From Stappia stellulata (GTDB lineage Bacteria > Pseudomonadota > Alphaproteobacteria > Rhizobiales > Stappiaceae): a stretch of 64,000 nt of DNA. Positions 1 to 64,000 of the stretch are shown here, piece by piece (positions within the stretch are counted from its first letter, which is position 1; the number at the start of each line of letters is the position of its first letter). The notes under the pieces are model-generated. The model saw nothing but the letters and a program-made list of their open reading frames with translations. It was not told the origin of the DNA and did no database searches. The translations under genes were made by a program, and so were the position numbers. The stretch spans positions 62,001-126,000 of the forward strand of contig NZ_JAIVMF010000013.1 of assembly GCF_020176715.1 (NCBI RefSeq), in the 5' to 3' direction.

Positions 1-826
1 CGACCGTCACGGCTCGCTGGAGCATTATGCCGCCGTGAAGGAACGGCTGATCGCCGGGAGCCGGCTTGCGGTCGTCGGTGTCGACGACGGTCTGAGCGCG
101 GCAATCGCGGACCGTGCCGAACAGGCGGGTGTCGAAACCCTGCGCCTGTGCGTGCGCCATCCGGTGACCCACGGGGTCTATGCCGAGGGCAGCAAGCTCT
201 ATGTCGCCGAGGACGGGGCGCAGCGCGAATTCTACGATCTGGCGCCGGTGACCTCGCTGCGCGGCGCGCATAATGCGCAGAATGCGGCCGCCGCCGTGGC
301 CGTCTGCCGGGCGCTCGGGCTCACCGACAAGGCGATCCATGCCGGGCTTGCCTGTTTTCCGGGACTGGCGCATCGCATGCAGGTGGTGGCCCGCGACGGG
401 CAGGTGCTCTTCGTCAACGACAGCAAGGCGACCAATGCCGATGCGGCGGAGCGGGCGCTCACCAGTTTCGAACGCATCCACTGGATCGCCGGCGGCCGCG
501 CCAAGACCGGTGGTATCGCGTCGCTTCAGCCGCATTTCCCCCGAATCGCAAAAACCTATCTGATCGGCGAGGCGGCGGAGAATTTTGCCGGCGTGCTCGA
601 AGGCCATGTTCCCTACGAGCGCTCGGGAACGCTGCAGGCGGCCGTCGAGGCGGCGGCACGGGATGCGGCGGCGGATGCGCGCGCGCACGGCGGGGAAGCG
701 GTGGTGCTGCTGTCGCCGGCCTGTTCGTCCTTCGACCAGTTCCCGGACTTCGAGGCGCGCGGGCGCGCCTTCGTCGAGGCCGTGCGCCGCATTGTGCCGC
801 AGGCGACCGAACAGGAGACCGTGTGA
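1..826 (+). CDS. murD: UDP-N-acetylmuramoylalanine--D-glutamate ligase, 5' end outside window
   Basis: This is the C-terminal part of MurD, the cytoplasmic ligase that adds D-glutamate to UDP-MurNAc-L-Ala. The open frame runs in from the window edge, so the N-terminal UDP-binding domain and the P-loop are missing. Visible family motifs are NDSKATN, in the Mur ligase central/C-terminal region, and the C-terminal SPACSSFDQF signature typical of MurD. The stop TGA at 824-826 overlaps the ATG of ftsW, so the two are probably translationally coupled. Its place as first gene before ftsW-murG-murC fits the dcw order of alphaproteobacteria. Confidence 0.95.
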   Translation, partial: DRHGSLEHYAAVKERLIAGSRLAVVGVDDGLSAAIADRAEQAGVETLRLCVRHPVTHGVYAEGSKLYVAEDGAQREFYDLAPVTSLRGAHNAQNAAAAVAVCRALGLTDKAIHAGLACFPGLAHRMQVVARDGQVLFVNDSKATNADAAERALTSFERIHWIAGGRAKTGGIASLQPHFPRIAKTYLIGEAAENFAGVLEGHVPYERSGTLQAAVEAAARDAAADARAHGGEAVVLLSPACSSFDQFPDFEARGRAFVEAVRRIVPQATEQETV

Positions 827-1983
827 TGGTGAGCCGTGCCGACAGAAGCCCGTTCGCCGAATGGCTTTGGACCGTCGATCGTTACCTGTTCGCCGGTTTC
901 GTGATACTGATGATCGGGGGTATCGTTCTGTCCTTCGCCGCAAGCCCCGCGGTGGCGGAACGGCTCGGCATCGACAGCTATCACTTCATCAAGCGGCAGG
1001 CCGTGTTCCTGGTGCCGGCGCTCGCCCTGATGCTGGGGGTCTCGGCGCTCAGCCCGCGCATGGTGCGGCGGGTGGCGCTGGTGGTCTTCGTGGCATCGCT
1101 TGCGCTGATGGTGGCGACGCTCTTCGTCGGCATGGAGGCCAAGGGCGCGCGGCGCTGGGTGATGATCTTCGGCTTTTCCATCCAGCCGTCGGAGTTCCTC
1201 AAGCCGGCTCTGATCGTGCTGGTGGCCTTCCTGCTGTCGGAAGGTGGCCGGCGCCCCGAGGTGCCCGGCTCTCTGTTTTCCATCCTTTTGTTCGTCATGT
1301 CGGCGGCGCTTCTGGTTGCCCAACCGGACTTCGGCCAGACGATGCTCCTCATGCTGGTGTTCGCGGCGCTGTTCTTTCTCAACGGCCTGCCGTGGGTGGC
1401 GATCGTGCCCATCGGCGCGCTGGGGGCCGGCGGCATTCTGGCGGCCTATATGACGCTGCCGCACGTGCAAAGCCGCGTCGACCGGTTTCTCGATCCAAGC
1501 TCCGGCGATACCTTCAACGTCGACCGCGCCATCGAGGCCTTCGTCTCGGGCAGCTGGTTCGGACGCGGTCCGGGCGAAGGAACGATCAAGCGGGTGCTGC
1601 CGGAAAGCCATACCGACTTCATCTTCGCGGTGGCGGCGGAGGAGTTCGGCATTCTCGTCTGCCTGATCCTGGTGCTGGTCTTCACCTTCGTCGTGCTGCG
1701 CGGGCTTGGTCACGCCGCCCGCGACACCGATCCCTTCGGCCGGCTGGCGACGGCGGGACTGATGGTTCTTTTCGGCATCCAGTCCTGCATCAACATGGCG
1801 GTGAACCTGAACCTGATGCCCGCCAAGGGCATGACGCTTCCCTTTATCTCCTACGGCGGCTCCTCGCTGCTGGCGACGGCGCTGTCCATGGGCTTCGTGC
1901 TGGCGCTGACGAGGCGGCGCCCGCAGGCATCGCGCACCGACAGTGTGGTCGTCTCCCGGCTGTCGCCGGCAAAACTGACCTGA
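826..1983 (+). CDS. ftsW: Septal SEDS peptidoglycan polymerase FtsW
   Basis: FtsW is the SEDS-family glycan polymerase of the divisome and acts in the inner membrane with a class B penicillin-binding protein. The roughly 385-residue product is strongly hydrophobic, with about ten membrane segments. It has the SEDS hallmarks QPDFGQTMLL near the middle and NLNLMPAKGMTLPFISYGGSS near the C-terminus. ATG at 826 overlaps the murD stop; an in-frame GTG at 823 or 829 is also possible. Only 8 bases separate it from murG. A shape-specific RodA paralogue would look similar, but the mur/fts neighbourhood favours FtsW. Confidence 0.95.
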   Translation: MVSRADRSPFAEWLWTVDRYLFAGFVILMIGGIVLSFAASPAVAERLGIDSYHFIKRQAVFLVPALALMLGVSALSPRMVRRVALVVFVASLALMVATLFVGMEAKGARRWVMIFGFSIQPSEFLKPALIVLVAFLLSEGGRRPEVPGSLFSILLFVMSAALLVAQPDFGQTMLLMLVFAALFFLNGLPWVAIVPIGALGAGGILAAYMTLPHVQSRVDRFLDPSSGDTFNVDRAIEAFVSGSWFGRGPGEGTIKRVLPESHTDFIFAVAAEEFGILVCLILVLVFTFVVLRGLGHAARDTDPFGRLATAGLMVLFGIQSCINMAVNLNLMPAKGMTLPFISYGGSSLLATALSMGFVLALTRRRPQASRTDSVVVSRLSPAKLT

Positions 1984-1991
1984 GAGCGGGC

Positions 1992-3137
1992 ATGGCATCG
2001 ACCTTTCTTCTCACCGCCGGGGGAACCGGCGGCCATCTGTTTCCGGCCCAGGCGCTTGCCGCCGAACTGATCCGGCGCGGCCATGTGGTGGAGCTTGCGA
2101 CCGACCAGCGCGTCGGTGCCTATGGCGCGGATTTTCCGGCCCGCAAGGTGCATGTGATCTCGTCTGCAACGCTTGCCGGGCGCAATCCGGTCGCGCTGGC
2201 GCGCACCGCCTGGCGGCTGGCGCGTGGCACGCTGCAGGCGCGCGGCGTGATCCGGCAGCTGAAGCCCGACGCGGTGATCGGCTTCGGCGGCTATCCGACG
2301 TTTCCGCCGATGTTTGCGGCGTTTCTCGCCGGCGTCCCCAGCGTGCTGCACGAGGCCAATGCGGTGATGGGACGCGCCAACCGCATGCTGGCCGGCCGGG
2401 TCAGCGCGATTGCCACAAGCTTTCCGCTCGTCGGCGAGGCGGCAGGCGCCTATCCGCAAAAGACACGCCAGACCGGCAACCCGGTGCGCGACGCGGTGAT
2501 TGCCGCATCCGCAGCGCCCTATGCCGTGCCGCAGGCCGACGGGCCGTTCTCGCTTCTGGTCTTCGGCGGATCGCAAGGCGCGCGGTTTTTCTCCGATTGC
2601 CTGCCGCCGGCACTGGAGTGCCTGCCGGCGGAAACGCGGGCGCGGATCCGGCTTGTGCAGCAGTGCCGGCCCGAGGACATGGACCGCGTGCGCTCCGCCT
2701 TCGAACGAATTGGAATCGCTGCCGAAATCGCGCCGTTTTTCCCCGATATGGCTGAGAAAATCGCGGCGTCGCATCTGGTGGTCTGCCGCTCGGGCGCCTC
2801 GAGCGTCAGCGAGCTTTCGGTGATCGGCCGACCATCCGTCCTGGTGCCGCTGCCGCATGCGCTCGACAACGACCAGGGGCGCAACGCCGACATTCTTGCC
2901 CGCGCGGGCGGCGCCTGGCCGGTCGCGCAATCCGAACTCGATCCGGCACGCCTTGCCGCCCTGCTCGACGAGCTGATGGCGGCACCGGAGCGCCTCGCCG
3001 AGGCGGCGGACTGCGCCAAGCGCGCGGGCCGCCCCGATGCGGTGCGCCGTCTTGCCGACCTCGCCGAACACATTGCCTCCGGTGCGCCGCTTGGCGCGCT
3101 GGACGCGCAGGAAACAGCATCAGGAGACGCATCATGA
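1992..3137 (+). CDS. murG: UDP-GlcNAc--lipid I N-acetylglucosaminyltransferase MurG
   Basis: MurG transfers GlcNAc onto lipid I to make lipid II at the cytoplasmic face of the inner membrane. The 381-residue protein opens with the glycine-rich loop [10 protein letters not shown] (residues 10-19). It carries the second glycine loop FGGSQGA before the C-terminal GT-B domain, and a [12 protein letters not shown] segment close to the donor-sugar motif of the family. The ATG at 1992 was chosen because the glycine loop follows at once, as in other MurG proteins; the same frame is open far upstream but that part is a shadow of ftsW. It ends in an ATGA overlap with murC. Confidence 0.95.
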
Positions 3138-4564
3138 AGATGCCCCAGGATATCGGTCCGGTTCACTTCATCGGCATCGGCGGCATCGGCATGAGCGGCA
3201 TCGCCGAAGTGCTGCACACGCTCGGCTACACCGTTCAGGGATCCGATCTGTCGGAAAGCGCCAACGTCAAGCGGCTGCGCGAGAAGGGCATCGCGGTGAA
3301 GGTCGGCCATGCCGCGGAGAACCTCGGCCAGGCCCGCGTCGTCGTGGTGTCTTCCGCGATCCGGCGCGACAATCCCGAACTGACGGCGGCGCGCAACAAG
3401 CTGCTGCCGGTGGTGCGGCGCGCGGAAATGCTGGCCGAGCTGATGCGCTTCAAGCAGGCGATCGCCGTCGGCGGCACCCATGGCAAGACGACGACGACCT
3501 CGATCATCGCGGCTCTGCTGGATGCCGGCGGGCTCGACCCGACGGTGATCAACGGCGGCATCATCAACGCCTATGGCACCAACGCGCGCATGGGCAAGGG
3601 CGACTGGATGGTGGTGGAGGCCGACGAATCCGACGGCACCTTCGTCAAGCTGCCGGCGGACGTCGCGGTGGTGACCAACATCGACCCCGAGCATCTCGAT
3701 CACTATGGCGATTTCGACGGCGTGCGCTCCGCCTTCCACCAGTTCGTGGAGAATGTGCCCTTCTACGGCTTCGCCGTGATGTGTCTCGACCATCCGGAGG
3801 TCCAGGCGATGGTCGGCCGCATCGAGGACCGGCAGGTCATCACCTATGGCCAGAACCGTCAGGCCGACGTGCGCTTCTTCGATCTCGCGACCCATGGCGT
3901 GAATTCCATCTTCTCCGTGGAGATGCGCGACCGGCTGAGCGGCACCAGCGAGGTGATCGAAAGCCTGACGCTGCCGATGCCGGGGCTTCACAACGTGTCC
4001 AACGCGGTCGCTGCCGTCGCTGTCGCCTGGAAGCTCGGCATCGAGCCGGCCCGCATCCGCCAGGGGCTGGCGAGCTTCGGCGGCGTGAAGCGGCGCTTCA
4101 CCCACACCGGCAATGCCGGCGGTATCGATGTCTTCGACGACTATGCCCATCACCCCGTGGAGATCCGCGCCGTGCTGTCGGCGGCGCGCGCCGTTGCCTC
4201 CGGCGAGGTCATCGCCGTGGTGCAGCCGCATCGCTATTCGCGGCTGGAAAGCCTGCTCGACGAATTCTCGAGCTGCTTCAACGACGCCGATCATGTGATT
4301 TGTGCGCCTGTCTATGCCGCCGGCGAGCAGCCGCGCGAGGGGATCGATCACATCGCGCTTGCCAACGGCATCCGCGCCAGCGGTCACCGCAACGTGCATG
4401 CGATCGACGGTGAGAGCGACCTTGCCGGATGCATAGCCGGGATCGCCTCGCCGGGCGACTATGTCGTGTGTCTTGGTGCCGGCAGCATCTCGCAATGGGC
4501 GCAGGTCCTCCCCGAGGCGCTCGCCCGGGCGCTCGACGAAGCGGCGACCGGTGGGGCCTCATGA
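3134..4564 (+). CDS. murC: UDP-N-acetylmuramate--L-alanine ligase MurC
   Basis: MurC is the cytoplasmic ATP-dependent ligase that adds L-alanine to UDP-MurNAc, the first amino acid of the stem peptide. The 476-residue length is normal. Residues 13-24 give the Rossmann-type [11 protein letters not shown], the P-loop GTHGKTTTT lies at about 114-122, and EADESDGTF and DDYAHHPVE are conserved Mur ligase motifs. It overlaps murG by 4 bases and murB by 4 bases (ATGA at both ends), which supports a single polycistronic mRNA. Confidence 0.96.
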
Positions 4565-5547
4565 GCGAAGCCGGCCTCATAGACCGGCACGGGCTGGAGC
4601 GCATCGGCCTGCGCGGCAAGCTGACGGCGAATGTCCCGCTGTCGAGCGTGACGTGGTTTCGCGTCGGCGGACCGGCGGAACTTCTGTTCCAGCCGGCCGA
4701 CACGGACGATCTCGCGCTGTTCCTGCGCCATCTGCCGGCGGAGGTTCCGGTTTTGCCCATCGGGCTGGGCTCGAACCTTTTGGTGCGTGACGGCGGCATC
4801 GATGGCGTCGTCATTCGCCTGGGCGCGCGCGGCTTCGGTCATATCGAGACGCTCGACGACGGCAGCCTGATCGCCGGCGCCGCGGTGCCCGACCGGCGAC
4901 TGGCAGAGGCGGCGGCGTCCGCGGGGCAGGGCGGTTTTGCGTTTCTCTCCGGGATCCCGGGCGGCATCGGCGGCGCGCTGCGCATGAACGCGGGCGCGCA
5001 CGGAAGCGAGACGCGCGAGATCATGCAGGAGCTCACGGCAGTGACGCGTGCCGGCGAGATCGTCACGCTGTCCAACGCGGAGATGGCCTATCGCTACCGC
5101 CACAGCGGGCAGCCCGGCGACATGATCTTCACCCAAGGCCGGTTTCGCGGCGTGCCGCGCGACGAGGCAGACATCCGGCGCGAGATGGCCGAGGTTACCG
5201 CGCATCGCGAGGCGGCCCAGCCGATCCGCGAGAAGACGGGCGGATCGACTTTCAAGAACCCGCCGGGCCACTCGGCGTGGAAGCTTGTCGACGAGGCCGG
5301 CTGCCGGGGCCTGCAGATCGGCGGCGCGCGCATGTCGGACATGCATTGCAATTTCATGATCAACACGGGCGAAGCCACCGCGCACGACCTGGAGACGCTG
5401 GGCGAGACGGTGCGGGCGCGTGTCCTGGAAAAGACGGGCGTCGCGCTCGAATGGGAAATCAAGCGCCTCGGGCGTTTTGGCGAGGGGACAGCGGCGATCG
5501 CGCCTTTCCTCGGTGCGAAACAGGAAGGGGCTGCCGTCGATGGCTGA
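4561..5547 (+). CDS. murB: UDP-N-acetylenolpyruvoylglucosamine reductase MurB
   Basis: MurB is the FAD-dependent reductase that converts UDP-GlcNAc-enolpyruvate to UDP-MurNAc. The 328-residue protein shows the FAD-binding [17 protein letters not shown] segment, [18 protein letters not shown] in the FAD domain, and the C-terminal GGSTFKNP region holding the catalytic serine of the family. ATG at 4561 overlaps the murC stop. The frame is open further upstream inside murC, but without homology to MurB. It ends 8 bases inside ddl. Confidence 0.95.
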
Positions 5548-6469
5548 GAAGAAACATGTCGCCGTGTTGATGGGCGGCTGGTCGTCGGAACGCCCGGTCA
5601 GCCTCAAGTCGGGCGAGGGCTGCGCCGGGGCGCTGGAGCGCGCCGGCTACCGGGTGACGCGGGTCGACGTTGGCCGCGACATCGCCGAGGTGCTGACGAA
5701 GCTGAAGCCGGATGTCGCCTTCAACGCGCTGCACGGTCCCTTTGGCGAGGACGGCTGCATCCAGGGGCTGCTGGAGATCCTCGGCATTCCCTATACGCAC
5801 TCCGGTGTCGCCGCCTCCGCGCTTGCCATGGACAAGGAGAAGGCCAAGGCGGTGATGAAGGCCGCCGGCATCCCCGTCGCCGCCCACAAGGTTCTCCACA
5901 GGCTGGAAGCGGCCAAGGCGCATGCGTTGCCGCCGCCCTATGTGGCGAAGCCTGTGGCGGAGGGATCCTCCTTCGGCGTGCTCATTGTCAAGGAGGGTGC
6001 TGAGCATCCGCCGCAGGAGCTTTTCCGCGACGACTGGCCCTATGGCGACACCGTGATGGTGGAGCGTTACATCCCCGGTCGCGAGCTGACATGCGCCGTT
6101 GTCGGCAACGTCGCGCTTGGCGTTACGGAAGTGATGCCGAAGGGTCACGGCTTCTATGATTATGAGGCGAAATACGCGCCTGGCGGATCACAACACGTCC
6201 TGCCGGCGGAAATTTCACCATTTGTTTACCAAGAAGTACAGAAACTCAGTCTCAGGGCGCATCAGGCGCTCGGTTGCAAGGGCGTTACACGGGCGGATTT
6301 TCGCTTCGACGAGCAGCCGACAGGCGGTGGCGAACTGATCTGTCTGGAAGTGAACACGCAGCCCGGAATGACTGAAACCTCGCTTGTGCCGGAGATCGCG
6401 GCCCATGCGGGACACTCCTTCGAAGACCTGACCAGCTGGATGGTGGAGAACGCAAGTTGCGGACGTTAA
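5540..6469 (+). CDS. ddl: D-alanine--D-alanine ligase
   Basis: This ATP-grasp ligase joins two D-alanines for the stem-peptide terminus. The 309-residue product starts [18 protein letters not shown], the N-terminal signature of Ddl. It contains [15 protein letters not shown] (ATP-binding segment), YEAKYAPGG (the omega-loop region) and [14 protein letters not shown] (metal-binding Asn/Glu). ATG at 5540 overlaps the murB stop by 8 bases. Local codon use becomes AT-richer between 6170 and 6350 while the protein stays conserved-looking. The length and single-copy position in the dcw operon match DdlB. Confidence 0.95.
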
Positions 6470-7371
6470 AGGCAAAATGGGCACGGAACGGTGACCTGCC
6501 GATCGAGGTGGCGCTCGCGCCGCGCGGTCGCGGCGTCGCGCGTTTGCACCGTCGCCCGCTGTGGCGCGCCGCCGGCGTGCTGCAGGATTTGCCGCGCTGG
6601 ACGGGCACGGCCGGCGCCGTTGCCTTCCTTGGCTTAACGATTGCTTACGGGGTTGCGCTTGGCGGTTACGGTCGAATGGTCAGCGAATCACTCACCTCGG
6701 CAGCCGGTTTCCAGATCGCGGCGGTGAAACTGTCGGGGCAGAAGGAAACCACCGAGTTCGAAATTCTCGAGGCGCTTGAAATCCAGCAGGGAACCTCGCT
6801 TGCCCTCTTCGACGCCTCGGCGGCGCGCGAGCGGCTGTCGCATATTCCATGGGTCGACGCGGTCTCGGTCCAGAAGCTCTATCCCGGCACGCTTCAGGTG
6901 CGCATCGACGAGCGCGAGGCCTATGCGCTGTGGCAGCGCGGCGATCTGCTGTCGGTGATCGATTCCAAGGGCCAGGTGATCAGCGACGACGTCGACGGGC
7001 GCTACGCCAACCTGCTGATGCTGATCGGCCATGGCGCGCAGTATCGCGGCGGCGAGGTGCTCGATGCGCTCGATGCGGTGCCGGAGCTTCGGGTGCGGGT
7101 GCGCGCGGCGCGGCTCGTGTCCGACCGCCGCTGGGACCTGCTGCTTGAAAACGGGATCACCCTGCGCCTTCCGGAAAAGGACGTGGCCCGCGCGCTTGCC
7201 GATGTGGTGACGATGGACGCGGAGAACGGGCTTCTGGCCCGCGACATCGCGATGATCGACCTGCGTCTCCAGGACCGCGTGGTGGTGCGGCTGACCGACG
7301 AGGCGGCCTTGCGCCGCAAGGCGGGCACGCCCGATGCCGGCGCGCGCCGCCGTTCGGGGGCCGACACATGA
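6457..7371 (+). CDS. ftsQ: Divisome protein FtsQ
   Basis: FtsQ is a bitopic divisome scaffold that links early and late division proteins in the periplasm. The 304-residue product has a basic cytoplasmic N-terminus, one membrane helix at about 50-70 and a POTRA domain at about 86-155 ([19 protein letters not shown] onward), followed by the FtsQ beta domain. The start is a TTG at 6457 that overlaps the end of ddl by 13 bases; no better ATG exists before the membrane helix except M74, which would remove it. It ends in an ATGA overlap with ftsA. Confidence 0.9.
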
Positions 7372-8690
7372 CGAGGCGCAGCGCTCCCATCTATCTTCCG
7401 CGCATGCGCCCGCTCCCGTCCCGGCGGGCGGTGGTCGTTTCCGTGCTCGACATCGGCTCGACCAAGGTGTGCTGTCTGATCGCCAAGCTGACGCCGCGCG
7501 GCGACGACGGCGTGCTGCCCGGCCGCACCCATTCCATCGAGGTGCTGGGCTACGGCTACCAGCGTTCGCGCGGGCTGAAGAGCGGCGTCGTCGTCGACAT
7601 GGATGCGGCCGAACAGGCCATCCGGCTTTCCGTCGATGCGGCGGAGCGCATGGCCGGGCTGACGGTGGAATCGCTGATCACCAATGTGACCTGCGGCCGG
7701 CTCGGCTCGGAAATCATCACGGCAAGCGTCGGTCTCGCCGGCGATTCCGTCTGCGAGGCGGACATCCAGCGGGTGCTCTCGGCCGGAAGCGCCCATACGG
7801 TTGCCGACGACCGGGCGGTGATGCATGCGCTGCCGATCTCCTACACGCTCGACGGCAATCGCGGCATGCGCGATCCGCGCGGCATGATGGGCCGCCGGCT
7901 TGGCGTCGACATGCAGGTGGCGACCGCCGAGATCGCGCCGGTGCGCAATCTGGAGCTTTGCATCAACCGCGGTCACCTGGCCGTGGAGACGATGGTCGCG
8001 ACACCCTATGCGAGCGGCCTGTCGACGCTGGTGGAAGACGAGACGGAACTGGGCGTTGCCTGCGTCGACATGGGCGGCGGCACGACGACGCTTTCGGTCT
8101 TCGTCGAGGGTCAGATGGTGCATCTCGACGCGATCGCCGTCGGCGGTCACCACGTGACGATGGATATCGCGCGGGCGCTGTCGACGCGTCTTGCGGATGC
8201 GGAGCGGATCAAGACGCTGCAGGGATCGGCGCTGCCGAGCCATTCCGACGAGCGGGACTTCATCTCGGTGCCGCCGGTGGATGCCGACAGCGACCTGCCG
8301 ATCCAGGTGCCGCGCTCTACGCTGGTGCGGGTGATCGTGCCGCGCGTGGAGGAAATTCTGGAACTGGTGCGCGACCGTCTCACGGCCTCCGGCTTCGCCG
8401 GACGCGTGGGCAAGCGCATCGTGCTGACGGGCGGCGCCAGCCAGCTCACGGGCCTTAGCGATGTGGCCCGCCGGGTGCTGGGCCGTCAGGTGCGGCTCGG
8501 CCGGCCGCTCGGGATCGCCGGGCTGCCGGAAGCCGCAAAGGGGCCGGCGTTCGCGGCGGCCGTCGGGTTGCTGATCTATCCCCAGGTGGCGCAGGTCGAA
8601 CAGTTCGAGCCACGCAACCTGCGGGGACGCTGGAACCTCGGTTCCGGCGCGCTGGCGCGGGTCGGCAACTGGATACGCGAGAGTTTCTGA
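7368..8690 (+). CDS. ftsA: Cell division actin-fold protein FtsA
   Basis: FtsA is the actin-like ATPase that tethers FtsZ to the membrane and recruits later division proteins. The 440 residues include the phosphate-1 motif VLDIGSTKVCCLI near 25-40, the phosphate-2 motif CVDMGGGTTTLSVF, the adenosine motif VLTGGASQLTGL and a C-terminal amphipathic helix ending VGNWIRESF, which is the membrane-targeting sequence. The N-terminus is extended by about 20 basic residues compared with E. coli FtsA, as often seen in rhizobia. ftsZ follows after a 104-base spacer. Confidence 0.96.
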   Translation: MTRRSAPIYLPRMRPLPSRRAVVVSVLDIGSTKVCCLIAKLTPRGDDGVLPGRTHSIEVLGYGYQRSRGLKSGVVVDMDAAEQAIRLSVDAAERMAGLTVESLITNVTCGRLGSEIITASVGLAGDSVCEADIQRVLSAGSAHTVADDRAVMHALPISYTLDGNRGMRDPRGMMGRRLGVDMQVATAEIAPVRNLELCINRGHLAVETMVATPYASGLSTLVEDETELGVACVDMGGGTTTLSVFVEGQMVHLDAIAVGGHHVTMDIARALSTRLADAERIKTLQGSALPSHSDERDFISVPPVDADSDLPIQVPRSTLVRVIVPRVEEILELVRDRLTASGFAGRVGKRIVLTGGASQLTGLSDVARRVLGRQVRLGRPLGIAGLPEAAKGPAFAAAVGLLIYPQVAQVEQFEPRNLRGRWNLGSGALARVGNWIRESF

Positions 8691-8712
8691 GGCGGGAAGC
8701 CGCCTCCGGGAT

Positions 8713-8730
8713 GCACCGGTGCACCGGTGC
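8713..8730. promoter_or_regulatory. 18-bp perfect palindrome between ftsA and ftsZ
   Basis: GCACCGGTGCACCGGTGC reads the same on both strands and consists of two overlapping GCACCGGTGC palindromes. It is 22 bases after the ftsA stop and 64 bases before the ftsZ start. It could be an operator or a hairpin in the ftsA-ftsZ mRNA; nothing in the sequence decides between them. Confidence 0.5.
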
Positions 8731-8794
8731 GATTTGAGGGAAACGAGGAATGAGGCGGATGTCCAGAAGGGCATCCAGGGGTCGCGAGGAAGCC

Positions 8795-10579
8795 ATGACC
8801 ATCAATTTGCAAATGCCTGACCTTCAGGAACTGAAGCCAAGAATTACGGTGTTCGGCGTCGGCGGAGCCGGCGGCAATGCCGTCAACAACATGATCCAGG
8901 CCGGCCTGCAGGGCTGCGACTTCGTCGTCGCAAACACCGACGCGCAGGCGCTTGCCAGCAACCATTCCGACCGGGTCGTCCAGATGGGCGTCGCCGTGAC
9001 GGAAGGGCTGGGCGCCGGATCGCAGCCGGACGTTGGCGCGGCCGCCGCCGAAGAAGTGATCGACGAGATCAACGACCATCTGTCGGGATCGCACATGGTG
9101 TTCATCACCGCCGGCATGGGCGGCGGCACCGGCACGGGCGCAGCTCCCGTCATCGCACGTGCGGCGCGCGAGATGGGAATACTCACCGTCGGCGTCGTCA
9201 CCAAGCCGTTCCAGTTCGAGGGCGTGCGCCGCATGCGCATCGCTGAAGCCGGCATCATCGAGCTGCAGAAGGCGGTCGACACGCTGATCGTCATTCCGAA
9301 CCAGAACCTGTTCCGCATCGCCAATGCGCAGACCACCTTCGCCGACGCCTTCGCGATGGCCGACCAGGTGCTCTACTCCGGCGTTGCCTGCATCACCGAC
9401 CTGATGGTGAAGGAAGGTCTCATCAACCTCGACTTCGCCGACGTGCGCTCGATCATGCGCGGCATGGGCAAGGCGATGATGGGCACCGGCGAAGCCTCCG
9501 GCGACAAGCGCGCCATGCAGGCCGCCGAAGCGGCGATCGCCAACCCGCTGCTCGACGAGACCTCGATGAAGGGCGCCCGCGGCCTGCTGATCTCGATCAC
9601 CGGCGGCAACGACCTGACGCTGTTCGAGCTGGACGAGGCGGCCACCCGCATTCGAGAGGAGGTCGATTCCGACGCCAACATTATACTGGGCGCGACCTTC
9701 GACGAGAGCCTCGACGGCATCATCCGGGTCTCCGTCGTGGCAACCGGTATCGACAAGGACATGCGCGAGGACGTCTCCCCGGCAGAGGCCCGCATGGCCG
9801 AACTGACCGAACGGCTGAAGACCATCGCCGATCCGGCCGACCAGCCCAAGGCGGAAGCCCCGCAGCCGGCCCGCCCGGCCGCGCAGCCGCCGCGTCCGGC
9901 CGCCGCTCCGGTGCGCGCTGCCGCCGTGCAGCGCCTCGAGCAGGAGCTGGAAATCCCCGAGCCGGTCAAGGCATCGACCGACCCGGACGTCGAGATCGCA
10001 CCGTTTTCTCCGGCCCCCGACCTGATGGACAAGGCCGCGCCGGTCGATGATTTCGACACCGATCCGCAGGCCGAAAGCATCGCCGACGAGCCGGCCGTCC
10101 AGCCGTATATCCCGCCGGTGGCGGAAACGGCGACACAGCCGACGCGCATGCCCTCGATCGAGGACTTCCCGCCGGTCGCCCAGCGTGAGATGCGCGCGCA
10201 TGGCGCTGCCGCCGAGCAGCACCATGAAGAGCATGGCGACGAGCGCCGTCCGATGGGTCTGCTGCGCAGGCTCGCCAGCGGGCTGACCCGCCGCGAAGAC
10301 GACGAGGACATGGCGTATGGCCATGCGCCCGAACAGGTTCCCGCACCGCGCCAGCCGCAGCCGGCACCTGCTCCCGCTCCCGAGGCGGCCCGTCCGGCCC
10401 AGCAGCCGCAGCCCGTTGCCGCCCGTCCGGCGGCTCCGCGCCCGGCCCAGCCGCGCCCGGCTCAGCAGGGCGCTGCCGGTCAGCTCGACCTGACCGGTCG
10501 CAGCGCGCCGCAGCCGCGCACCATGTCCGAGGACGATCAACTGGAGATCCCGGCTTTCCTTCGCCGCCAGGCGAACTGA
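8795..10579 (+). CDS. ftsZ: Cell division tubulin homologue FtsZ
   Basis: FtsZ is the GTPase that polymerises into the Z-ring. The globular domain (about 14-330) carries [12 protein letters not shown] and the tubulin signature GGGTGTG at 109-115. A long linker rich in Pro, Ala and Gln (about 335-575) follows, then the conserved C-terminal peptide [10 protein letters not shown] that binds FtsA. At 594 residues it is much longer than E. coli FtsZ (383), as is usual for rhizobial FtsZ with its long linker. ATG at 8795 was chosen because the start at 8750 would add 15 Arg-rich residues not expected in the family. A strong terminator follows. Confidence 0.96.
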
Positions 10580-10609
10580 TCCGGGACCTCGCGACCCTTC
10601 CTCGCAATG

Positions 10610-10654
10610 CGGACGATCCGGCCCCTCACCGGATCGTCCGTCCCTTTCTTTTTG
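10610..10654 (+). terminator. Intrinsic terminator of the dcw operon after ftsZ
   Basis: Arms CGGACGATCCGG (10610-10621) and CCGGATCGTCCG (10629-10640) pair perfectly over 12 bases around a 7-base loop. They are followed by TCCCTTTCTTTTT. The element lies 31 bases after the ftsZ stop. Confidence 0.85.
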
Positions 10655-10677
10655 AAATATATGTTTTAAATCAGTGC

Positions 10678-10714
10678 CTTAAAATTTAAGACTTCGTTAC
10701 ATACCGTAACAAAG
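10678..10714. promoter_or_regulatory. Two adjacent inverted repeats upstream of lpxC
   Basis: CTTAAA-A-TTTAAG (10678-10690) is followed one base later by CTTCGTTAC-ATACC-GTAACAAAG (10692-10714; one mismatch in the nine-base arms). Both lie in the AT-rich stretch between the ftsZ terminator and lpxC, about 140-175 bases before the lpxC start. They are candidate operators or part of the lpxC promoter. Confidence 0.45.
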
Positions 10715-10854
10715 CTTTATTTAGACCCACCCGCTCCAGCTTGTATGTTGCACCTGCGATCGGGGAGGTCGCCGGGCCGGATCATGATTCGCGCCAACTT
10801 GGCAATGCCTCCCTGATCATCGCTTCCGGGGTTCGCACACAGGACGATCGACTG

Positions 10855-11811
10855 ATGAAAAGAGGCTCCGACCGGCAGACCACGCTCGCCGGCTCCGTAT
10901 CGCTGAAGGGCATCGGTGTCCATTCCGGCGATCCGGCCGAGGTCACGCTTCATCCGGCGGATGCCGGCACGGGCATCGTTTTTGCCGTGCAGCACCCTGA
11001 AACCGGTCGCGACGTCGAGATCCCCGCACATTGGCGCGCTGTCACCGCCACCTCCCTTTGCACCGTTGTCGGCGATCCGAAGGCAGGCGGCGTTTCCACC
11101 GTCGAACATCTGATGGCGGCCCTGCGCGGGCTTGGCATCGACAATGCGGTCGTCGAGCTCGACGGCCCGGAAATGCCGATCATGGATGGCAGTTCCGCCG
11201 CCTTCGTTGCTGCGATCGAGCAGGTCGGACTGCGCAAGCTCTCCGCCGCCCGTCGCTACGTGCGTATCAAGAAGACCGTGCGTGTCGACCAAGGCAACGC
11301 CTGGTGCGAGCTTCGCCCCTTCGACGGCTGCCGCTTCGACGTGACTATCGATTTCGATGCCGAGGTGATCGGCCGTCAGCGCCTGGTCCTCGATCTTGCC
11401 CCGGACAGCTTCCGCGACGAGCTGTCGCGCGCCCGCACCTTCGGCTCGGTCCAGGACGTGGAGAAGCTGTGGTCCATGGGCTTTGCGCTCGGATCCTCGC
11501 TGGAAAACTCCGTCGCCATTTCCGAGGGCCGGGTTCTTAATCCGGAAGGCACCCGCTGGGCGGACGAATTCGTTCGCCACAAGATGCTGGATGCCGTCGG
11601 CGATCTGGCGCTTGCCGGTCTTCCCTTCATCGGGGCCTATCATTCCTACAAGGGCGGCCACCGGATGAACCACGCGATCCTGGTCGAGCTGTTCGACAAG
11701 GCGGGTACGGATGCCTTCGAGATCGTCGAGGGGCATTTCGACCGCGAGCCGGCCGTCGTGTCCGGCAGCGACGTTCGCCCGCTGATGGCGGTCGGCCAGT
11801 CCGCGTCCTGA
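10855..11811 (+). CDS. lpxC: UDP-3-O-acyl-N-acetylglucosamine deacetylase LpxC
   Basis: LpxC is the zinc hydrolase for the committed step of lipid A synthesis. The 318-residue product begins RQTTLAGSVSLKGIGVHSG, the typical N-terminus. It has STVEHLMAALRGLGIDN, whose Glu and His are the general base and a zinc ligand in the family, and RHKMLDAVGDLALAG, with the His and Asp zinc ligands. AYHSYKGGHRMNH near the C-terminus holds the catalytic His. An ATG at 10855 gives the family length; the frame is open 38 codons upstream without resemblance. It has its own leader after the ftsZ terminator. Confidence 0.95.
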   Translation: MKRGSDRQTTLAGSVSLKGIGVHSGDPAEVTLHPADAGTGIVFAVQHPETGRDVEIPAHWRAVTATSLCTVVGDPKAGGVSTVEHLMAALRGLGIDNAVVELDGPEMPIMDGSSAAFVAAIEQVGLRKLSAARRYVRIKKTVRVDQGNAWCELRPFDGCRFDVTIDFDAEVIGRQRLVLDLAPDSFRDELSRARTFGSVQDVEKLWSMGFALGSSLENSVAISEGRVLNPEGTRWADEFVRHKMLDAVGDLALAGLPFIGAYHSYKGGHRMNHAILVELFDKAGTDAFEIVEGHFDREPAVVSGSDVRPLMAVGQSAS

Positions 11812-12097
11812 GGCGCAATGCCCGGGTCGCTTCGGGTCGGCCGTGTCTGGTCAGGTCCGGCTTGCGCAAGCGGACCTTGGCCTCGGCCACAAAAAAGCGA
11901 CAAATTGCACGCACATGACGTGACGCGACGGGGTGTTATCCGTTACAACACGGTCGCGCGCCCGTCGTCCCGCATCCGCATGCGGGTCGGGACGCAAGGG
12001 GTCGTCAGCTTGCCGTGGTTCTTCGGTCCGCCGGAGCGGGACCATTTGCCGTGCCGGACGCACCCGCGCGACATGACGTGTCAAGGAGAGTGAAAAC

Positions 12098-12967
12098 GTG
12101 AAGGCGGCTTTGCCCAAATCCACCGCGACGGACGCGCCGACGTGCCGCATGCGCCGGTCCATCGCCGCCGTGCTCACTGTCGCGAGCCTTGCGCTCGCAG
12201 CCTGTTCGTCCACGAATTCCGACGATGACTTCGCCACCAACGACACGCCGGCGGAGGTGCTCTACAACGAGGGCCTGGCGCTGCGCAACGAGGGGCGCCT
12301 GAGCGACGCGCGGGTCAAGTTCGAGGAGGTGGACAAGCTCCATCCTTATTCCGAATATTCCCGCAAGGCGCTGATCAACCTGGCCTATCTGAACTACTCG
12401 AGCGGCAAGTTCACCGAGGCGATCACGGCCGCAAAGCGCTTCACCACGCTCTATCCGGGCAGTGAGGACAGCGCCTATGCGCTCTATATCATCGGCCAGT
12501 CCTACCACAAGCAGATCCCGGACGTGACGCGCGACCAGGAGATGACCCAGCGGGCAATGGCCGCCTATGGCGAACTGGTGCAGCGCTATCCGGAGTCCGA
12601 ATATGCGGAAGACGCGCGCACCAAGATCCGCATCGCCCAGGACCAGTTGGCCGGCAAGGAGATGGAGGTCGGGCGCTACTACCTGAAGCGCGGCCACCAG
12701 ATCGCCGCGATCAATCGGTTCAAGGTGGTGGTCACCAACTACCAGACCACCCGCCACATCGAGGAAGCCCTGTTCCGGCTGACGGAGAGCTACTACGCGC
12801 TCGGCGTTGTCAACGAGGCACAGACCGCGGCGGCGGTGCTCGGGCACAATTTCCCCGACAGCCAGTGGTACAAGGACGCCTACAGCCTGCTGAAGACCGG
12901 CGGCTATTCGCCGGACGAGGATTCTGGAAGCTGGATCAGCCGGGCGTTCGCGGGTATTTCCCTTTAA
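12098..12967 (+). CDS. bamD: Outer-membrane assembly lipoprotein BamD
   Basis: BamD is the essential TPR lipoprotein of the BAM complex that inserts outer-membrane beta-barrels. A lipoprotein signal ends in LALAAC with the lipidated Cys at about residue 36. Five TPR-like repeats follow, from DTPAEVLYNEGLALRNEG through FTEAITAAKRFTTLYPGS to IEEALFRLTESYYALG. Translation probably begins at GTG 12098, preceded by AAGGAGAG; an ATG at 12149 would give a more usual signal peptide and is a fair alternative. Length 289 fits. The 286 bases between lpxC and this gene hold a small hairpin (11969-11986) but no convincing gene. Confidence 0.92.
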   Translation: MKAALPKSTATDAPTCRMRRSIAAVLTVASLALAACSSTNSDDDFATNDTPAEVLYNEGLALRNEGRLSDARVKFEEVDKLHPYSEYSRKALINLAYLNYSSGKFTEAITAAKRFTTLYPGSEDSAYALYIIGQSYHKQIPDVTRDQEMTQRAMAAYGELVQRYPESEYAEDARTKIRIAQDQLAGKEMEVGRYYLKRGHQIAAINRFKVVVTNYQTTRHIEEALFRLTESYYALGVVNEAQTAAAVLGHNFPDSQWYKDAYSLLKTGGYSPDEDSGSWISRAFAGISL

Positions 12968-13054
12968 GGGCGGTCGCTTCGTCCGCTCCAGCGTCTTTCC
13001 CCGTGCCGCGGCGCCTCATGCGCCGCGCGCCCAAACGATCCGGTTCCCGCACGC

Positions 13055-14731
13055 ATGCTCGCCGCGCTTGCCATCCGAGATATCGTCTTGATCGACCGGC
13101 TCGACCTGTCTTTCGGGTCGGGCATGTCGGTGCTGACCGGTGAAACCGGCGCGGGCAAATCCATCCTTCTCGATTCGCTCAGCCTGGCGCTCGGCGGGCG
13201 CGGCGACGTCGGTCTCGTGCGCCACGGACAGGCGCAGGGTCAGGTCACCGCCGCCTTCGACGTGCCGATGGCCCATCCGGTTCGACGGATCCTGCAGGCG
13301 CATGATCTGGAAGCCGACGGCGATGTCATCCTGCGCCGGGTGCAGGCGGAGGACGGCCGCAGCCGTGCCTTCATCAACGACGCGCCGGTGAGCGTGTCGG
13401 TGCTGCGCCAGGTCGGCAGCCAACTCGTCGAAATCCACGGTCAGAACGAGTCCCGCGCCTATATCGATCCGGCCGAACACCGCCGGCTGCTCGATTCCTT
13501 CGCCGAATGCGGCGCCGATGTCGCTGGCGTCAGCGAGGCCTTCTCCACGATGCGCAAGGCGCAAAAGGCGCTGCGCGAGCAGGAAGAACGCATCGAGGCG
13601 GCGCGCCGGGAAGCCGATTATCTGCGCGCCGCGGCCGAGGAACTGGCGACGCTCGACCCGCGCGAGGGCGAGGAGGAAGAGCTTGCCGCCAGGCGCCAGT
13701 CGATGATGCAGGTGGAAAAGATCGCCGGCGATCTCGGCGAGGCCTTCGAGATTCTCAACGGCAATGCTTCGCCGATCGGCGAGATCGCGTCACTGTGGCG
13801 GCGGCTGGAGCGCAAGGTGGAACAGGCGCCGGAGCTGCTGACCGCGCCGGCTGCCAATCTGGCGGAAGCGCTGGACAGGCTGGAAGATGCGCGTGCCGGT
13901 CTGGAAGCCTCCATCCGTGAAACCGAATTTGATCCCAAGGCGCTGGAGATGACGGAAGAGCGGCTGTTCGCGCTGCGCGCCGCCTCGCGCAAATATCAGG
14001 TTCCGGTGGAAGACTTGCCGGGCGTGCGGGCGCGCTTCGATGCCGACCTTGCCGCGCTCGATGCGGGCGAGGAGGCGCTGGCGGGTCTGGCCGATGCCGC
14101 GCGTGCCGCGGCCGCGGCCTATGACGAGCGGGCGGCTGCGCTGTCGGCCAAGCGCAAGGCGGCGGCTGCCGGTCTGGAGGCCGCGGTTGCCGCCGAGTTG
14201 CCGGATCTCAAGCTCGACCGGGCGCGGTTTATCGTCAATCTGGAAAGCGACCCGGCGCAGCGCACCCGCGACGGCATCGACCAGATCGAGTTCTGGGTGC
14301 AGACCAACCCGGGCACCAAGCCCGGGCCGATGATGAAGGTCGCCTCGGGCGGCGAGCTGTCCCGCTTCCTGCTGGCGCTGAAGGTATCGCTCGCCGACAA
14401 GGGATCGGCCCCGACGCTGGTGTTCGACGAGATCGACACGGGCGTTGGCGGAGCCGTGGCCGAGGCCATCGGCAAACGGCTGGCGCGGCTCGCCGGCAAT
14501 GTCCAGGTGCTGACGGTGACCCATGCGCCGCAGGTCGCCGCGCGTGCCGGCGGTCACTTCCTGATCCTGAAGGAAGACGCCGACGAGGAGCGGGTGGCGA
14601 CACGGGTGCGGCGGATCGACGTCGAGCATCGCCGCGAGGAAATCGCCCGCATGCTCGCCGGCGCGACGATCACCGACGAGGCCCGCGCTGCCGCCGATCG
14701 TCTTCTGGCCGATGCGCCGGCGCAAGGCTGA
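13055..14731 (+). CDS. recN: DNA repair ATPase RecN
   Basis: RecN is an SMC-like ATPase that helps repair double-strand breaks. The 558 residues start LAALAIRDIVLIDRLDL and carry the Walker A GETGAGKS at about 29-36. A helical, Ala/Glu-rich coiled-coil middle (about 150-370) with acid-basic heptads follows. The ABC signature SGGELSRFLLALK and the Walker B region TLVFDEIDTGVGG come near the end. The bamD-recN spacing is 87 bases. The gene closes the + strand run and converges with the gene at 14756-15706. Confidence 0.95.
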   Translation: MLAALAIRDIVLIDRLDLSFGSGMSVLTGETGAGKSILLDSLSLALGGRGDVGLVRHGQAQGQVTAAFDVPMAHPVRRILQAHDLEADGDVILRRVQAEDGRSRAFINDAPVSVSVLRQVGSQLVEIHGQNESRAYIDPAEHRRLLDSFAECGADVAGVSEAFSTMRKAQKALREQEERIEAARREADYLRAAAEELATLDPREGEEEELAARRQSMMQVEKIAGDLGEAFEILNGNASPIGEIASLWRRLERKVEQAPELLTAPAANLAEALDRLEDARAGLEASIRETEFDPKALEMTEERLFALRAASRKYQVPVEDLPGVRARFDADLAALDAGEEALAGLADAARAAAAAYDERAAALSAKRKAAAAGLEAAVAAELPDLKLDRARFIVNLESDPAQRTRDGIDQIEFWVQTNPGTKPGPMMKVASGGELSRFLLALKVSLADKGSAPTLVFDEIDTGVGGAVAEAIGKRLARLAGNVQVLTVTHAPQVAARAGGHFLILKEDADEERVATRVRRIDVEHRREEIARMLAGATITDEARAAADRLLADAPAQG

Positions 14732-14755
14732 CCGCGCAACTTTTGGCGCTCGCGA

Positions 14756-15706
14756 TTATTCCGGATCCTTGAAGCAGGCGACGAGCTGCGCGCTGGCGCG
14801 AAAGGCATGCTCCTGCCCGGACGCATCCATCAAGGTGCCGCGGACCGCGCCATAGGACTTCAGCTGAATACCGGTCTGCCCAAGGACGTGTCCGCGCAGA
14901 TAAGGGATCTCGGCGCGCATCGACACCCATTCATGCGGCTGGTGCCCCGCGAGGCGCTGGCTCTTTGCGGTGACGTCGCCGGAGGCGCGCACTTCCCCTG
15001 TGCCGTCGACGGAGAGCGATAGTCCGCCGGCGGCTTCGCCGACCGTGTGTCCGCCGCCCTCGATCACGGAAAAGGTTGCGGCGTCGCCGGAGAAATCGAG
15101 CATGCCGTAGAGGTCGGCGCTGGCCGGAAGATGCTGCTGCGGCAGGGATCGCGGCAGTTCCGCCTGGGAGAAATCGCGGATCGACAGCAGGACGACGGAG
15201 GTTTTCGGCCGCATCGGTTTTCTTGCGGTGGCGGGGATCGTGTAGCCGGTGGCATATAGGGCCGTGGCGCCATCGACGGTCAGGCCCTTGGCGCTGGGGA
15301 TCTGGTATGCGAGCGAGTGAAGACCGTTCGCCGTGCAGCCCGGCGCGTCCTCGTCCGGGACGAGCTGGACGCGCAGGCGGCTGTACTTGTCGTTGCCGCT
15401 GTCCAAAACCTCGAAGGCGCGGCCGTTGCGGCTCTTTTCGACCAGCGTGAAGCCGTCGCGCGTTTCGGCGGAGACGATCCGCCCTTCGTCCTCGTCGAGA
15501 CACAGGTCGGACAGATGCACCACCGGTCCGTCGGGTGTCATGTAGCGCAGCAGCGCGAAACCGCGGGTCTGCGCGCAGCTTTCAAGCCGCGTGTCGCGCA
15601 GCGGGTCGCCCTCGAGGGGCTGCAGGTCCTGCGCGACCGCTGCGAAGGGGGCCGCGAACAGGAATGCAAGCGAAACGGCGAAACATCCGGATTTTGCAAG
15701 GTGCAT
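14756..15706 (-). CDS. Secreted protein of unknown function
   Basis: I do not recognise this 316-residue protein. It begins with a clear signal peptide (hydrophobic core after Lys5, probable cleavage after AAVAQ or AVA near residue 25) and is then soluble with no further membrane segment. Three to four Cys residues (CAQTRG, DLCLDED, PGCTANG, VACFKDPE) could form disulfides in the periplasm. Several beta-rich stretches suggest a secreted beta-fold. It is downstream of, and reads the same way as, the shorter secreted protein at 15716-16153, only 9 bases away, so the two probably form one operon. Confidence 0.7.
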   Translation of the reverse strand: MHLAKSGCFAVSLAFLFAAPFAAVAQDLQPLEGDPLRDTRLESCAQTRGFALLRYMTPDGPVVHLSDLCLDEDEGRIVSAETRDGFTLVEKSRNGRAFEVLDSGNDKYSRLRVQLVPDEDAPGCTANGLHSLAYQIPSAKGLTVDGATALYATGYTIPATARKPMRPKTSVVLLSIRDFSQAELPRSLPQQHLPASADLYGMLDFSGDAATFSVIEGGGHTVGEAAGGLSLSVDGTGEVRASGDVTAKSQRLAGHQPHEWVSMRAEIPYLRGHVLGQTGIQLKSYGAVRGTLMDASGQEHAFRASAQLVACFKDPE

Positions 15707-15715
15707 CGATGGATC

Positions 15716-16153
15716 CTAGTCGCGCCCGGGCGTCCAGACGCTCGTCGCGCCGCCGTGGCTCATGATCTTGAAGGTTGGAGGCGGGCCGGGGTCGTGTTCC
15801 ACGATCAGGCCGAGGGCCTCATCCTTGAGGTTCAGCAATGCGCCCTCGCGGATGTAGACGAGGATCGAGCAGACCTGGGCACCGCAGAACAGGCTGCGGG
15901 ACATTGCGCCCTCGCACTCAAGCGCTTCATGGGCGAGGAGCAGGTCGTCGCGACCGTCGCCATTGAGGTCGATCTCGTAGACGCCGCGGTCATCGAAGGT
16001 GCCGCGCCCCTCAAGGCATCCTTCGCGGATCTGCTCGGCGATCAGATAGTCGGCTGCCCTGGAGCGGGCGCTCGCCGGCGGGGCAAGTGCCATGCAGACT
16101 GCGGTCGCGGCGAGCACGGCGGAGAGCCTTCGCAAGAGGAGAGGGGCAATCAT
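15716..16153 (-). CDS. Small secreted protein with one EF-hand/FG-GAP-like calcium loop
   Basis: The 145-residue product has a signal peptide ending around PPASARS and a mature part with the acidic loop DLNGDGRDDLLLAHEALEC. That loop resembles a calcium-binding EF-hand or an FG-GAP repeat. Four Cys residues (GCLEG, LECEG, LFCGAQVC) may pair in the periplasm. The start at 16153 is preferred to the upstream ATG at 16180, because the signal peptide then begins MIAPLLLRRLSAVL. It is the first gene of a two-gene - strand unit between recN and ligA. Function unknown. Confidence 0.65.
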   Translation of the reverse strand: MIAPLLLRRLSAVLAATAVCMALAPPASARSRAADYLIAEQIREGCLEGRGTFDDRGVYEIDLNGDGRDDLLLAHEALECEGAMSRSLFCGAQVCSILVYIREGALLNLKDEALGLIVEHDPGPPPTFKIMSHGGATSVWTPGRD

Positions 16154-16241
16154 CGGCTCTCCCCAGACAATCCTTCGCAATGAGCGGCTTTCGTGACAAT
16201 CATCCCCAGATGGTGGCGCGAGACGGCTCGTCTGACAATGA

Positions 16242-18503
<2,262 letters not shown>

Positions 18504-18627
18504 GCGCGCCGTCACCGGGTGTGTTTGCGCGCCGCCCCTCCCACGCGACGGGGAAGTTGCTATATTGGTCCAAATAGCGAACAGATTCGCGCAAGCGCAT
18601 ATCCAACCCGTCGAGACAAGATCCTGC

Positions 18628-21072
18628 ATGCCCGATTTCCCCGGTGACGACAGCTCCCGAGTTCCGGCCCCGGCCGATGCACGCCGTCACGCCGGTGCAC
18701 CGCCGGCGCCGGGCGGCGGCATCGCCGCGCGCGCGCGCGCCGCAATGGCGCGTCCGGCCCAGGCGGCGCCCTATCTGGAGGGGCTCAATCCGGAGCAGGC
18801 CGAGGCGGTGGAAACCCTCGACGGCCCGGTTCTGGTGCTCGCGGGCGCGGGCACCGGCAAGACCAAGGTGCTGACGACGCGCATCGGGCATATTCTCGCA
18901 ACGCGGCGCGCCTTCCCGAGCCAGATCCTGGCGGTGACCTTCACCAACAAGGCCGCGCGGGAGATGAAGGAACGCATCGCCCGGCTGATCGGCGAGGGGG
19001 CGGAGGGCATGCCGTGGCTCGGCACCTTCCATTCGATCTGCGTCAAGATCCTGCGCCGGCACGCCGAACTGGTCGGCCTGAAGTCCGGCTTTTCCATTCT
19101 CGACACCGACGACCAGATCCGGCTGATCAAGCAGATCATCCAGGCGGAAGGGCTCGACGACAAGCGCTGGACGGCGCGTGCCTTCGCCGGGATGCTCGAC
19201 GGCTGGAAGAACCGTGGCCTGACGCCGGAACAGATCCCGGAAGGCGAGGCGCGCAGCTTTGCCAACGGGCGCGGCCGCGACCTTTACGCCTTGTACCAGG
19301 AGCGGCTGTCGATCCTGAACGCCGCCGATTTCGGCGACCTGCTCCTGCATGTGATCACGCTGTTTCGCGCGCATCCCGACATCCTGGCGGAATATCAGCG
19401 CCGCTTCGCCTATATGCTCGTCGACGAGTATCAGGACACCAATATCGCCCAGTATCTGTTCCTGCGGCTGCTGGCGCAGGGCAACACCAACATCTGCTGC
19501 GTCGGCGACGACGATCAGTCGATCTACGGCTGGCGCGGGGCGGAGGTCGACAACATCCTGCGCTTCGAGCACGATTTTCCGGGCGCCAAGGTGGTGCGGC
19601 TGGAGCGCAACTACCGCTCCACCAGCCATATCCTGGCCGCCGCTTCCCATCTGATCGCCCACAACGAGGGGCGGCTCGGCAAGACGCTGTTCACCGACGT
19701 CGTCGACGACACGGAAGAGGACATGCGCGTCACCGTGGCCGCCGTCTGGGATTCCGAGGAAGAGGCCCGCGCGATCGGCGAAGAGGTGGAGGCCTTGCAT
19801 GCCAAGGGCCACAGCCTCGATTCCATGGCGATCCTGGTGCGGGCCTCGTTCCAGATGCGCGAGTTTGAGGACCGTTTCGTCACGCTCGGCGTGAATTACC
19901 GGGTGGTCGGCGGTCCGCGCTTCTACGAGCGCATGGAAGTCCGCGATGCCATGGCCTATTTCCGCTGCATCGCGCAGCCGGCCGACGATCTCGCCTTCGA
20001 GCGGATCGTCAACACACCGAAGCGCGGCCTCGGCGAGGCGAGCCTCAAGCTTGTGCATGCCTATGCCCGCGCCAACCGCATTCCGCTGATGCAGGCCGCG
20101 TCCGACCTGTGCCAGACCGAGGAACTCAGGCCGAAGGCGCGCACGGCGCTGAAATCCCTGCTCGCCGATTTCGACCGCTGGCGCGACCAGATGCCGACGA
20201 TGTCGCACACCGACCTCGCCGAGGTCGTGCTGGACGAGTCGGGCTATACCGAGATGTGGCGGGCCGACCGGTCTGCGGAGGCGCCGGGCCGGCTCGACAA
20301 CCTCAAGGAGCTGGTGCGCTCCATGGAGGATTTTGAATCGCTCTCCGGCTTCCTGGAGCATATTTCGCTGGTGATGGACCGGGACGCGCAGGGCGATGCC
20401 GAGGCGATCTCCATCATGACGCTGCATTCCGCCAAGGGGCTGGAATTCGACACGGTGTTCCTGCCCGGCTGGGAGGAAGGACTTTTCCCGCATCAGCGCG
20501 CGCTCGACGAAAGCGGGCGGGCGGGGCTGGAGGAAGAGCGCCGGCTCGCCTATGTCGGGCTGACGCGCGCAAGGCGGCGGGCGAAGGTCTGGTTCGCCTC
20601 CAACCGGCGGATTCACGGGCTGTGGCAATCGACCGTCCCGTCGCGGTTCCTGGACGAGCTCCCGGCGGAGCACGTCGAGGTCGTGGAAGCGTCGGCGAGC
20701 TATGGCGGCTATGGCGGCGGGGGCTATGGCGCCAGCCGCTTCGACACGCGCGATCCGTTTCAGGCAAGCTATTCGACGCCGGGCTGGCAGCGGGCGAAGC
20801 GGGCGCAGGCCGGCAATGCCGCGGGCGGCGGGTTCGCCGGGCGGATGGGCGGCTCCGAGCGGCGCGGACAGGGCGGACCGCGCACAATCGAGGGCGAACT
20901 GGTGGCGAAATCCGTCGCCGATGTCCCGTCGACCTTCGATCTTGGCGAACGGGTGTTCCATCTCAAGTTCGGCTACGGCGAAGTCGTCGGCATCGAGGGC
21001 AACAAGCTCACCGTCCAGTTCGACAAGGCGGGTCGCAAGAAGGTGCTCGACAGTTTCGTCGAACAGCATTGA
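18628..21072 (+). CDS. UvrD/PcrA/Rep-type superfamily 1 DNA helicase
   Basis: This is a 3'-5' ATP-dependent DNA helicase for repair and replication. The 814 residues show a disordered Pro/Ala N-terminus (about 1-48), then LNPEQAEAVETLDGPVLVL (Q motif) and the Walker A AGAGTGKT at 72-79. VTFTNKAAREMKER (motif Ia), VDEYQDTN (motif II), GDDDQSIYGWRGA (III), LERNYRS (IV), LHSAKGLEFDTVFLPGWEEG (V) and VGLTRARRR (VI) follow. A Gly/Tyr-rich linker (YGGYGGGGYG) precedes a C-terminal Tudor-like segment, as in PcrA/UvrD. ATG 18628 is the first start with family-like sequence; 18565 is the alternative. I leave the symbol blank because uvrD and pcrA names are used variably. Confidence 0.94.
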   Translation: MPDFPGDDSSRVPAPADARRHAGAPPAPGGGIAARARAAMARPAQAAPYLEGLNPEQAEAVETLDGPVLVLAGAGTGKTKVLTTRIGHILATRRAFPSQILAVTFTNKAAREMKERIARLIGEGAEGMPWLGTFHSICVKILRRHAELVGLKSGFSILDTDDQIRLIKQIIQAEGLDDKRWTARAFAGMLDGWKNRGLTPEQIPEGEARSFANGRGRDLYALYQERLSILNAADFGDLLLHVITLFRAHPDILAEYQRRFAYMLVDEYQDTNIAQYLFLRLLAQGNTNICCVGDDDQSIYGWRGAEVDNILRFEHDFPGAKVVRLERNYRSTSHILAAASHLIAHNEGRLGKTLFTDVVDDTEEDMRVTVAAVWDSEEEARAIGEEVEALHAKGHSLDSMAILVRASFQMREFEDRFVTLGVNYRVVGGPRFYERMEVRDAMAYFRCIAQPADDLAFERIVNTPKRGLGEASLKLVHAYARANRIPLMQAASDLCQTEELRPKARTALKSLLADFDRWRDQMPTMSHTDLAEVVLDESGYTEMWRADRSAEAPGRLDNLKELVRSMEDFESLSGFLEHISLVMDRDAQGDAEAISIMTLHSAKGLEFDTVFLPGWEEGLFPHQRALDESGRAGLEEERRLAYVGLTRARRRAKVWFASNRRIHGLWQSTVPSRFLDELPAEHVEVVEASASYGGYGGGGYGASRFDTRDPFQASYSTPGWQRAKRAQAGNAAGGGFAGRMGGSERRGQGGPRTIEGELVAKSVADVPSTFDLGERVFHLKFGYGEVVGIEGNKLTVQFDKAGRKKVLDSFVEQH

Positions 21073-21094
21073 GCCCTTCAAAAGGCAACGAGCC

Positions 21095-21262
21095 GTGGAC
21101 CCTCAAGAGCGTTTTCTTGGAAAGACCGAGCCGACCGATTGGCGATTTTGGCGTTGGGTTACCATGTGCCAGGCGCTTGGCTTTTCCGTGCGCTCCGCGC
21201 CCGACGACGACGCCATCGCCGAGGTCACCCTGCCGGTGACGGCCGCGCCCGCGACGCCGTAG
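21095..21262 (+). CDS. Possible small protein downstream of the helicase gene
   Basis: A GTG at 21095 opens a 55-residue frame (DPQERFLGKTEPTDWRFWR... ending PVTAAPATP) that stops just before a GC hairpin. The helical, Trp-rich composition and GC-rich third positions look coding, and the frame lies 22 bases after the helicase stop. There is no clear ribosome-binding site and I know no homologue. Confidence 0.35.
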   Translation: MDPQERFLGKTEPTDWRFWRWVTMCQALGFSVRSAPDDDAIAEVTLPVTAAPATP

Positions 21263-21268
21263 ACGAGT

Positions 21269-21286
21269 GCCGGCGCGGGCGCCGGC
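21269..21286. terminator. GC-rich hairpin between convergent genes
   Basis: GCCGGCGC-GG-GCGCCGGC is an 18-base perfect palindrome. It abuts the stop of the - strand gene at 21287 and follows the small + strand frame. There is no T-run, so a role as bidirectional terminator is only a guess. Confidence 0.4.
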
Positions 21287-22969
21287 TCAGCCGGCGCGGA
21301 TCTCGCTCAGCGATTTCATCGGCGTGATCGCTTCCGGATCAAGCTTCAGGTGCAGCAGCGCCGGCTTGCCGGAAGCTGTCGCGCGCTCGAATGCCGGGCC
21401 GAACTGCTCCGCCGTCTCGACCGTTTCCGCATGGGCGCCATAGGCGCGGGCGAAGGCGGCGAAATCCGGATTGACCAGTGTCGTCGCCGAAACACGCCCC
21501 GGGAAGTCGCGCTCCTGATGCATGCGGATCGTGCCATACATGCCATTGTCGACGGCGATGACGACGATGGCCGCGCCCTCCTGGGCCGCCGTTCCGAACT
21601 CCTGCATGGTCATCTGCAGGCAGCCGTCGCCGGCAAAGCAGACGACGGTGCGCTCCGGATACTTGAGCTTGGCGGCCACCGAGGCCGGCAGGCCGTAGCC
21701 CATCGAGCCGCTGGTCGGCGCGAGCTGGGTGTTGATTTCGCGGAAGCGATGGAAGCGGTGCACCCAGGTGGCGTAATTGCCCGCGCCGTTGGTGAGGATG
21801 GCGTCGGTGGGGAGGTTTTCCTCCAGCCAGTCCATCACCTCGGCCATCTGCAGCGCGCCGGGAACCTTCGGGCGGGCCGACGACCAGGCGAGATAGTCAT
21901 CATGGGCGGCTTTGGCGAGGCCCGGCCAGGGCGTTTCATTGGGCGGCTGCAGGCCTTCCAGTGCCGCGCAAAAGCCGTTGGGCGAGGCGTGGATGGCAAG
22001 GGCCGGCCGGTAGACGCGGCCAAGCTCCTCGGCGCCGGCATGGACATGCACCAGATCCTGGGCGGGCTGCGGGATCTCGAGAAGATCGTAGGACTGGCTC
22101 GGCATTTCCGAAAGCCGTCCGCCGATGATCATCAGAAGATCCGCCTCGCGCACGCGTTTCGCCAGCGCCGGATTGACGCCGATGCCCACGTCGCCGGCAT
22201 AATTGGGATGGAGGTTGTCGAACAGCATCTGCCGGCGGAAGGAGCAGGCGACCGGCAGCTCGAAGCGTTCGGCGAACCGCTGGAACGCCGCGCGGGCCGT
22301 CGCGCTCCATCGGCTGCCGCCGAGGATGGCGAGCGGACGCTTCGCCGCCCACAGGCGTTTTTGCAGGTCGGCCATCTGGGTCAGCCCCGGATGGGTCTCG
22401 ATCGGCGTGAAGGGGCCGAGCGACTGCGGCGCGGCGCAAGCCGCCAGCATGTCCTCGGGAAGGGCCAGCACCACCGGGCCGGGACGCCCGGATGTGGCGG
22501 TGTGATAGGCGCGCGACAGCATTTCGGGAATGCGTGCCGGATCCTCGATCTCGGCCACCCATTTGGCGATGCCGCCGAACATCTGGCGATAGTCGACCTC
22601 CTGGAAGGCGTCGCGACCGCGCATGCCGGTTTCGATCTGGCCGACGAAGAGGATCATCGGCGTGGAATCCTGCTGTGCGACATGCACGCCGGCGGCCGCG
22701 TTGGTCGCGCCGGGACCGCGCGTCACCATGCAGATGCCGGGTCGTCCCGTCATCTTGCCCCAGGCGTCGGCCATCATCGCCGCGCCGCCTTCCTGACGGC
22801 ACACGGTGACGGGAATGCTGGCGTCATGCAGGGCGTCGAGCACGGGCAGGTAGCTCTCGCCCGGCACGCAGAACACGCGTTCCGCGCCAAGCTCCTCAAG
22901 CGCGCGCACCAGCAAGACGCCGCCGCTTGCCTGCGTCGCAGATGCTTCCGATCCCGCCGTGCCCGTCAT
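21287..22969 (-). CDS. Acetolactate synthase-like thiamine diphosphate enzyme
   Basis: This is a ThDP-dependent enzyme of the acetolactate synthase / benzoylformate decarboxylase superfamily. The 560-residue product has the N-terminal PYR domain with the cofactor-activating Glu in CRQEGGAAMMADAWG, and TRGPGATNAAAGVHVAQQDS. A central domain and a C-terminal PP domain follow, with GDGCLQMTMQEFGTAAQ and VDNGMYG forming the ThDP/Mg2+ motif (GDG to N). It stands alone, with no ilvH-like regulatory subunit beside it, so the 2-oxo acid substrate cannot be named. ATG 22969 is preferred over 23062 since the longer N-terminus is basic and unlike the family. Confidence 0.85.
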   Translation of the reverse strand: MTGTAGSEASATQASGGVLLVRALEELGAERVFCVPGESYLPVLDALHDASIPVTVCRQEGGAAMMADAWGKMTGRPGICMVTRGPGATNAAAGVHVAQQDSTPMILFVGQIETGMRGRDAFQEVDYRQMFGGIAKWVAEIEDPARIPEMLSRAYHTATSGRPGPVVLALPEDMLAACAAPQSLGPFTPIETHPGLTQMADLQKRLWAAKRPLAILGGSRWSATARAAFQRFAERFELPVACSFRRQMLFDNLHPNYAGDVGIGVNPALAKRVREADLLMIIGGRLSEMPSQSYDLLEIPQPAQDLVHVHAGAEELGRVYRPALAIHASPNGFCAALEGLQPPNETPWPGLAKAAHDDYLAWSSARPKVPGALQMAEVMDWLEENLPTDAILTNGAGNYATWVHRFHRFREINTQLAPTSGSMGYGLPASVAAKLKYPERTVVCFAGDGCLQMTMQEFGTAAQEGAAIVVIAVDNGMYGTIRMHQERDFPGRVSATTLVNPDFAAFARAYGAHAETVETAEQFGPAFERATASGKPALLHLKLDPEAITPMKSLSEIRAG

Positions 22970-23149
22970 GATGTCCTGGTCCCCGATCTGTCGCGATATC
23001 AGTCTTCTGTCGCCGATATACACCGCTGACGGGCGCTCACGCAAAAGCGCGACCTTCCGCATCCTATTCCAGTTCGGAATAGGATGCGGGGTCGTGCGAT
23101 TGCGGGCCGTGTCCGGCGCAGGTCCTGCCCGTGCCGGAAGGCGGGCGCG

Positions 23150-23530
23150 TCACAGATCCTGAACGGTCACGACCTGAAACGTGTGAAGGTCGCCGTCGTC
23201 GTCCTTGATGGAGACATATTCGCCGGGGCGGAACGGATGGGTGTTGAAGCGGTAGCCGGCTTCATCGTCCTCGTCGCCCTCGATATCGTAGTGGAAGGCC
23301 CAGGAGCCGCCGGGACGGTGGCGCAGATGGCCGATGTCTTCTTCCTCGTCCGCCCAGAAACGGCGCACGCGGCACTGCTCCTTGTGTTTCTTCCAGGCGG
23401 CCGGATCGATGTGGTCCTCCGCGTCGAGCGGCGCGACGAATTCATATCCGTGACGGGCGGAGCCGTTCGGGAATTCCTTGGTACGGGCCAGGTTCAGGCG
23501 AATCTTCTTCAGGCCGAGATGCGCGGTCAT
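23150..23530 (-). CDS. Conserved hypothetical protein, acidic C-terminal half
   Basis: This is a 126-residue soluble protein. The N-terminus (HLGLKKIRLNLARTKEFP) resembles small uncharacterised proteins I have seen in rhizobial genomes. The rest has DEEEDIGHLRHRPGG and GDEDDEAGYRFNTHPFRPGEYVSI, and no membrane segment or signal. It reads against the transcription of its + strand surroundings and is separate from its neighbours (87 or more bases of its own flanks beyond gene ends). No function can be assigned. Confidence 0.7.
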   Translation of the reverse strand: MTAHLGLKKIRLNLARTKEFPNGSARHGYEFVAPLDAEDHIDPAAWKKHKEQCRVRRFWADEEEDIGHLRHRPGGSWAFHYDIEGDEDDEAGYRFNTHPFRPGEYVSIKDDDGDLHTFQVVTVQDL

Positions 23531-23678
23531 GAAAGCGGGGTCCCTTTTTTCTCGCAGTCATACAACCCATAGGCTTACCCGATGCGGCGGCGGAGACAAT
23601 GAGCAAAATCAAACCCGTCGGCGCCCGGGGCTCCCGGCCACAACCAAGGGCCGGTGCGATGGCCTGCGAAGGATCAGC

Positions 23679-24485
23679 CTAGCTGGCGACCTCATGGGTC
23701 CAGACGTTGAAGGCGTCGAGTATGTGCGGGCCGAAGGAGTTGACCAGCGGGACGTCGGCGGCGTCGCGACCGCGGGCGATCACGATCCGGCCGATGCGCG
23801 GACGGTTGTTGCGCGGGTCGAACGCATGCCAGCCGTCGTCGAGAAAGACCTCGATCCAGGCGCTGAAATCCATCGGGTCGACCACCGGAACGCCGATGTC
23901 GCCCAGATGTCCGTTGACGTAGCGGGCCGGGATGTTGAGGCAGCGGCAGAAGGTCAGCGCCAGATGGGCGAAGTCGCGGCAGACGCCGACGCGCTCCTCA
24001 TAGGCCTCGAAGGCGGTGCGCGTCGCGCGTGCCTGCAGGTAGTCGAAATGCAGGTGTTCATGCACGAAATCGCAGATTGCCTGCACCCGGTCCCAGCCCG
24101 GCGGCAAATGGCCGAAGAGATCCCAGGCCGTCTGGCTGAGGCGGTCGGTCTCGCAGTAGCGGCTTCCGCTCAGCCAGCCAAGACAATCGGCGGGCAGGTC
24201 GGGCACGAGAACCTCGCGCGCCTGACGGTGGGCGACCTCCGGTGCGCCGCTGTCGGCGACCGTGACGTTGCCGGTGATCGTGAAAGCGCCGGCCGGCGCG
24301 ACCATCCTGAGGGCCCTGTTGCCGAACGGGTCGATGAAACCGGAGGTAACCACCTCCGGATCGGTGCTGAAGGTCTCGGGACCGCGAATGTCGGCCATGC
24401 GGTCCGGATGAACGGACAGCAGGCAGACGAGTGCCGTTGGTTCCTCGCATCGCAGGGTGATTTCGTAGCCGCAGCGGATCAGCAT
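23679..24485 (-). CDS. Transglutaminase-like cysteine peptidase-fold protein
   Basis: The 268-residue cytoplasmic protein has an N-terminal beta-sandwich (about 1-90) followed by a transglutaminase core. The nucleophile is Cys169 in GVCRDFAHLALTFCR. NIPARYVNGHLGD follows, and the acidic residue is in GWHAFDPRNN (D223). Where most members have His-Ala-Trp, this one has Ser-Ala-Trp (MDFSAWIEVF, S208). Such proteins (COG1305) are often found beside circularly permuted ATP-grasp and alpha-E genes, which are absent here. It precedes a small-gene operon on the same strand by 13 bases only at its 5' side (24485 to 24498), so it may be the operon's last gene. Confidence 0.85.
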   Translation of the reverse strand: MLIRCGYEITLRCEEPTALVCLLSVHPDRMADIRGPETFSTDPEVVTSGFIDPFGNRALRMVAPAGAFTITGNVTVADSGAPEVAHRQAREVLVPDLPADCLGWLSGSRYCETDRLSQTAWDLFGHLPPGWDRVQAICDFVHEHLHFDYLQARATRTAFEAYEERVGVCRDFAHLALTFCRCLNIPARYVNGHLGDIGVPVVDPMDFSAWIEVFLDDGWHAFDPRNNRPRIGRIVIARGRDAADVPLVNSFGPHILDAFNVWTHEVAS

Positions 24486-24497
24486 GAAAGTTGCGCT

Positions 24498-24800
24498 TTA
24501 TCGGAAATCGGAGGCGACCAGTACATAGGACGCATGACGGGCATTGGAATAGGCCTCGCGGGCGACATCCTGAACGGAGCGGCGCTGACGGTCGAAGGCC
24601 GAAAGCGCCCCCGCTTCGCGCCGTTCGTCCGCATCGAGAGTGTCCATGCCGGGATCGTCGGGCCGTCCGGTCTCGGATTTCACGAGTGCCGCGGCCTCCA
24701 CGAGAAAAGACACCTCGAACACACCGTCATGACCGGTGAAGCGCACGCCGTTGCGCGCCGCATCGAAGCTTCGGCTCGGGTTCGGAAAGTTCAGCGTCAT
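24498..24800 (-). CDS. DUF1488 family protein
   Basis: This 100-residue protein starts TLNFPNPSRSFDAARNGVRF, then HDGVFEVSFLVEAAAL, and ends in NARHASYVLVASDF. That layout is the one I know from DUF1488 proteins of rhizobia; the function is unknown. It is cytoplasmic, with no signal or membrane segment. Its ATG overlaps the stop of the upstream gene (ATGA at 24797-24800), so it is probably co-translated with it. Confidence 0.8.
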   Translation of the reverse strand: MTLNFPNPSRSFDAARNGVRFTGHDGVFEVSFLVEAAALVKSETGRPDDPGMDTLDADERREAGALSAFDRQRRSVQDVAREAYSNARHASYVLVASDFR

Positions 24801-25153
24801 CGGTCCGGACCTCGGGGTTCCTGGGGATCGGCGTCCGAACGGGGATTGCGTATTGCTGTCGCTGTCGCGGGCCGGGCCTGCCGTCCGGCGGCAATGCGCC
24901 GGTTGAGAACGACCATGATATCGGTCGCCATCGTGTGGCTGAGCCCGGTGAGGGGTTCTCCGCCGGCCTGGGCCGGAGCGCCGGTGAAGGCATGATACAC
25001 GGTCCAGGTGCGGTCCCGCTCGATCAGGCGGCCCAGTTGGCGGTCGGGAAAGCGAGACGAACCCGTGACGTCCGTGGTCTTGCGGGTTTGTCGCCCGGGC
25101 GCGCCAGGCGTCTGACCGGTATTGTCAGGGGCGCTATGCCGCCGGGTGATCAT
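24797..25153 (-). CDS. Hypothetical protein in small-gene operon
   Basis: This 118-residue, Arg- and Thr-rich protein of unknown function has a disordered-looking N-terminus (about 1-30) and C-terminus. A central part (RLIERDRTWTVYHAFTGAPA, GLSHTMATDIMVVLNRRI) looks folded. It overlaps its neighbours by 4 bases on both sides, which is the best evidence that it is translated. No recognised domain. Confidence 0.6.
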   Translation of the reverse strand: MITRRHSAPDNTGQTPGAPGRQTRKTTDVTGSSRFPDRQLGRLIERDRTWTVYHAFTGAPAQAGGEPLTGLSHTMATDIMVVLNRRIAAGRQARPATATAIRNPRSDADPQEPRGPDR

Positions 25154-25302
25154 GATTGGCGCGTGGCCTTGCCGCGGGGCGGTGTGGCATTGCTGGCGCT
25201 CGCCATCTTGCTTCCGAAGGTCGGAACGTCCGGCTTGGCCGCCGATTTTTCCTTCTTCGGTTTCCTGGCTTCGCGGTTGCTGCGTTGCTGTCCCTTAGCC
25301 AT
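25150..25302 (-). CDS. Very small basic protein, MAKGQ type
   Basis: A 50-residue, Lys/Arg-rich protein begins MAKGQQRSNREARKPKKEK. Similar short basic proteins of unknown function are common in rhizobial genomes. The start at 25302 was chosen for that match rather than 25332. It overlaps the preceding gene by 8 bases and the following gene by 4 bases. The charge suggests nucleic-acid or ribosome contact, but that is inference. Confidence 0.65.
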   Translation of the reverse strand: MAKGQQRSNREARKPKKEKSAAKPDVPTFGSKMASASNATPPRGKATRQS

Positions 25303-25591
25303 GTCCAAATGTTCTTTCCGAGAGGGTTGCATTGGCGTCGTCGATCGATCCGACCTGTTCCAGGCTGTCCTGCGTGGCGACGCGCTCGTGGCGTTCTTCC
25401 TCGTTGCGGATCCGGTACTGGGGCGAGCCGTTGACCGGCGGCAGCATTCCGGTGATGCGGTAGCTGTTGGTCGCCGGCGCGCCGCCGATGCGGCCCTTCA
25501 GCCGGACGCTCTCGCCGAGAGAGAAAAGATGCGTGTCGGCCTCGATGGCGGGCGGGCCGATGTTGCGTCGGCGGTAGGTTGCGATTGTCAT
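25295..25591 (-). CDS. Small conserved protein, first gene of small-gene operon
   Basis: The 98-residue protein contains FSLGESVRLKGRIGG and SYRITGMLPPVNGSPQYRIRNEEERHERV. I recognise this pattern from short uncharacterised rhizobial proteins; the beta-rich SLGESVRLKG...YRIRNE layout resembles a small SH3-like fold. It leads a - strand run of four overlapping small genes down to DUF1488. Upstream is a gene-free AT-rich stretch that should hold the promoter. Confidence 0.65.
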   Translation of the reverse strand: MTIATYRRRNIGPPAIEADTHLFSLGESVRLKGRIGGAPATNSYRITGMLPPVNGSPQYRIRNEEERHERVATQDSLEQVGSIDDANATLSERTFGHG

Positions 25592-26028
25592 GAGTCTGTC
25601 CAGTTCTGAAAGTGCGGCATTTTCATGCCGTCAGGATCGGCGCTTGCCGATTGCGCCTGGCCTTGTCCGGTTGCGCGGTCGAACGCGGGGCGTTCGCGCT
25701 TGCGTGCGGGGGAGGCAAGGACAAAGGAAGAGGCGCGTGGAAACGGACCAGCAAAAGTACAGGGACTTTTCTGCGGGCCCGAAAATCATTTTCGATGGGT
25801 TCAGTATTTTTCTTCAAAGGAAAGACAAACAAAACCACCGAAACAAGATCACCATACATGGCGATTGGGTTTTAAGTAAGGCTTTTGCAATTTTAATTTG
25901 CGTTTTTCGGGCTGACGACTTTTAGGAAAAAGGGAGGGGCAGGCCCAGGCGGCGGCTCGCTCGTCGTGACCCGCCAGGCAGGCGCATTCGCCGCACGGCA
26001 GGGGCGGACGAGCTTCCTCTCCCGTGCA
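25592..26028. other. Gene-free AT-rich stretch with one palindrome
   Basis: No convincing coding frame lies here: the short open frames have no matching composition. GC drops sharply from 25780 to 25930. A perfect inverted repeat CGAAAAT-C-ATTTTCG sits at 25780-25794. The stretch separates the leftward small-gene operon from the 3' end of the Lrp gene, so it must hold that operon's promoter. A small RNA is possible but not shown. Confidence 0.5.
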
Positions 26029-26490
26029 TCAGCTCTCGCGGATCGGCAGCGGGCGTTGTTCCTCGATCGCCTCCATCGCGAAATAGGAGGTCACCGTGTC
26101 AAGTTCCACCCCCGCGATCAGACGCTGGTAGACTGCGTCGTAGCCGGCCATGTCGCGGGTGACGATCTTCAGCATGTAATCGTAGTCGCCGCCGATCCGG
26201 TAGAAATCGATCACCTCCGGAATGGTCGAGACATGGGTGCGGAAGCGGGTCAGCCAGTCGAGCGAATGGTGGCGGGTGCGCACCATCATGAAGACGACGA
26301 GGTCGAGGCCGAGTTTCTCCCGGTCGAGGCGGGTGCTCTGGCCGAGGATGACGCCGGCCTTCTTCAGCGCCTGGATGCGGTTCCAGCAGGCGTTGGCCGA
26401 CAGGTGAACCTTTTCCGCCAACTGGCGCTGGGTGAGGCTGCCGTCGCGCTGGATAAGTCGCAGGATCGCGGCATTGAACTGGTCGATCAT
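26029..26490 (-). CDS. Lrp/AsnC family transcriptional regulator
   Basis: The 153-residue regulator has an N-terminal winged helix (FNAAILRLIQRDGSLTQRQLAEKVHLSANACWNRIQALKKAG) and a C-terminal RAM ligand-binding domain with GGDYDYMLKIVTRDMAGYDAVYQRLI. Such proteins usually form octamers that wrap DNA in response to amino acids. ATG 26490 gives the normal family length. An upstream ATG at 26562 would add 24 residues rich in Asp, Glu and Ile, and would place coding sequence over the likely operator. It is divergent from the aminotransferase gene, its likely target. Confidence 0.88.
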   Translation of the reverse strand: MIDQFNAAILRLIQRDGSLTQRQLAEKVHLSANACWNRIQALKKAGVILGQSTRLDREKLGLDLVVFMMVRTRHHSLDWLTRFRTHVSTIPEVIDFYRIGGDYDYMLKIVTRDMAGYDAVYQRLIAGVELDTVTSYFAMEAIEEQRPLPIRES

Positions 26491-26514
26491 TCTTCGCTCA
26501 TTTCGATCAAAATC

Positions 26515-26555
26515 ATCAATCTCACGATCAATCTCGCTTAAATTGGAGCCAATTT
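26515..26555. promoter_or_regulatory. Candidate Lrp-type operator in the divergent intergenic region
   Basis: A perfect inverted repeat AAATTGG-AG-CCAATTT occupies 26540-26555. Beside it ATCAATCTC occurs twice with a 12-base period (26515-26523 and 26527-26535). The position between divergent regulator and aminotransferase genes fits autoregulation and target control; binding is inferred. Confidence 0.5.
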
Positions 26556-26615
26556 CGATCAAGAAAGGACAATTCTAACGTCTTCCGCAACATGGAATCG
26601 CGATCGGGAGGCAAA

Positions 26616-28064
26616 ATGAGACGTCTGGCGGACTTTGCGCGCGACCTGCGGGCCGACGGCGACACGCTCGCCCGGCTCAGGCAGGACGTCATCGGCGAGG
26701 GCGTTTGCTTCGACGGTCCCTTCGGCACGCGGCGGCTGGTCTATGCCGACTACACCGCCTCCGGTCGCGCGCTTGGCTGCGTCGAGCGCTTCATCGCCGA
26801 AAGCGTCCTGCCGTTCTACGCCAACAGCCATACCGAGGCCTCGTTTTGCGGAAGCGCGATGACCCGGCTCAGGGCCGAGGCGCGGGCGACGATTGCCCGT
26901 CTCCTCAACGCGGGGCCGGACGCCTCGGTGATCTTCGCCGGCAGCGGCGCCACTGCCGGCGTGACGCGGTTGGTCTCGCTGTTCGGGCTCGATCATCGCG
27001 CAGGGGACGACCACGCCGGCTTGCGGCCTCTCGTGATCATCGGCCCCTATGAGCATCATTCCAATATCCTGCCCTGGCGCGAATCCGCGGCCGACGTGAT
27101 TGCGGTCGATGAGGCACCGTCCGGCGGCCCCGATCTTGAGGCCCTGGAGAAAATCCTGCGCCGCAATGCCAAGCGGCCGCTGATCGTCGGCGCGTTTTCC
27201 GCAGCCTCGAATGTCACCGGCATCGTCACCGATGTCGTCGCGGTGACGCGGATCCTGAAGCGGCACGGGGCACTTGCAGTCTGGGATTATGCCGGCGGGG
27301 GACCTTATCTGCCGGTCGACATGCGGCCCGCGCCCGGCGTCGCGCTCGATGCCGTCTTCCTGTCGCCGCACAAGTTCGTCGGCGGACCGGCGGCCTCCGG
27401 CGTGCTGGCGGTGCGTGGGGATGCGGTGCGGCGCAAGATCCCGACCGCGCCCGGCGGTGGGACCGTGACCTTCGTCTCGCCCTGGGGGCACGATTATTCC
27501 GCCTCGCTTGCAGCGCGCGAGGAAGCGGGCACACCGGATGTGATCGGCGACATTCGCGCCGCGCTCGTCTTTCTGGTGAAGGAGGCGATCGGTCAGGAAA
27601 CCATCGCCGCGCGTGACGGTGTCCTGTGCGAGCGCGCCTTCGCGGCCTGGTCCGCCGTTCCCGAGATCGACCTTCTGGCCGGCGACAAGCGGGCGCGGCT
27701 GCCGATCTTTTCCTTTCGGGTCCGCGACGGCGCCGGCGGTTTCATTCACCAGCAGCTGGTGACGAGGATGCTGAGCGACCACTACGGCATTCAGGCCCGG
27801 GGCGGTTGTGCCTGCGCGGGGCCTTACGGCCACCGGTTGCTGGAGATCGACGCGGCTGCGTCGTCGGTGTTGCGCGCGGCGATCCTGACGGGGGAGGAGA
27901 TCGAAAAGCCGGGCTGGTGCCGGCTCAACCTGTCGTATCTGATGGAGGATGCGACGGTGGGTTTCGTGCTGGACAGCGTTGCCGATCTTGCACGGCGCGC
28001 CCCGTCTCTCGTGCCGCTTTATGCCTGCGACCGGACGACCGCCCGGTTCTCGGCCGCCGGATAG
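26616..28064 (+). CDS. Class V aminotransferase / cysteine desulfurase-like PLP enzyme
   Basis: This 482-residue PLP enzyme has the aminotransferase class V fold. The cofactor Lys lies in DAVFLSPHKFVGGPAASG. Other family segments are YADYTASGRALG, NSHTEASFCGSAMTRLRAEAR, GPYEHHSNILPWRE and VWDYAGGGPYLPVDM. A Cys-rich QARGGCACAGPYGH sits where SufS/CsdA enzymes carry the active-site Cys loop, so desulfurase or lyase chemistry is possible. ATG 26616 has GGGAGG just upstream and is preferred to 26592. The divergent Lrp-type gene suggests amino-acid-responsive control. Confidence 0.8.
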   Translation: MRRLADFARDLRADGDTLARLRQDVIGEGVCFDGPFGTRRLVYADYTASGRALGCVERFIAESVLPFYANSHTEASFCGSAMTRLRAEARATIARLLNAGPDASVIFAGSGATAGVTRLVSLFGLDHRAGDDHAGLRPLVIIGPYEHHSNILPWRESAADVIAVDEAPSGGPDLEALEKILRRNAKRPLIVGAFSAASNVTGIVTDVVAVTRILKRHGALAVWDYAGGGPYLPVDMRPAPGVALDAVFLSPHKFVGGPAASGVLAVRGDAVRRKIPTAPGGGTVTFVSPWGHDYSASLAAREEAGTPDVIGDIRAALVFLVKEAIGQETIAARDGVLCERAFAAWSAVPEIDLLAGDKRARLPIFSFRVRDGAGGFIHQQLVTRMLSDHYGIQARGGCACAGPYGHRLLEIDAAASSVLRAAILTGEEIEKPGWCRLNLSYLMEDATVGFVLDSVADLARRAPSLVPLYACDRTTARFSAAG

Positions 28065-28079
28065 CCGCAGATGCAAAAA

Positions 28080-28099
28080 GGGCCGCGTCGCCGCGGCCC
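28080..28099 (-). terminator. Hairpin with T-run on the - strand, copy 1
   Basis: GGGCCGCG-TCGC-CGCGGCCC forms an 8-bp stem. On the - strand it is followed by TTTTTGC, a proper intrinsic terminator for leftward transcription from the chemoreceptor gene. The same 20 bases occur again at 28287-28306. Confidence 0.6.
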
Positions 28100-28129
28100 G
28101 AGAGTGATGACAAACCCTGAAGAATCGTC

Positions 28130-28306
28130 ATCCCGGCCGAATGCAATGAGAGCCGGGATCGGGGAGGCACTGCCTGTCGGCTTCTTTTGGCTTGAAATTA
28201 TGGGCCTTTAGCTCTCCGATACCGGGTCGCGCTGACGCTTGCCCGGTATGATGCCTGGAGCAACTCCACCTTTATCAGCAGTCTGAGGGCCGCGTCGCCG
28301 CGGCCC
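28130..28306. repeat. Cluster of three further 8-bp perfect hairpins between aminotransferase and chemoreceptor
   Basis: ATCCCGGC/GCCGGGAT pair at 28130-28159 and ATACCGGG/CCCGGTAT at 28219-28249. The 20-base hairpin GGGCCGCGTCGCCGCGGCCC recurs at 28287-28306, identical to 28080-28099. No coding frame is present. The spacing allows a structured RNA of about 230 bases read leftwards and ending at 28080, but this is not proved. Confidence 0.45.
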
Positions 28307-28332
28307 CTTTCAGTGATTGATACGACCAGGTG

Positions 28333-30498
28333 TCAGGCCGCGCGGACCCCCGCGAGGAACCTGTCGACCTCGCTGCGCAGCACTTCCGACTGCTGCGACA
28401 GCTCGTTGGCCGCGCTGACCAACTGGCTGCTGGCGGCGCCGGTTTCGGCCGCCGTGGAGCTGACGCTGGTGATGGTGGTCGTCACCTCGTGCATGCCGCT
28501 CGACACCTGCTCGATGTTGCGGGCGATCTCATGGGTTGCAGCGCCCTGCTGTTCGACCGAGGCCGAAATCGCCGTCGAGACCTGACGGATCTGGTCGATC
28601 GTCTCGCCGATCGAGCCGATGGAGGAGACGGTTTCGTCCGTTGCGCTCTGGATGCCCTTGATCTGCTTGCCGATTTCCTCGGTCGCCTTTGCGGTCTGGC
28701 TGGCCAGTTCCTTCACTTCCGCGGCAACGACCGCAAAGCCCTTGCCGGCCTCGCCGGCACGCGCGGCTTCAATGGTGGCGTTCAGAGCCAGCAAGTTGGT
28801 CTGTTCGGCGATGTCGGTGATCAGGGCGATGACCTCGCCGATCTTGTCGGCGGCCGTGGTCAGGGCCGAGACCCGCTGGTTCGTCGCGGCGACATTCTTG
28901 ACCGCGGCTTCGGAGATCTCCTGGGAATCGCTCACCTGACGGTTGATCTCGGAGATCGAGCTCGACAGCTCTTCCGCAGCACCGGAGACGGCCTGCACAT
29001 TTGTGGAGGCTTCCTCGGCCGCGGCCGAAACGGTTGCCGAGCTGGCGGAGTTCTCTTCCGCGGACGCCGAGAGGGTCTGGGCGGAGGCCAGCATTTCGGT
29101 TGCTGCCGAGGAGACGCTGTTGACGATGCCGCCGACAGCCGCCTCGAATTCCGAGGCCAGCTTTTCGCGGGCGGCACGGGCTTCCTCGGCGGCGCGGGCC
29201 TCGAGTTCGGCCTGCTGGCTTTCCAGCCGCTTCACCTCGATCGCATTGTCCTTGAAGGTTTGCACGGCGGAGGCCATGTCGCCGATTTCGTCGCGGCGCC
29301 CCTGATAGGGGACGTCGACGGTCAGATCGCCACCGGCGAGATGGAGCATGGTTCCATTCATCCGGGTGATCGGCCCGGAGACCCCGCGGGCGAACAGGAA
29401 GCCGACGGCCCCTGTGATGACGACGATCCCAAGGCCAAGCAGAACGACCCAGTTGCGCAATTCGATCGAGGGTTCCTGGACTTCCGCTTCGTCGATTTCC
29501 GCGATCAGGGCCCAGGTAACACCATTGAACGTCAGCGGCGTGTAGCTCGAAAGAACCGGCGTGCCCCGATAGTCAAGGATACTTCCCACGCCCGCCTTGC
29601 CAGCCAGTGCATCGCGCACGGCGACCGTGTCGGCTTTCAGGCTCAGGATGCTCGTCGGGTCGCCGTTCTTGCGAAACCGGCTGTCGGACCGCAGCAGCTT
29701 GTCCGAGCCGACAAGATAGGTTTCGCCCGTGCGGCCGAGGCCGGCCGAATTGTTCATGATGGTGTTGATCCGGTCGATCGGCATCTGGAAGATGAGCGCG
29801 CCCTTGAAGCTGCCGTTGTCCTCGAGGACGGGCGTTGCGATAAAGCTTGCCGGCGCATCGTTGGAGGGGGCATAGGCGGCGAAATCCGTGAAAGCGATGG
29901 TGCTGGATGACGGGGTATCACGAACCTTGCGGAACGCGGCTCCGATGTCCGTGTCCTTCCACTTGCCGGTTAGCAGATTGGTGCCGAAGTCATTTTCCTT
30001 GAACACGGAATAGACAAGATCGCCATTCGGTTCGACAAGGAAAACGTCATAGTAGCCGCGTGCCTGCTGAAGGTGGCGGAACCAGGGATGGAAGGTTGCG
30101 TGGGTCTTGCTGTAGGCGCTGCCGTCGGCCGCTGCGTCAAGCTTGTGCTTTTCGCCCAACGGGTTGGGATTGTTGAAGATATAGGCATCGCGCAGGGCCG
30201 TGTGCTCGGCGGCTCCGGTTGCACCGTAGGTTTCCTTGAAAGCCGCGAGGGCATCGTGAACCATGCTGTTGTCCGCCACGACCTTGAGGTCTTCCTCGAT
30301 GCTTGCGAGGTAGAGGGCCATTTCAGAACTGCGCGAGCCGACAACTGCTTCCATGTTGCGGGTCGCGGCCTCGCTAAGATACCGGCTCGAAGACAGGTAA
30401 GAGGAGACACCTGTAACAACGGTTGCAATTACGGCAAAGACAACCACGAGGACTGGTATCTTGGCCGAAATACGAAGTGAAGGCATTCGTGCGAACAT
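28333..30498 (-). CDS. Methyl-accepting chemotaxis protein
   Basis: This inner-membrane chemoreceptor feeds the CheA/CheW array. The 721 residues have TM1 at about 13-33 and a large periplasmic sensor (about 40-350) with Cache-like features ([41 protein letters not shown]). TM2 ([19 protein letters not shown]), a HAMP domain and a long coiled-coil signalling domain follow. The signalling tip is [20 protein letters not shown]. No C-terminal NWETF-type methylation tether is visible. The ligand is unknown. The gene stands alone, with hairpins 27 bases after its stop. Confidence 0.93.
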
Positions 30499-31501
30499 TG
30501 CAGGCGCTCCATGTTCTTGGACTTCTACTTAAACGGATGCGCCGTATTGATTAACCATTGCTAAAAATGTCAGCATTATGCCTATTTTTTTGGCAATTCG
30601 GGTTGTAATAATACGAAAGCATTTCTATCTGAAATTGTTGTCGAAAATTTTTTTCTTTATTCGTCAGTACCTTGCCGTTAGGGCACCCCTTTCGTCGGCA
30701 AACGGATAAAGTTTGCGGTTTTCGGGCGTTGCGCCGCACGACTCGCGCGAAAGGGCGTGGAATTTTGCGCGGACAGGCTTGTTTCGCGAATCGGAGAAGA
30801 CGATCGAAACCACACCCGACAACATCGAGAAGAGCCGGAACACGCAGGCGCGATTGTCCTGGTAGGAAGCACGCGCAGGCCATTGACGGATTGTCTGTCG
30901 CGCCGCATCGCCTCGTCGACGTGCTGCCGGTGTTCTGCACCCGTCAGGCTGTGACGCGTTTCATGGCACCCATGACTCCTGGAACCTGATCCGCGACATT
31001 CCGGCCAATAGCGTCGAATGCGGTGCGGCGGGCGGAACTCTCTGACGGCGATGGCGCATTTCGCCTCGATCTTCGAGCCAAACCACTGCACCCGAAAGAT
31101 CGTCGGCTTCGACAGCGTCCGGATGTTGACCTCCGCCATCGGGCACCGCGACGGCAACCGGGTGATTGGCCATGTCCCGAAACACGAGCGGGTGAAGGGC
31201 GATATCTGCGTGACCGTCCCTGCCTGTCTGGACTGATGCCCGGCTGCGACCATCGGCCTGTTGCATCTCGACCTCTCCAAGTCGACGTGCAAGCTGCTCC
31301 ATCTTGTCCGGCTCGGATGGCGCGGGGCGGACGTCGCTTTTTCACGGGATCGACCACGAGGACCCTCTCGGCCAAGCGATCGCGTTCCCGACCAGGCACA
31401 ACGGCGGTGTGAACACGGGGCCCCACGTGCGCTGCACCTTGCTCGTGCGCGTGTCCGACCGTCTGCATGTGCCCGAGGACACCGGGCGGGCGGCAAGCGC
31501 C
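30499..31501. other. One-kilobase stretch without a convincing gene
   Basis: The first 170 bases are AT-rich and probably promote the chemoreceptor gene. From about 30950 to 31480 the DNA has normal high GC and coding-like third positions in more than one frame. Examples are a 72-codon + strand frame at 31018-31236 (MAHFASIFEPNHCTRKIVGF...) and a - strand reading with PTIFRVQWFGSKIEAKCAIA near 31070-31140. None has a start, length and ribosome site that I trust, and I recognise no family. A decayed gene is possible. Confidence 0.4.
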
Positions 31502-32677
31502 CTAGCGGACCAGGTCCTTCATCGCCGCTTCCAGCCCCTCCAGCGTGAGCGGGTAGTGGCGCCCCTCCATCAGCTTGCGGATCATCTGGATCGACTGGGT
31601 GTAGGGCCAGTGGCGTTCCGCGACCGGATTGAGCCAGACGCTCTTTTGGTAGTGGGCCGTCAGCCGCTGGATCCACGCTGCGCCCGGTTCCTCGTTCCAA
31701 TGTTCCACGGAGCCGCCCGCATAGGCGATCTCATAGGGGCTCATGGAGGCGTCGCCGACGAAGATCGCCTTGTAGTCCGGCCCGTATTTGTTGAGCACAT
31801 CGAAGGTCGGCAGACGTTCGGAATGGCGGCGGGCGTTGTTCTTCCAGACGAATTCATAGGGGCAGTTGTGGAAGTAGAAATACTCCATCACCTTGAATTC
31901 GGTGCGCGCGGCGGAAAACAGCTCCTCGCAGATGCGGATGTGGTCGTCCATCGAGCCGCCGATGTCGAAGAACAGGAGGACCTTGACCGCATTGCGCCGC
32001 TCGGGCCGCATCTTGATGTCGAGCAGGCCCTTGTGCGCCGTGGCGCGGATGGTGTCGTCGAGATCGAGTTCCTCCGCCGCCCCCTGACGGGCAAAGCGGC
32101 GCAGGCGTTTCAGCGCCACCTTGATGTTGCGGGTGCCCAGCTCGACGGTGTCGTCCAGATCCTTGAAGCTGCGCTTGTCCCAGACCTTCACCGCGCGGCG
32201 GTGCCGGCTCTCGTCCTGGCCGATGCGCACGCCTTCGGGATTGTAGCCATAGGCGCCGAAGGGCGACGTGCCGGCCGTGCCGATCCACTTGCTGCCGCCC
32301 TGATGCCGGTCCTTCTGCTCCTTGAGCCGCTGCTTCAGCGTCTCCATCAGCTTCTCGAAGCCGCCGAGCGCCTCGATCTGCGCTTTTTCCTCCTCGGTGA
32401 GGTGCTTTTCGGCGAGCTTGCGCAGCCAGTCCTCGGGAAGTGCCTCCGCCTCGATCGCAGACCCCAGGTCGAGACCCTTGAAGGTCTGGCCGAAGATCCG
32501 GTCGAACTTGTCGAGATTGGCCTCGTCCTTCACCAGGCAGGCGCGGGCGAGATAATAGAAGTCCTCGACCTGACGGCCGGCAAGGTCGGCCTTCAGCGCC
32601 TCCATCAGCGTGAGGTACTCGCGCAAGGAGACGGGCACCCCGCCGGAGCGCAGATTGGTCAGGAAGGTTATGAACAT
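31502..32677 (-). CDS. von Willebrand factor A / CoxE-like protein
   Basis: This 391-residue cytoplasmic protein has a CoxE-type VWA domain in its C-terminal half (VKVLLFFDIGGSMDDHI onward). The MIDAS motif is DIGGS rather than DxSxS, with a conserved YFYFHNCPYEFVWKNNARR further on. The N-terminal half is helical (SLREYLTLMEALKADL). Such proteins work with MoxR AAA+ ATPases as chaperones or insertases for metal cofactors. The likely partner at 41695-42540 lies 9 kb away on the same strand rather than beside it. The substrate is unknown. Confidence 0.85.
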   Translation of the reverse strand: MFITFLTNLRSGGVPVSLREYLTLMEALKADLAGRQVEDFYYLARACLVKDEANLDKFDRIFGQTFKGLDLGSAIEAEALPEDWLRKLAEKHLTEEEKAQIEALGGFEKLMETLKQRLKEQKDRHQGGSKWIGTAGTSPFGAYGYNPEGVRIGQDESRHRRAVKVWDKRSFKDLDDTVELGTRNIKVALKRLRRFARQGAAEELDLDDTIRATAHKGLLDIKMRPERRNAVKVLLFFDIGGSMDDHIRICEELFSAARTEFKVMEYFYFHNCPYEFVWKNNARRHSERLPTFDVLNKYGPDYKAIFVGDASMSPYEIAYAGGSVEHWNEEPGAAWIQRLTAHYQKSVWLNPVAERHWPYTQSIQMIRKLMEGRHYPLTLEGLEAAMKDLVR

Positions 32678-32814
32678 GCGCGCAAGTTACGGGGCTTGCG
32701 GGGCGCTGTCGAGATCGCAAGCCCGCGAATGTCGGGGCCTGCCGCCCATGCGCGGTGACGGCGTGGTGACGGCGCGGTGCAACGCGGGGCCTCCCCTGCG
32801 GGCGCGCCCCCGGG

Positions 32815-34422
32815 TCAGCTGACCGCGGCCTCATCCGGGACGAATGTCGTGCCGGGAGCGATCAACTGCGCCAGAATGTCGGCCGAGACCGGGCGCGACA
32901 GCAGATAGCCTTGGCCCAGGCGCACGCCAAGCGCCCTGAGGGCCTCGAGTTGCTCATGGGTCTCGATGCCCTCCGCAATCACCTTGGCTTTCATCTGCAG
33001 GGCGATGTCGATGATGTTTGGGACGAGCGATGCGCGCAGGGAGGTTTCGCTGCGATCGATGCCCTGAATGAACTGCTTGTCGATCTTGAGATAGTCCGGC
33101 GCCATGCGCAGGACTTCCGCGAGATTGGAAAAGCCGACGCCGAAATCGTCGATGGAGACGGTGAACCCGAGGGCCCGCAAGTGGCTGAGGGCCGCCTGCT
33201 TGTCGGTGCGCAGCATGATGCCGGCCTCCAGGACCTCGCAGTTCAGTTTCAATCCGAACCGACGCGCCCGCGTCACCGCGTCCGACGCGGCGAGTTTGGG
33301 GAGATTGTCCTCGCGCAGGTCGTTCTGGAAGAAGTTGATCGAGACGGTCCAGGAGCGCGCCACGTCTCCCAACGCTCCGAGGTCGTCGGCGACGATGCCG
33401 ATGATCCGCTCGGTAAAGGCCCAGGTGTCATGCGCCTTGTCGATCTCGGGGATGAAGACATCCGGCGTGAGCGGGCCGGTCTCGTCCCGGAAACGGGCAA
33501 GGGCCTCGACGCCGACGATCTGTCCGCTCCCCAGGTCGATGATGGGTTGATAGTGGCAATGAAAGCCGCCGCTGCCGGAGCTGCGCAGGGCGCGCGCGAT
33601 GCGGCCGGGAATGCTTCTGCGATAGGCCAGGCGATTGTAGACCCGGCGCTGCGTGACCGCTGCGAACAGCAGGCACAGGGCGATGCTGGCGCCGATCAGG
33701 ACCATGTGACGCTGAAGCAGCTCCTCGCCCGAGTAATAGCCCGCAAGGCAGAAGCCGAGTTGCTCGTTGTTGTTGCAGACCTCGGCGGAAAGCCCGCCTG
33801 ACAGAAACCGGTTTCCTTCGGCGACAAATTGCTGGAACAGCCCCGGCGTGCCGTAGAGATGGATGCCGTAGTCCTCGTCGGGCGGGCGGGTGAACGCCTC
33901 CCAGGAAAACGGGGTCTTGGTCCCTGACAGCGCGCGCTGATCGATCAGGACGCCGATCCGGCCGGCTGCAATGAAGAGATTGGCATTGCTTTGCGGCAGA
34001 CCGTCGACCCTGAAGTTGAGCCAGATGTAGCGTCCCGGGCGCCGGCGCGACTGAAAACTCGGCTCCGGAATGGCGATCGGGCGCGGGAAGACCCCGAAGG
34101 TTCCCGAACAGATGGCGAAACCGCCGGCAGCCTCGTCCAGGATCAGAATGTCATGAAGGAAATTGTTGGTGAAAAGGGTGGTGCTGAGTTTGCGCAGATA
34201 GGCGGGGCTGCATCCAAGGTCTGGATCCTTGCCAAGACCGTTCAAGGCGGCATTCGCCTGCTGCGTGACGAGCCCGGTCCGCGTCATCATGGTCTGAAGG
34301 GCCGTGCGCATTTCGCCGCGCACTTCGTATCCATGCAGGAACTTGATCATGACGAGAAGGACGGCGGCAACCAGAAAGGCCAAGCCTATGCTGATCACGC
34401 GATCTCTTGAATAGAAAGCCAC
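32815..34422 (-). CDS. Membrane-bound EAL-domain c-di-GMP phosphodiesterase with CSS-type sensor
   Basis: The 535-residue protein has TM1 (about 11-29), a periplasmic domain with paired Cys (LGCSPAYLRKL, AICSGTFG) typical of the CSS-motif sensor, TM2 (about 240-258) and an EAL domain. Catalytic-site motifs are present: GVEALARF (EAL), SINFFQNDL, SIDDFGVGFSNL, LKIDKQFI and AEGIETHEQ, so activity is likely. In other bacteria CSS-EAL enzymes respond to periplasmic redox state through the Cys pair. Breaking down c-di-GMP favours motility, which suits the nearby flagellar region. It is transcribed alone. Confidence 0.9.
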   Translation of the reverse strand: MAFYSRDRVISIGLAFLVAAVLLVMIKFLHGYEVRGEMRTALQTMMTRTGLVTQQANAALNGLGKDPDLGCSPAYLRKLSTTLFTNNFLHDILILDEAAGGFAICSGTFGVFPRPIAIPEPSFQSRRRPGRYIWLNFRVDGLPQSNANLFIAAGRIGVLIDQRALSGTKTPFSWEAFTRPPDEDYGIHLYGTPGLFQQFVAEGNRFLSGGLSAEVCNNNEQLGFCLAGYYSGEELLQRHMVLIGASIALCLLFAAVTQRRVYNRLAYRRSIPGRIARALRSSGSGGFHCHYQPIIDLGSGQIVGVEALARFRDETGPLTPDVFIPEIDKAHDTWAFTERIIGIVADDLGALGDVARSWTVSINFFQNDLREDNLPKLAASDAVTRARRFGLKLNCEVLEAGIMLRTDKQAALSHLRALGFTVSIDDFGVGFSNLAEVLRMAPDYLKIDKQFIQGIDRSETSLRASLVPNIIDIALQMKAKVIAEGIETHEQLEALRALGVRLGQGYLLSRPVSADILAQLIAPGTTFVPDEAAVS

Positions 34423-34648
34423 ATCAAGCCCCTGGCAATTGTCGGTGTTTTCAGACTGACTGCCGACTCAGGGAAATGCAAGAATTGTAAAATTCAAATA
34501 CATGTAAAAAATACGGATAATAAATCTGAATCTTTTTCTATCTTTATGTTTGGGTGCATATGCGGGCCGACAGTGTCGTGTAGCCCGGGCGCGCATCTTT
34601 TCTTTTTTATGTGCGAAACAAAGAAATTAAAAGAGCTGCCCGCGCGGT

Positions 34649-35716
34649 TCAGGTCTTCGCTGAGGCTCGGCCGGAGCCTTCTTCAAGCAGGGCGCGGGTT
34701 TCCGGGTCGCTGCGGAACATCTCGCCCATTACGTCCGACACCGCCGGTCCGCCATGGCCGACGAAGGGCACGGGACGGCACACGGCAATGGCGGCAATGC
34801 CGACGCGCGCGGTCAGGAGACCGTTGATCACGCCTTCGCCGAGGCGCGCGGACAGGCGCGCGGCAAGGCCGTGGCCAAGCAGTTGCGACACCAGGCTGTC
34901 GCCGGCCGCCATGCCGCCGGTCATGGCGAGATGCGTCACCACATGGCGCGCCAGCCGCAGGAAGCCGAAGATGCCCGGGCGACCGCCGTAGAGGTCGGCA
35001 AGCCGGCGCATCACCCGCAGGTTTTCCATCAGCACCACCGCAAGGTCGAGGGCGGCGCGCGGCGAGACGGCCGTCACCACGGAGACGCGTTTGACGCTTT
35101 CCTTGACGATCCGCACGGCGCGGGCGTCGATCTGCTTCATCAGTTCGCGCTCGGCAAGGCGCACCAGATCGCGCCCGTCGATCACCTCGCGCAGATGCGC
35201 GGAGAGAGCCGCACGGCCCGCCGCCGTTTCCGGGCGGCCGGAGTAGAGCGCAACCAGTTCGGCAAGGCCGGCTCGCGCGGCCGTCTCGTCGTCCTGTTCG
35301 GCGGCCTCGGCCAGCGTCTGGCGCAGGCTGTCGATCTTGCGCAGCCGCAGGAGCCCGAAAACTTCGCGCAGGGCAAGGCCGATGGCGGCGATCGCGGCCA
35401 GGGCGGCGAGGGCGACGGCGGTCCAGCCGAGCCAGTCGGTGCGCGCGAAGAGGTCGCGGATCAGCGCGTCGACCGACAGGCCGATCGCGAGCGAGGCAAG
35501 CCCGCCGAGGCCGATGGCAAGCCAGCGCCCCCAGCGCGGGCCCCGCTTGGACGGAAGGGGCGCAACCGCGGTGTCGCTATCAAGATCGGCACCGGCGTCC
35601 GCCGGCAGGTCCTCGTCCATGCTCAGCCGCGTGTCGTCGAGACGAAAGGCCGCCGGTTGCCGGCGCTTGCGTTCGCGCGGGCCGGCGGTTTCGCGGGAGC
35701 CTTGCGCGTCGCTCAT
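34649..35716 (-). CDS. YcjF family (DUF697) inner-membrane protein
   Basis: The 355-residue protein has a disordered acidic N-terminus (about 1-58) and two membrane helices (about 66-84 and 95-115). A soluble domain with ELMKQIDARAVRIVKESVKRVSVVTAVSPRAALD and later GGRPGIFGFLRLARHVVTHLAMTGG, the TIGR01620/YcjF pattern, completes it. It is downstream of, and overlaps by 4 bases, a YcjX-like GTP/ATP-binding gene; the pair is a conserved stress-linked unit in proteobacteria whose exact job is unknown. Confidence 0.88.
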   Translation of the reverse strand: MSDAQGSRETAGPRERKRRQPAAFRLDDTRLSMDEDLPADAGADLDSDTAVAPLPSKRGPRWGRWLAIGLGGLASLAIGLSVDALIRDLFARTDWLGWTAVALAALAAIAAIGLALREVFGLLRLRKIDSLRQTLAEAAEQDDETAARAGLAELVALYSGRPETAAGRAALSAHLREVIDGRDLVRLAERELMKQIDARAVRIVKESVKRVSVVTAVSPRAALDLAVVLMENLRVMRRLADLYGGRPGIFGFLRLARHVVTHLAMTGGMAAGDSLVSQLLGHGLAARLSARLGEGVINGLLTARVGIAAIAVCRPVPFVGHGGPAVSDVMGEMFRSDPETRALLEEGSGRASAKT

Positions 35717-37203
35717 GTCAGATAGTCTCCAAAGAGGAAATGCAGCGCCCGGTCGAGGCGGATGTGCGGGAGGGAGAGTTTCAGCCCTTCCGCCGTCGTT
35801 TGCAGTTCGGGCGGGCGGAACCGCACGAAGCGCACCGGCGGCTGCGGCTCCGCGCCCGGGGCGAACACCGTCTCGGGATCGTCCGGCAGGTCGCCGGGGA
35901 AAAGCGCGATCTCCGTCTTGCCGTCGTAGGTCTCGCCATTGACGCGTTCGCCGGGAAGGGGTGTCCCCAGGATCGCCGGCATGGCCTCGCCGTCGTGGGT
36001 GACGCGTGCCTCGCGGGTGGCCCGGATCGCGGCAAGCGCCAGGACGTCGACCTCGGCGCCGCTGTAATGGGCGCGCTCCAGCGCCCGTTTCACCAGGCGG
36101 CGCAGGATCGCTTCCAGCCGGTCGTGGTCGGCGCGGTGAAGATGGTCCGCCTTGGTCGCCGCGAACAGGATCCTGTCGATGCGCCGTGTCAGGATGGAGA
36201 ACAGCCGCGAGACGCGGCCCGGCCGGAAGGCGGCCAGGATCTCCGACAGCGCGGTTTCCAGATCGGCGAGCGCGGCCGGTCCGGCGTTGAGCGCGCTGAG
36301 CGCGTCGACCAGCACGATCTGCCGGTCGAGCCGGGCGAAATGATCGCGGAAGAAGGGCCGCACGACGTGCTTCTTGTAGGCTTCGTAGCGCCGCTCCATC
36401 ATCGCGCGCAGGGATCCGGGCGGCGCGGTTCCCGCATCCGGCGCGATGTCGAGCGGGGCGAAGGTCAGCGCCGGCGAGCCGTCCAGGTCACCCGGCATCA
36501 GGAAACGTCCCGGCGGCAGCATGGAGAGCGCGCGGCCTTCCGCCCGGCAGTCGCCGAGATAGGCGGTGTAGTGGCGCGCGAGATCGCGGGCGGTCGTCTC
36601 GTCGGCCTCGGTGTCCGGGTCGATGTCGGCGAGCGCGTCAAGGAAGGGGCGGGCGATCGGCGCGCGGGCGTCCTGGCGCGCCCGCTCCAGCGCCTCGCGC
36701 GAGAAGGTCGCGAAATCCTTGTCGAGCAGCGGCAGGTCTAAGAGCCATTCGCCCGGATAGTCGACGATGTCGAGATGCAGTTTTCCGCGCCCCAGCGCCC
36801 GCGACAGGAAATGCGCGGATTCGAAGGTGATCGTCAGCCTGAGCTCGGAGACCTGGCGGGTCGACTGCGGCCAGTCGCGTTCCTTCAGCAACGTGTCGAC
36901 ATGGGCCTCGACATCGAAGCGCGGCACGTCGTCATCCGGCTGCGGCTCGAGCGCGGCGCGGGCGATGCGCCCTTCCGCAGCGGCATCGAGCATCGGCAAG
37001 CGCCCGCCGTTCACCAGATTGTGGATCAGCGCGGTGATGAACACGGTCTTGCCGGCACGCGACAGGCCGGTGACGCCAAGGCGCACGGTCGGCGTGCCCA
37101 GGTCGCTGACGGTCTCGGCAATGTTGTCGACGGAGTAGCGGACTTCGTCGCTCAGGCGGGAAAGAAGCGTCTTGCGGGTCAATGGGTATCTCCGCGCCGC
37201 CAT
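35713..37203 (-). CDS. YcjX family P-loop protein
   Basis: The 496-residue cytoplasmic protein carries Walker A GLSRAGKT at about 45-52. LDIVDYPGEWLLDLPLLDKDFATFS is the family's DYPGEWLLDLPLL motif, and RQIVLVDALSALNAG and ILFAATKADHLHRADHDRLE (a TKAD nucleotide-specificity-like motif) follow. It is a putative GTPase of unknown role that nearly always sits beside YcjF, here by a 4-base overlap. It is the first gene of the two-gene - strand unit. Confidence 0.9.
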   Translation of the reverse strand: MAARRYPLTRKTLLSRLSDEVRYSVDNIAETVSDLGTPTVRLGVTGLSRAGKTVFITALIHNLVNGGRLPMLDAAAEGRIARAALEPQPDDDVPRFDVEAHVDTLLKERDWPQSTRQVSELRLTITFESAHFLSRALGRGKLHLDIVDYPGEWLLDLPLLDKDFATFSREALERARQDARAPIARPFLDALADIDPDTEADETTARDLARHYTAYLGDCRAEGRALSMLPPGRFLMPGDLDGSPALTFAPLDIAPDAGTAPPGSLRAMMERRYEAYKKHVVRPFFRDHFARLDRQIVLVDALSALNAGPAALADLETALSEILAAFRPGRVSRLFSILTRRIDRILFAATKADHLHRADHDRLEAILRRLVKRALERAHYSGAEVDVLALAAIRATREARVTHDGEAMPAILGTPLPGERVNGETYDGKTEIALFPGDLPDDPETVFAPGAEPQPPVRFVRFRPPELQTTAEGLKLSLPHIRLDRALHFLFGDYLT

Positions 37204-37279
37204 GTGGTGCGGGGCGTGTGGTCTTGCAAGGGAGCGGCGTCAGCAAACAGGCGGAAACGCACGGAAAGCGCCGCTGGTC

Positions 37280-37876
37280 TCATGTGCCGTCGTTTGTGTC
37301 GGGGGGCGTGTCGCCGCCGTCGTTGGCCGCCTCCGGCAATGCCGACAGCGACGTCATCGCCGCCGGAAGATGGCGCGGCAGGCAATAGGCGAGGACGCGT
37401 CCGCTTGCGCGCTCCACATCGGACCATCGGTTCGCGGCGAAATCGATCACCGCGAGCGCGGCTGTCGGGTATTTGCCCTCGATGGCTTCGACCAGCGACG
37501 GATTTCCGCCGCCGACGAGTTCCAGTGCCGTGTCACGCATCGCAGGATTGTGGCCGATCAGCATCAAGGTGCGCGAGCCGCCGCCAAGGGCGCGGATCAA
37601 GTCGACATAGTCCATCTCGGACTCGTCGTAGATCCCGCGCATGATGCGAATGTCGATTTCCCCGGAAAGGTGGGGCAGGACGAGCGCGAGCGTTTCCCGG
37701 GCGCGCTGGGCGGTGGAGCAGAGCACCTTGTCCGGCATCAGGCCGTGGCGGGCCAGATGAGCGCCGATGGCAGGGGCCGCGCTTCGTCCGCGCGCGTTCA
37801 GGGTCCGGTCGTGGTCAAGCGCCGACGTGTCGTGCCAATCGGACTTGGCATGCCTCAAGAGCAACAATCTCAGCAT
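37280..37876 (-). CDS. SixA-like phosphohistidine phosphatase (histidine phosphatase superfamily)
   Basis: A 198-residue protein with the RHG-type signature LLLLRHAKSDWHD (catalytic His near residue 9), LNARGRSAAPAIGAHL and the second catalytic His in MLIGHNPAMRD. In E. coli SixA dephosphorylates His residues of phosphotransfer proteins; the substrate here is not known. ATG 37876 was chosen because the catalytic motif sits at the very N-terminus in this family; the frame continues upstream for 79 codons without resemblance. The C-terminus ends in a disordered acidic tail. Confidence 0.85.
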   Translation of the reverse strand: MLRLLLLRHAKSDWHDTSALDHDRTLNARGRSAAPAIGAHLARHGLMPDKVLCSTAQRARETLALVLPHLSGEIDIRIMRGIYDESEMDYVDLIRALGGGSRTLMLIGHNPAMRDTALELVGGGNPSLVEAIEGKYPTAALAVIDFAANRWSDVERASGRVLAYCLPRHLPAAMTSLSALPEAANDGGDTPPDTNDGT

Positions 37877-38176
37877 GGCGCGTCCTTTCTCGTGCATCTG
37901 GTCCAGGAACCATACAAAGCCGTCACCCCGCGCTACAAGGGGCGGCGCGACCGGACGATAGAAGGGAGATTTGCTGAATGCCCACACCAGCGTTTTTAGT
38001 GTTGGAATCTGCTTGGGAAACTCTCGTAAAAGTTGCGTATCGTAGTTGCTTGGATCATGACTATTTTGTGGTTGCTGTAGATTCTTCGGTATGCGAAAGT
38101 CCTGTGGTTGCATTTAACGACCTTGCAACCTCTATCTATTTGAAGGCCCTGGCTAGGGTCCGGACATGGTGTCAGA
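37877..38176. other. AT-richer boundary of an accessory insert
   Basis: Between the phosphatase gene and the next + strand gene, base composition falls below the window average from about 37980. A 74-codon frame (37978-38202) begins with ATG after GGGAG but has AT-rich codons, no recognised family and overlaps the next gene by 26 bases. I do not call it a gene with confidence. No integrase or repeat marks the edge. Confidence 0.35.
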
Positions 38177-38575
38177 ATGAGTTATATTCCTCATATTATT
38201 GATGTTTTTGTTATTTTTGTTGGAACGCTGACGAGTATCTTCATCTTCCGGCGTCAGAGCGAAAACAGCCGGTACCAACTCCGTAAAACTCGTGAGACTC
38301 AGGTCGCGGTTCAGTTCGTGAAGGAACTGAGCGGTGCGTTGAGTGCGTGGTGGGTTGCTGCTCTTAAGATCGAGGCCGGGGAAACGGTCGATCCGAAAGA
38401 GCGGGAAATGCTCGCCGCCGTTTCGATTTGGCTCCCGCTAGATATGCGCAATCAAGCCATGCGTGCGCTCAACGCGTTAAATGCAAAACAGGGGTCGCGT
38501 GATGAGGCAAAGGGATGTGCAAAAGCGTTGCGCGAAAAAATTGTAGACTACGTAGAAAACACAATTCACCGGTAG
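38177..38575 (+). CDS. Small membrane-anchored protein of unknown function
   Basis: The 132-residue protein has one N-terminal membrane helix (about 5-24, IIDVFVIFVGTLTSIFIF) followed by a basic, helical cytoplasmic part (SENSRYQLRKTRETQVAVQFVKELSG). The mix of codons, with TTT, TTA and GTT used often, differs from the GC3-rich neighbours and suggests later acquisition. The ribosome site is weak. It is followed after 21 bases by the 318-residue gene, so the two probably form a module. I recognise no family. Confidence 0.55.
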   Translation: MSYIPHIIDVFVIFVGTLTSIFIFRRQSENSRYQLRKTRETQVAVQFVKELSGALSAWWVAALKIEAGETVDPKEREMLAAVSIWLPLDMRNQAMRALNALNAKQGSRDEAKGCAKALREKIVDYVENTIHR

Positions 38576-38596
38576 TAAATTTGAAAGGGGCAGGGC

Positions 38597-39553
38597 ATGC
38601 AGAACGACGGCGACCCTATTTCGGAATATGCGGAACAGAGACGCGAGGAGATCTCCCGAGCACGAGAACAGCGCCACGATGCGCTGGCGAAGAAGCAAAG
38701 TGCCCAGGGAAAGGAAAAGCACCTTCTCTCGATCGAGCATTCCGAAGTTGCCTATACCATTAAACCCAGGTCTTTGCCGTTCTCGATGATTGATTTGGGG
38801 GAACTCGTGGCAAGGGTCGAGGAACGCTACAAGTGCCGCTTTATCGACCCGACCGCAAAATTTCGGTCCGGAATGCAGATGGACCAGCTGGATGCCGACG
38901 ACCGCAAGGCGCTTTACCGGCAAACCCTCAGCCTGTTGGAAAACGGCCAGATCCAGATGATCAGCTTTCAGGGAGGGCTTTACCGGATCAAGGCCGGCAC
39001 GACGGTGCCAATTAAGATCATCTCGTTTACACGGGAAGTTATTCAGGTTGCGGTTAGCGGCTCAAGCGATATCGCGGAATCGATCATTCAGGATTGTGCT
39101 GAATATATCTGGGATGCGACGGGGGAACCCCGTCAATGGAGTGCAATCGAAGCTGAACATCAACTCACGCGCTATGCGACATCTACGGAGATCGAGCTTC
39201 CCTTCAGTTTCGAACTGCTTTTGAACCCGTCGTTCTATGGTTTTCTGCAGAGCGCTAATGATGAAGCCAATGACTACTGTATCGGCATGCTGCCGATCCA
39301 GCACCACAGACCGGAAAAAAAGAACGACCGTAAGCCGGCGGTGAGTATTGCACTAGACAAGATGTATTTTCAGATCCGACTGTTCGACGTGCAGACTGGC
39401 ATTACAGAGAACGCCAAGCTCGAGATCGAGGTGATGACCGCCACAGGGTACGGATCGGGCATTGTGACGATTACGACGCTCTTGCCCTACCAGACGCACA
39501 TGGATTTCGTGAATGCCTTTATCGAGACCATTGAGGAGACACAGGTCACTTAA
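38597..39553 (+). CDS. Unrecognised 318-residue cytoplasmic protein, second gene of accessory module
   Basis: This protein begins with a charged, probably coiled N-terminus (EYAEQRREEISRAREQRHDALAKKQ). It then has a mixed alpha/beta body (PFSMIDLGELVARVEERYKCRFIDP, ISFQGGLYRIKAGTTVPIKIISF) and a beta-rich C-terminal part. There is no signal or membrane segment. A good AAAGGGG ribosome site precedes ATG 38597. Codon use is less GC3-biased than in the flanking genes. It converges with the Xre regulator gene at 39570. I know no homologue; a host-defence or surface function would be speculation. Confidence 0.6.
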   Translation: MQNDGDPISEYAEQRREEISRAREQRHDALAKKQSAQGKEKHLLSIEHSEVAYTIKPRSLPFSMIDLGELVARVEERYKCRFIDPTAKFRSGMQMDQLDADDRKALYRQTLSLLENGQIQMISFQGGLYRIKAGTTVPIKIISFTREVIQVAVSGSSDIAESIIQDCAEYIWDATGEPRQWSAIEAEHQLTRYATSTEIELPFSFELLLNPSFYGFLQSANDEANDYCIGMLPIQHHRPEKKNDRKPAVSIALDKMYFQIRLFDVQTGITENAKLEIEVMTATGYGSGIVTITTLLPYQTHMDFVNAFIETIEETQVT

Positions 39554-39569
39554 GGTCACGGGATAACGC

Positions 39570-39788
39570 TCAGCCGTCCTCCGGCTCCGGGCGATACTCG
39601 ATGAGGTCGCCCGGCTGGCAGTCCAGTGCCTCGCAGATGCGTTCCAGCGTTTCGAAGCGCACGCCCTTCACCTTGCCGGATTTCAGCAGCGAGACGTTCT
39701 GTTCGGTGATGCCGATGCGGTCTGCCAGTTCGCGGGAGCGCATTTTCCGCCGGGCCAGCATGACATCGAGATTGATGATGATCGCCAT
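39570..39788 (-). CDS. Small Xre/Cro-type regulator (YozG-like)
   Basis: This 72-residue protein is essentially one helix-turn-helix domain: MLARRKMRSRELADRIGITEQNVSLLKSGKVKGVRFETL, then ICEALDCQPGDLIEYRP. The YozG-like subfamily is nearly always encoded next to a DUF2975 membrane protein, as here (11-base gap downstream of it). It probably controls its own operon. The start at 39788 has AAGGA six or seven bases upstream. Confidence 0.88.
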   Translation of the reverse strand: MAIIINLDVMLARRKMRSRELADRIGITEQNVSLLKSGKVKGVRFETLERICEALDCQPGDLIEYRPEPEDG

Positions 39789-39799
39789 GGTCCGCTTCC

Positions 39800-40378
39800 T
39801 TACACGAACTGGCGGTTCTCGTCCGCAACCCTTGCCGCTTCCTCCAGCGTCCAGCCGAGCACGATCATGAGCATGCCGGCGATGATCGTCGTGATGTCGT
39901 TGCTGCCGAAGCCGACAGCCAGGACCCGTTCGCCGGGCGGGTTGGGCAGCGAGACGACGACGCTGGCAATGGAGCGGATCACGATCGCGACGGGGCCAAG
40001 GGCGGTGACGATGAGACCGATCCGTTTCAGCCGGCGTCCGCTTTCCGGCGTCAGGATGTTGCCGGTGGCAAATCCGTGAAACAGGCGCTGGACCACGACA
40101 AAGCCAAGGAGCGCCAGACAAAGGGGGATCGCGGCAAGGGCGAGGGCGGCGAGGCGGGTCGCCGGCGTGAGCGCTGCTTGCTGCGACGCGGCCAGGGCCT
40201 CGACCAGGCGGGCGTCCAGCGTGGCCGGATCAAGGAACGCGAGAGCCACGGCCAGGATCGGAACGACGAGTAGCCCGACGACCGGAACAAGTGTGATCGC
40301 CGCCATGATGCGGCTGACACGCTGGATGCGGGCAAGGCGCCCACGGGAAGAGGGCGGTTCGTTCTCGCGAAGTGCCAT
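39800..40378 (-). CDS. DUF2975 family membrane protein
   Basis: The 192-residue protein has four predicted membrane helices: around 24-50, 72-95, 118-140 and 160-178 (for example ITLVPVVGLLVVPILAVALAFL). LFHGFATGNILTPESGRRLKRIG is characteristic of DUF2975 proteins. Its partner is the Xre regulator just downstream; the pair's function is not known. An AT-rich divergent promoter region lies upstream. Confidence 0.85.
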   Translation of the reverse strand: MALRENEPPSSRGRLARIQRVSRIMAAITLVPVVGLLVVPILAVALAFLDPATLDARLVEALAASQQAALTPATRLAALALAAIPLCLALLGFVVVQRLFHGFATGNILTPESGRRLKRIGLIVTALGPVAIVIRSIASVVVSLPNPPGERVLAVGFGSNDITTIIAGMLMIVLGWTLEEAARVADENRQFV

Positions 40379-40393
40379 GTGATGAGTCCCTTA

Positions 40394-40442
40394 TTGACAT
40401 ATGCTGTTTTTTTATTGTGTAACATTAAAAAATAATCGTCAA
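40394..40442. promoter_or_regulatory. Overlapping divergent sigma-70-like promoters
   Basis: On the - strand TTGACG (40442-40437) and CACAAT (40419-40414) are 17 bases apart and point to the DUF2975 gene. On the + strand TTGACA (40394-40399) precedes AT-rich DNA leading to the lipoprotein gene, with a weak -10. Assigned from consensus matching only. Confidence 0.45.
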
Positions 40443-40485
40443 TCACATATCCGTCGGTCTCGTTTCCTGCATTGGAGCCCTCTTC

Positions 40486-41136
40486 ATGCCCCGTCCTGTC
40501 CTGCCGCTTTTCGCGCGGATTGCGCTTTTGCGCATTGCCGCGCCGGTGTGTGTCGCCCTGCTGCTGGCGGCCTGCGGTCATGTACCCCTGACAAGCATGG
40601 TGAAGCTTCGCGCCTTCGACCTGAAAACCACCGATCCCGAGCAACTGATGGTCGCCGTGCGACATCCCGACTGGATCCGCATCCCGCAAGGGGGCGCGGT
40701 AATGGTTATCGAGCAGCGCAGTGCGCCGGAGGGGCCCGTCGTTCAGCGCGACGAGATCGTCTTCGAACGGATCGAGGGCGCGGGCGAACCCGCGGGCCTC
40801 GCCTCCGAGCGGCGAAGTGGCACGACGCTGAGCGTCTTCGCCGTTGCGCCGGAAGATGCGGACAGGGTCAGGTCCGTGCAGCGCCGTCTCGGCGCGCGCC
40901 GGTCGCAAGGCGCATCCCGGGCGAGCGGTTCGCTGTCGGTTTCCGTCAAGGGCTGCCGCGTCGGTCCGGTTCCGGAGGGACCCGTGCCGGTCTCGACCTT
41001 TCTGGCCGCCAGCGAGTTCGACGGGGTCGTGGCGCTGCTGCGCGATTTCGACCTGAAGGCGGCAATGCGCGAGGCGGGGGCGCCGGTCGAAGACACGATC
41101 GCGAGCTGCGACGCGGCCCCGGTGGACGGCGACTGA
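40486..41136 (+). CDS. Predicted lipoprotein of unknown function
   Basis: This 216-residue protein has a signal peptide ending in LLAAC, with the lipidated Cys at about residue 30. The mature part has KLRAFDLKTTDPEQLMVAVRHPDWIRIPQGG and a C-terminal VSTFLAASEFDGVVALLRDFDLKAAM. No domain is recognised. It starts behind the AT-rich divergent region shared with DUF2975 and converges with the gene at 41156. Confidence 0.7.
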   Translation: MPRPVLPLFARIALLRIAAPVCVALLLAACGHVPLTSMVKLRAFDLKTTDPEQLMVAVRHPDWIRIPQGGAVMVIEQRSAPEGPVVQRDEIVFERIEGAGEPAGLASERRSGTTLSVFAVAPEDADRVRSVQRRLGARRSQGASRASGSLSVSVKGCRVGPVPEGPVPVSTFLAASEFDGVVALLRDFDLKAAMREAGAPVEDTIASCDAAPVDGD

Positions 41137-41155
41137 GGCACGGTTTGCGAAAGTG

Positions 41156-41698
41156 TCAGCGCGCGTCCGTTCGGGCCATGACCTCGGCAAAGGCGGTCAC
41201 CATCGGGCCGATACTCTCGGCCTGGGAGGGCAGCGTATAGACCATCCACAAGGTGTAATCCGCGCTTTGCGCGGTGAAGCGCCACAGGGTCTCGCACCGT
41301 GTGCCATCGCCGCGCCGTCCGGTGCGGAAGGAGACGCCGGCGGCCGAGGCGCCGGTCGTTTCAAGCCGCGAAAAGCCCGCTTCGGAGAAGCGTTTGGAGA
41401 ATGTGCGCGTGATGTCGGCGCTGGTGCCGACCGGATGGCTGCGCAGGATCGCGTTGGTGCCGTCGTCGCCCTGGTAGACGCAGCCGGCGACCCGGTCGAC
41501 GCCGCTGCCGAGAACGCTGATGCGGTTGAGCGAGGCGACCCGGTCGGGACAGGTCAGGCCGGTGAAATGGCGCATGCCGGTTGTGACCGTGCGCCAACCG
41601 GATTCCGTCGCGCCGTCCTGCGCGCCGGCGTCGCCGGACAGCCCTCCCAGCGAGAGGATGCCGGCAAGCGCAAGGGCGGCTGCGCGCGCTGAGGTCAG
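41156..41698 (-). CDS. Secreted protein coupled to MoxR gene, probable CTG start
   Basis: A 180-residue product with an N-terminal signal peptide (TSARAAALALAGILSLGG, cleavage near AGAQ) and a mature part containing HFTGLTCPDRVASLNRISVLG and CETLWRFTAQSADYTLWM. There is no ATG, GTG or TTG that keeps the signal peptide and does not run deep into moxR. CTG at 41698-41696 overlaps the moxR stop as CTGA, which mimics the usual ATGA coupling. The first internal ATG would lose the signal. Function unknown; it reads on from moxR. Confidence 0.6.
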   Translation of the reverse strand: MTSARAAALALAGILSLGGLSGDAGAQDGATESGWRTVTTGMRHFTGLTCPDRVASLNRISVLGSGVDRVAGCVYQGDDGTNAILRSHPVGTSADITRTFSKRFSEAGFSRLETTGASAAGVSFRTGRRGDGTRCETLWRFTAQSADYTLWMVYTLPSQAESIGPMVTAFAEVMARTDAR

Positions 41699-42540
41699 CG
41701 CCCGTCGCGACGGTTGAGGAAGGCGAGGCGTTCGAACAGATGCACGTCCTGTTCGTTCTTCAGCAGGGCACCATGCAGCGGCGGGATCAGCTTCTTGGTG
41801 TCGCGCTCGCGCAGGTCGGCCGGCTCCATGTCCTCGTTGAGCAGCAGTTTGATCCAATCCAGCAACTCCGATGTGGAGGGCTTTTTCTTCAGGCCCGGCG
41901 TGTCGCGGACATCGTAGAAGATTTTCAGTGCTTCGCGCAGCAATTCCGCCTTCAGACCCGGAAAATGCACCTCGACGATGTCGGCCATCGTGTCTGCATC
42001 AGGGAAGGTGATGTAGTGGAAGAAGCAGCGCCGCAGGAACGCGTCCGGCAGTTCCTTCTCGTTGTTGGAGGTGATGATCACCACCGGGCGCTGGCGGGCG
42101 CGGACCATCTCGCCGGTCTCGTAGACATGGAACTCCATGCGGTCGAGTTCCTGCAGGAGGTCGTTGGGAAACTCGATATCGGCCTTGTCGATCTCGTCGA
42201 TCAGCAGTACCGGGCGCTGATCGGCCGCGAAGGCCTCCCACAGCTTGCCCTTGCGGATGTAGTTGGCGATGTCGTGGACCCGGTCGTCGCCGAGCTGGCT
42301 GTCGCGCAGCCGCGATACCGCGTCATATTCGTAAAGGCCCTGCTGCGCCTTGGTCGTCGACTTGATGTGCCACTCGATCAGCGGCGCGTTGAGGGCGCCT
42401 GCGATTTCCTGCGCGAGAATGGTCTTGCCGGTCCCGGGCTCGCCCTTGACCAGCAACGGCCGCTCCAGTGTCACGGCCGCGTTGACCGCGATCCGCAGGT
42501 CCTCCGTTGCGACATAGCCGGACGTGCCCTCAAAACGCAT
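41695..42540 (-). CDS. MoxR-type AAA+ ATPase
   Basis: The 281-residue ATPase has Walker A GEPGTGKT (about 33-40), Walker B VLLIDEIDKAD and sensor region VIITSNNEKELPDAFLRRC. MoxR ATPases act with VWA/CoxE partners in cofactor insertion and complex assembly. The probable partner is at 31502-32677, 9 kb downstream on the same strand; adjacency is the usual arrangement. The 3' end overlaps the secreted-protein gene. A spacer of about 290 bases upstream holds the flgE promoter region. Confidence 0.92.
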   Translation of the reverse strand: MRFEGTSGYVATEDLRIAVNAAVTLERPLLVKGEPGTGKTILAQEIAGALNAPLIEWHIKSTTKAQQGLYEYDAVSRLRDSQLGDDRVHDIANYIRKGKLWEAFAADQRPVLLIDEIDKADIEFPNDLLQELDRMEFHVYETGEMVRARQRPVVIITSNNEKELPDAFLRRCFFHYITFPDADTMADIVEVHFPGLKAELLREALKIFYDVRDTPGLKKKPSTSELLDWIKLLLNEDMEPADLRERDTKKLIPPLHGALLKNEQDVHLFERLAFLNRRDGR

Positions 42541-42749
42541 GAAACTCTCCGCTGATAACTGATCTTGCAGCGCACACTATGGGGCGGCCCCCGCCTGCGC
42601 AAGATGCCGCCGCCGAGCCCGCAGGCCGGCATTTGTTGCCGGGAGCGCGCGGACAAAGCTGCCGGTCGGTCGTGCCCTGCCTGGCCCGCGGCCCGGAAGC
42701 TGAATCCGAAAATCTCGATATTCCATATGGTTAACGAAATTTCTTGAAC

Positions 42750-42764
42750 TGGCACAGTGTTTGC
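42750..42764 (+). promoter_or_regulatory. Sigma-54 promoter of the hook operon
   Basis: TGGCAC-AGTGT-TTGC has GG and GC exactly 10 bases apart, matching the -24/-12 consensus. It lies 70 bases before the flgE start, with TTAAC at 42731 upstream. In Caulobacter hook genes also use RpoN, so the position is meaningful. Confidence 0.75.
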
Positions 42765-42834
42765 CAACCTCAGGACCGAGACCGGCGTGCCCAGCAGCGC
42801 CGGAAAGTCCGTCCTGTCCGTCCTGGAGGATCAC

Positions 42835-44250
42835 ATGGGTGTTTTTGGTGCATTGAACGCGGCCGTCTCCGGCCTTTCCGCGCAGGCTTTTGCGCTGGAG
42901 AACATCTCGGGCAACATCGCCAACGCGGCGACCGTTGGCTACAAGCGGCTCGACACGTCGTTTTCCGATCTCGTCGGCGGCGGCAAGGGCGCGCAGCCCG
43001 GACAGATCGCCGGCACGGTGTCCGCCAACTCGCGCGCGACCAATGGCCTGCAGGGCGATCTGCAGCAGAGCCAGGTCGACACCTACATGGGGATCAACGG
43101 CGGCGGCTATTTCGTCGTTCAGGGCAAGGCCGGCGAGGTCGACGGCCGGACGATCTTCTCCGGCAACGATCTCTACACCCGTCGCGGCGATTTCGAGGTC
43201 GACAAGGAAGGCCGGCTGGTCAATGGCGCCGGCTACTACCTGATGGGCCAGCCGATCGATCCAGTCACCAAGAACGTGTCCGGCTCGGTTCCCCAGATCA
43301 TCACCATCGACAATTCGGTCATTCCGGCCGTGACGACCGATCGCATCCGCTATGAGGGCAATCTGCCGACGACACCGCAGACGAGCAACCAGCTCGGCGG
43401 CGGTGACGAGTTGCTCGACGCGACGCTGACCAAGGCATCGACGGGTGCCGCTCCCGATGCGGCGGCCGCCGGCCAGACCGTTGGCGTCGATGCCATCAAT
43501 GCCGCCGACGAGGTGGCCTTCCTCAACACCTCCATCGCCGGCGAGGCAATCACCGTCTACAACTCGAGCGGTACGCCGGTGAACGTGCAGATGCGCTGGG
43601 CCAAGACCTTCGAGGACAATGGCACGCAGCCGGACACCTGGTCGCTCTACTATCTGTCCGATTCCGCCGCCACGGGTGCCAATCCGAAGTGGACCAAGGT
43701 GTCGGACGCGCAGTTCGATTCCAGTGCCGGCAACGGCGGACAGATGCTGGTTCCCGCCAATGACGCGATGACGATCACCGGCCTTGCCGTCGATGGCGAA
43801 GTTGTCGGTGACATGACGCTCGACTTCGGCACCGGCGCTTTGACGCAGTTCTCCGATTCCAACGGCAGCGCCAAGATCTCCAAGCTGACGCAAAACGGCT
43901 ATCCCTCCGGCGACCTTGCCGGCATCTCGATTTCGGAAGCCGGTCGTCTCGTGGCCTCCTACTCCAACGGCCGGACCCGCGAGCTGCACGAGATTTCGCT
44001 GGTGTCCTTCTCCGGCGAGGCCTGGCTTGAGCGCGTCGATGGCGGCGCCTTCGAGGTCACGCCGGAATCGGGCGAGCCGATCGCGGGCGCGCAGGGTCGC
44101 ATTGTCGGCAAGCGGCTTGAAGCGTCCAACACCGACATCGCCGATGAATTCTCCAAGCTGATCGTCACCCAGCAGGCCTATTCCGCCAACACGCGGATCG
44201 TCTCCTCGGGTGACCAGATGCTGCAGGAAGCCATCAACATGATCCGGTAA
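42835..44250 (+). CDS. flgE: Flagellar hook protein FlgE
   Basis: FlgE polymerises into the hook joining rod and filament. The 471-residue product begins GVFGALNAAVSGLSAQAFAL, then NISGNIANAATVGYKRLDT, the flagellar rod/hook N-terminal signature. GDFEVDKEGRLVNGAGYYLMG lies in the central part, and it ends SKLIVTQQAYSANTRIVSSGDQMLQEAINMIR, the C-terminal helix of the axial family. ATG 42835 has GGAGGA just before it; the frame is open upstream without resemblance. It is the first gene of flgE-flgK-flgL behind a sigma-54 promoter. Confidence 0.94.
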   Translation: MGVFGALNAAVSGLSAQAFALENISGNIANAATVGYKRLDTSFSDLVGGGKGAQPGQIAGTVSANSRATNGLQGDLQQSQVDTYMGINGGGYFVVQGKAGEVDGRTIFSGNDLYTRRGDFEVDKEGRLVNGAGYYLMGQPIDPVTKNVSGSVPQIITIDNSVIPAVTTDRIRYEGNLPTTPQTSNQLGGGDELLDATLTKASTGAAPDAAAAGQTVGVDAINAADEVAFLNTSIAGEAITVYNSSGTPVNVQMRWAKTFEDNGTQPDTWSLYYLSDSAATGANPKWTKVSDAQFDSSAGNGGQMLVPANDAMTITGLAVDGEVVGDMTLDFGTGALTQFSDSNGSAKISKLTQNGYPSGDLAGISISEAGRLVASYSNGRTRELHEISLVSFSGEAWLERVDGGAFEVTPESGEPIAGAQGRIVGKRLEASNTDIADEFSKLIVTQQAYSANTRIVSSGDQMLQEAINMIR

Positions 44251-44266
44251 GCGGATCTGGAGGACA

Positions 44267-44292
44267 GCCCGGCCGGAGCGATCCGGCCGGGC
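44267..44292 (+). terminator. Strong hairpin between flgE and flgK
   Basis: GCCCGGCCGGA-GCGA-TCCGGCCGGGC is an 11-bp perfect stem with a 4-base loop and no T-run. It lies 17 bases after flgE and 37 before flgK. It could shield the flgE mRNA 3' end or attenuate flgK expression. Confidence 0.5.
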
Positions 44293-44328
44293 ATGACGTG
44301 ATCGCAGGCGCGAGGGCCGGGTGAGACG

Positions 44329-46212
44329 ATGGGACTGAGCAGCGCTCTCAATACCGCATTGATCGGACTGGGGTTCAACCAGCGTCAGCTCGATGTGACG
44401 GCGACCAACATCGCCAATGCCGACACGGTCGGCTACACGCGAAAGTCCGTCTCCGCGTCCGTCACCTATGACGGCAACGGCATCGTCACCGGTGTCGAGG
44501 CGGACAGCATGCGCCGCTATCTCGACACGGCGGTGCAGGGACAGTACCGCACCTCGCTGGCCGAACAGAATTACGCAAGCGTTGCCCAGCAGTACACCGC
44601 GCGTCTCGACACGCTGTTCGGCACGATCAAGGACGCGGGCTCGCTGCCCAACACCGTCAATTCCTTCATTTCGTCGATGTCCAACCTGGTGTCCGGCCCG
44701 GAGGATTACACCAACCGGCTGGAGGTGATGCGCAACGCCGAAGCGCTGGTCGGCAAGATCAATGCGATGTCGGAAGACATCCAGGGCATGCGGCAGGAGG
44801 TCGAGTACCAGATCGGCGAGCAGGTCGACCGGGTCAACGATCTTCTGGCGGACATCAAGGCGATCGACCGGCAGGTGATCGCGGCGAGCCAGGACGGCGA
44901 CAAGCCGGTCGGGCTGATGGACCAGCGCGACATGCTGCTGGAGGAATTGTCCGGCTATATCGACATCGAGGTCAAGCCGACCGAGCAGGGGGGCGTGCGC
45001 GTCCACACTTCCGGCGGCACGATGCTCTACGACGTCGACGTGATGAAGCTGAAGTTCGACGGGCGCGGCAACATCAACGCCGATGCGCTTTACAACATCG
45101 ATCCGGCCAAGCGGCGCGTGGGAACGCTGACGCTGGAGAATTCCGAAGGCAGCCAGATCGACCTTCTGTCGACGCGCACCCTGCGCAGCGGGTCGCTCGT
45201 CGGCCTGGTCAATATGCGCGACGAGGCGCTGACCGACGCGCAGACGCAGCTCGACGAACTGGCCGCCTCGCTGGCGCGGGCGTTTTCCACCCATGTGGAG
45301 CCGGGAACCGCCTATCCCGCGTCCGGCACCCAGACCGGCTATGAGCTGGATCTTGCCAATCTCCAGCCCGGCGACAGCGTGTCCTTCAATTACAAGGATC
45401 TCGGCACCGGGCTCAGCAAATCGGTGACGATCTACCGGTCCGACGGCCCGGAGCCGCCGGCGCTGACCGCGACCAACGATCCGGATTCGATCTTTCTCGC
45501 GGTGGATTTTTCCAGCGGCAACCATGCGACGATTGCCGCCAACATCCAGAGCGCGCTCGATGGCGACGCCCGCATTGGCGCCGGCACCTTCGCCGCGGCC
45601 AACCCGGGCGGTTCGACGCTGCGGCTGGAAAGCACGGCGCCGGCCAGCCTGCGGATCGAAGCGGCACAGACGAACGAGACGGTCTCCGGTCCGTCGGCCC
45701 ATGGCGATGCCTTTGCCCTCTTCGTGGACGACGGCGACAAGACCTTCACGGGGATGGCGGACGGGCGGCCGAACATCACCGGGTTTGCCTCGCGCATTCG
45801 CGTCGGGGCCACCTTTGTCAACGATCCGTCGCTGCTGGTGGAATATGCCCCCGGGATTGCCAATGGCGACGCGACGCGCCCGCAGGCTGTCCTCGACAAG
45901 CTGACGCTGACCAAGACCACCTTCACCCCGAAGACGCGCATCGGCGGATCCGGCTCGCTGTTCGAAGGGTCGATCAACGACTTCGTGACCGCCTCGGTCT
46001 CGCATCAAAGCGGGCGTTCCGCGCAGGCGAAGGCGACGGTCACCGGCCAGCAGGTGGTGACGTCGAACCTCAAGTCGCGGCTCGACGATTCCTCGAAGGT
46101 CAGCGTCGACCAGGAGCTTGCCCAACTGGTCCAGCTCCAGAACGCCTATGCGGCCAACGCACGCGTGATGCAGGTCGTGCGCGAACTCTACGACATCCTG
46201 ATGCGGAGCTAG
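44329..46212 (+). CDS. flgK: Hook-filament junction protein 1 FlgK
   Basis: FlgK (HAP1) caps the hook before filament growth. The 627 residues start SSALNTALIGLGFNQRQLDV, then TNIANADTVGYTRKS, the N-terminal axial motif. They end LVQLQNAYAANARVMQVVREL, the C-terminal axial helix. The variable central domain (about 250-560) matches the family length. It is followed by flgL after 9 bases and preceded by a hairpin after flgE. Confidence 0.93.
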   Translation: MGLSSALNTALIGLGFNQRQLDVTATNIANADTVGYTRKSVSASVTYDGNGIVTGVEADSMRRYLDTAVQGQYRTSLAEQNYASVAQQYTARLDTLFGTIKDAGSLPNTVNSFISSMSNLVSGPEDYTNRLEVMRNAEALVGKINAMSEDIQGMRQEVEYQIGEQVDRVNDLLADIKAIDRQVIAASQDGDKPVGLMDQRDMLLEELSGYIDIEVKPTEQGGVRVHTSGGTMLYDVDVMKLKFDGRGNINADALYNIDPAKRRVGTLTLENSEGSQIDLLSTRTLRSGSLVGLVNMRDEALTDAQTQLDELAASLARAFSTHVEPGTAYPASGTQTGYELDLANLQPGDSVSFNYKDLGTGLSKSVTIYRSDGPEPPALTATNDPDSIFLAVDFSSGNHATIAANIQSALDGDARIGAGTFAAANPGGSTLRLESTAPASLRIEAAQTNETVSGPSAHGDAFALFVDDGDKTFTGMADGRPNITGFASRIRVGATFVNDPSLLVEYAPGIANGDATRPQAVLDKLTLTKTTFTPKTRIGGSGSLFEGSINDFVTASVSHQSGRSAQAKATVTGQQVVTSNLKSRLDDSSKVSVDQELAQLVQLQNAYAANARVMQVVRELYDILMRS

Positions 46213-46221
46213 TGACGAGCA

Positions 46222-47760
46222 ATGGCGATCAATCCCTACGGCGGCGGATTTTCGGCTCCCAGCCAGGTCACCTATCTGACCAGTCTGCGCAACCAGATGA
46301 ACGATCTTCAGCGCCAGCTCGGCACCAACCTGAAGTCGGAGACCTATGGCGGGCTCGGCTCGGAGCGGGTGCTCAACCTGTCGATGAAGCAGCAGCTTTC
46401 GGAGATCGGCGTCTACAAGCAGACGATCCAGATCGCCGACCTGCGGCTGTCCACGCTGGATCAGGCAAGCGAGCGGCTGGAGGATATCCGCATCGAGGCG
46501 AAGGCCGCCACCGACCGGAACAATTTCGAGCTGTTCAGCGACGGGCGCACGTCGACGCAGACGTCGACCGAAATCGCCCTGCGCGAGTTCATGGCCCATC
46601 TGAACACCGATGTCGGCGGGCGCTACCTGTTTTCCGGAAAGACGGCGGACACGCTCCCCGTCCAGAGCCTCGACTACGTGCTGAAGGGCGACGGCAATTA
46701 TGCCGGTCTCAAGACCGTGGTCGGCGAATACAACCAGGCGGATCTCGGAGCGCTCAACAATGGGCGGTTGACGACCGCCCGGGTCGGGACCCAGGTGAGC
46801 GTTGCGGAAGACGGGGCTCATCCCTTCGGCTTCAAGATCGACAGCGTGGCGTCGGGGGCGACCAATGTGTCGATAACCCAGACCGCGGGACCGCCGGCGA
46901 CGCTCGACGTCGACTTTACCGGCCAGCCGCAGCCGGGTGAGACGATCCGGGTGTTTTTCTCGCTGCCGGACGGGTCGAAAAGCGAGGTCGAGATCGGCGT
47001 CTTCGGCGGCGCGAACGATCCCGAGTTCACCTTCCAGCGCGGCGCGACCCCGGCCGATACGGCCCAGTTCTTCAAGGATGCGCTCGACACCGCGCTGCAA
47101 CGCGAGGCAAACACCGAGCTGAAGGCGGCGTCGACGGTGCGGGCCACGGAAGCCTTCTTCGACACGGCGCCGAAATCTCCGGTTCCGCCCGGCTATCAGC
47201 CGCTCGCCCGCGTGGTGCCGAGCGCCGGTCCGCCGGTGGATTTCAGCACCGCCACCAGCCTGCGGGACGGCACCAATGACACGGTCGCCTGGTACACCGG
47301 CGACAACGATCTTGGCGACCCGCGCAAGGACAGCCGGGCGACGATCGACGAAAACCTGACCGTGAACTATGGCGCCCGTGCCAATGAGGCGGGGTATCGC
47401 GAGGTCGTCCAGGCGCTGGCCGGCTTCGCTGTCGCCGACTTCTCCAACGGCCAGCCGGACAATCAGAAGTTCTACGAGGCGATGGCGCAGCGCTCCTATG
47501 ACGGGTTGACCCCGCCGGGATCGGAATCCTCCGGCATTCGCCGCAACCACATGGAATTCTCCGCCGCGCAACGCACGGTGAAGGATGCGGAGACCCGCCA
47601 CAGGGTGGCGGAAGGATCCGTGAAGTCGGTGATCGACGAGATCGAGGGGATCAACAAGGAAGAGGTTGCAACCAAGCTCCTGTCGCTGCGCACCGCCCTC
47701 GAGGTCAGCTACCAGGCGACGAGCATCACGTTGAACCTCTCGCTGTCGAACTATCTCTGA
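46222..47760 (+). CDS. flgL: Hook-filament junction protein 3 FlgL
   Basis: FlgL (HAP3) is the flagellin-like adaptor between FlgK and the filament. The 512-residue protein has an N-terminal coiled region (VTYLTSLRNQMNDLQRQLGTN, SMKQQLSEIGVYKQTIQIA) and a C-terminal region (KEEVATKLLSLRTALEVSYQATSITLNLSL) typical of the flagellin/FlgL superfamily. It is longer than E. coli FlgL (317) because of an inserted central domain, as in other alphaproteobacteria. It directly precedes the hairpin array. Confidence 0.9.
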   Translation: MAINPYGGGFSAPSQVTYLTSLRNQMNDLQRQLGTNLKSETYGGLGSERVLNLSMKQQLSEIGVYKQTIQIADLRLSTLDQASERLEDIRIEAKAATDRNNFELFSDGRTSTQTSTEIALREFMAHLNTDVGGRYLFSGKTADTLPVQSLDYVLKGDGNYAGLKTVVGEYNQADLGALNNGRLTTARVGTQVSVAEDGAHPFGFKIDSVASGATNVSITQTAGPPATLDVDFTGQPQPGETIRVFFSLPDGSKSEVEIGVFGGANDPEFTFQRGATPADTAQFFKDALDTALQREANTELKAASTVRATEAFFDTAPKSPVPPGYQPLARVVPSAGPPVDFSTATSLRDGTNDTVAWYTGDNDLGDPRKDSRATIDENLTVNYGARANEAGYREVVQALAGFAVADFSNGQPDNQKFYEAMAQRSYDGLTPPGSESSGIRRNHMEFSAAQRTVKDAETRHRVAEGSVKSVIDEIEGINKEEVATKLLSLRTALEVSYQATSITLNLSLSNYL

Positions 47761-47777
47761 GGAGCAAACCGTTTCTC

Positions 47778-47793
47778 GCCGCCGTCAGGCGGC
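47778..47793 (+). repeat. Leader hairpin of the 3' array
   Basis: GCCGCC-GTCA-GGCGGC, 17 bases after the flgL stop. Its loop differs from the repeated hairpins that follow from 47806. Confidence 0.5.
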
Positions 47794-47805
47794 TTCATGG
47801 GGGCC

Positions 47806-48063
47806 GGACGCAGAAGGCGTCCTTGAACGCGCAGAAGGCGCGAAGACGAATGACCCCGGAACGGGGCGCAGGAGGCGCTCCGGAGCGCGCAGAAGGCGTG
47901 AGAGCGGACCGGGTGGCGGGCACAGAATGTGCCCTTGAACCGCGCAGAAGGCGCGAAAGAACCGACCGGGACGGGCGCAGAAGGCGCCCTTGAACGTGCA
48001 GAAGGCGCGACGGACCACCGGACAGACGAACGCAGGATGCGTTGCGGATCGCGCAGAAGGCGC
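47806..48063 (+). repeat. Five-unit tandem array of paired short hairpins
   Basis: Ten hairpins share a five-base loop AGAAG (variants AGGAG, AGAAT, AGGAT). They form five units whose first loops start at 47812, 47870, 47924, 47979 and 48034, and whose second loops start at 47833, 47891, 47946, 48000 and 48055, a period of 54-58 bases. In the first hairpin of each unit the stem changes but still pairs: GGACGC/GCGTCC, GGGCGC/GCGCTC (one G-T), GGGCAC/GTGCCC, GGGCGC/GCGCCC, AACGC/GCGTT. The second is near-constant CGCGC/GCGCG. TTGAA links the pair in three units. The period is not a multiple of three, so the repeat is not protein-coding. Confidence 0.8.
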
Positions 48064-48067
48064 AAGC

Positions 48068-48108
48068 AAAAAGGGGAACCGGCACGAGCCTGCCGGTTCC
48101 CCTTTTTT
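48068..48108. terminator. 17-bp perfect intrinsic terminator after the array
   Basis: AAAAAGGGGAACCGGCA (48068-48084) pairs fully with TGCCGGTTCCCCTTTTT (48091-48107), with a T-run on the + strand. It ends the flgE-flgK-flgL transcript or a separate array RNA, and could work in both directions. Confidence 0.9.
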
Positions 48109-48219
48109 GTTCGTGGTTGCCGGTCTTCGCATTCGCGACAACTCGAGCCCGCGTGAAGGTGTGTCGATAGAGTATTATTCAATATACATTCCGACCTTTA
48201 AGATCGAGAGCCCGCCGCA

Positions 48220-48225
48220 TATAAT
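48220..48225 (+). promoter_or_regulatory. TATAAT box upstream of secreted-protein gene
   Basis: A perfect TATAAT lies in an AT-rich stretch after the flgL terminator, 12 bases before the first possible start (TTG 48238). A -35 match at the right distance is weak (TTTAAG near 48197), so this is tentative; the leader would be very short. Confidence 0.35.
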
Positions 48226-48237
48226 ATTACGTTTTTA

Positions 48238-49080
48238 TTGCAGTTGGGGTTCCCATTAGCAAGATCAAGACGTCGTTTATCTTCTTTGTGTTTTCGCTTT
48301 GTTTTGGTCTTTTTTTCATCTCCGGCCATGGCATTCGAGTTGAACGCTCGCACTGTCGTTGTCGACGGGCTTCAGGATATCGACGACGGGGACGGCTTCT
48401 CGGCTTTCGCTCTACGTCGCGCCGGCATCGGCAAGATCGCTCTGGATGTCACGTCGGGCGGCGGGCGCAAGCCGCATGACTACACGCTTCATGTCTCGCG
48501 GATGATCAAGGAGGCGGCCCCTCCGATCATCGAGGCGAAGCTCACCCTCGACAAGCACGGCGACCGCGGTAAGGCGGTCAAGTCGGGACCGCTGACGTTC
48601 GATCTTCCGGATCTGGGTGTTTCCGGGTCGCATGTGTTCGAATTGCAGGCAGGGCTGGATGTGCTGCGGATGGTGATCGAGGTCGGGGCCGGAGCCGACG
48701 AGAGTGCAGCGACTGTGCCCTCCAGTCCGCCGCTGGCAATCGCTTCTGGCGTGCCGTCGGACCTGGGTGATCCGTTGCTCTCCCTCGACAGTGCCGAAGT
48801 TGTCTCGGGGATCAACGGCAGGACGCTTCTCGTTGGGCTTTCCCATCAGCGGGCGTGCGGCGAGGCGTCCTTCAAGGCCTGGTGGGACGGGTCCTTCCTA
48901 AAGAGCCTGCCGCCGCGGGCCAGTGTTGTGGTTGTCTACGAGGCAGGCGGGGATTTGTGCGAAGGGCGTGTCGATACAACGCTGCAGATAGACGTCGACG
49001 AGCTTCTGGACAATCAGGGTGAACTCTACATCGATGTCCACGGGCGCAATGTGCAGAGTGTCGAAGTGCTCGTGCGATAG
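48238..49080 (+). CDS. Secreted protein of unknown function inside the flagellar region
   Basis: This 280-residue frame starts with TTG at 48238 (a second TTG at 48244 is possible). It has a signal peptide (LCFRFVLVFFSSPAMA) with cleavage after AMA. The mature part has beta-strand patterns (FELNARTVVVDGLQDID, GPLTFDLPDLGVSGSHVFEL) and two Cys (RACGEASF, DLCEGRVD). No domain is recognised. It is downstream of the flgL terminator and reads towards flaF, with which it converges. AT-rich early codons suggest a recent or weakly adapted gene. Confidence 0.6.
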   Translation: MQLGFPLARSRRRLSSLCFRFVLVFFSSPAMAFELNARTVVVDGLQDIDDGDGFSAFALRRAGIGKIALDVTSGGGRKPHDYTLHVSRMIKEAAPPIIEAKLTLDKHGDRGKAVKSGPLTFDLPDLGVSGSHVFELQAGLDVLRMVIEVGAGADESAATVPSSPPLAIASGVPSDLGDPLLSLDSAEVVSGINGRTLLVGLSHQRACGEASFKAWWDGSFLKSLPPRASVVVVYEAGGDLCEGRVDTTLQIDVDELLDNQGELYIDVHGRNVQSVEVLVR

Positions 49081-49147
49081 GACGGCCAGGCTGGCGTCGG
49101 CAAAACGTTCGGGTCTGTTTTTGGAAGAAGGCACGAGCGGAGAAACG

Positions 49148-49172
49148 AAAACGCCGGCCACGGGGCCGGCGT
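49148..49172 (-). terminator. Intrinsic terminator of the flbT-flaF unit
   Basis: On the - strand ACGCCGGCC-CCGT-GGCCGGCGT is followed by TTTCGTTT. It lies about 60 bases after the flaF stop. Confidence 0.75.
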
Positions 49173-49230
49173 CTGGAAAACTTGCTGGGCGATCGGACCG
49201 CGGAACGGGCGCTGTCCGGTTGCGGTCGGA

Positions 49231-49599
49231 TCAGCTCCCGCGCAGGCCCATTGCAATGTTGCGATTGATCTGGATGAGCGTCGTCAGCCGCTCCGGGCTC
49301 GGGTTCGACATCACGTCGAACGTATGCTTCAGGATGAAGGCGCCGAGCGAACCGAGGTTCTGCTTCACCTCGTCCGGAAGCGGGTTGTCATTGCTCGTCA
49401 CGGAGGTCGCGAGGATCGTCCACAGACGGCGATTGTAGGTCAGGGCGTCGTCGAGGGTGACGGGTCCGCCGGTTTCCCAGTCATCCTTGACCGCTTGCAG
49501 GCGCGCGGCCGCCTTCATCAAGAGGGTCGCTTCCAGCTCCCTCGGGCTCACCGCCGTTTGCGCTGTCTGCTGATATGCTGCCGTGGCCTGATTGTACAT
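49231..49599 (-). CDS. flaF: Flagellar biosynthesis regulator FlaF
   Basis: FlaF is an alphaproteobacterial flagellin chaperone or regulator needed for flagellin synthesis and export. The 122-residue protein has the family start YNQATAAYQQTAQTAVSPRELEATLLMKAAARL. LTYNRRLWTILATSVTSNDNPLPDEVKQNL lies in the middle, and the C-terminal part is helical with LIQINRNIAMGLRG. Its first 119 bases overlap the 3' end of flbT in another frame. It is the last gene of the leftward flbT-flaF unit. Confidence 0.92.
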   Translation of the reverse strand: MYNQATAAYQQTAQTAVSPRELEATLLMKAAARLQAVKDDWETGGPVTLDDALTYNRRLWTILATSVTSNDNPLPDEVKQNLGSLGAFILKHTFDVMSNPSPERLTTLIQINRNIAMGLRGS

Positions 49600-49975
49600 G
49601 TTCGATCAGTTCCCGTTCATACTCGACCAGTTTTCGAGCCCGTCTCAATGCAGCGTAGAGCGACCCGGTTAAGATCTCATTGTTGACCGCATCGATCAGG
49701 TCCATTGCGCTCGGTGCGGCCTGAATCAGATCCTGTATCAGCTCGAAGTAGATCTTCTTGTGCCGCTCGATGTCCTGGTTCAGGTACATGAGCTGGACGG
49801 CCAGATAGATACGCTTTGCCGGCGTATTCGCCGTCTGGGCCGTGTAGATGTCCTTCTCGCGCAGGATCGGTTCATTGCCCTCAATAAAGATATGCGTCCG
49901 GTGATCTCCATTGGTGATGACCGTGGAACCGATGATAAATCTTTCGCGAGGACGCAATTCGATCTTGAGTGCCAT
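49481..49975 (-). CDS. flbT: Flagellin mRNA regulator FlbT, extended tail
   Basis: FlbT binds the 5' leader of flagellin mRNA and limits its translation in Caulobacter. The 164-residue product has the family core ALKIELRPRERFIIGSTVITNGD, then FIEGNEPILREKDI, AVQLMYLNQDIERHKKIYFELIQDL and GSLYAALRRARKLVEYERELI, up to about residue 126. The last 39 residues (GSISADSANGGEPEGAGSDP...) lie entirely in the part that overlaps flaF. FlbT proteins are usually near 130-150 residues, so the tail is somewhat long. It is downstream of the flagellin genes, with about 340 bases between. Confidence 0.9.
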   Translation of the reverse strand: MALKIELRPRERFIIGSTVITNGDHRTHIFIEGNEPILREKDIYTAQTANTPAKRIYLAVQLMYLNQDIERHKKIYFELIQDLIQAAPSAMDLIDAVNNEILTGSLYAALRRARKLVEYERELIEHVQSGHGSISADSANGGEPEGAGSDPLDEGGRAPASGQG

Positions 49976-50317
49976 GGTGTGAGAATCGCATACCGGGTTG
50001 ATTCAAGCAACAAATAAGTGCTCGAAAAGAAGATGTTCGGGGCGGAAAAATTTGCCGGGTAGTATTTGCCGCATATCTTTGTATTTCAATGTATTAGAGT
50101 GAATAATTCCCTAAGTCAATTTGCGGTATTTGGCGTCGCGCCTGCGCGTGTCAGGACCCGCCTTGCGGCGCCGCGCGCGCGATGCGAACTGTCTCGAAGC
50201 CGCGCGCGTGTCCTGTCGCAAATCGCCTTTCCAACGGAAAAGGGCGGCGGGTATCCCCGTCGCCCTTTCGTTTCTGTCTGCGGGTCGCGTCGTCTGACGC
50301 GGAAGGCTTGCGCGCCC
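49976..50317. other. Intergenic region between flbT and flagellin 1
   Basis: No gene seen. The first 150 bases are AT-rich and should carry the flbT promoter for leftward transcription. The part from 50140 to 50220 is GC-rich with GCGCGCG runs, and the end holds the flagellin terminator at 50239-50268. Confidence 0.5.
50239..50268 (-). terminator. Terminator of flagellin 1
   Basis: On the - strand AAAGGGCGACGGG-GATA-CCCGCCGCCCTTT (one G-T pair) is followed by TCC. It lies about 50 bases after the flagellin stop. Confidence 0.7.
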
Positions 50318-51706
50318 TTAGAAGAGGCTGAGGACCGCCTGGTCGGCCTGCGAGGACAGCGACAGGGCTGTGGTCGACAGCTGCTGGCGGGTCTGCAGGG
50401 CCAGAAGGTTCGCACCTTCCTCGTTGGTGTCGGCCAGAACCAGGTTGTCCGCGCCGGTCTGCAGCGTGTTGATCGTCGCCTTGGTGAAGTCCTTGCGGAT
50501 CTGCACCATGGAAAGGTTCGAACCGAACTTCGATCCGGCCTCGCGCAGGGTGATCAAGGCGGTCGACAGCTCGTCGAGCGCGGTGTTCGCCTCGGTGTCG
50601 TTGAGGCTCGTTGCCTTGGTGATGCTGAGACCCGAGGAGGTCAGGTCCTCGCCCTGGATCTTCAGCTCCGACTTGGTGGCCGCGTCACGCTTTTCGTTGA
50701 AGGCGACGGTCAGCTTGGACGAGGAGGAGTTGATCAGGTTGATGCCGTTGAAGGAGGCATCGGCGGCGAGCTTGTCGATCTGGCCCAGGATGTCGTTGAA
50801 CTGCGACACCAGCTTCTGGCGGGTGGAGGAGTTCGAGGCCGGGTTGGCCTGGGTGGTGATCGACAGTGTATCGGCTGCACCGGCTGTCGCACCGTCGGTG
50901 AAGGCCACCGCGGTCTCGCCGGCGTCGACATAGTCGCCATCGGCCGGGGAGGACAGGTCGATGTTGGAGTTCGTGCCGAAGCCGAGCGATGCGGCCAGCG
51001 AGGTCGCCTGGGTGGTGGCCGTGGAGGCGTCACCGCCCGTGTCGACGATCGACAGGTTGACCGTCTCGGCGTCGGACCCGGTGAGCTTCAGCTTGCCGGC
51101 GTCGGTGACTTCGGCCGTGGCAACGCCGGAGGCGTTGACGACATCGAGAACGTCCTGGACGGTCGAGACCGGGCCGGTGCCGTCGGTCTTTTGCGTCGTG
51201 CCGACGGTGATCGAGATGTTGGAGACCGACCCCGTGCTGGTGTCGGTCGTCTGCACCGTGATCGTGTCGCCGGCCGCGAAGCCGAGGTTCGACAGGGTCT
51301 GGCGCTTGGCCTGATCCTGGATCGATTCGCCGGCGATCGGCGTCAGGCCGTTGGTGGAGATCGACGACGAGCTCTCGATGATGGTGCCGGACCCGGCGCC
51401 ACCGTCCTGCAGCGCCTGACGCGCGGTCGACTGGGCACTTTCCACCAGCTTGGTGATGGCGGTGATACCGTTGTCGGCGGCCTCGATCGTCTTGATCGCG
51501 TTGCCGATGCCATCGAGCAGGTTTGCGAGGTCATTGGCGCGCGCGGACAGCGACTGCGAGGTAAAGAAGTTGGTCGGGTTGTCGAGGGCCGAGTTGACCT
51601 TCTTGCCGGTGGCAAGACGGTTCTGGGTGGAGGCCATCATGTCCGCGGTGCTCTGAAGCGTGAGCAGGTTCTGGCGAACACCGGCGGAGAGGGTAATGTC
51701 AGACAT
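50318..51706 (-). CDS. Flagellin, tandem copy 1
   Basis: Flagellin is the filament subunit, exported by the flagellar type III system. The 462 residues have the N-terminal D0/D1 helix (SDITLSAGVRQNLLTLQSTA...NRLATGKKVNSALDNPTN), a Ser/Thr/Ala-rich variable middle (about 150-300), and the C-terminal helix (NTLQTGADNLVLADTNEEGANLLALQTRQQ, ending QADQAVLSLF). By eye it differs from copy 2 at about 17 positions, many in the middle domain. The start codon follows GAAAGGATTTCACC. Named only as flagellin because fla/fli letters differ among genera. Confidence 0.95.
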   Translation of the reverse strand: MSDITLSAGVRQNLLTLQSTADMMASTQNRLATGKKVNSALDNPTNFFTSQSLSARANDLANLLDGIGNAIKTIEAADNGITAITKLVESAQSTARQALQDGGAGSGTIIESSSSISTNGLTPIAGESIQDQAKRQTLSNLGFAAGDTITVQTTDTSTGSVSNISITVGTTQKTDGTGPVSTVQDVLDVVNASGVATAEVTDAGKLKLTGSDAETVNLSIVDTGGDASTATTQATSLAASLGFGTNSNIDLSSPADGDYVDAGETAVAFTDGATAGAADTLSITTQANPASNSSTRQKLVSQFNDILGQIDKLAADASFNGINLINSSSSKLTVAFNEKRDAATKSELKIQGEDLTSSGLSITKATSLNDTEANTALDELSTALITLREAGSKFGSNLSMVQIRKDFTKATINTLQTGADNLVLADTNEEGANLLALQTRQQLSTTALSLSSQADQAVLSLF

Positions 51707-51784
51707 GGTGAAATCCTTTCGCCTAGTCCCGTTTGTCGGGACCGCCTCGTCCTGAGGCTTTCAACGAAGGTGCCTTAATTATCC

Positions 51785-51799
51785 CTAACAACGTGTTAA
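51785..51799 (-). promoter_or_regulatory. CtrA-like half-site pair before flagellin 1
   Basis: On the - strand TTAA-CACGTTG-TTAG, close to TTAA-N7-TTAA, about 79 bases before the start. The same type of site is at the same distance before copies 2 and 3. TGGCAC (the sigma-54 -24 element) lies just upstream, but without the matching GC. Confidence 0.4.
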
Positions 51800-51884
51800 C
51801 GACCGAGTGCCAGAACGCGAATTGGGAGAAAAAATTAATCAAGATAAACAGGGCGTCTCCAAGAGGTTAACCCGTGCGAAACGC

Positions 51885-51914
51885 AAAAGGGGCGGCGGGT
51901 TTCCCCGCCGCCCC
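51885..51914 (-). terminator. Terminator of flagellin 2
   Basis: GGGGCGGCGGG-TTTC-CCCGCCGCCCC is an 11-bp perfect stem; the - strand reads it with a following TTTTGC. Confidence 0.75.
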
Positions 51915-51954
51915 GATTGGCCGATATTCTGAGAGTGCTATATTTTTCAGTTTC

Positions 51955-53343
51955 TTAGAACAGACGCAGCACCGCCTGGTCGGCCTGCGAGGACAGCGAC
52001 AGGGCTGTGGTCGACAGCTGCTGGCGGGTCTGCAGGGCCAGAAGGTTCGCACCTTCCTCGTTGGTGTCGGCGAGCACGAGGTTGTCCGCGCCGGTCTGCA
52101 GCGTGTTGATCGCCGCCTTGGTGTAGTCCTTGCGAATCTGCACCGTGGAGAGATTCGAACCGAACTTCGATCCGGCCTCGCGCAGGGTGATCAGGGCGGT
52201 CGACAGCTCGTCGAGCGCGGTGTTCGCCTCGGTGTCGTTGAGGCTCGTCGTCTTGCTGATGTTGAGGCCCGAGGAAGTCAGGTCCTCGCCCTGGATCTTC
52301 AGCTCCGACTTGGTGGCCGCGTCACGCTTCTCGTTGAAGGCGACGGTCAGCTTGGAGGATGAAGAATCGATCAGGTTGATGCCGTTGAAGGAGGCATCGG
52401 CGGCGAGCTTGTCGATCTGGCCCAGGATGTCGTTGAACTGCGACACCAGCTTCTGGCGGGTGGAGGAGTTCGAGGCCGGGTTGGCCTGGGTGGTGATCGA
52501 CAGGCTGTCGGCGGCACCGGCGGTCGCACCATCGGTGAAGGTCACCGCGGTCTCGCCGGCGTCGACATAGTCGCCATCGGCCGGGGAGGACAGGTCGACG
52601 TTGGAGTTCGTGCCGAAGCCGAGCGACGCGGCCAGCGAGGTCGCCTGGGTGGTGGCCGTGGAGGCGTCGCCGCCCGTGTCGACGATCGACAGGTTGACCG
52701 TCTCGGCGTCGGACCCGGTGAGCTTCAGCTTGCCGGCGTCGGTGACTTCGGCCGTGGCAACGCCGGAGGCGTTGACGACATCGAGAACGTCCTGGACGGT
52801 CGAGACCGCACCGGAGCCGTCGGTCTTTTGCGTCGTGCCGACGGTGATCGAGATGTTGGAGACCGACCCCGTGCTGGTGTCGGTCGTCTGCACCGTGATC
52901 GTGTCGCCGGCCGCGAAGCCGAGGTTCGACAGGGTCTGGCGCTTGGCCTGATCCTGGATCGATTCGCCGGCGATCGGCGTCAGGCCGTTTGTGGAGATCG
53001 ACGAGGAGCTCTCGACGATGGTGCCGGACCCGGCGCCGCCGTCCTGCAGCGCCTGACGCGCGGTCGACTGGGCACTTTCCACCAGCTTGGTGATGGCGGT
53101 GATACCGTTGTCGGCGGCCTCGATCGTCTTGATCGCGTTGCCGATGCCGTCGAGCAGGTTGCCGAGGTCATTGGCGCGCGCGGACAGCGACTGCGAGGTA
53201 AAGAAGTTGGTCGGGTTGTCGAGGGCCGAGTTGACCTTCTTGCCGGTGGCAAGACGGTTCTGGGTGGAGGCCATCATGTCCGCGGTGCTCTGAAGCGTGA
53301 GCAGGTTCTGGCGAACACCGGCGGAGAGAGTGATATCGGACAT
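51955..53343 (-). CDS. Flagellin, tandem copy 2
   Basis: This 462-residue flagellin is about 96% identical to copy 1 by my reading. Substitutions include ANDLG/ANDLA, GAVS/GPVS, NSNVD/NSNID, TVQIRKDYTKA/MVQIRKDFTKA and the last VLRLF/VLSLF. The DNA is also nearly identical through most of the gene, including silent sites, which suggests recent duplication or gene conversion. N- and C-terminal D0/D1 helices are intact. AAAGGAATTCCGA precedes the ATG. It is a separate transcription unit, with its own terminator. Confidence 0.95.
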   Translation of the reverse strand: MSDITLSAGVRQNLLTLQSTADMMASTQNRLATGKKVNSALDNPTNFFTSQSLSARANDLGNLLDGIGNAIKTIEAADNGITAITKLVESAQSTARQALQDGGAGSGTIVESSSSISTNGLTPIAGESIQDQAKRQTLSNLGFAAGDTITVQTTDTSTGSVSNISITVGTTQKTDGSGAVSTVQDVLDVVNASGVATAEVTDAGKLKLTGSDAETVNLSIVDTGGDASTATTQATSLAASLGFGTNSNVDLSSPADGDYVDAGETAVTFTDGATAGAADSLSITTQANPASNSSTRQKLVSQFNDILGQIDKLAADASFNGINLIDSSSSKLTVAFNEKRDAATKSELKIQGEDLTSSGLNISKTTSLNDTEANTALDELSTALITLREAGSKFGSNLSTVQIRKDYTKAAINTLQTGADNLVLADTNEEGANLLALQTRQQLSTTALSLSSQADQAVLRLF

Positions 53344-53418
53344 TCGGAATTCCTTTCTGGCTGTCCAAGAGTGTCGGGCCTCGTCCTGAGGCTCGACGCC
53401 AGAATAGGTGCGTAAAGT

Positions 53419-53433
53419 CTAACTTAAGGTTAA
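53419..53433 (-). promoter_or_regulatory. CtrA-like half-site pair before flagellin 2
   Basis: On the - strand TTAA-CCTTAAG-TTAG, 76 bases before the start, at the same place as the copy 1 site. Confidence 0.4.
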
Positions 53434-53506
53434 TCGGATGTTTCACTCGTCGCAATTTTGTAAGTTAAACCAAATACTTTGTTAACCATATCGACCAGCT
53501 CACAAG

Positions 53507-53535
53507 AAAGGGCGGCGAGTCGAAACCCGCCGCCC
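53507..53535 (-). terminator. Terminator-like hairpin of flagellin 3
   Basis: GGGCGGCG and CGCCGCCC (53510-53517, 53528-53535) form an 8-bp stem with a 10-base loop; the - strand continues TTTC. Weaker than the other two flagellin terminators. Confidence 0.5.
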
Positions 53536-53562
53536 GATCGATTTTCCTTGTCCGTCGAGGAC

Positions 53563-54948
53563 TTAGAGCAGACGCAGCACCGCCTGGTCGGCCTGCGAGG
53601 ACAGCGACAGCGCCGTCGTGGACAGCGACTGACGGGTCTGCAGGGCCAGAAGGTTGGCGCCTTCCTCGTTGGTGTCGGCCAGAACCAGGTTGTCGGCACC
53701 CGTCTGCAGGGTGTTGATCAGATCCTTGGTGAAGTCCTCGCGGATGCTCACCGTGTTGAGGTTCGAACCGAAGGTCGAAGCGGTTTCCTGCAGCGTCGAC
53801 AGGGCGTCGGACAGGCTGTCGAGCGTTGCGTTGGCTTCGTCGTCGCTCAGGCTGGACACGGCGTTCAGGCTCAGGCCCGAAGACGTCAGGTCCTTGCCGC
53901 TGATGGTCAGCTCCGACTTCGAGGCCGCGTCGCGCTTCTCGTTGAAGGCCACGGTGAGCGTCGAGGACGAAGAGTTCACCAAGTTGGTGCCGTTGTAGCT
54001 GGAGTCGGCCGCAAGCTTGTCGATCTGGCCCAGGATTTCGTTGAACTGCGAGACCAGCTTCTGACGGGAAGAGGAGTTCGCGGCTGGATTGGCCTGGGTG
54101 GTGATCGACAGGCTGTCGGCAGCGCCCGCGGTCGCACCATCGGTGAAGGTCACCGCAGTTTCGCCGGCGTCCACATAGTCGCCGTCAGCCGGGGACGACA
54201 GGTCGACGTTGGAGTTGCTGCCGAAGCCGAGCGTGGCGGCCAGCGAGGTCGCCTGCGTCGTCGCCGTGGAGGCGTCGCCGCCCGTGTCGGTGATCGTCAG
54301 GTTCACCGTGTCCTGATCGCCGCCAGAGATCTTCAGCTTGCCGGCGTCGGTGACTTCGGCCGTGGCAACGCCCGAGGCGTTGATCACGTCGACCGCATCC
54401 TGCACGGTCGCAACCGCGCCGGAGCCGTCGACCTTCTGCGTCGTGCCGACGGTGATCGAGATGTTGGAGACCGAACCCGTGCCGGTATCGGTTGCCTGGA
54501 CCTCGATGGTGTCGCCGGCGGCGAAGCCGAGGTTCGACAGGGTCTGGCGCTTGGCCTGATCCTGGATCGTTTCACCGCCCACCGGCGTCAGGCCGTTGGT
54601 GGAGATCGACGAGGAGCTCTCGACGATCGTACCCGCGCCGGCGCCGCCATCCTGGAGTGCCTGGCGCGCGGTCGACTGGGCGCTTTCCACCAGCTTGGTG
54701 ATCGCCTTGATGCCGTTGTCGGCGGCCTCGATCGTCTTCGTCGCGTTGGAGATGCCGTCGAGCAGGTTCGACAGCTCGCCGGCACGCGAGTTGAGGCTCT
54801 TGGAGGTAAAGAAGTTCGTCGGGTTGTCGAGGGCCGAGGTAACCTTCTTGCCTGTGGCAAGGCGGTTCTGGGTCTGCGACATCATGTCAGCGGTCTGCTG
54901 AAGGTTGAGCAGGTTCTGGCGAACGCCAGCGGAAAGAGTAACACTCAT
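53563..54948 (-). CDS. Flagellin, tandem copy 3
   Basis: A 461-residue flagellin (SVTLSAGVRQNLLNLQQTADMM...) is related to copies 1 and 2 but clearly more diverged. Differences include SKSLNSRAGELSNLLDGISN in the N-terminal helix and LSDDEANATLDSLSDALSTLQETASTFG in the C-terminal part. The end (QADQAVLRLL) is conserved. ATG 54948 aligns with the starts of the other copies; an ATG two codons upstream (54954) is equally possible. It is the farthest upstream of the three, next to the divergent NeuB-like gene. Confidence 0.94.
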   Translation of the reverse strand: MSVTLSAGVRQNLLNLQQTADMMSQTQNRLATGKKVTSALDNPTNFFTSKSLNSRAGELSNLLDGISNATKTIEAADNGIKAITKLVESAQSTARQALQDGGAGAGTIVESSSSISTNGLTPVGGETIQDQAKRQTLSNLGFAAGDTIEVQATDTGTGSVSNISITVGTTQKVDGSGAVATVQDAVDVINASGVATAEVTDAGKLKISGGDQDTVNLTITDTGGDASTATTQATSLAATLGFGSNSNVDLSSPADGDYVDAGETAVTFTDGATAGAADSLSITTQANPAANSSSRQKLVSQFNEILGQIDKLAADSSYNGTNLVNSSSSTLTVAFNEKRDAASKSELTISGKDLTSSGLSLNAVSSLSDDEANATLDSLSDALSTLQETASTFGSNLNTVSIREDFTKDLINTLQTGADNLVLADTNEEGANLLALQTRQSLSTTALSLSSQADQAVLRLL

Positions 54949-54954
54949 TGTCAT

Positions 54955-55310
54955 CGTACCTTTCTGGTGCGGATCTTCACAACGGGTTCTCGTTGCCCGG
55001 TCACGTTAGGTCCGCTTTCCCGAACGGTTCGTAAAAACAAAGGGTTAACGTAGGTTAGGGTTAACGCTTCATTACAGGCGGCGCGGCAAGCGGGCGCGCG
55101 GTGCGCCCGTTTCCTCACGTGCTTGAAAGGTCTCGCCGAATCAGGCCGCATTCGCGATAATGCGGCGCAATTGTCCCTTTGAACCAAGGTTCGAAGAAGG
55201 AATGGAGCACGGCCTCGGTGAGCCAAAGTCGTGCAAAGGATCGCCCCGACCGGACTGCCTTCTGACGAAGGGTCGAGGTAAACGCCTCATAGTAGTTGGA
55301 AATATGCCAG
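54955..55310. other. Divergent intergenic region, flagellin 3 / sugar cluster
   Basis: No gene seen. AGGGTTAACG occurs twice with a 16-base period (55041-55050 and 55057-55066). On the - strand TTAA-CCCTTTG-TTTT sits about 80 bases before flagellin 3. A hairpin GCCGCATT-CGCGAT-AATGCGGC is at 55145-55166. The promoters for both directions must lie here. Confidence 0.5.
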
Positions 55311-56180
55311 ATGAGCCTCTTCTCGTTTGACCGGTGTGCGGTCGTCGCCGAAATCGGTATCAACCACAATGGAAGCCTCGATCTGGCTTTGGAGATGATC
55401 CGTGCCGCGCATCGCGTGGGATGCGACGCAGTCAAGTTTCAAAAGCGCTCCGTAGACGTGGTCTATTCGGCGGAAGAGCTTGCCCGGCCGCGCAAGTCGC
55501 CGCTCGGGGAGACCAACGGCGATCTGAAGCGCGGGCTTGAGTTCGACCGCAAGGACTATGAGCGGATCGCCGCCTTTTGTGCCGACCTCGGCATTGTCTG
55601 GTACGCCTCGCCTTGGGATGAGGAGGCGCTCGATTTTCTCGTCGACCTCAAGGCGCCCTATCTCAAGATCGCATCGGCGTCGGTGACGGACCGAAACCTC
55701 ATTGAGCGCGCCGCACGTTCCGGCATTCCGCTCCTGGTCTCAACGGGCATGTGCGACTTGAGAATGGTCCGCAGCGCCGTGGAAACCATTGAGGCGGCCG
55801 GCGGCGAAATCGCCTGCCTGTACCATTGCACCTCGACCTATCCGGCGCTGCCGGAGGAGATCAATCTCGCCGGCATCTCGACCCTGCGCGAACGCTTTCC
55901 CCATCTCAAGATCGGCTACTCCGGCCACGAAGAAGGCATCCTTCCAAGCATCCTGTCGATCGCTTACGGTGCGGTATCGGTGGAGCGGCATTTCACGCTC
56001 GACCGGGCAATGTGGGGCTCCGACCAGTCGTCGTCCATCGACGTGCCGCAGATGACCGAGATGATTGCCGGCATTCGCCTGGCGGAAAAGGCGCGCGGCG
56101 ACGGGCAGATCAGGATCTACGAGCGCGAACGCCCCGTTATGGAAAAGCTGCGCCGCAAGGACACCCTCAGCGTTGAGTGA
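55311..56180 (+). CDS. NeuB-family nonulosonic acid synthase, lacking the SAF domain
   Basis: This is a NeuB-type enzyme that condenses phosphoenolpyruvate with an N-acyl-hexosamine to form a nine-carbon sialic-type sugar. The 289-residue TIM-barrel has VAEIGINHNGSLDLALEMI, VKFQKRSVD, WYASPWDEEALDFL, LKIASASVTDRNLI, LLVSTGMCDL, CTSTYPALPEEINLAGI, GYSGHEEGI and ERHFTLDRAMWGSDQ, all NeuB motifs. It stops where typical NeuB proteins (about 345 residues) continue into the C-terminal antifreeze-like SAF domain. ATG 55311 was preferred to TTG 55296. It leads a four-gene + strand run with overlapping junctions. Confidence 0.85.
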   Translation: MSLFSFDRCAVVAEIGINHNGSLDLALEMIRAAHRVGCDAVKFQKRSVDVVYSAEELARPRKSPLGETNGDLKRGLEFDRKDYERIAAFCADLGIVWYASPWDEEALDFLVDLKAPYLKIASASVTDRNLIERAARSGIPLLVSTGMCDLRMVRSAVETIEAAGGEIACLYHCTSTYPALPEEINLAGISTLRERFPHLKIGYSGHEEGILPSILSIAYGAVSVERHFTLDRAMWGSDQSSSIDVPQMTEMIAGIRLAEKARGDGQIRIYERERPVMEKLRRKDTLSVE

Positions 56181-56199
56181 CCCCGACGCCTCGAGCGAG

Positions 56200-57369
56200 A
56201 TGCGCAAGCTGACGGCCCTACATCTGGCGTCCTTTGTGGGAAATCTCGGCGACAATGCCATGCACGATGGCGAGTATCGCACGCGCGCGGCCGATCTGCC
56301 GTTTTGCCTGGATCACCGCGCCTGCGAGGTTCGAGACTTCATCCATTGGCACGAGAGGTCGTTCGACGAGCGTTTCGTTGCGGACGCGGCGCGTGCCGAT
56401 GTGCTCGTCGTTGGCGGGTTCAGCGTGTTTCAGCTTTGGCGCGACACCACCGTTTCCGGCACCTATCTCGATGTGAGCGCAGAGTTTTTCGCAAACCTTC
56501 CATGCCCGGTGCTGTTTCACGGGCTTGGATGCGATGCGACGCGTGGCGTGAATCCGCTTGCCGTCGAGCGAACGCGCGCCTTTCTGGATGTGCTTCTGCC
56601 GCGGGAAGACTGTCGCTTTTCTCTGCGCAACGACGGCTCGGTGGACCTGATCCGCGCGCATCTGGGACCCCGCTACGCCGACGCGATGGAGATCGTTCCC
56701 GACGGCGGCCTCTTTGGCGAACCCAGGAGCCATGTCCATGCCGGACTTTCTGCCGATGCGCGCTTCATTGCCGTCAATCTGGCCGGAGACATGCCGGACA
56801 AGCGCTACCGGAGCGCGGATGGCGTTGATCTGACGGAACGCTTCGCGCGGGAGGTCGCCGATGGGCTCGGCGCGCTGATGGCGGAGGATCCCACCCTTCA
56901 ATGCGTGTTCGTGCCGCATATCTATAGCGACTTTGAGCCCATCTCGGCCGTACTCGACGCCTTCGACGACCGGCTGCGGCGCACGCGCGTTCTCGTTGCC
57001 GGCCTTGCCCAGGGCGAGGCGGGCTGGTCCGCCTCCTTCGATCTCTACCGGCGCGCATCAGCGGCGATTTCCATGCGCTATCACGCATCGCTTGGGTCGA
57101 TCGGGTTCGGGACACCCGTTCGCGGTATCTCCACCCACCACAAGGTCGAGGGCCAGTTCGCGGCCTATGGTCTTGCCGAGCGCTGTCATCCGTTTTTGGA
57201 GCACAGCGACCTTCGGCCGCTCTTTGCCGGGCTAGCGCGCGACCTCGCCGATCCCGAACCGGTGCGCCGGCAATTCCTTGAGATCAGGCGGTCGGAGCGG
57301 GCGCGGCTGTCGCGGTATCATGGCGAGGTCGCGACCTGGCTCATGGGCCAGACGGGGGCGCGCGCGTGA
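56200..57369 (+). CDS. Polysaccharide pyruvyl transferase family protein
   Basis: The 389-residue protein resembles WcaK/CsaB pyruvyl transferases, which add ketal pyruvate to sugars. The N-terminal part has LHLASFVGNLGDNAMHDG and the C-terminal part SMRYHASLGSIGFGTPVRGI, the R-x-H motif region of the family, with STHHKVEGQF after it. A TTG at 56173 overlapping the NeuB stop is an alternative start. In nonulosonic acid clusters such proteins decorate or polymerise glycans; the acceptor is not known. The stop overlaps the next gene. Confidence 0.75.
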   Translation: MRKLTALHLASFVGNLGDNAMHDGEYRTRAADLPFCLDHRACEVRDFIHWHERSFDERFVADAARADVLVVGGFSVFQLWRDTTVSGTYLDVSAEFFANLPCPVLFHGLGCDATRGVNPLAVERTRAFLDVLLPREDCRFSLRNDGSVDLIRAHLGPRYADAMEIVPDGGLFGEPRSHVHAGLSADARFIAVNLAGDMPDKRYRSADGVDLTERFAREVADGLGALMAEDPTLQCVFVPHIYSDFEPISAVLDAFDDRLRRTRVLVAGLAQGEAGWSASFDLYRRASAAISMRYHASLGSIGFGTPVRGISTHHKVEGQFAAYGLAERCHPFLEHSDLRPLFAGLARDLADPEPVRRQFLEIRRSERARLSRYHGEVATWLMGQTGARA

Positions 57370-58118
57370 GTTCAATCATCGACGAGTGTCTCGCGCTCTA
57401 CGGGTCGGATGCCTATTTCGTGCGCTATCCCGCGCGCGAGGCGGAGGTTGAGTATTGGGACGAAAAGCGCGATCCCGATGGAAACATTCGCGATCTCGCC
57501 GCCGAACGGGACCAGCGCAAGGCGGATCTTGCCTATATCGCGGACGCGGTGAATGCGCGGGCCGCCGGGCGCGTGGTCGATGTCGGCTGCGGGCTGGGCG
57601 AATTGCTCGAACAGATTTCCCCGAAACACGAGCGCGTCGGCGTCGATCCGTCCGAACGCGCCGTCGAGGTCGCGGCGGAGCGCAGCGGCGCGCGCACGCT
57701 GCGCGGGGAGCTCTCCGTCGATCTCTTTCCGGCGGGCTCCTGCGACACCATCATTGCGCATCATGTCATCGAGCATATCGAGGAGCCGGTGGGATTCGTC
57801 GAGACCGTGCGGCACCTGCTTGCACCGGGCGGGGTGTTCGTCGTCGGTACGCCGAATTTTGCCAGCGCGGCCGCCCGCCGGTTCGGTGAGCGCTTCCGCT
57901 TGCTGCACGATCCGACGCATGTCAGCCTTTTCACCGACGACTCGCTCCTGCGTCTCTTGCGCGATTTCGGGTTTCGCGTCGCGGCGGTGGAGTATCCCTT
58001 TTTCGGGACGCGCTTTGCCACCGACGAGGCCTGGGCACGCATGCTTGACGCGGAGAAGGGCGTGTCGCCGGCATTTTGGGGGTCCTTCGTGACGGTCTTT
58101 GCGGAAAAAACATCATGA
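57366..58118 (+). CDS. SAM-dependent methyltransferase (Methyltransf_23 type)
   Basis: The 250-residue class I methyltransferase has the SAM-binding VVDVGCGLGELLEQI (about 69-83), DTIIAHHVIEHIEEPVGFV and LAPGGVFVVGTPNFAS. The HHVIEH and GTPN patterns are common in sugar and lipid methyltransferases of glycan clusters. It starts with GTG at 57366 in a GTGA overlap with the pyruvyl transferase gene and ends in an ATGA overlap with the cytidylyltransferase gene. It may methylate the flagellin glycan. Confidence 0.8.
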   Translation: MSSIIDECLALYGSDAYFVRYPAREAEVEYWDEKRDPDGNIRDLAAERDQRKADLAYIADAVNARAAGRVVDVGCGLGELLEQISPKHERVGVDPSERAVEVAAERSGARTLRGELSVDLFPAGSCDTIIAHHVIEHIEEPVGFVETVRHLLAPGGVFVVGTPNFASAAARRFGERFRLLHDPTHVSLFTDDSLLRLLRDFGFRVAAVEYPFFGTRFATDEAWARMLDAEKGVSPAFWGSFVTVFAEKTS

Positions 58119-58822
58119 TTTGCGATGCCATCGTGCTGGCACGCGGCGGATCCAAGGGGATCCCGCGGAAGAACCTCGTGCCCGTTTGCGGCAAGCCGCT
58201 GATCGCCTGGACGATCGAGGCCGCCCGCGCCTCCGGGTTCGTCCGCGATGTGGTGGTCTCCACCGACAGCGAGGAAATCGCGGAGACGGCCCGGAGCTTT
58301 GGCGCGCGGGTGCCGGTGCTGCGTCCCGACGATCTGGCGACCGACACATCGCCGGCGGAGGGCGCGCTGCGTCACGCACTTGCCGAGATTTGCAGGCCGG
58401 AAACACCGGAAGCGGTGCTGTTTCCGCAGGTGACGTCGCCGGTCCGCCGTCGCGATACGCTGGCCGACGCCTTCCGGCACTTCGTCGAGGGGGACTATGA
58501 TTCCCTGTTTTCGGCGCGCCTGATCCGCAACTACATCTGGCGCAACCTGCCCGAGCCGCAGCCGCTTTACGATCCGCACAACCGCTTGATGCGCCAGCAG
58601 ATCCCGCCCGAGGACCGCTATTATCGCGAGACCGGCAATTTCTACCTCTTCCGTACCCAGAGCTTTCTGGAGACGGGTTGCCGGCTGACGGGGCGGATCG
58701 GGTTTTTCGAGACCACCGACGAGGAGGTGGTCGAGATCGACGAGCCGGACGACATTGCGGTCGCCGAACTCATGCTGGAGCGGCTTGCCCGAAATCTCGA
58801 CATCCATCCGATCCAGATGTGA
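58115..58822 (+). CDS. CMP-nonulosonic acid cytidylyltransferase (NeuA-like)
   Basis: This enzyme would activate a nonulosonic acid as CMP-sugar for transfer. The 235-residue nucleotidyltransferase has IVLARGGSKGIPRKNLVPV (NTP-binding), STDSEEIAETARSFGA, VLFPQVTSPVRRRDTLADA and YRETGNFYLFR, the NeuA/NeuA-like pattern. ATG 58115 overlaps the methyltransferase stop. Together with the NeuB-like gene it gives synthesis and activation steps; the enzymes making the hexosamine precursor are not in the window. Confidence 0.88.
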   Translation: MICDAIVLARGGSKGIPRKNLVPVCGKPLIAWTIEAARASGFVRDVVVSTDSEEIAETARSFGARVPVLRPDDLATDTSPAEGALRHALAEICRPETPEAVLFPQVTSPVRRRDTLADAFRHFVEGDYDSLFSARLIRNYIWRNLPEPQPLYDPHNRLMRQQIPPEDRYYRETGNFYLFRTQSFLETGCRLTGRIGFFETTDEEVVEIDEPDDIAVAELMLERLARNLDIHPIQM

Positions 58823-58846
58823 GCGGCCGCGCGTCTCGGAACGGCC

Positions 58847-60661
58847 TCAGGTCCGCTCCCTGCACCAGGCCTCGAGATCCGACACCAGGCGCGGGACGAT
58901 GTCCTTCGCCGGACGTTGCGGGTCGAGACGCAGATAGCACGTGGCGGGCGCCCAGGGCGGGGTGTCGGCGCCAAGCAGCACCGTTCCGGTCACCGGGCCG
59001 AACCGCCAGGCGGGAACCCCGAGCGCGCCGGCCATGTCGGCGACCGAGGTATTCGCGGAAATCACCAGATCCATGCAGGCGGTGAGCGCCGCGACGGTCT
59101 CAAGGTCGTTGAAGAGGTCGAGGTCGCTCCAGCGGTGGAGGGTGATCGGCCTTTTGGCCTGTATCTCCGCGATCTCGGCGCTGCGATCAGTGTAGTCGAG
59201 CAGCACGAAGTCGACGGCCGCGTTTTCGAGAAGCGGAAGCAGATCCTCAAGCGTCAGATAGGAGTGGCGGCGCAGGCCGGACCGGTTGCCGCTGGTCCAG
59301 CTCAGTCCGACCTTCGGACGGGTGCCGTCAAGCGGCGGACGCGCTTTCAGTGCCGCGATACGTTGCGGGTCCGCGGTCAGATAGCCGGGGTCCGCCGGAA
59401 AGGCCGCATGGGTGGGGCGCAGATACATCGGCAAGGTGCCGAAGGCGCACTGCAAGTCGAAGTCCTCTTCCCCAACAAGCATGCCGCGCGCTTCATGCTG
59501 CCTCGGGCGAACCTCCGCTTGCGGAAAATTGCGGGCGAGCAGCGGCACGATCTTCGGGTGACATTCCACGATCAGCCGGTCGGCCTGAGCGATAAGCTCG
59601 GCAAACATGGAGGCCGAGCGCAGCACGTCGCCGATGCCTTGGTCGTCCCAGATCATCAATGTCTTGCCGGCAAGCGGTTCGCCCTGCCATTTGGGCCGTG
59701 AGAACCTGCGGGTGATCAGGCCGGTCAGATTGGCCTCCACGCGCCGTTCGGCGAGGGGCCAGCCGCGCGTCAGGTCGCCGATGGACAGATAGGCAAAGCC
59801 GAGCGTCATTGCGGCCTCATGCCGCTCTGGATCGCGCGTATGGGCGATCTCCAGATCCGCGACCGCCTCGCCGAAGCGGCCGAGATGATAGAGCGCCTTG
59901 CCGCGCACGAGCCGGCTGTCCACGGTGTCCAGACCGAGGCTTAGAGCCGTGTCGGCTTCCTCGACCGCCAGAGCGTATGCGCCGCATCCCCAATGGCTGT
60001 TGGCGAGGCTGAGATGATAGGTCGCGTCGCGGTCGAGGTTGAAGGCGTCGCTACGCGCCATCAGCAGATCGCGGGCCTCCGGGGCCCGGTCAAGCTGATT
60101 GAGCGCATCCGCCAATGAGAGAATCGCACCGGTATGCGTTGGCTCGGCTTCAAGCGCAAAGCCCAGGAGCTTGGCCGCTTCTTCGTGCTTTCCGGCAAGG
60201 TTCAGCGTCTGGCCGAATTCGATCAGCGCCTCGCTGTTTTCTGGAGCCGCGCGTACGGCGGTGTCAAAAGCGGGAAGCGCTTCGGCGATGCGTCCGGCCC
60301 GGCGCAGGAGCGACGCGCGGCGGTGGAGGAGGGCGGGGTCGGTGGAGGCTTGGATGTCGGCTTCAGCGGTTGCCGATGCGGTTTCGATCTCGCCGAGACG
60401 CTCCAGGCACTCCAACCGGTTGACGCGGTATCGCGCTTCAGTTGGGGCAAGCGCAATCGCCTTTTCAAACAAGGAGAGCGCGCGTTTGGGAAAACCCTGC
60501 TCAAGAAAGCACAAGCCCAGAAGGTTCACGGCCTCTGTGTTCCCCGGGTCCTTCTTCAGGATCTTTTCATAGAGCGCGCGGGCGCGCGCGACGTTGCCGT
60601 CGCGTTGCAGGAGAAGCGCCTTGCGCATCTGGTCCAAAATTGCAGGAGAGGGGGCCGGCAT
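58847..60661 (-). CDS. TPR-repeat protein with C-terminal glycosyltransferase domain
   Basis: The 604-residue protein has about eight TPR units (10-310), for example ARARALYEKILKKDPGNTEAVNLLGLCFLEQG. A C-terminal domain (about 340-600) follows with LMIWDDQGIGDVLRSASMFAELI, VECHPKIVPLLARNFP, KVGLSWTSGNRSG and DLVISANTSVADMAGALGVPAW, like GT9-type glycosyltransferases. Proteins of this build are found beside flagellin genes and are candidate flagellin glycosyltransferases. It reads against the sugar genes and converges with the NeuA-like gene. It has no signal peptide and is cytoplasmic. Confidence 0.82.
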   Translation of the reverse strand: MPAPSPAILDQMRKALLLQRDGNVARARALYEKILKKDPGNTEAVNLLGLCFLEQGFPKRALSLFEKAIALAPTEARYRVNRLECLERLGEIETASATAEADIQASTDPALLHRRASLLRRAGRIAEALPAFDTAVRAAPENSEALIEFGQTLNLAGKHEEAAKLLGFALEAEPTHTGAILSLADALNQLDRAPEARDLLMARSDAFNLDRDATYHLSLANSHWGCGAYALAVEEADTALSLGLDTVDSRLVRGKALYHLGRFGEAVADLEIAHTRDPERHEAAMTLGFAYLSIGDLTRGWPLAERRVEANLTGLITRRFSRPKWQGEPLAGKTLMIWDDQGIGDVLRSASMFAELIAQADRLIVECHPKIVPLLARNFPQAEVRPRQHEARGMLVGEEDFDLQCAFGTLPMYLRPTHAAFPADPGYLTADPQRIAALKARPPLDGTRPKVGLSWTSGNRSGLRRHSYLTLEDLLPLLENAAVDFVLLDYTDRSAEIAEIQAKRPITLHRWSDLDLFNDLETVAALTACMDLVISANTSVADMAGALGVPAWRFGPVTGTVLLGADTPPWAPATCYLRLDPQRPAKDIVPRLVSDLEAWCRERT

Positions 60662-60816
60662 GCGCCATCCGTTCGCTGGGCGTGGGAGGCGCGACTATAG
60701 CTGATTCGGACAGCGGTCCTTGCGTTGCGTCGCCGCGTGCTGGAGCCGCAACGCGTCGCCATGACCGTCCTTTCCGATCCGGCCAGAAGCCCGCGAAAGC
60801 AGGGCCGTCCGCGGGC

Positions 60817-61191
60817 TCAAAGGCTGCGATTGACGCCCAGGCCGGTCATGTCCTTGTGCGTCGTTTCCGCGAAGGCGCGGCGCAGGCGCAGCAGCGATTC
60901 ATCGGGGATCTGGCGGACAACCTCGCCGGTTTCGGTGTCGATTGCCCGGAACACCAGCGAATCGGTGATCGTGTCGCGGTATTCCTCGCGCTTGAGGTCT
61001 TGTGGCGCGGAAGCGGGCTGCGACGCCGGGTTTTCCGCTTCCGGCCGAGCGGCCTCGCTTTCCTGCGAAGGCTGAACCGCCTTTTCCGGAGCTACGTCGG
61101 TCGGTGCCGCCGGCGGATTGACCGCTTCCCGGCCCCGAAGGGGCGCCAATGCCGTTTGATAGGCCGGCGCCCTGGTCACTCCCGTTTCCAT
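60817..61191 (-). CDS. FlaG-like flagellar protein
   Basis: This 124-residue protein has a disordered Pro/Ala/Glu-rich N-terminus (about 1-65) and a short folded C-terminus DSLVFRAIDTETGEVVRQIP. That segment matches the FlaG family (ID-x-TGEVVRQIP). FlaG affects filament length in other bacteria; here the role is inferred from the motif and flagellar context. It is transcribed alone on the - strand between the TPR gene and the flgI unit. Confidence 0.7.
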   Translation of the reverse strand: METGVTRAPAYQTALAPLRGREAVNPPAAPTDVAPEKAVQPSQESEAARPEAENPASQPASAPQDLKREEYRDTITDSLVFRAIDTETGEVVRQIPDESLLRLRRAFAETTHKDMTGLGVNRSL

Positions 61192-61600
61192 GCCCTCAGT
61201 CTCCTCATCGGGCGGGAGGTCGAAATGCCCTTCTCGCCGTTATGGTAACGTCACGGAGTCTCGTCAGATTAACCATGTTTTCGCTGTCTTCTTTGATTGC
61301 GAATACACTCGTTCAAGGCCCGCAACTTACATAGATATGGTACTGACGTTATTCGAAAACTGTGAATACTGCGTTAAAGGATTCGTTAGCATTTGGCTTT
61401 GATGCGAACTGATCCTGATTCGTTCCCGGTACGGTCCGATGTTCGCCCTCCAGATCGTAAACAGGTGGCGTCGCGGGGGACCTCTGCGCCGGCTTGACTG
61501 TCGGTGTCTCGAGGTCTCGAAAGCAAAATGCCGACCCGCATGGCGGGCCGGCATTGAAGCAGGATTATTTTTTGGGGGCGCCTGCAACCGGCGCCTGGCG
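61192..61600. other. Intergenic region between FlaG-like gene and flgN-like gene
   Basis: No gene seen. It is AT-rich from 61240 to 61400 and probably holds the promoter of the FlaG-like gene. It contains the terminator at 61527-61555 and a T-run near 61568-61573. Confidence 0.5.
61527..61555 (-). terminator. Terminator of the flgI operon
   Basis: On the - strand AATGCCGGCCCGC-CAT-GCGGGTCGGCATT pairs over 13 bases (one G-T) and is followed by TTTGC. It lies 45 bases after the flgN-like stop. Confidence 0.75.
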
Positions 61601-62098
61601 TCAGAGTGCGCGATTGACGGCGATGCCGTCTGCCGGGGACGGGCCGCGGGGGGCGGATCCGCCCGGCCCATAGGTGGTGGGCGCGCGGCGCGACCCCGCA
61701 CCTTCGGCGACCTTGCGCATCAGCCCGTCGGCCACTTCGCGGGCGGTGGCGAGCACCGCCAGGTTGATCCGCAGCACCGGCTGGAACTCGGCATGGCGGC
61801 GCTTGAGCTCATCGACCGAAGACGGGGCAAGATTGCCGAGCGCCACCGTCTGGTCGCGCACATAGGTCATGCCGCGCATGTAGATGCTGACGAGATTGGC
61901 TTTCTCCGGCTGCAGCGCGCCTGCTTCCTCCAGTTTGCCCGCGCGCACCAGATCCGTTTCCCGCTCCACCACGGCCAGAAGGTCCGCCATGGTGGCCGAC
62001 AGGCGGCGACAGGTGGCTTCAGCGGCTTCGCGGTCGACAATGGTGCCGGAGAAAAACTCGGGCGCCAGCGCGGCGATCGTCTTTGTGTCGAGGCTCAT
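61601..62098 (-). CDS. FlgN-like or other small flagellar protein
   Basis: This 165-residue protein is mostly helical: LSATMADLLAVVERETDLVRAGKLEEAGAL, then KANLVSIYMRGMTYVRDQTVALG. A charged, helical build of about 140 residues is what is known of FlgN-type chaperones of the hook-junction proteins. It is the third gene after flgI and the rod-binding gene, with a 4-base overlap. The C-terminal tail is disordered (TTYGPGGSAPRGPSP). I am not sure of the FlgN assignment. Confidence 0.6.
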   Translation of the reverse strand: MSLDTKTIAALAPEFFSGTIVDREAAEATCRRLSATMADLLAVVERETDLVRAGKLEEAGALQPEKANLVSIYMRGMTYVRDQTVALGNLAPSSVDELKRRHAEFQPVLRINLAVLATAREVADGLMRKVAEGAGSRRAPTTYGPGGSAPRGPSPADGIAVNRAL

Positions 62099-62418
62099 TG
62101 TCCGTTCGTCTCCTGAAGAGCGAGAAGCTCGCGCTGGATGGAATCGGCGATGCCGATGCCGCCGGCGCGGGCGATGGTGTCGGAATATTGTTCGACCAGC
62201 ATGCCGCTCCAGGCGTCGGACCCGGCGCCGCCGCCCCAGGTGCCGCCGTCCTCTTCCAGGCCCGCGAACATCGACTGGAACATGGTGTTGAGGAAGATCG
62301 CCTCGAACTCTTCCGCCTGGGCCCGGCTGCTCGACTGGGCAGCGGCCGGGGCGCCGAGCGCCTGGAGGCGCCCCTGTGCGGCGGTGAGGGCGGGATCGTT
62401 GGTGACGGCGTTGATCAT
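62095..62418 (-). CDS. Rod-binding protein, FlgJ N-terminal/CheL type
   Basis: The 107-residue product has QAEEFEAIFLNTMFQSMFAGL and GGAGSDAWSGMLVEQYSDTIARAGGIGIA, the FlgJ rod-binding domain pattern without the muramidase domain. Caulobacter CheL and rhizobial FlgJ-like proteins are of this kind. ATG 62418 overlaps the flgI stop (TGATG); a GTG at 62421 is possible. It may cap the growing rod. Confidence 0.85.
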   Translation of the reverse strand: MINAVTNDPALTAAQGRLQALGAPAAAQSSSRAQAEEFEAIFLNTMFQSMFAGLEEDGGTWGGGAGSDAWSGMLVEQYSDTIARAGGIGIADSIQRELLALQETNGQ

Positions 62419-63530
62419 CACATCACCTCGATTTCGGCCTGGAGCGCACCGGATGCCTTCACCGCCTGAAGGATGGTGATCATGTCGCGCGGCCCGATGC
62501 CGAGCGCGTTCAGCCCGTCGACCAGTTGCTGCAGCGTCACCGTCTTGGGAAGCACGGCGAGCCGGTTGTCGCTCTGGTCGTCGACCAGGATGTCGGTGCG
62601 CGGTTCGATCGCCGTCTGTCCGTTGGCGAAGGGCAGCGGCTGTACGACCTCGGGGCTTTCCGCGATGGTCACCGTCAGGTTGCCCTGGGCGATCGCCACG
62701 GTGGAGATCTTGACGTTCTGGCCCATGACGATGATGCCGGAGTTCTCGTCGATGACGATGCGCGCCGGCAGGTCCGGTTCGACGATCAGCTGCTCGATGT
62801 CGGTCAGGAGGTCGACGATGTTGCCGTTGAAATCGCGCGGCAGGTCGATGCGCACGGTGGCGGGATCGAGAGGCTCGGCGGTCGGCAGGCCGATCAGCTC
62901 GTTAACAGCCAGCGCCATGCGCCGCGCCGTGGTCAGATCGGGGTTGCGAAGCGCCAGCCGCAGCGTCGTCATTGAGGCGAGCTTGAAGTCGATTTCGCGC
63001 TCCACCAGCGCGCCGTTGGCGATGCGCGCGGCGGTCGGAACGCCGCGCGTGACGGTGGCCGCGTCGCCATTCGCGGTGAAGCCGCCGATGGCCAGCGGGC
63101 CCTGGGCGATTGCATAGACCTCGCCGTCGGCGCCGAGCAGCGGCGTCACCAGCAGCGTGCCGCCCTGGAGGCTGTCGGCATCGCCGAGCGCGCTCACCGA
63201 TACGTCGATGCGCGTGCCCTGGGTCGAGAAGGCCGGAAGGTTGGCCGTCACCATGACCGCGGCGACATTGTCGGTGTTGAGGTTGAAGCCGCGGGTGTTG
63301 ACGCCGAGACGTTCCAGCATCGCTTCCAGGCTCTGCCGGGTGAAGGGAGCGTTGCGCAGGCTGTCGCCCGTGCCCTGGAGGCCGACGACCAGACCGTAGC
63401 CGATCAACTGGTTGTCGCGCACGCCTTCGAAGTCGGCAATGTCCTTGATGCGCGACGAGGCCTGGGCCGCAGTTGCGCCGAGAAGCAGGGCCAGCAGGGT
63501 GAAAACGCGAAGGAGGGTGGTCATCGTCAT
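62418..63530 (-). CDS. flgI: Flagellar P-ring protein FlgI
   Basis: FlgI forms the periplasmic P-ring around the rod. The 370-residue protein has a signal peptide (LLRVFTLLALLLGATAAQA, cleavage after QA). SRIKDIADFEGVRDNQLIGYGLVVGLQGTGDSL, RGVPTAARIANGALVEREIDF and ARIVIDENSGIIVMGQNVKISTVAIAQGNL, the classic FlgI motifs, follow. ATG 63530 was chosen so that the signal peptide begins directly; the frame is open upstream to 63581. It leads the leftward flgI-rod-binding-flgN-like unit, divergent from fliX, as in Caulobacter. Confidence 0.94.
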   Translation of the reverse strand: MTMTTLLRVFTLLALLLGATAAQASSRIKDIADFEGVRDNQLIGYGLVVGLQGTGDSLRNAPFTRQSLEAMLERLGVNTRGFNLNTDNVAAVMVTANLPAFSTQGTRIDVSVSALGDADSLQGGTLLVTPLLGADGEVYAIAQGPLAIGGFTANGDAATVTRGVPTAARIANGALVEREIDFKLASMTTLRLALRNPDLTTARRMALAVNELIGLPTAEPLDPATVRIDLPRDFNGNIVDLLTDIEQLIVEPDLPARIVIDENSGIIVMGQNVKISTVAIAQGNLTVTIAESPEVVQPLPFANGQTAIEPRTDILVDDQSDNRLAVLPKTVTLQQLVDGLNALGIGPRDMITILQAVKASGALQAEIEVM

Positions 63531-63701
63531 GAACCGGCTTCCGATCGGGTGAGTGGTCGCGTTTCGATATGCGAGGCTCATGCCAATCTTGAAGGATTTC
63601 GAAAGAATTATTTAACCGATTGATTTTCATGGATTTAATGTAATTTCTCGTCGTATTCGCGCGAAGGGCACATCGCAAGGAGGGCAAAAATTGCCGGCCT
63701 G

Positions 63702-63716
63702 TTAACGCTTCGTTTA
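63702..63716 (+). promoter_or_regulatory. CtrA-like site in the flgI-fliX divergent region
   Basis: TTAA-CGCTTCG-TTTA matches TTAA-N7-TTAA except for one base, 59 bases before the fliX start. In Caulobacter the divergent fliX-flgI region is CtrA-controlled, which makes the match credible. Confidence 0.5.
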
Positions 63717-63774
63717 CCAACTCGGAAAATTGTGTCCCCATGGACAGTGCCGATCAGACCACGGGTTTCCTCAC

Positions 63775-64000
63775 ATGAAGATCTCAGGCTATACGCCCGC
63801 CTCCGGCGTGAAGGGGCGCAGCGTGAAGAAGCGCGACGGCGAGGGCGGCGGCGGGTTCAACGTCGCCTCCGGCGATCGCGCGGCCGCGGCTGCCGGCGGC
63901 GGCGCGGCTGCATCCATCTCCGGGATCGGCGCGCTGCTGGCGCTGCAGGAGGTCGACGATCCGCTGGTCGGGCGCCGCAAGGCAGTGGCGCGCGGAAACG
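63775..64000 (+). CDS. fliX: Flagellar assembly regulator FliX, 3' end outside window
   Basis: This is the N-terminal part of FliX, the regulator that couples early flagellar assembly to FlbD activity in Caulobacter. The product begins MKISGYTPASGVKGRSVKKR, then an Ala/Gly-rich stretch and ISGIGALLALQEVDDPLVGRRKA, the family's LLALQEV core. 75 codons are visible before the window ends. ATG 63775 fits. It is divergent from flgI, with a CtrA-like site between. Confidence 0.85.
   Translation, partial: MKISGYTPASGVKGRSVKKRDGEGGGGFNVASGDRAAAAAGGGAAASISGIGALLALQEVDDPLVGRRKAVARGN

Follow-up and report, generated by a model that had tools for sequence, protein, structure and literature searches.

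A tandem array of ten AGRAN pentaloop hairpins behind flgL in Stappia stellulata, a candidate decoy for the flagellin mRNA regulator FlbT

The CsrB and RsmZ RNAs are built of numerous hairpins whose purine-rich loop is conserved, followed by a closing terminator, and titrate a translational regulator; the classic reader of GGA hairpins is CsrA. In Campylobacter, a flagellar mRNA, that of flaA, is described as titrating the regulator of flagellin translation; there the target mRNA is itself the sponge and CsrA the reader, whereas in Stappia a separate ten-hairpin array lies after flgL, and the relevant section of the same article calls Caulobacter FlaF/FlbT possibly analogous to the flaA-CsrA system (PMC4894983). 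The E. coli sRNA FlgO also originates in a flgL 3′ UTR, but it is about 75 nt long and Hfq-bound, and the part of the report that deals with it describes no hairpin array (PMC10578931); its likeness to the present locus is one of origin. Binding of FlbT to flagellin 5′ UTRs is stated or proposed for Caulobacter and Brucella; its effect is given as repressing in one of the two and activating in the other, and the passages on it list the mechanism as unresolved (PMC4347634, PMC3930126, PMC8781033). Caulobacter FlbT is described as promoting the decay of its targets (PMC4347634), and repression in this organism is said to require the flagellin paralog FljJ (PMC7591256). The closest parallel to the leaders discussed below is this Caulobacter interaction of FlbT with flagellin 5′ UTRs (Anderson and Gober 2000, through the reviews PMC4347634 and PMC3930126); the FlbT sections of these reviews mention neither a recognition motif nor a decoy RNA, and the 2015 review treats FlbT recognition of flagellin mRNA as unresolved (PMC4347634). 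In the literature surveyed there is no mention of a hairpin loop or a sponge for FlbT, or of homology between FlbT and CsrA; that survey did not extend to the primary papers on FlbT (Anderson and Gober 2000; Ferooz 2011; Ardissone 2020), one of which may describe the loop.

The window (the whole 64,000-nucleotide stretch analyzed here) belongs to contig 13 of the 4.5 Mb Stappia genome. Its flgL-like gene, an open reading frame on the + strand (46222–47760) for the hook-filament junction protein, matches the NCBIfam flagellin, hook-associated and FlgL models, each below its cut-off, and has no Pfam match; it is preceded by flgK, which matches TIGR02492 above cut-off. The presumed 3′ UTR of the flgL-like gene carries an array of ten AGRAN pentaloop hairpins, arranged as five tandem pairs (47806–48063, + strand). 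Pair 1 (47806–47842) is GGACGC(AGAAG)GCGTCC at 47806–47822 and CGCGC(AGAAG)GCGCG at 47828–47842; pair 2 (47862–47900) has loops AGGAG (47870) and AGAAG (47891), pair 3 (47918–47955) AGAAT (47924) and AGAAG (47946), pair 4 (47973–48009) AGAAG at both 47979 and 48000, and pair 5 (48029–48063) AGGAT (48034) and AGAAG (48055), all on the + strand. Stems are 4–8 pairs long, hairpin 10 having only 4, and a C-G pair closes the loop in all ten. The loops lie 21–22 nt apart inside a pair and 33–37 from one pair to the next; this paired arrangement suggests two sites per unit for a dimer. An intrinsic terminator follows directly (48068–48107, + strand), formed by a perfect 17-bp inverted repeat (48068–48084/48091–48107) and a T run. 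The initial annotation had described ten hairpins in five tandem units after flgL with a 17-bp terminator; its loop list (AGAAG seven times, AGGAG, AGAAT and AGGAT once each) is exactly right, every loop fits A-G-R-A-N, and its unit length of 54–58 agrees with five direct repeats of 43 nt whose starts are 54–58 apart (47801–48065).

The array is far from what dinucleotide composition would give: 2000 dinucleotide shuffles contained a mean of 0.066 and at most 2 AGRAN pentaloop hairpins (stem of at least 4), compared to the ten present, and the opposite strand of the array contains none. All ten loops thus lie on the flgL strand, the same sense as in the flagellin leaders discussed below. The predicted fold of 47760–48110 has z = −5.2, and none of 100 shuffles was equally stable. 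A protein-coding role for the array was considered and rejected, since the unit length is no multiple of three and indels separate the species. No sigma-70-like promoter was found between flgL and the array, a result that has little bearing on sigma-54 or sigma-28 promoters.

The likeness to CsrB/RsmZ (Rfam RF00166, clan CL00106) lies in the many purine-loop hairpins, the terminator and the titration proposed below; the array differs in its loops, which are mostly AGAA rather than GGA, in its location behind flgL and in its proposed reader. GGA is present in 2 of the 10 loops. The csrA gene (PF02599) was detected in none of 14 Stappia genomes by a search that was positive in three control genomes. 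No Rfam family reaches its gathering score between 47500 and 52200, and the best match below threshold is RsmZ (47995–48108, 24.4 bits, E = 0.01, against a gathering score of 44). Thus, with score, GGA core and CsrA host all lacking, the array is not a member of the CsrB/RsmZ family, and the doubt about CsrA that the initial annotation drew from the rarity of the GGA core was justified; as a proposal, it may nonetheless work like a CsrB/RsmZ sponge.

Constraint on the array is clear from comparison of four orthologous arrays. Of the 40 columns for loop positions 1–4 only 2 are variable, each at position 3, compared to 4 of 10 for position 5, so the conserved loop is A-G-R-A and the fifth base is free; the loop previously called fixed is so only in its first four positions. 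The stems vary in 9 of 100 columns and the linkers in 54 of 110. Among the 50 inner stem pairs, 41 are unchanged standard pairs, five show a one-sided change that keeps pairing and three have a non-pairing member; no compensatory pair is found at orthologous places in the four genomes. Covariation is seen only when unit is compared with unit. In an alignment of 21 units from five genomes (19 of them distinct), both partners change in 4 of the 6 first-helix pairs and in 1 of the 5 second-helix pairs, and the covariation score is higher than in all 500 shuffles. The number of further pair types is unremarkable, being attained in 146 of the 500 shuffles, and the outermost two pairs are broken in 5 and 9 of the 19 distinct unit rows. 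Hairpins picked by their pairing were kept out of this evidence. The compensatory stem change with a fixed loop that the initial annotation claimed is therefore present between units of the array and absent between its orthologs.

All 14 Stappia genomes have flgL, and five of them have the array behind it: ten hairpins in G000, G004, G010 and G012, four in G009. The other nine lack it. The S. stellulata DSM 5886 locus (L098) has ten hairpins. The terminator closes the array in G004 and G012 as well (17 bp) and in G010 (15 nt, 93%). FlgL of the five carriers is 82–100% identical and that of the rest of the genus 73–77%, which makes the carriers the five nearest genomes; the most distant of them has the four-hairpin form (loops AGAAG, AGAAC, AGAAT and AGAAT). 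By this measure of FlgL identity, the distribution fits one origin and later growth.

Within its own genome the array is a single locus. A covariance model of the unit gives five matches, all in the array, and a next match of E = 0.09 (150 of 8426 first-look candidates scored), and BLAST finds only the array, with its own terminator stem as the only opposite-strand match. In 87 genomes of the family and 397 of the order (overlapping samples) the model finds the array and single places in G054, G779 and G831; here part of the first-look candidates was scored (75 per genome in the family, 16 in the order), with filters that lose weak matches. At loci L022 and L318 there is a lone hairpin within long open frames, and at L319, also in a long frame, no AGRA hairpin lies near the model match; the three single matches look like chance. 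When the fetched loci were scanned for clusters of at least three AGRAN hairpins, the Stappia arrays came up and only one other cluster, at L109, which is a flagellin leader.

The same loop occurs 3.6–7 kb from the array, in the flagellin leaders of the window. In two of the three leaders a GCCTC(AGGAC)GAGGC hairpin lies about 45 nt before the start codon: before the gene at 50318–51706 (leader element 51725–51758, − strand) it occupies 51744–51758 and is followed 17 nt on by GGTCCCG(ACAAA)CGGGACT (51725–51743), and before the gene at 51955–53343 it lies at 53378–53392 (− strand). The third leader, read by eye, has a hexaloop hairpin, CAACG(AGAACC)CGTTG (54980–54995, − strand). The array loops are mostly AGAA whereas those of the two main leaders are AGGA; array and leader element share the AGRAN loop, which in the element usually has a C-G closing pair, but the array, being 3′ of flgL, does not have the leader position 25–62 nt before a flagellin start.

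A leader census in which the loop was not preselected (every hairpin with a stem of at least 5 and a loop of 4–6 in 220-nt leaders) covered 122 non-redundant flagellin leaders of 193, mostly from Hyphomicrobiales, and 483 hairpins. AGAA (48) and AGGA (31) rank first and second of the 256 possible loop starts, ahead of CGAA (18); together they account for 79 of the 483 hairpins, where about 6 are expected (random segments drawn from these loci yield 3.1 AGAA and 2.8 AGGA, base shuffles 0.7 and 0.5). Between −62 and −25, with stems of at least 4, AGAA is present in 29 leaders, AGGA in 22 and the next tetramer in 7. By a different count (stem of at least 5, 150 nt), an AGRA hairpin is present in 58 of 129 leaders of flagellin genes, compared to 1.75% of random 150-nt segments. 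Other leaders seldom have one (flbT 1/47, flaF 0/39, flgE 0/47, flgL 1/16 and flgK 3/24, the last all from Bosea); behind genes the hairpin is found for 15 of 119 flagellin and 8 of 47 flgE genes, mostly in Bosea and relatives. CAGRANG sites picked by their letters alone form a hairpin in 31 of 59 cases in leaders and in about 217 of 2380 elsewhere in the loci (the latter an approximate figure obtained by subtraction). Some leaders have two or three AGRA hairpins in tandem, spaced by 15–21 nt, which is the look of one array unit, and in some Bosea leaders there are three, the last one over the Shine-Dalgarno sequence. No AGRA hairpin (stem of at least 4) lies at −62 to −25 or over the Shine-Dalgarno sequence in 56 of the 122 leaders, several from Bradyrhizobium among them. 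AGRA-hairpin leaders are also found in genomes without the array; this, and its absence from 9 of the 14 genomes of the genus, indicate that the array is not needed for the basic circuit.

Two side observations concern flagellin genes. In Bosea and relatives (L111, L117, L118 and L131) a tandem AGRA pair lies about 12–40 nt behind the flagellin stop codon. On the + strand of L098, near 11597, one S. stellulata flagellin match covers only the two ends of the query and lies in long frames that overlap, a hint of a large variable insert or a frame change.

The occurrence of one loop in both the array and the flagellin leaders points to FlbT as the candidate reader. The flbT gene (49484–49975, − strand; PF07378 137.9 bits, NF009432 above cut-off), for a flagellin mRNA regulator, lies 1.4 kb from the array, and flaF (PF07309 119.4 bits) is at 49231–49599 on the − strand. 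In an alphaproteobacterial class sample, FlbT was found in 135 of 385 genomes. Besides the genome studied here, this FlbT-positive set numbers 134, of which 80 were tested for CsrA and 57 were fetched around flbT (60 stretches); 43 of these stretches gave 66 flagellin-like genes and 65 leaders. The FlbT-negative set numbers 250, of which 160 were searched for flagellin and 68 were positive; outside that search were 7 genomes set aside by hand (some more than 90% complete) and 83 more. At least 60 FlbT-negative loci were reduced to 55 leaders by removing L294 and L296 (N-terminus uncovered), L267 (too short) and two near-duplicates. CsrA is present in 2 of the 80 FlbT-positive genomes and in 41 of the 68 flagellated FlbT-negative ones (Fisher 6e-16, kinship uncorrected), and some FlbT-negative genomes with Caulobacter-type flagellins may be incomplete FlbT-positive genomes.

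The kind of loop appears to go with the regulator present. The 65 FlbT-positive leaders (158 hairpins) have loop starts AAAA 17, AGAA 14, AGGA 7 and CAAA 7, and the 55 FlbT-negative leaders (136 hairpins) AGGA 11, AAAA 3 and AGAA 2; AGAA plus AAAA thus stand to AGGA as 31 to 7 in the first set and as 5 to 11 in the second (p 0.001, kinship uncorrected). In the FlbT-negative set all ten leaders with an AGGA hairpin come from CsrA-positive genomes, as do 35 of the 55 leaders overall. The broader classes are not very different between the two sets, with any AGRA hairpin in 18/65 FlbT-positive and 12/55 FlbT-negative leaders and any ANRA hairpin in 34/65 and 21/55. Since AAAA is the commonest loop start in other FlbT-positive lineages, carriers of FlbT do not all share one loop. 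Hairpins with AAAAC or AAAAT loops and a C-G closing pair are also present in leaders L180, L185 and L190 (in tandem in L180 and L190), before flagellins that we take to be Caulobacter-type from their N-terminus; they are apparently the counterpart of the AGRA element.

The explanation that we favor, at about even odds, is that the array, as part of the flgL 3′ UTR, acts as a decoy for FlbT and so frees flagellin synthesis when the hook-filament junction is being made. The AGRAN pentaloop before flagellin genes would mark flagellin mRNA for FlbT, and the array would be carried on the flagellar (flgK-)flgL transcript, so that transcription of the junction genes would supply ten extra predicted FlbT sites. 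By binding in trans these could draw FlbT away from the flagellin leaders, and flagellin mRNA would presumably become better translated or more stable as the hook becomes ready for the filament. The protein-sponging 3′-UTR RNA of the initial annotation thus remains the best-supported reading, with the sponging itself a prediction. The leader census provides a concrete candidate recognition element, a hairpin ahead of the flagellin start codon with an AGRAN or, in a broader definition, A-N-R-A-N loop, and the array is a putative natural decoy on which to try it. If FlbT binds it, the array would be a CsrB-type sponge for a non-CsrA regulator, built into a flagellar mRNA, and would show how RNA can serve to build a hook-filament checkpoint.

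Among the alternatives, the array could be a cis element on which FlbT or another protein controls the stability, processing or location of the flgKL mRNA without titration in trans. Its position directly behind flgL, the decay-promoting action described for Caulobacter FlbT (PMC4347634) and the tandem AGRA pair right behind the flagellin stop codon in Bosea and relatives all fit such a role; ten is a large number of sites for a cis signal, however, and the five tandem pairs look selected for number, which makes it unlikely. Rather improbable is another reader, such as Hfq, a ProQ-like protein or RNase III, acting on a 3′-UTR sRNA like E. coli FlgO, which comes from the flgL 3′ UTR, is Hfq-bound and has few targets, a titrating role being mentioned as possible in the part of the report concerned (PMC10578931). 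The terminator and the stable fold would suit such an sRNA, but a general RNA binder leaves unexplained both the enrichment of the loop in leaders and its variation with FlbT and CsrA content.

That the array is a functionless palindromic or tandem repeat, or a DNA-level structure or binding site, is quite improbable: it is tandemly repeated and cruciforms could form, but it occupies a single locus, its loops and stems are constrained relative to the linkers, and all ten loops are on the flgL strand. A dispersed REP-like palindromic repeat is rejected because BLAST and the covariance model find one locus in the genome; the repeat-family alternative of the initial annotation consequently has no support, and in place of scattered copies in many unrelated intergenic regions the model found, among the candidates scored, this array and the three chance-like single places. 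A CsrB/RsmZ-type sponge of CsrA itself, which the architecture and the sub-threshold RsmZ match recall, is extremely improbable in a genus where CsrA was not detected (controls positive), with GGA missing from eight of the ten loops and the gathering score not reached.

CsrA folds as an intertwined five-strand dimer. The AF2 model of FlbT, examined only as a monomer, has a five-strand N-domain (E2–7, E12–15, E18–21, E27–32 and E37–39) and four helices, with pLDDT 82 overall and 89 for the N-domain alone. In a profile alignment FlbT residues 3–40 are collinear with the RNA-binding core of CsrA (2–45), and the alignment ends with FlbT R39-E40 on CsrA R44-E45; R39-E40 is invariant in 56 family-level sequences. 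Comparison of 120 FlbT and 27 CsrA sequences by hhalign gave E = 7e-5, a probability of 63% and a score of 27.7, compared to at most 20.6 for 200 column shuffles and 10.0–20.1 for five other flagellar families. The similarity is weak: E is 0.0012 with small alignments and 0.0018 with a 50-residue alignment, and other alignments give probabilities of 15–36%. Comparison of the whole FlbT model and its N-domain with the PDB found no CsrA chain among the best 50 of 76 and the 33 of 33 Foldseek matches, nor among the best 50 and the 6 matches listed by VIA-align, monomers only being compared, a result that does not speak against kinship. A relationship between FlbT and CsrA is suggestive only.

A wider scenario, which we regard as doubtful, is that FlbT descends from a CsrA-like translational regulator and assumed the control of flagellin in those alphaproteobacteria from which CsrA was lost. 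Loop recognition would then have relaxed from AGGA to ANRA, and a CsrB-like decoy would have been re-invented in Stappia, where expansion of a leader-type hairpin to ten arrayed sites on the flgL mRNA would tie flagellin translation to hook completion. Should the mutual exclusion of FlbT and CsrA prove robust to correction for phylogeny, it would join two stories of flagellin translation control.

The remaining features concern the neighborhood of the array. A 280-aa open reading frame (48238–49077, + strand), unmatched in Pfam and NCBIfam, separates the array terminator from flaF. The terminator of G010 and G012 is followed within a few hundred bases by the flaF end, located by eye, so this frame seems to be extra in the window. 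Genes that by eye resemble those for a sialic or pseudaminic acid synthase and a cytidylyltransferase (55296–58822, + strand) adjoin the flagellin cluster, which suggests flagellin glycosylation. A 1674-aa open frame runs antisense through flgE, flgK and flgL (42577–47601, − strand), and probably results from codon usage at high G+C.
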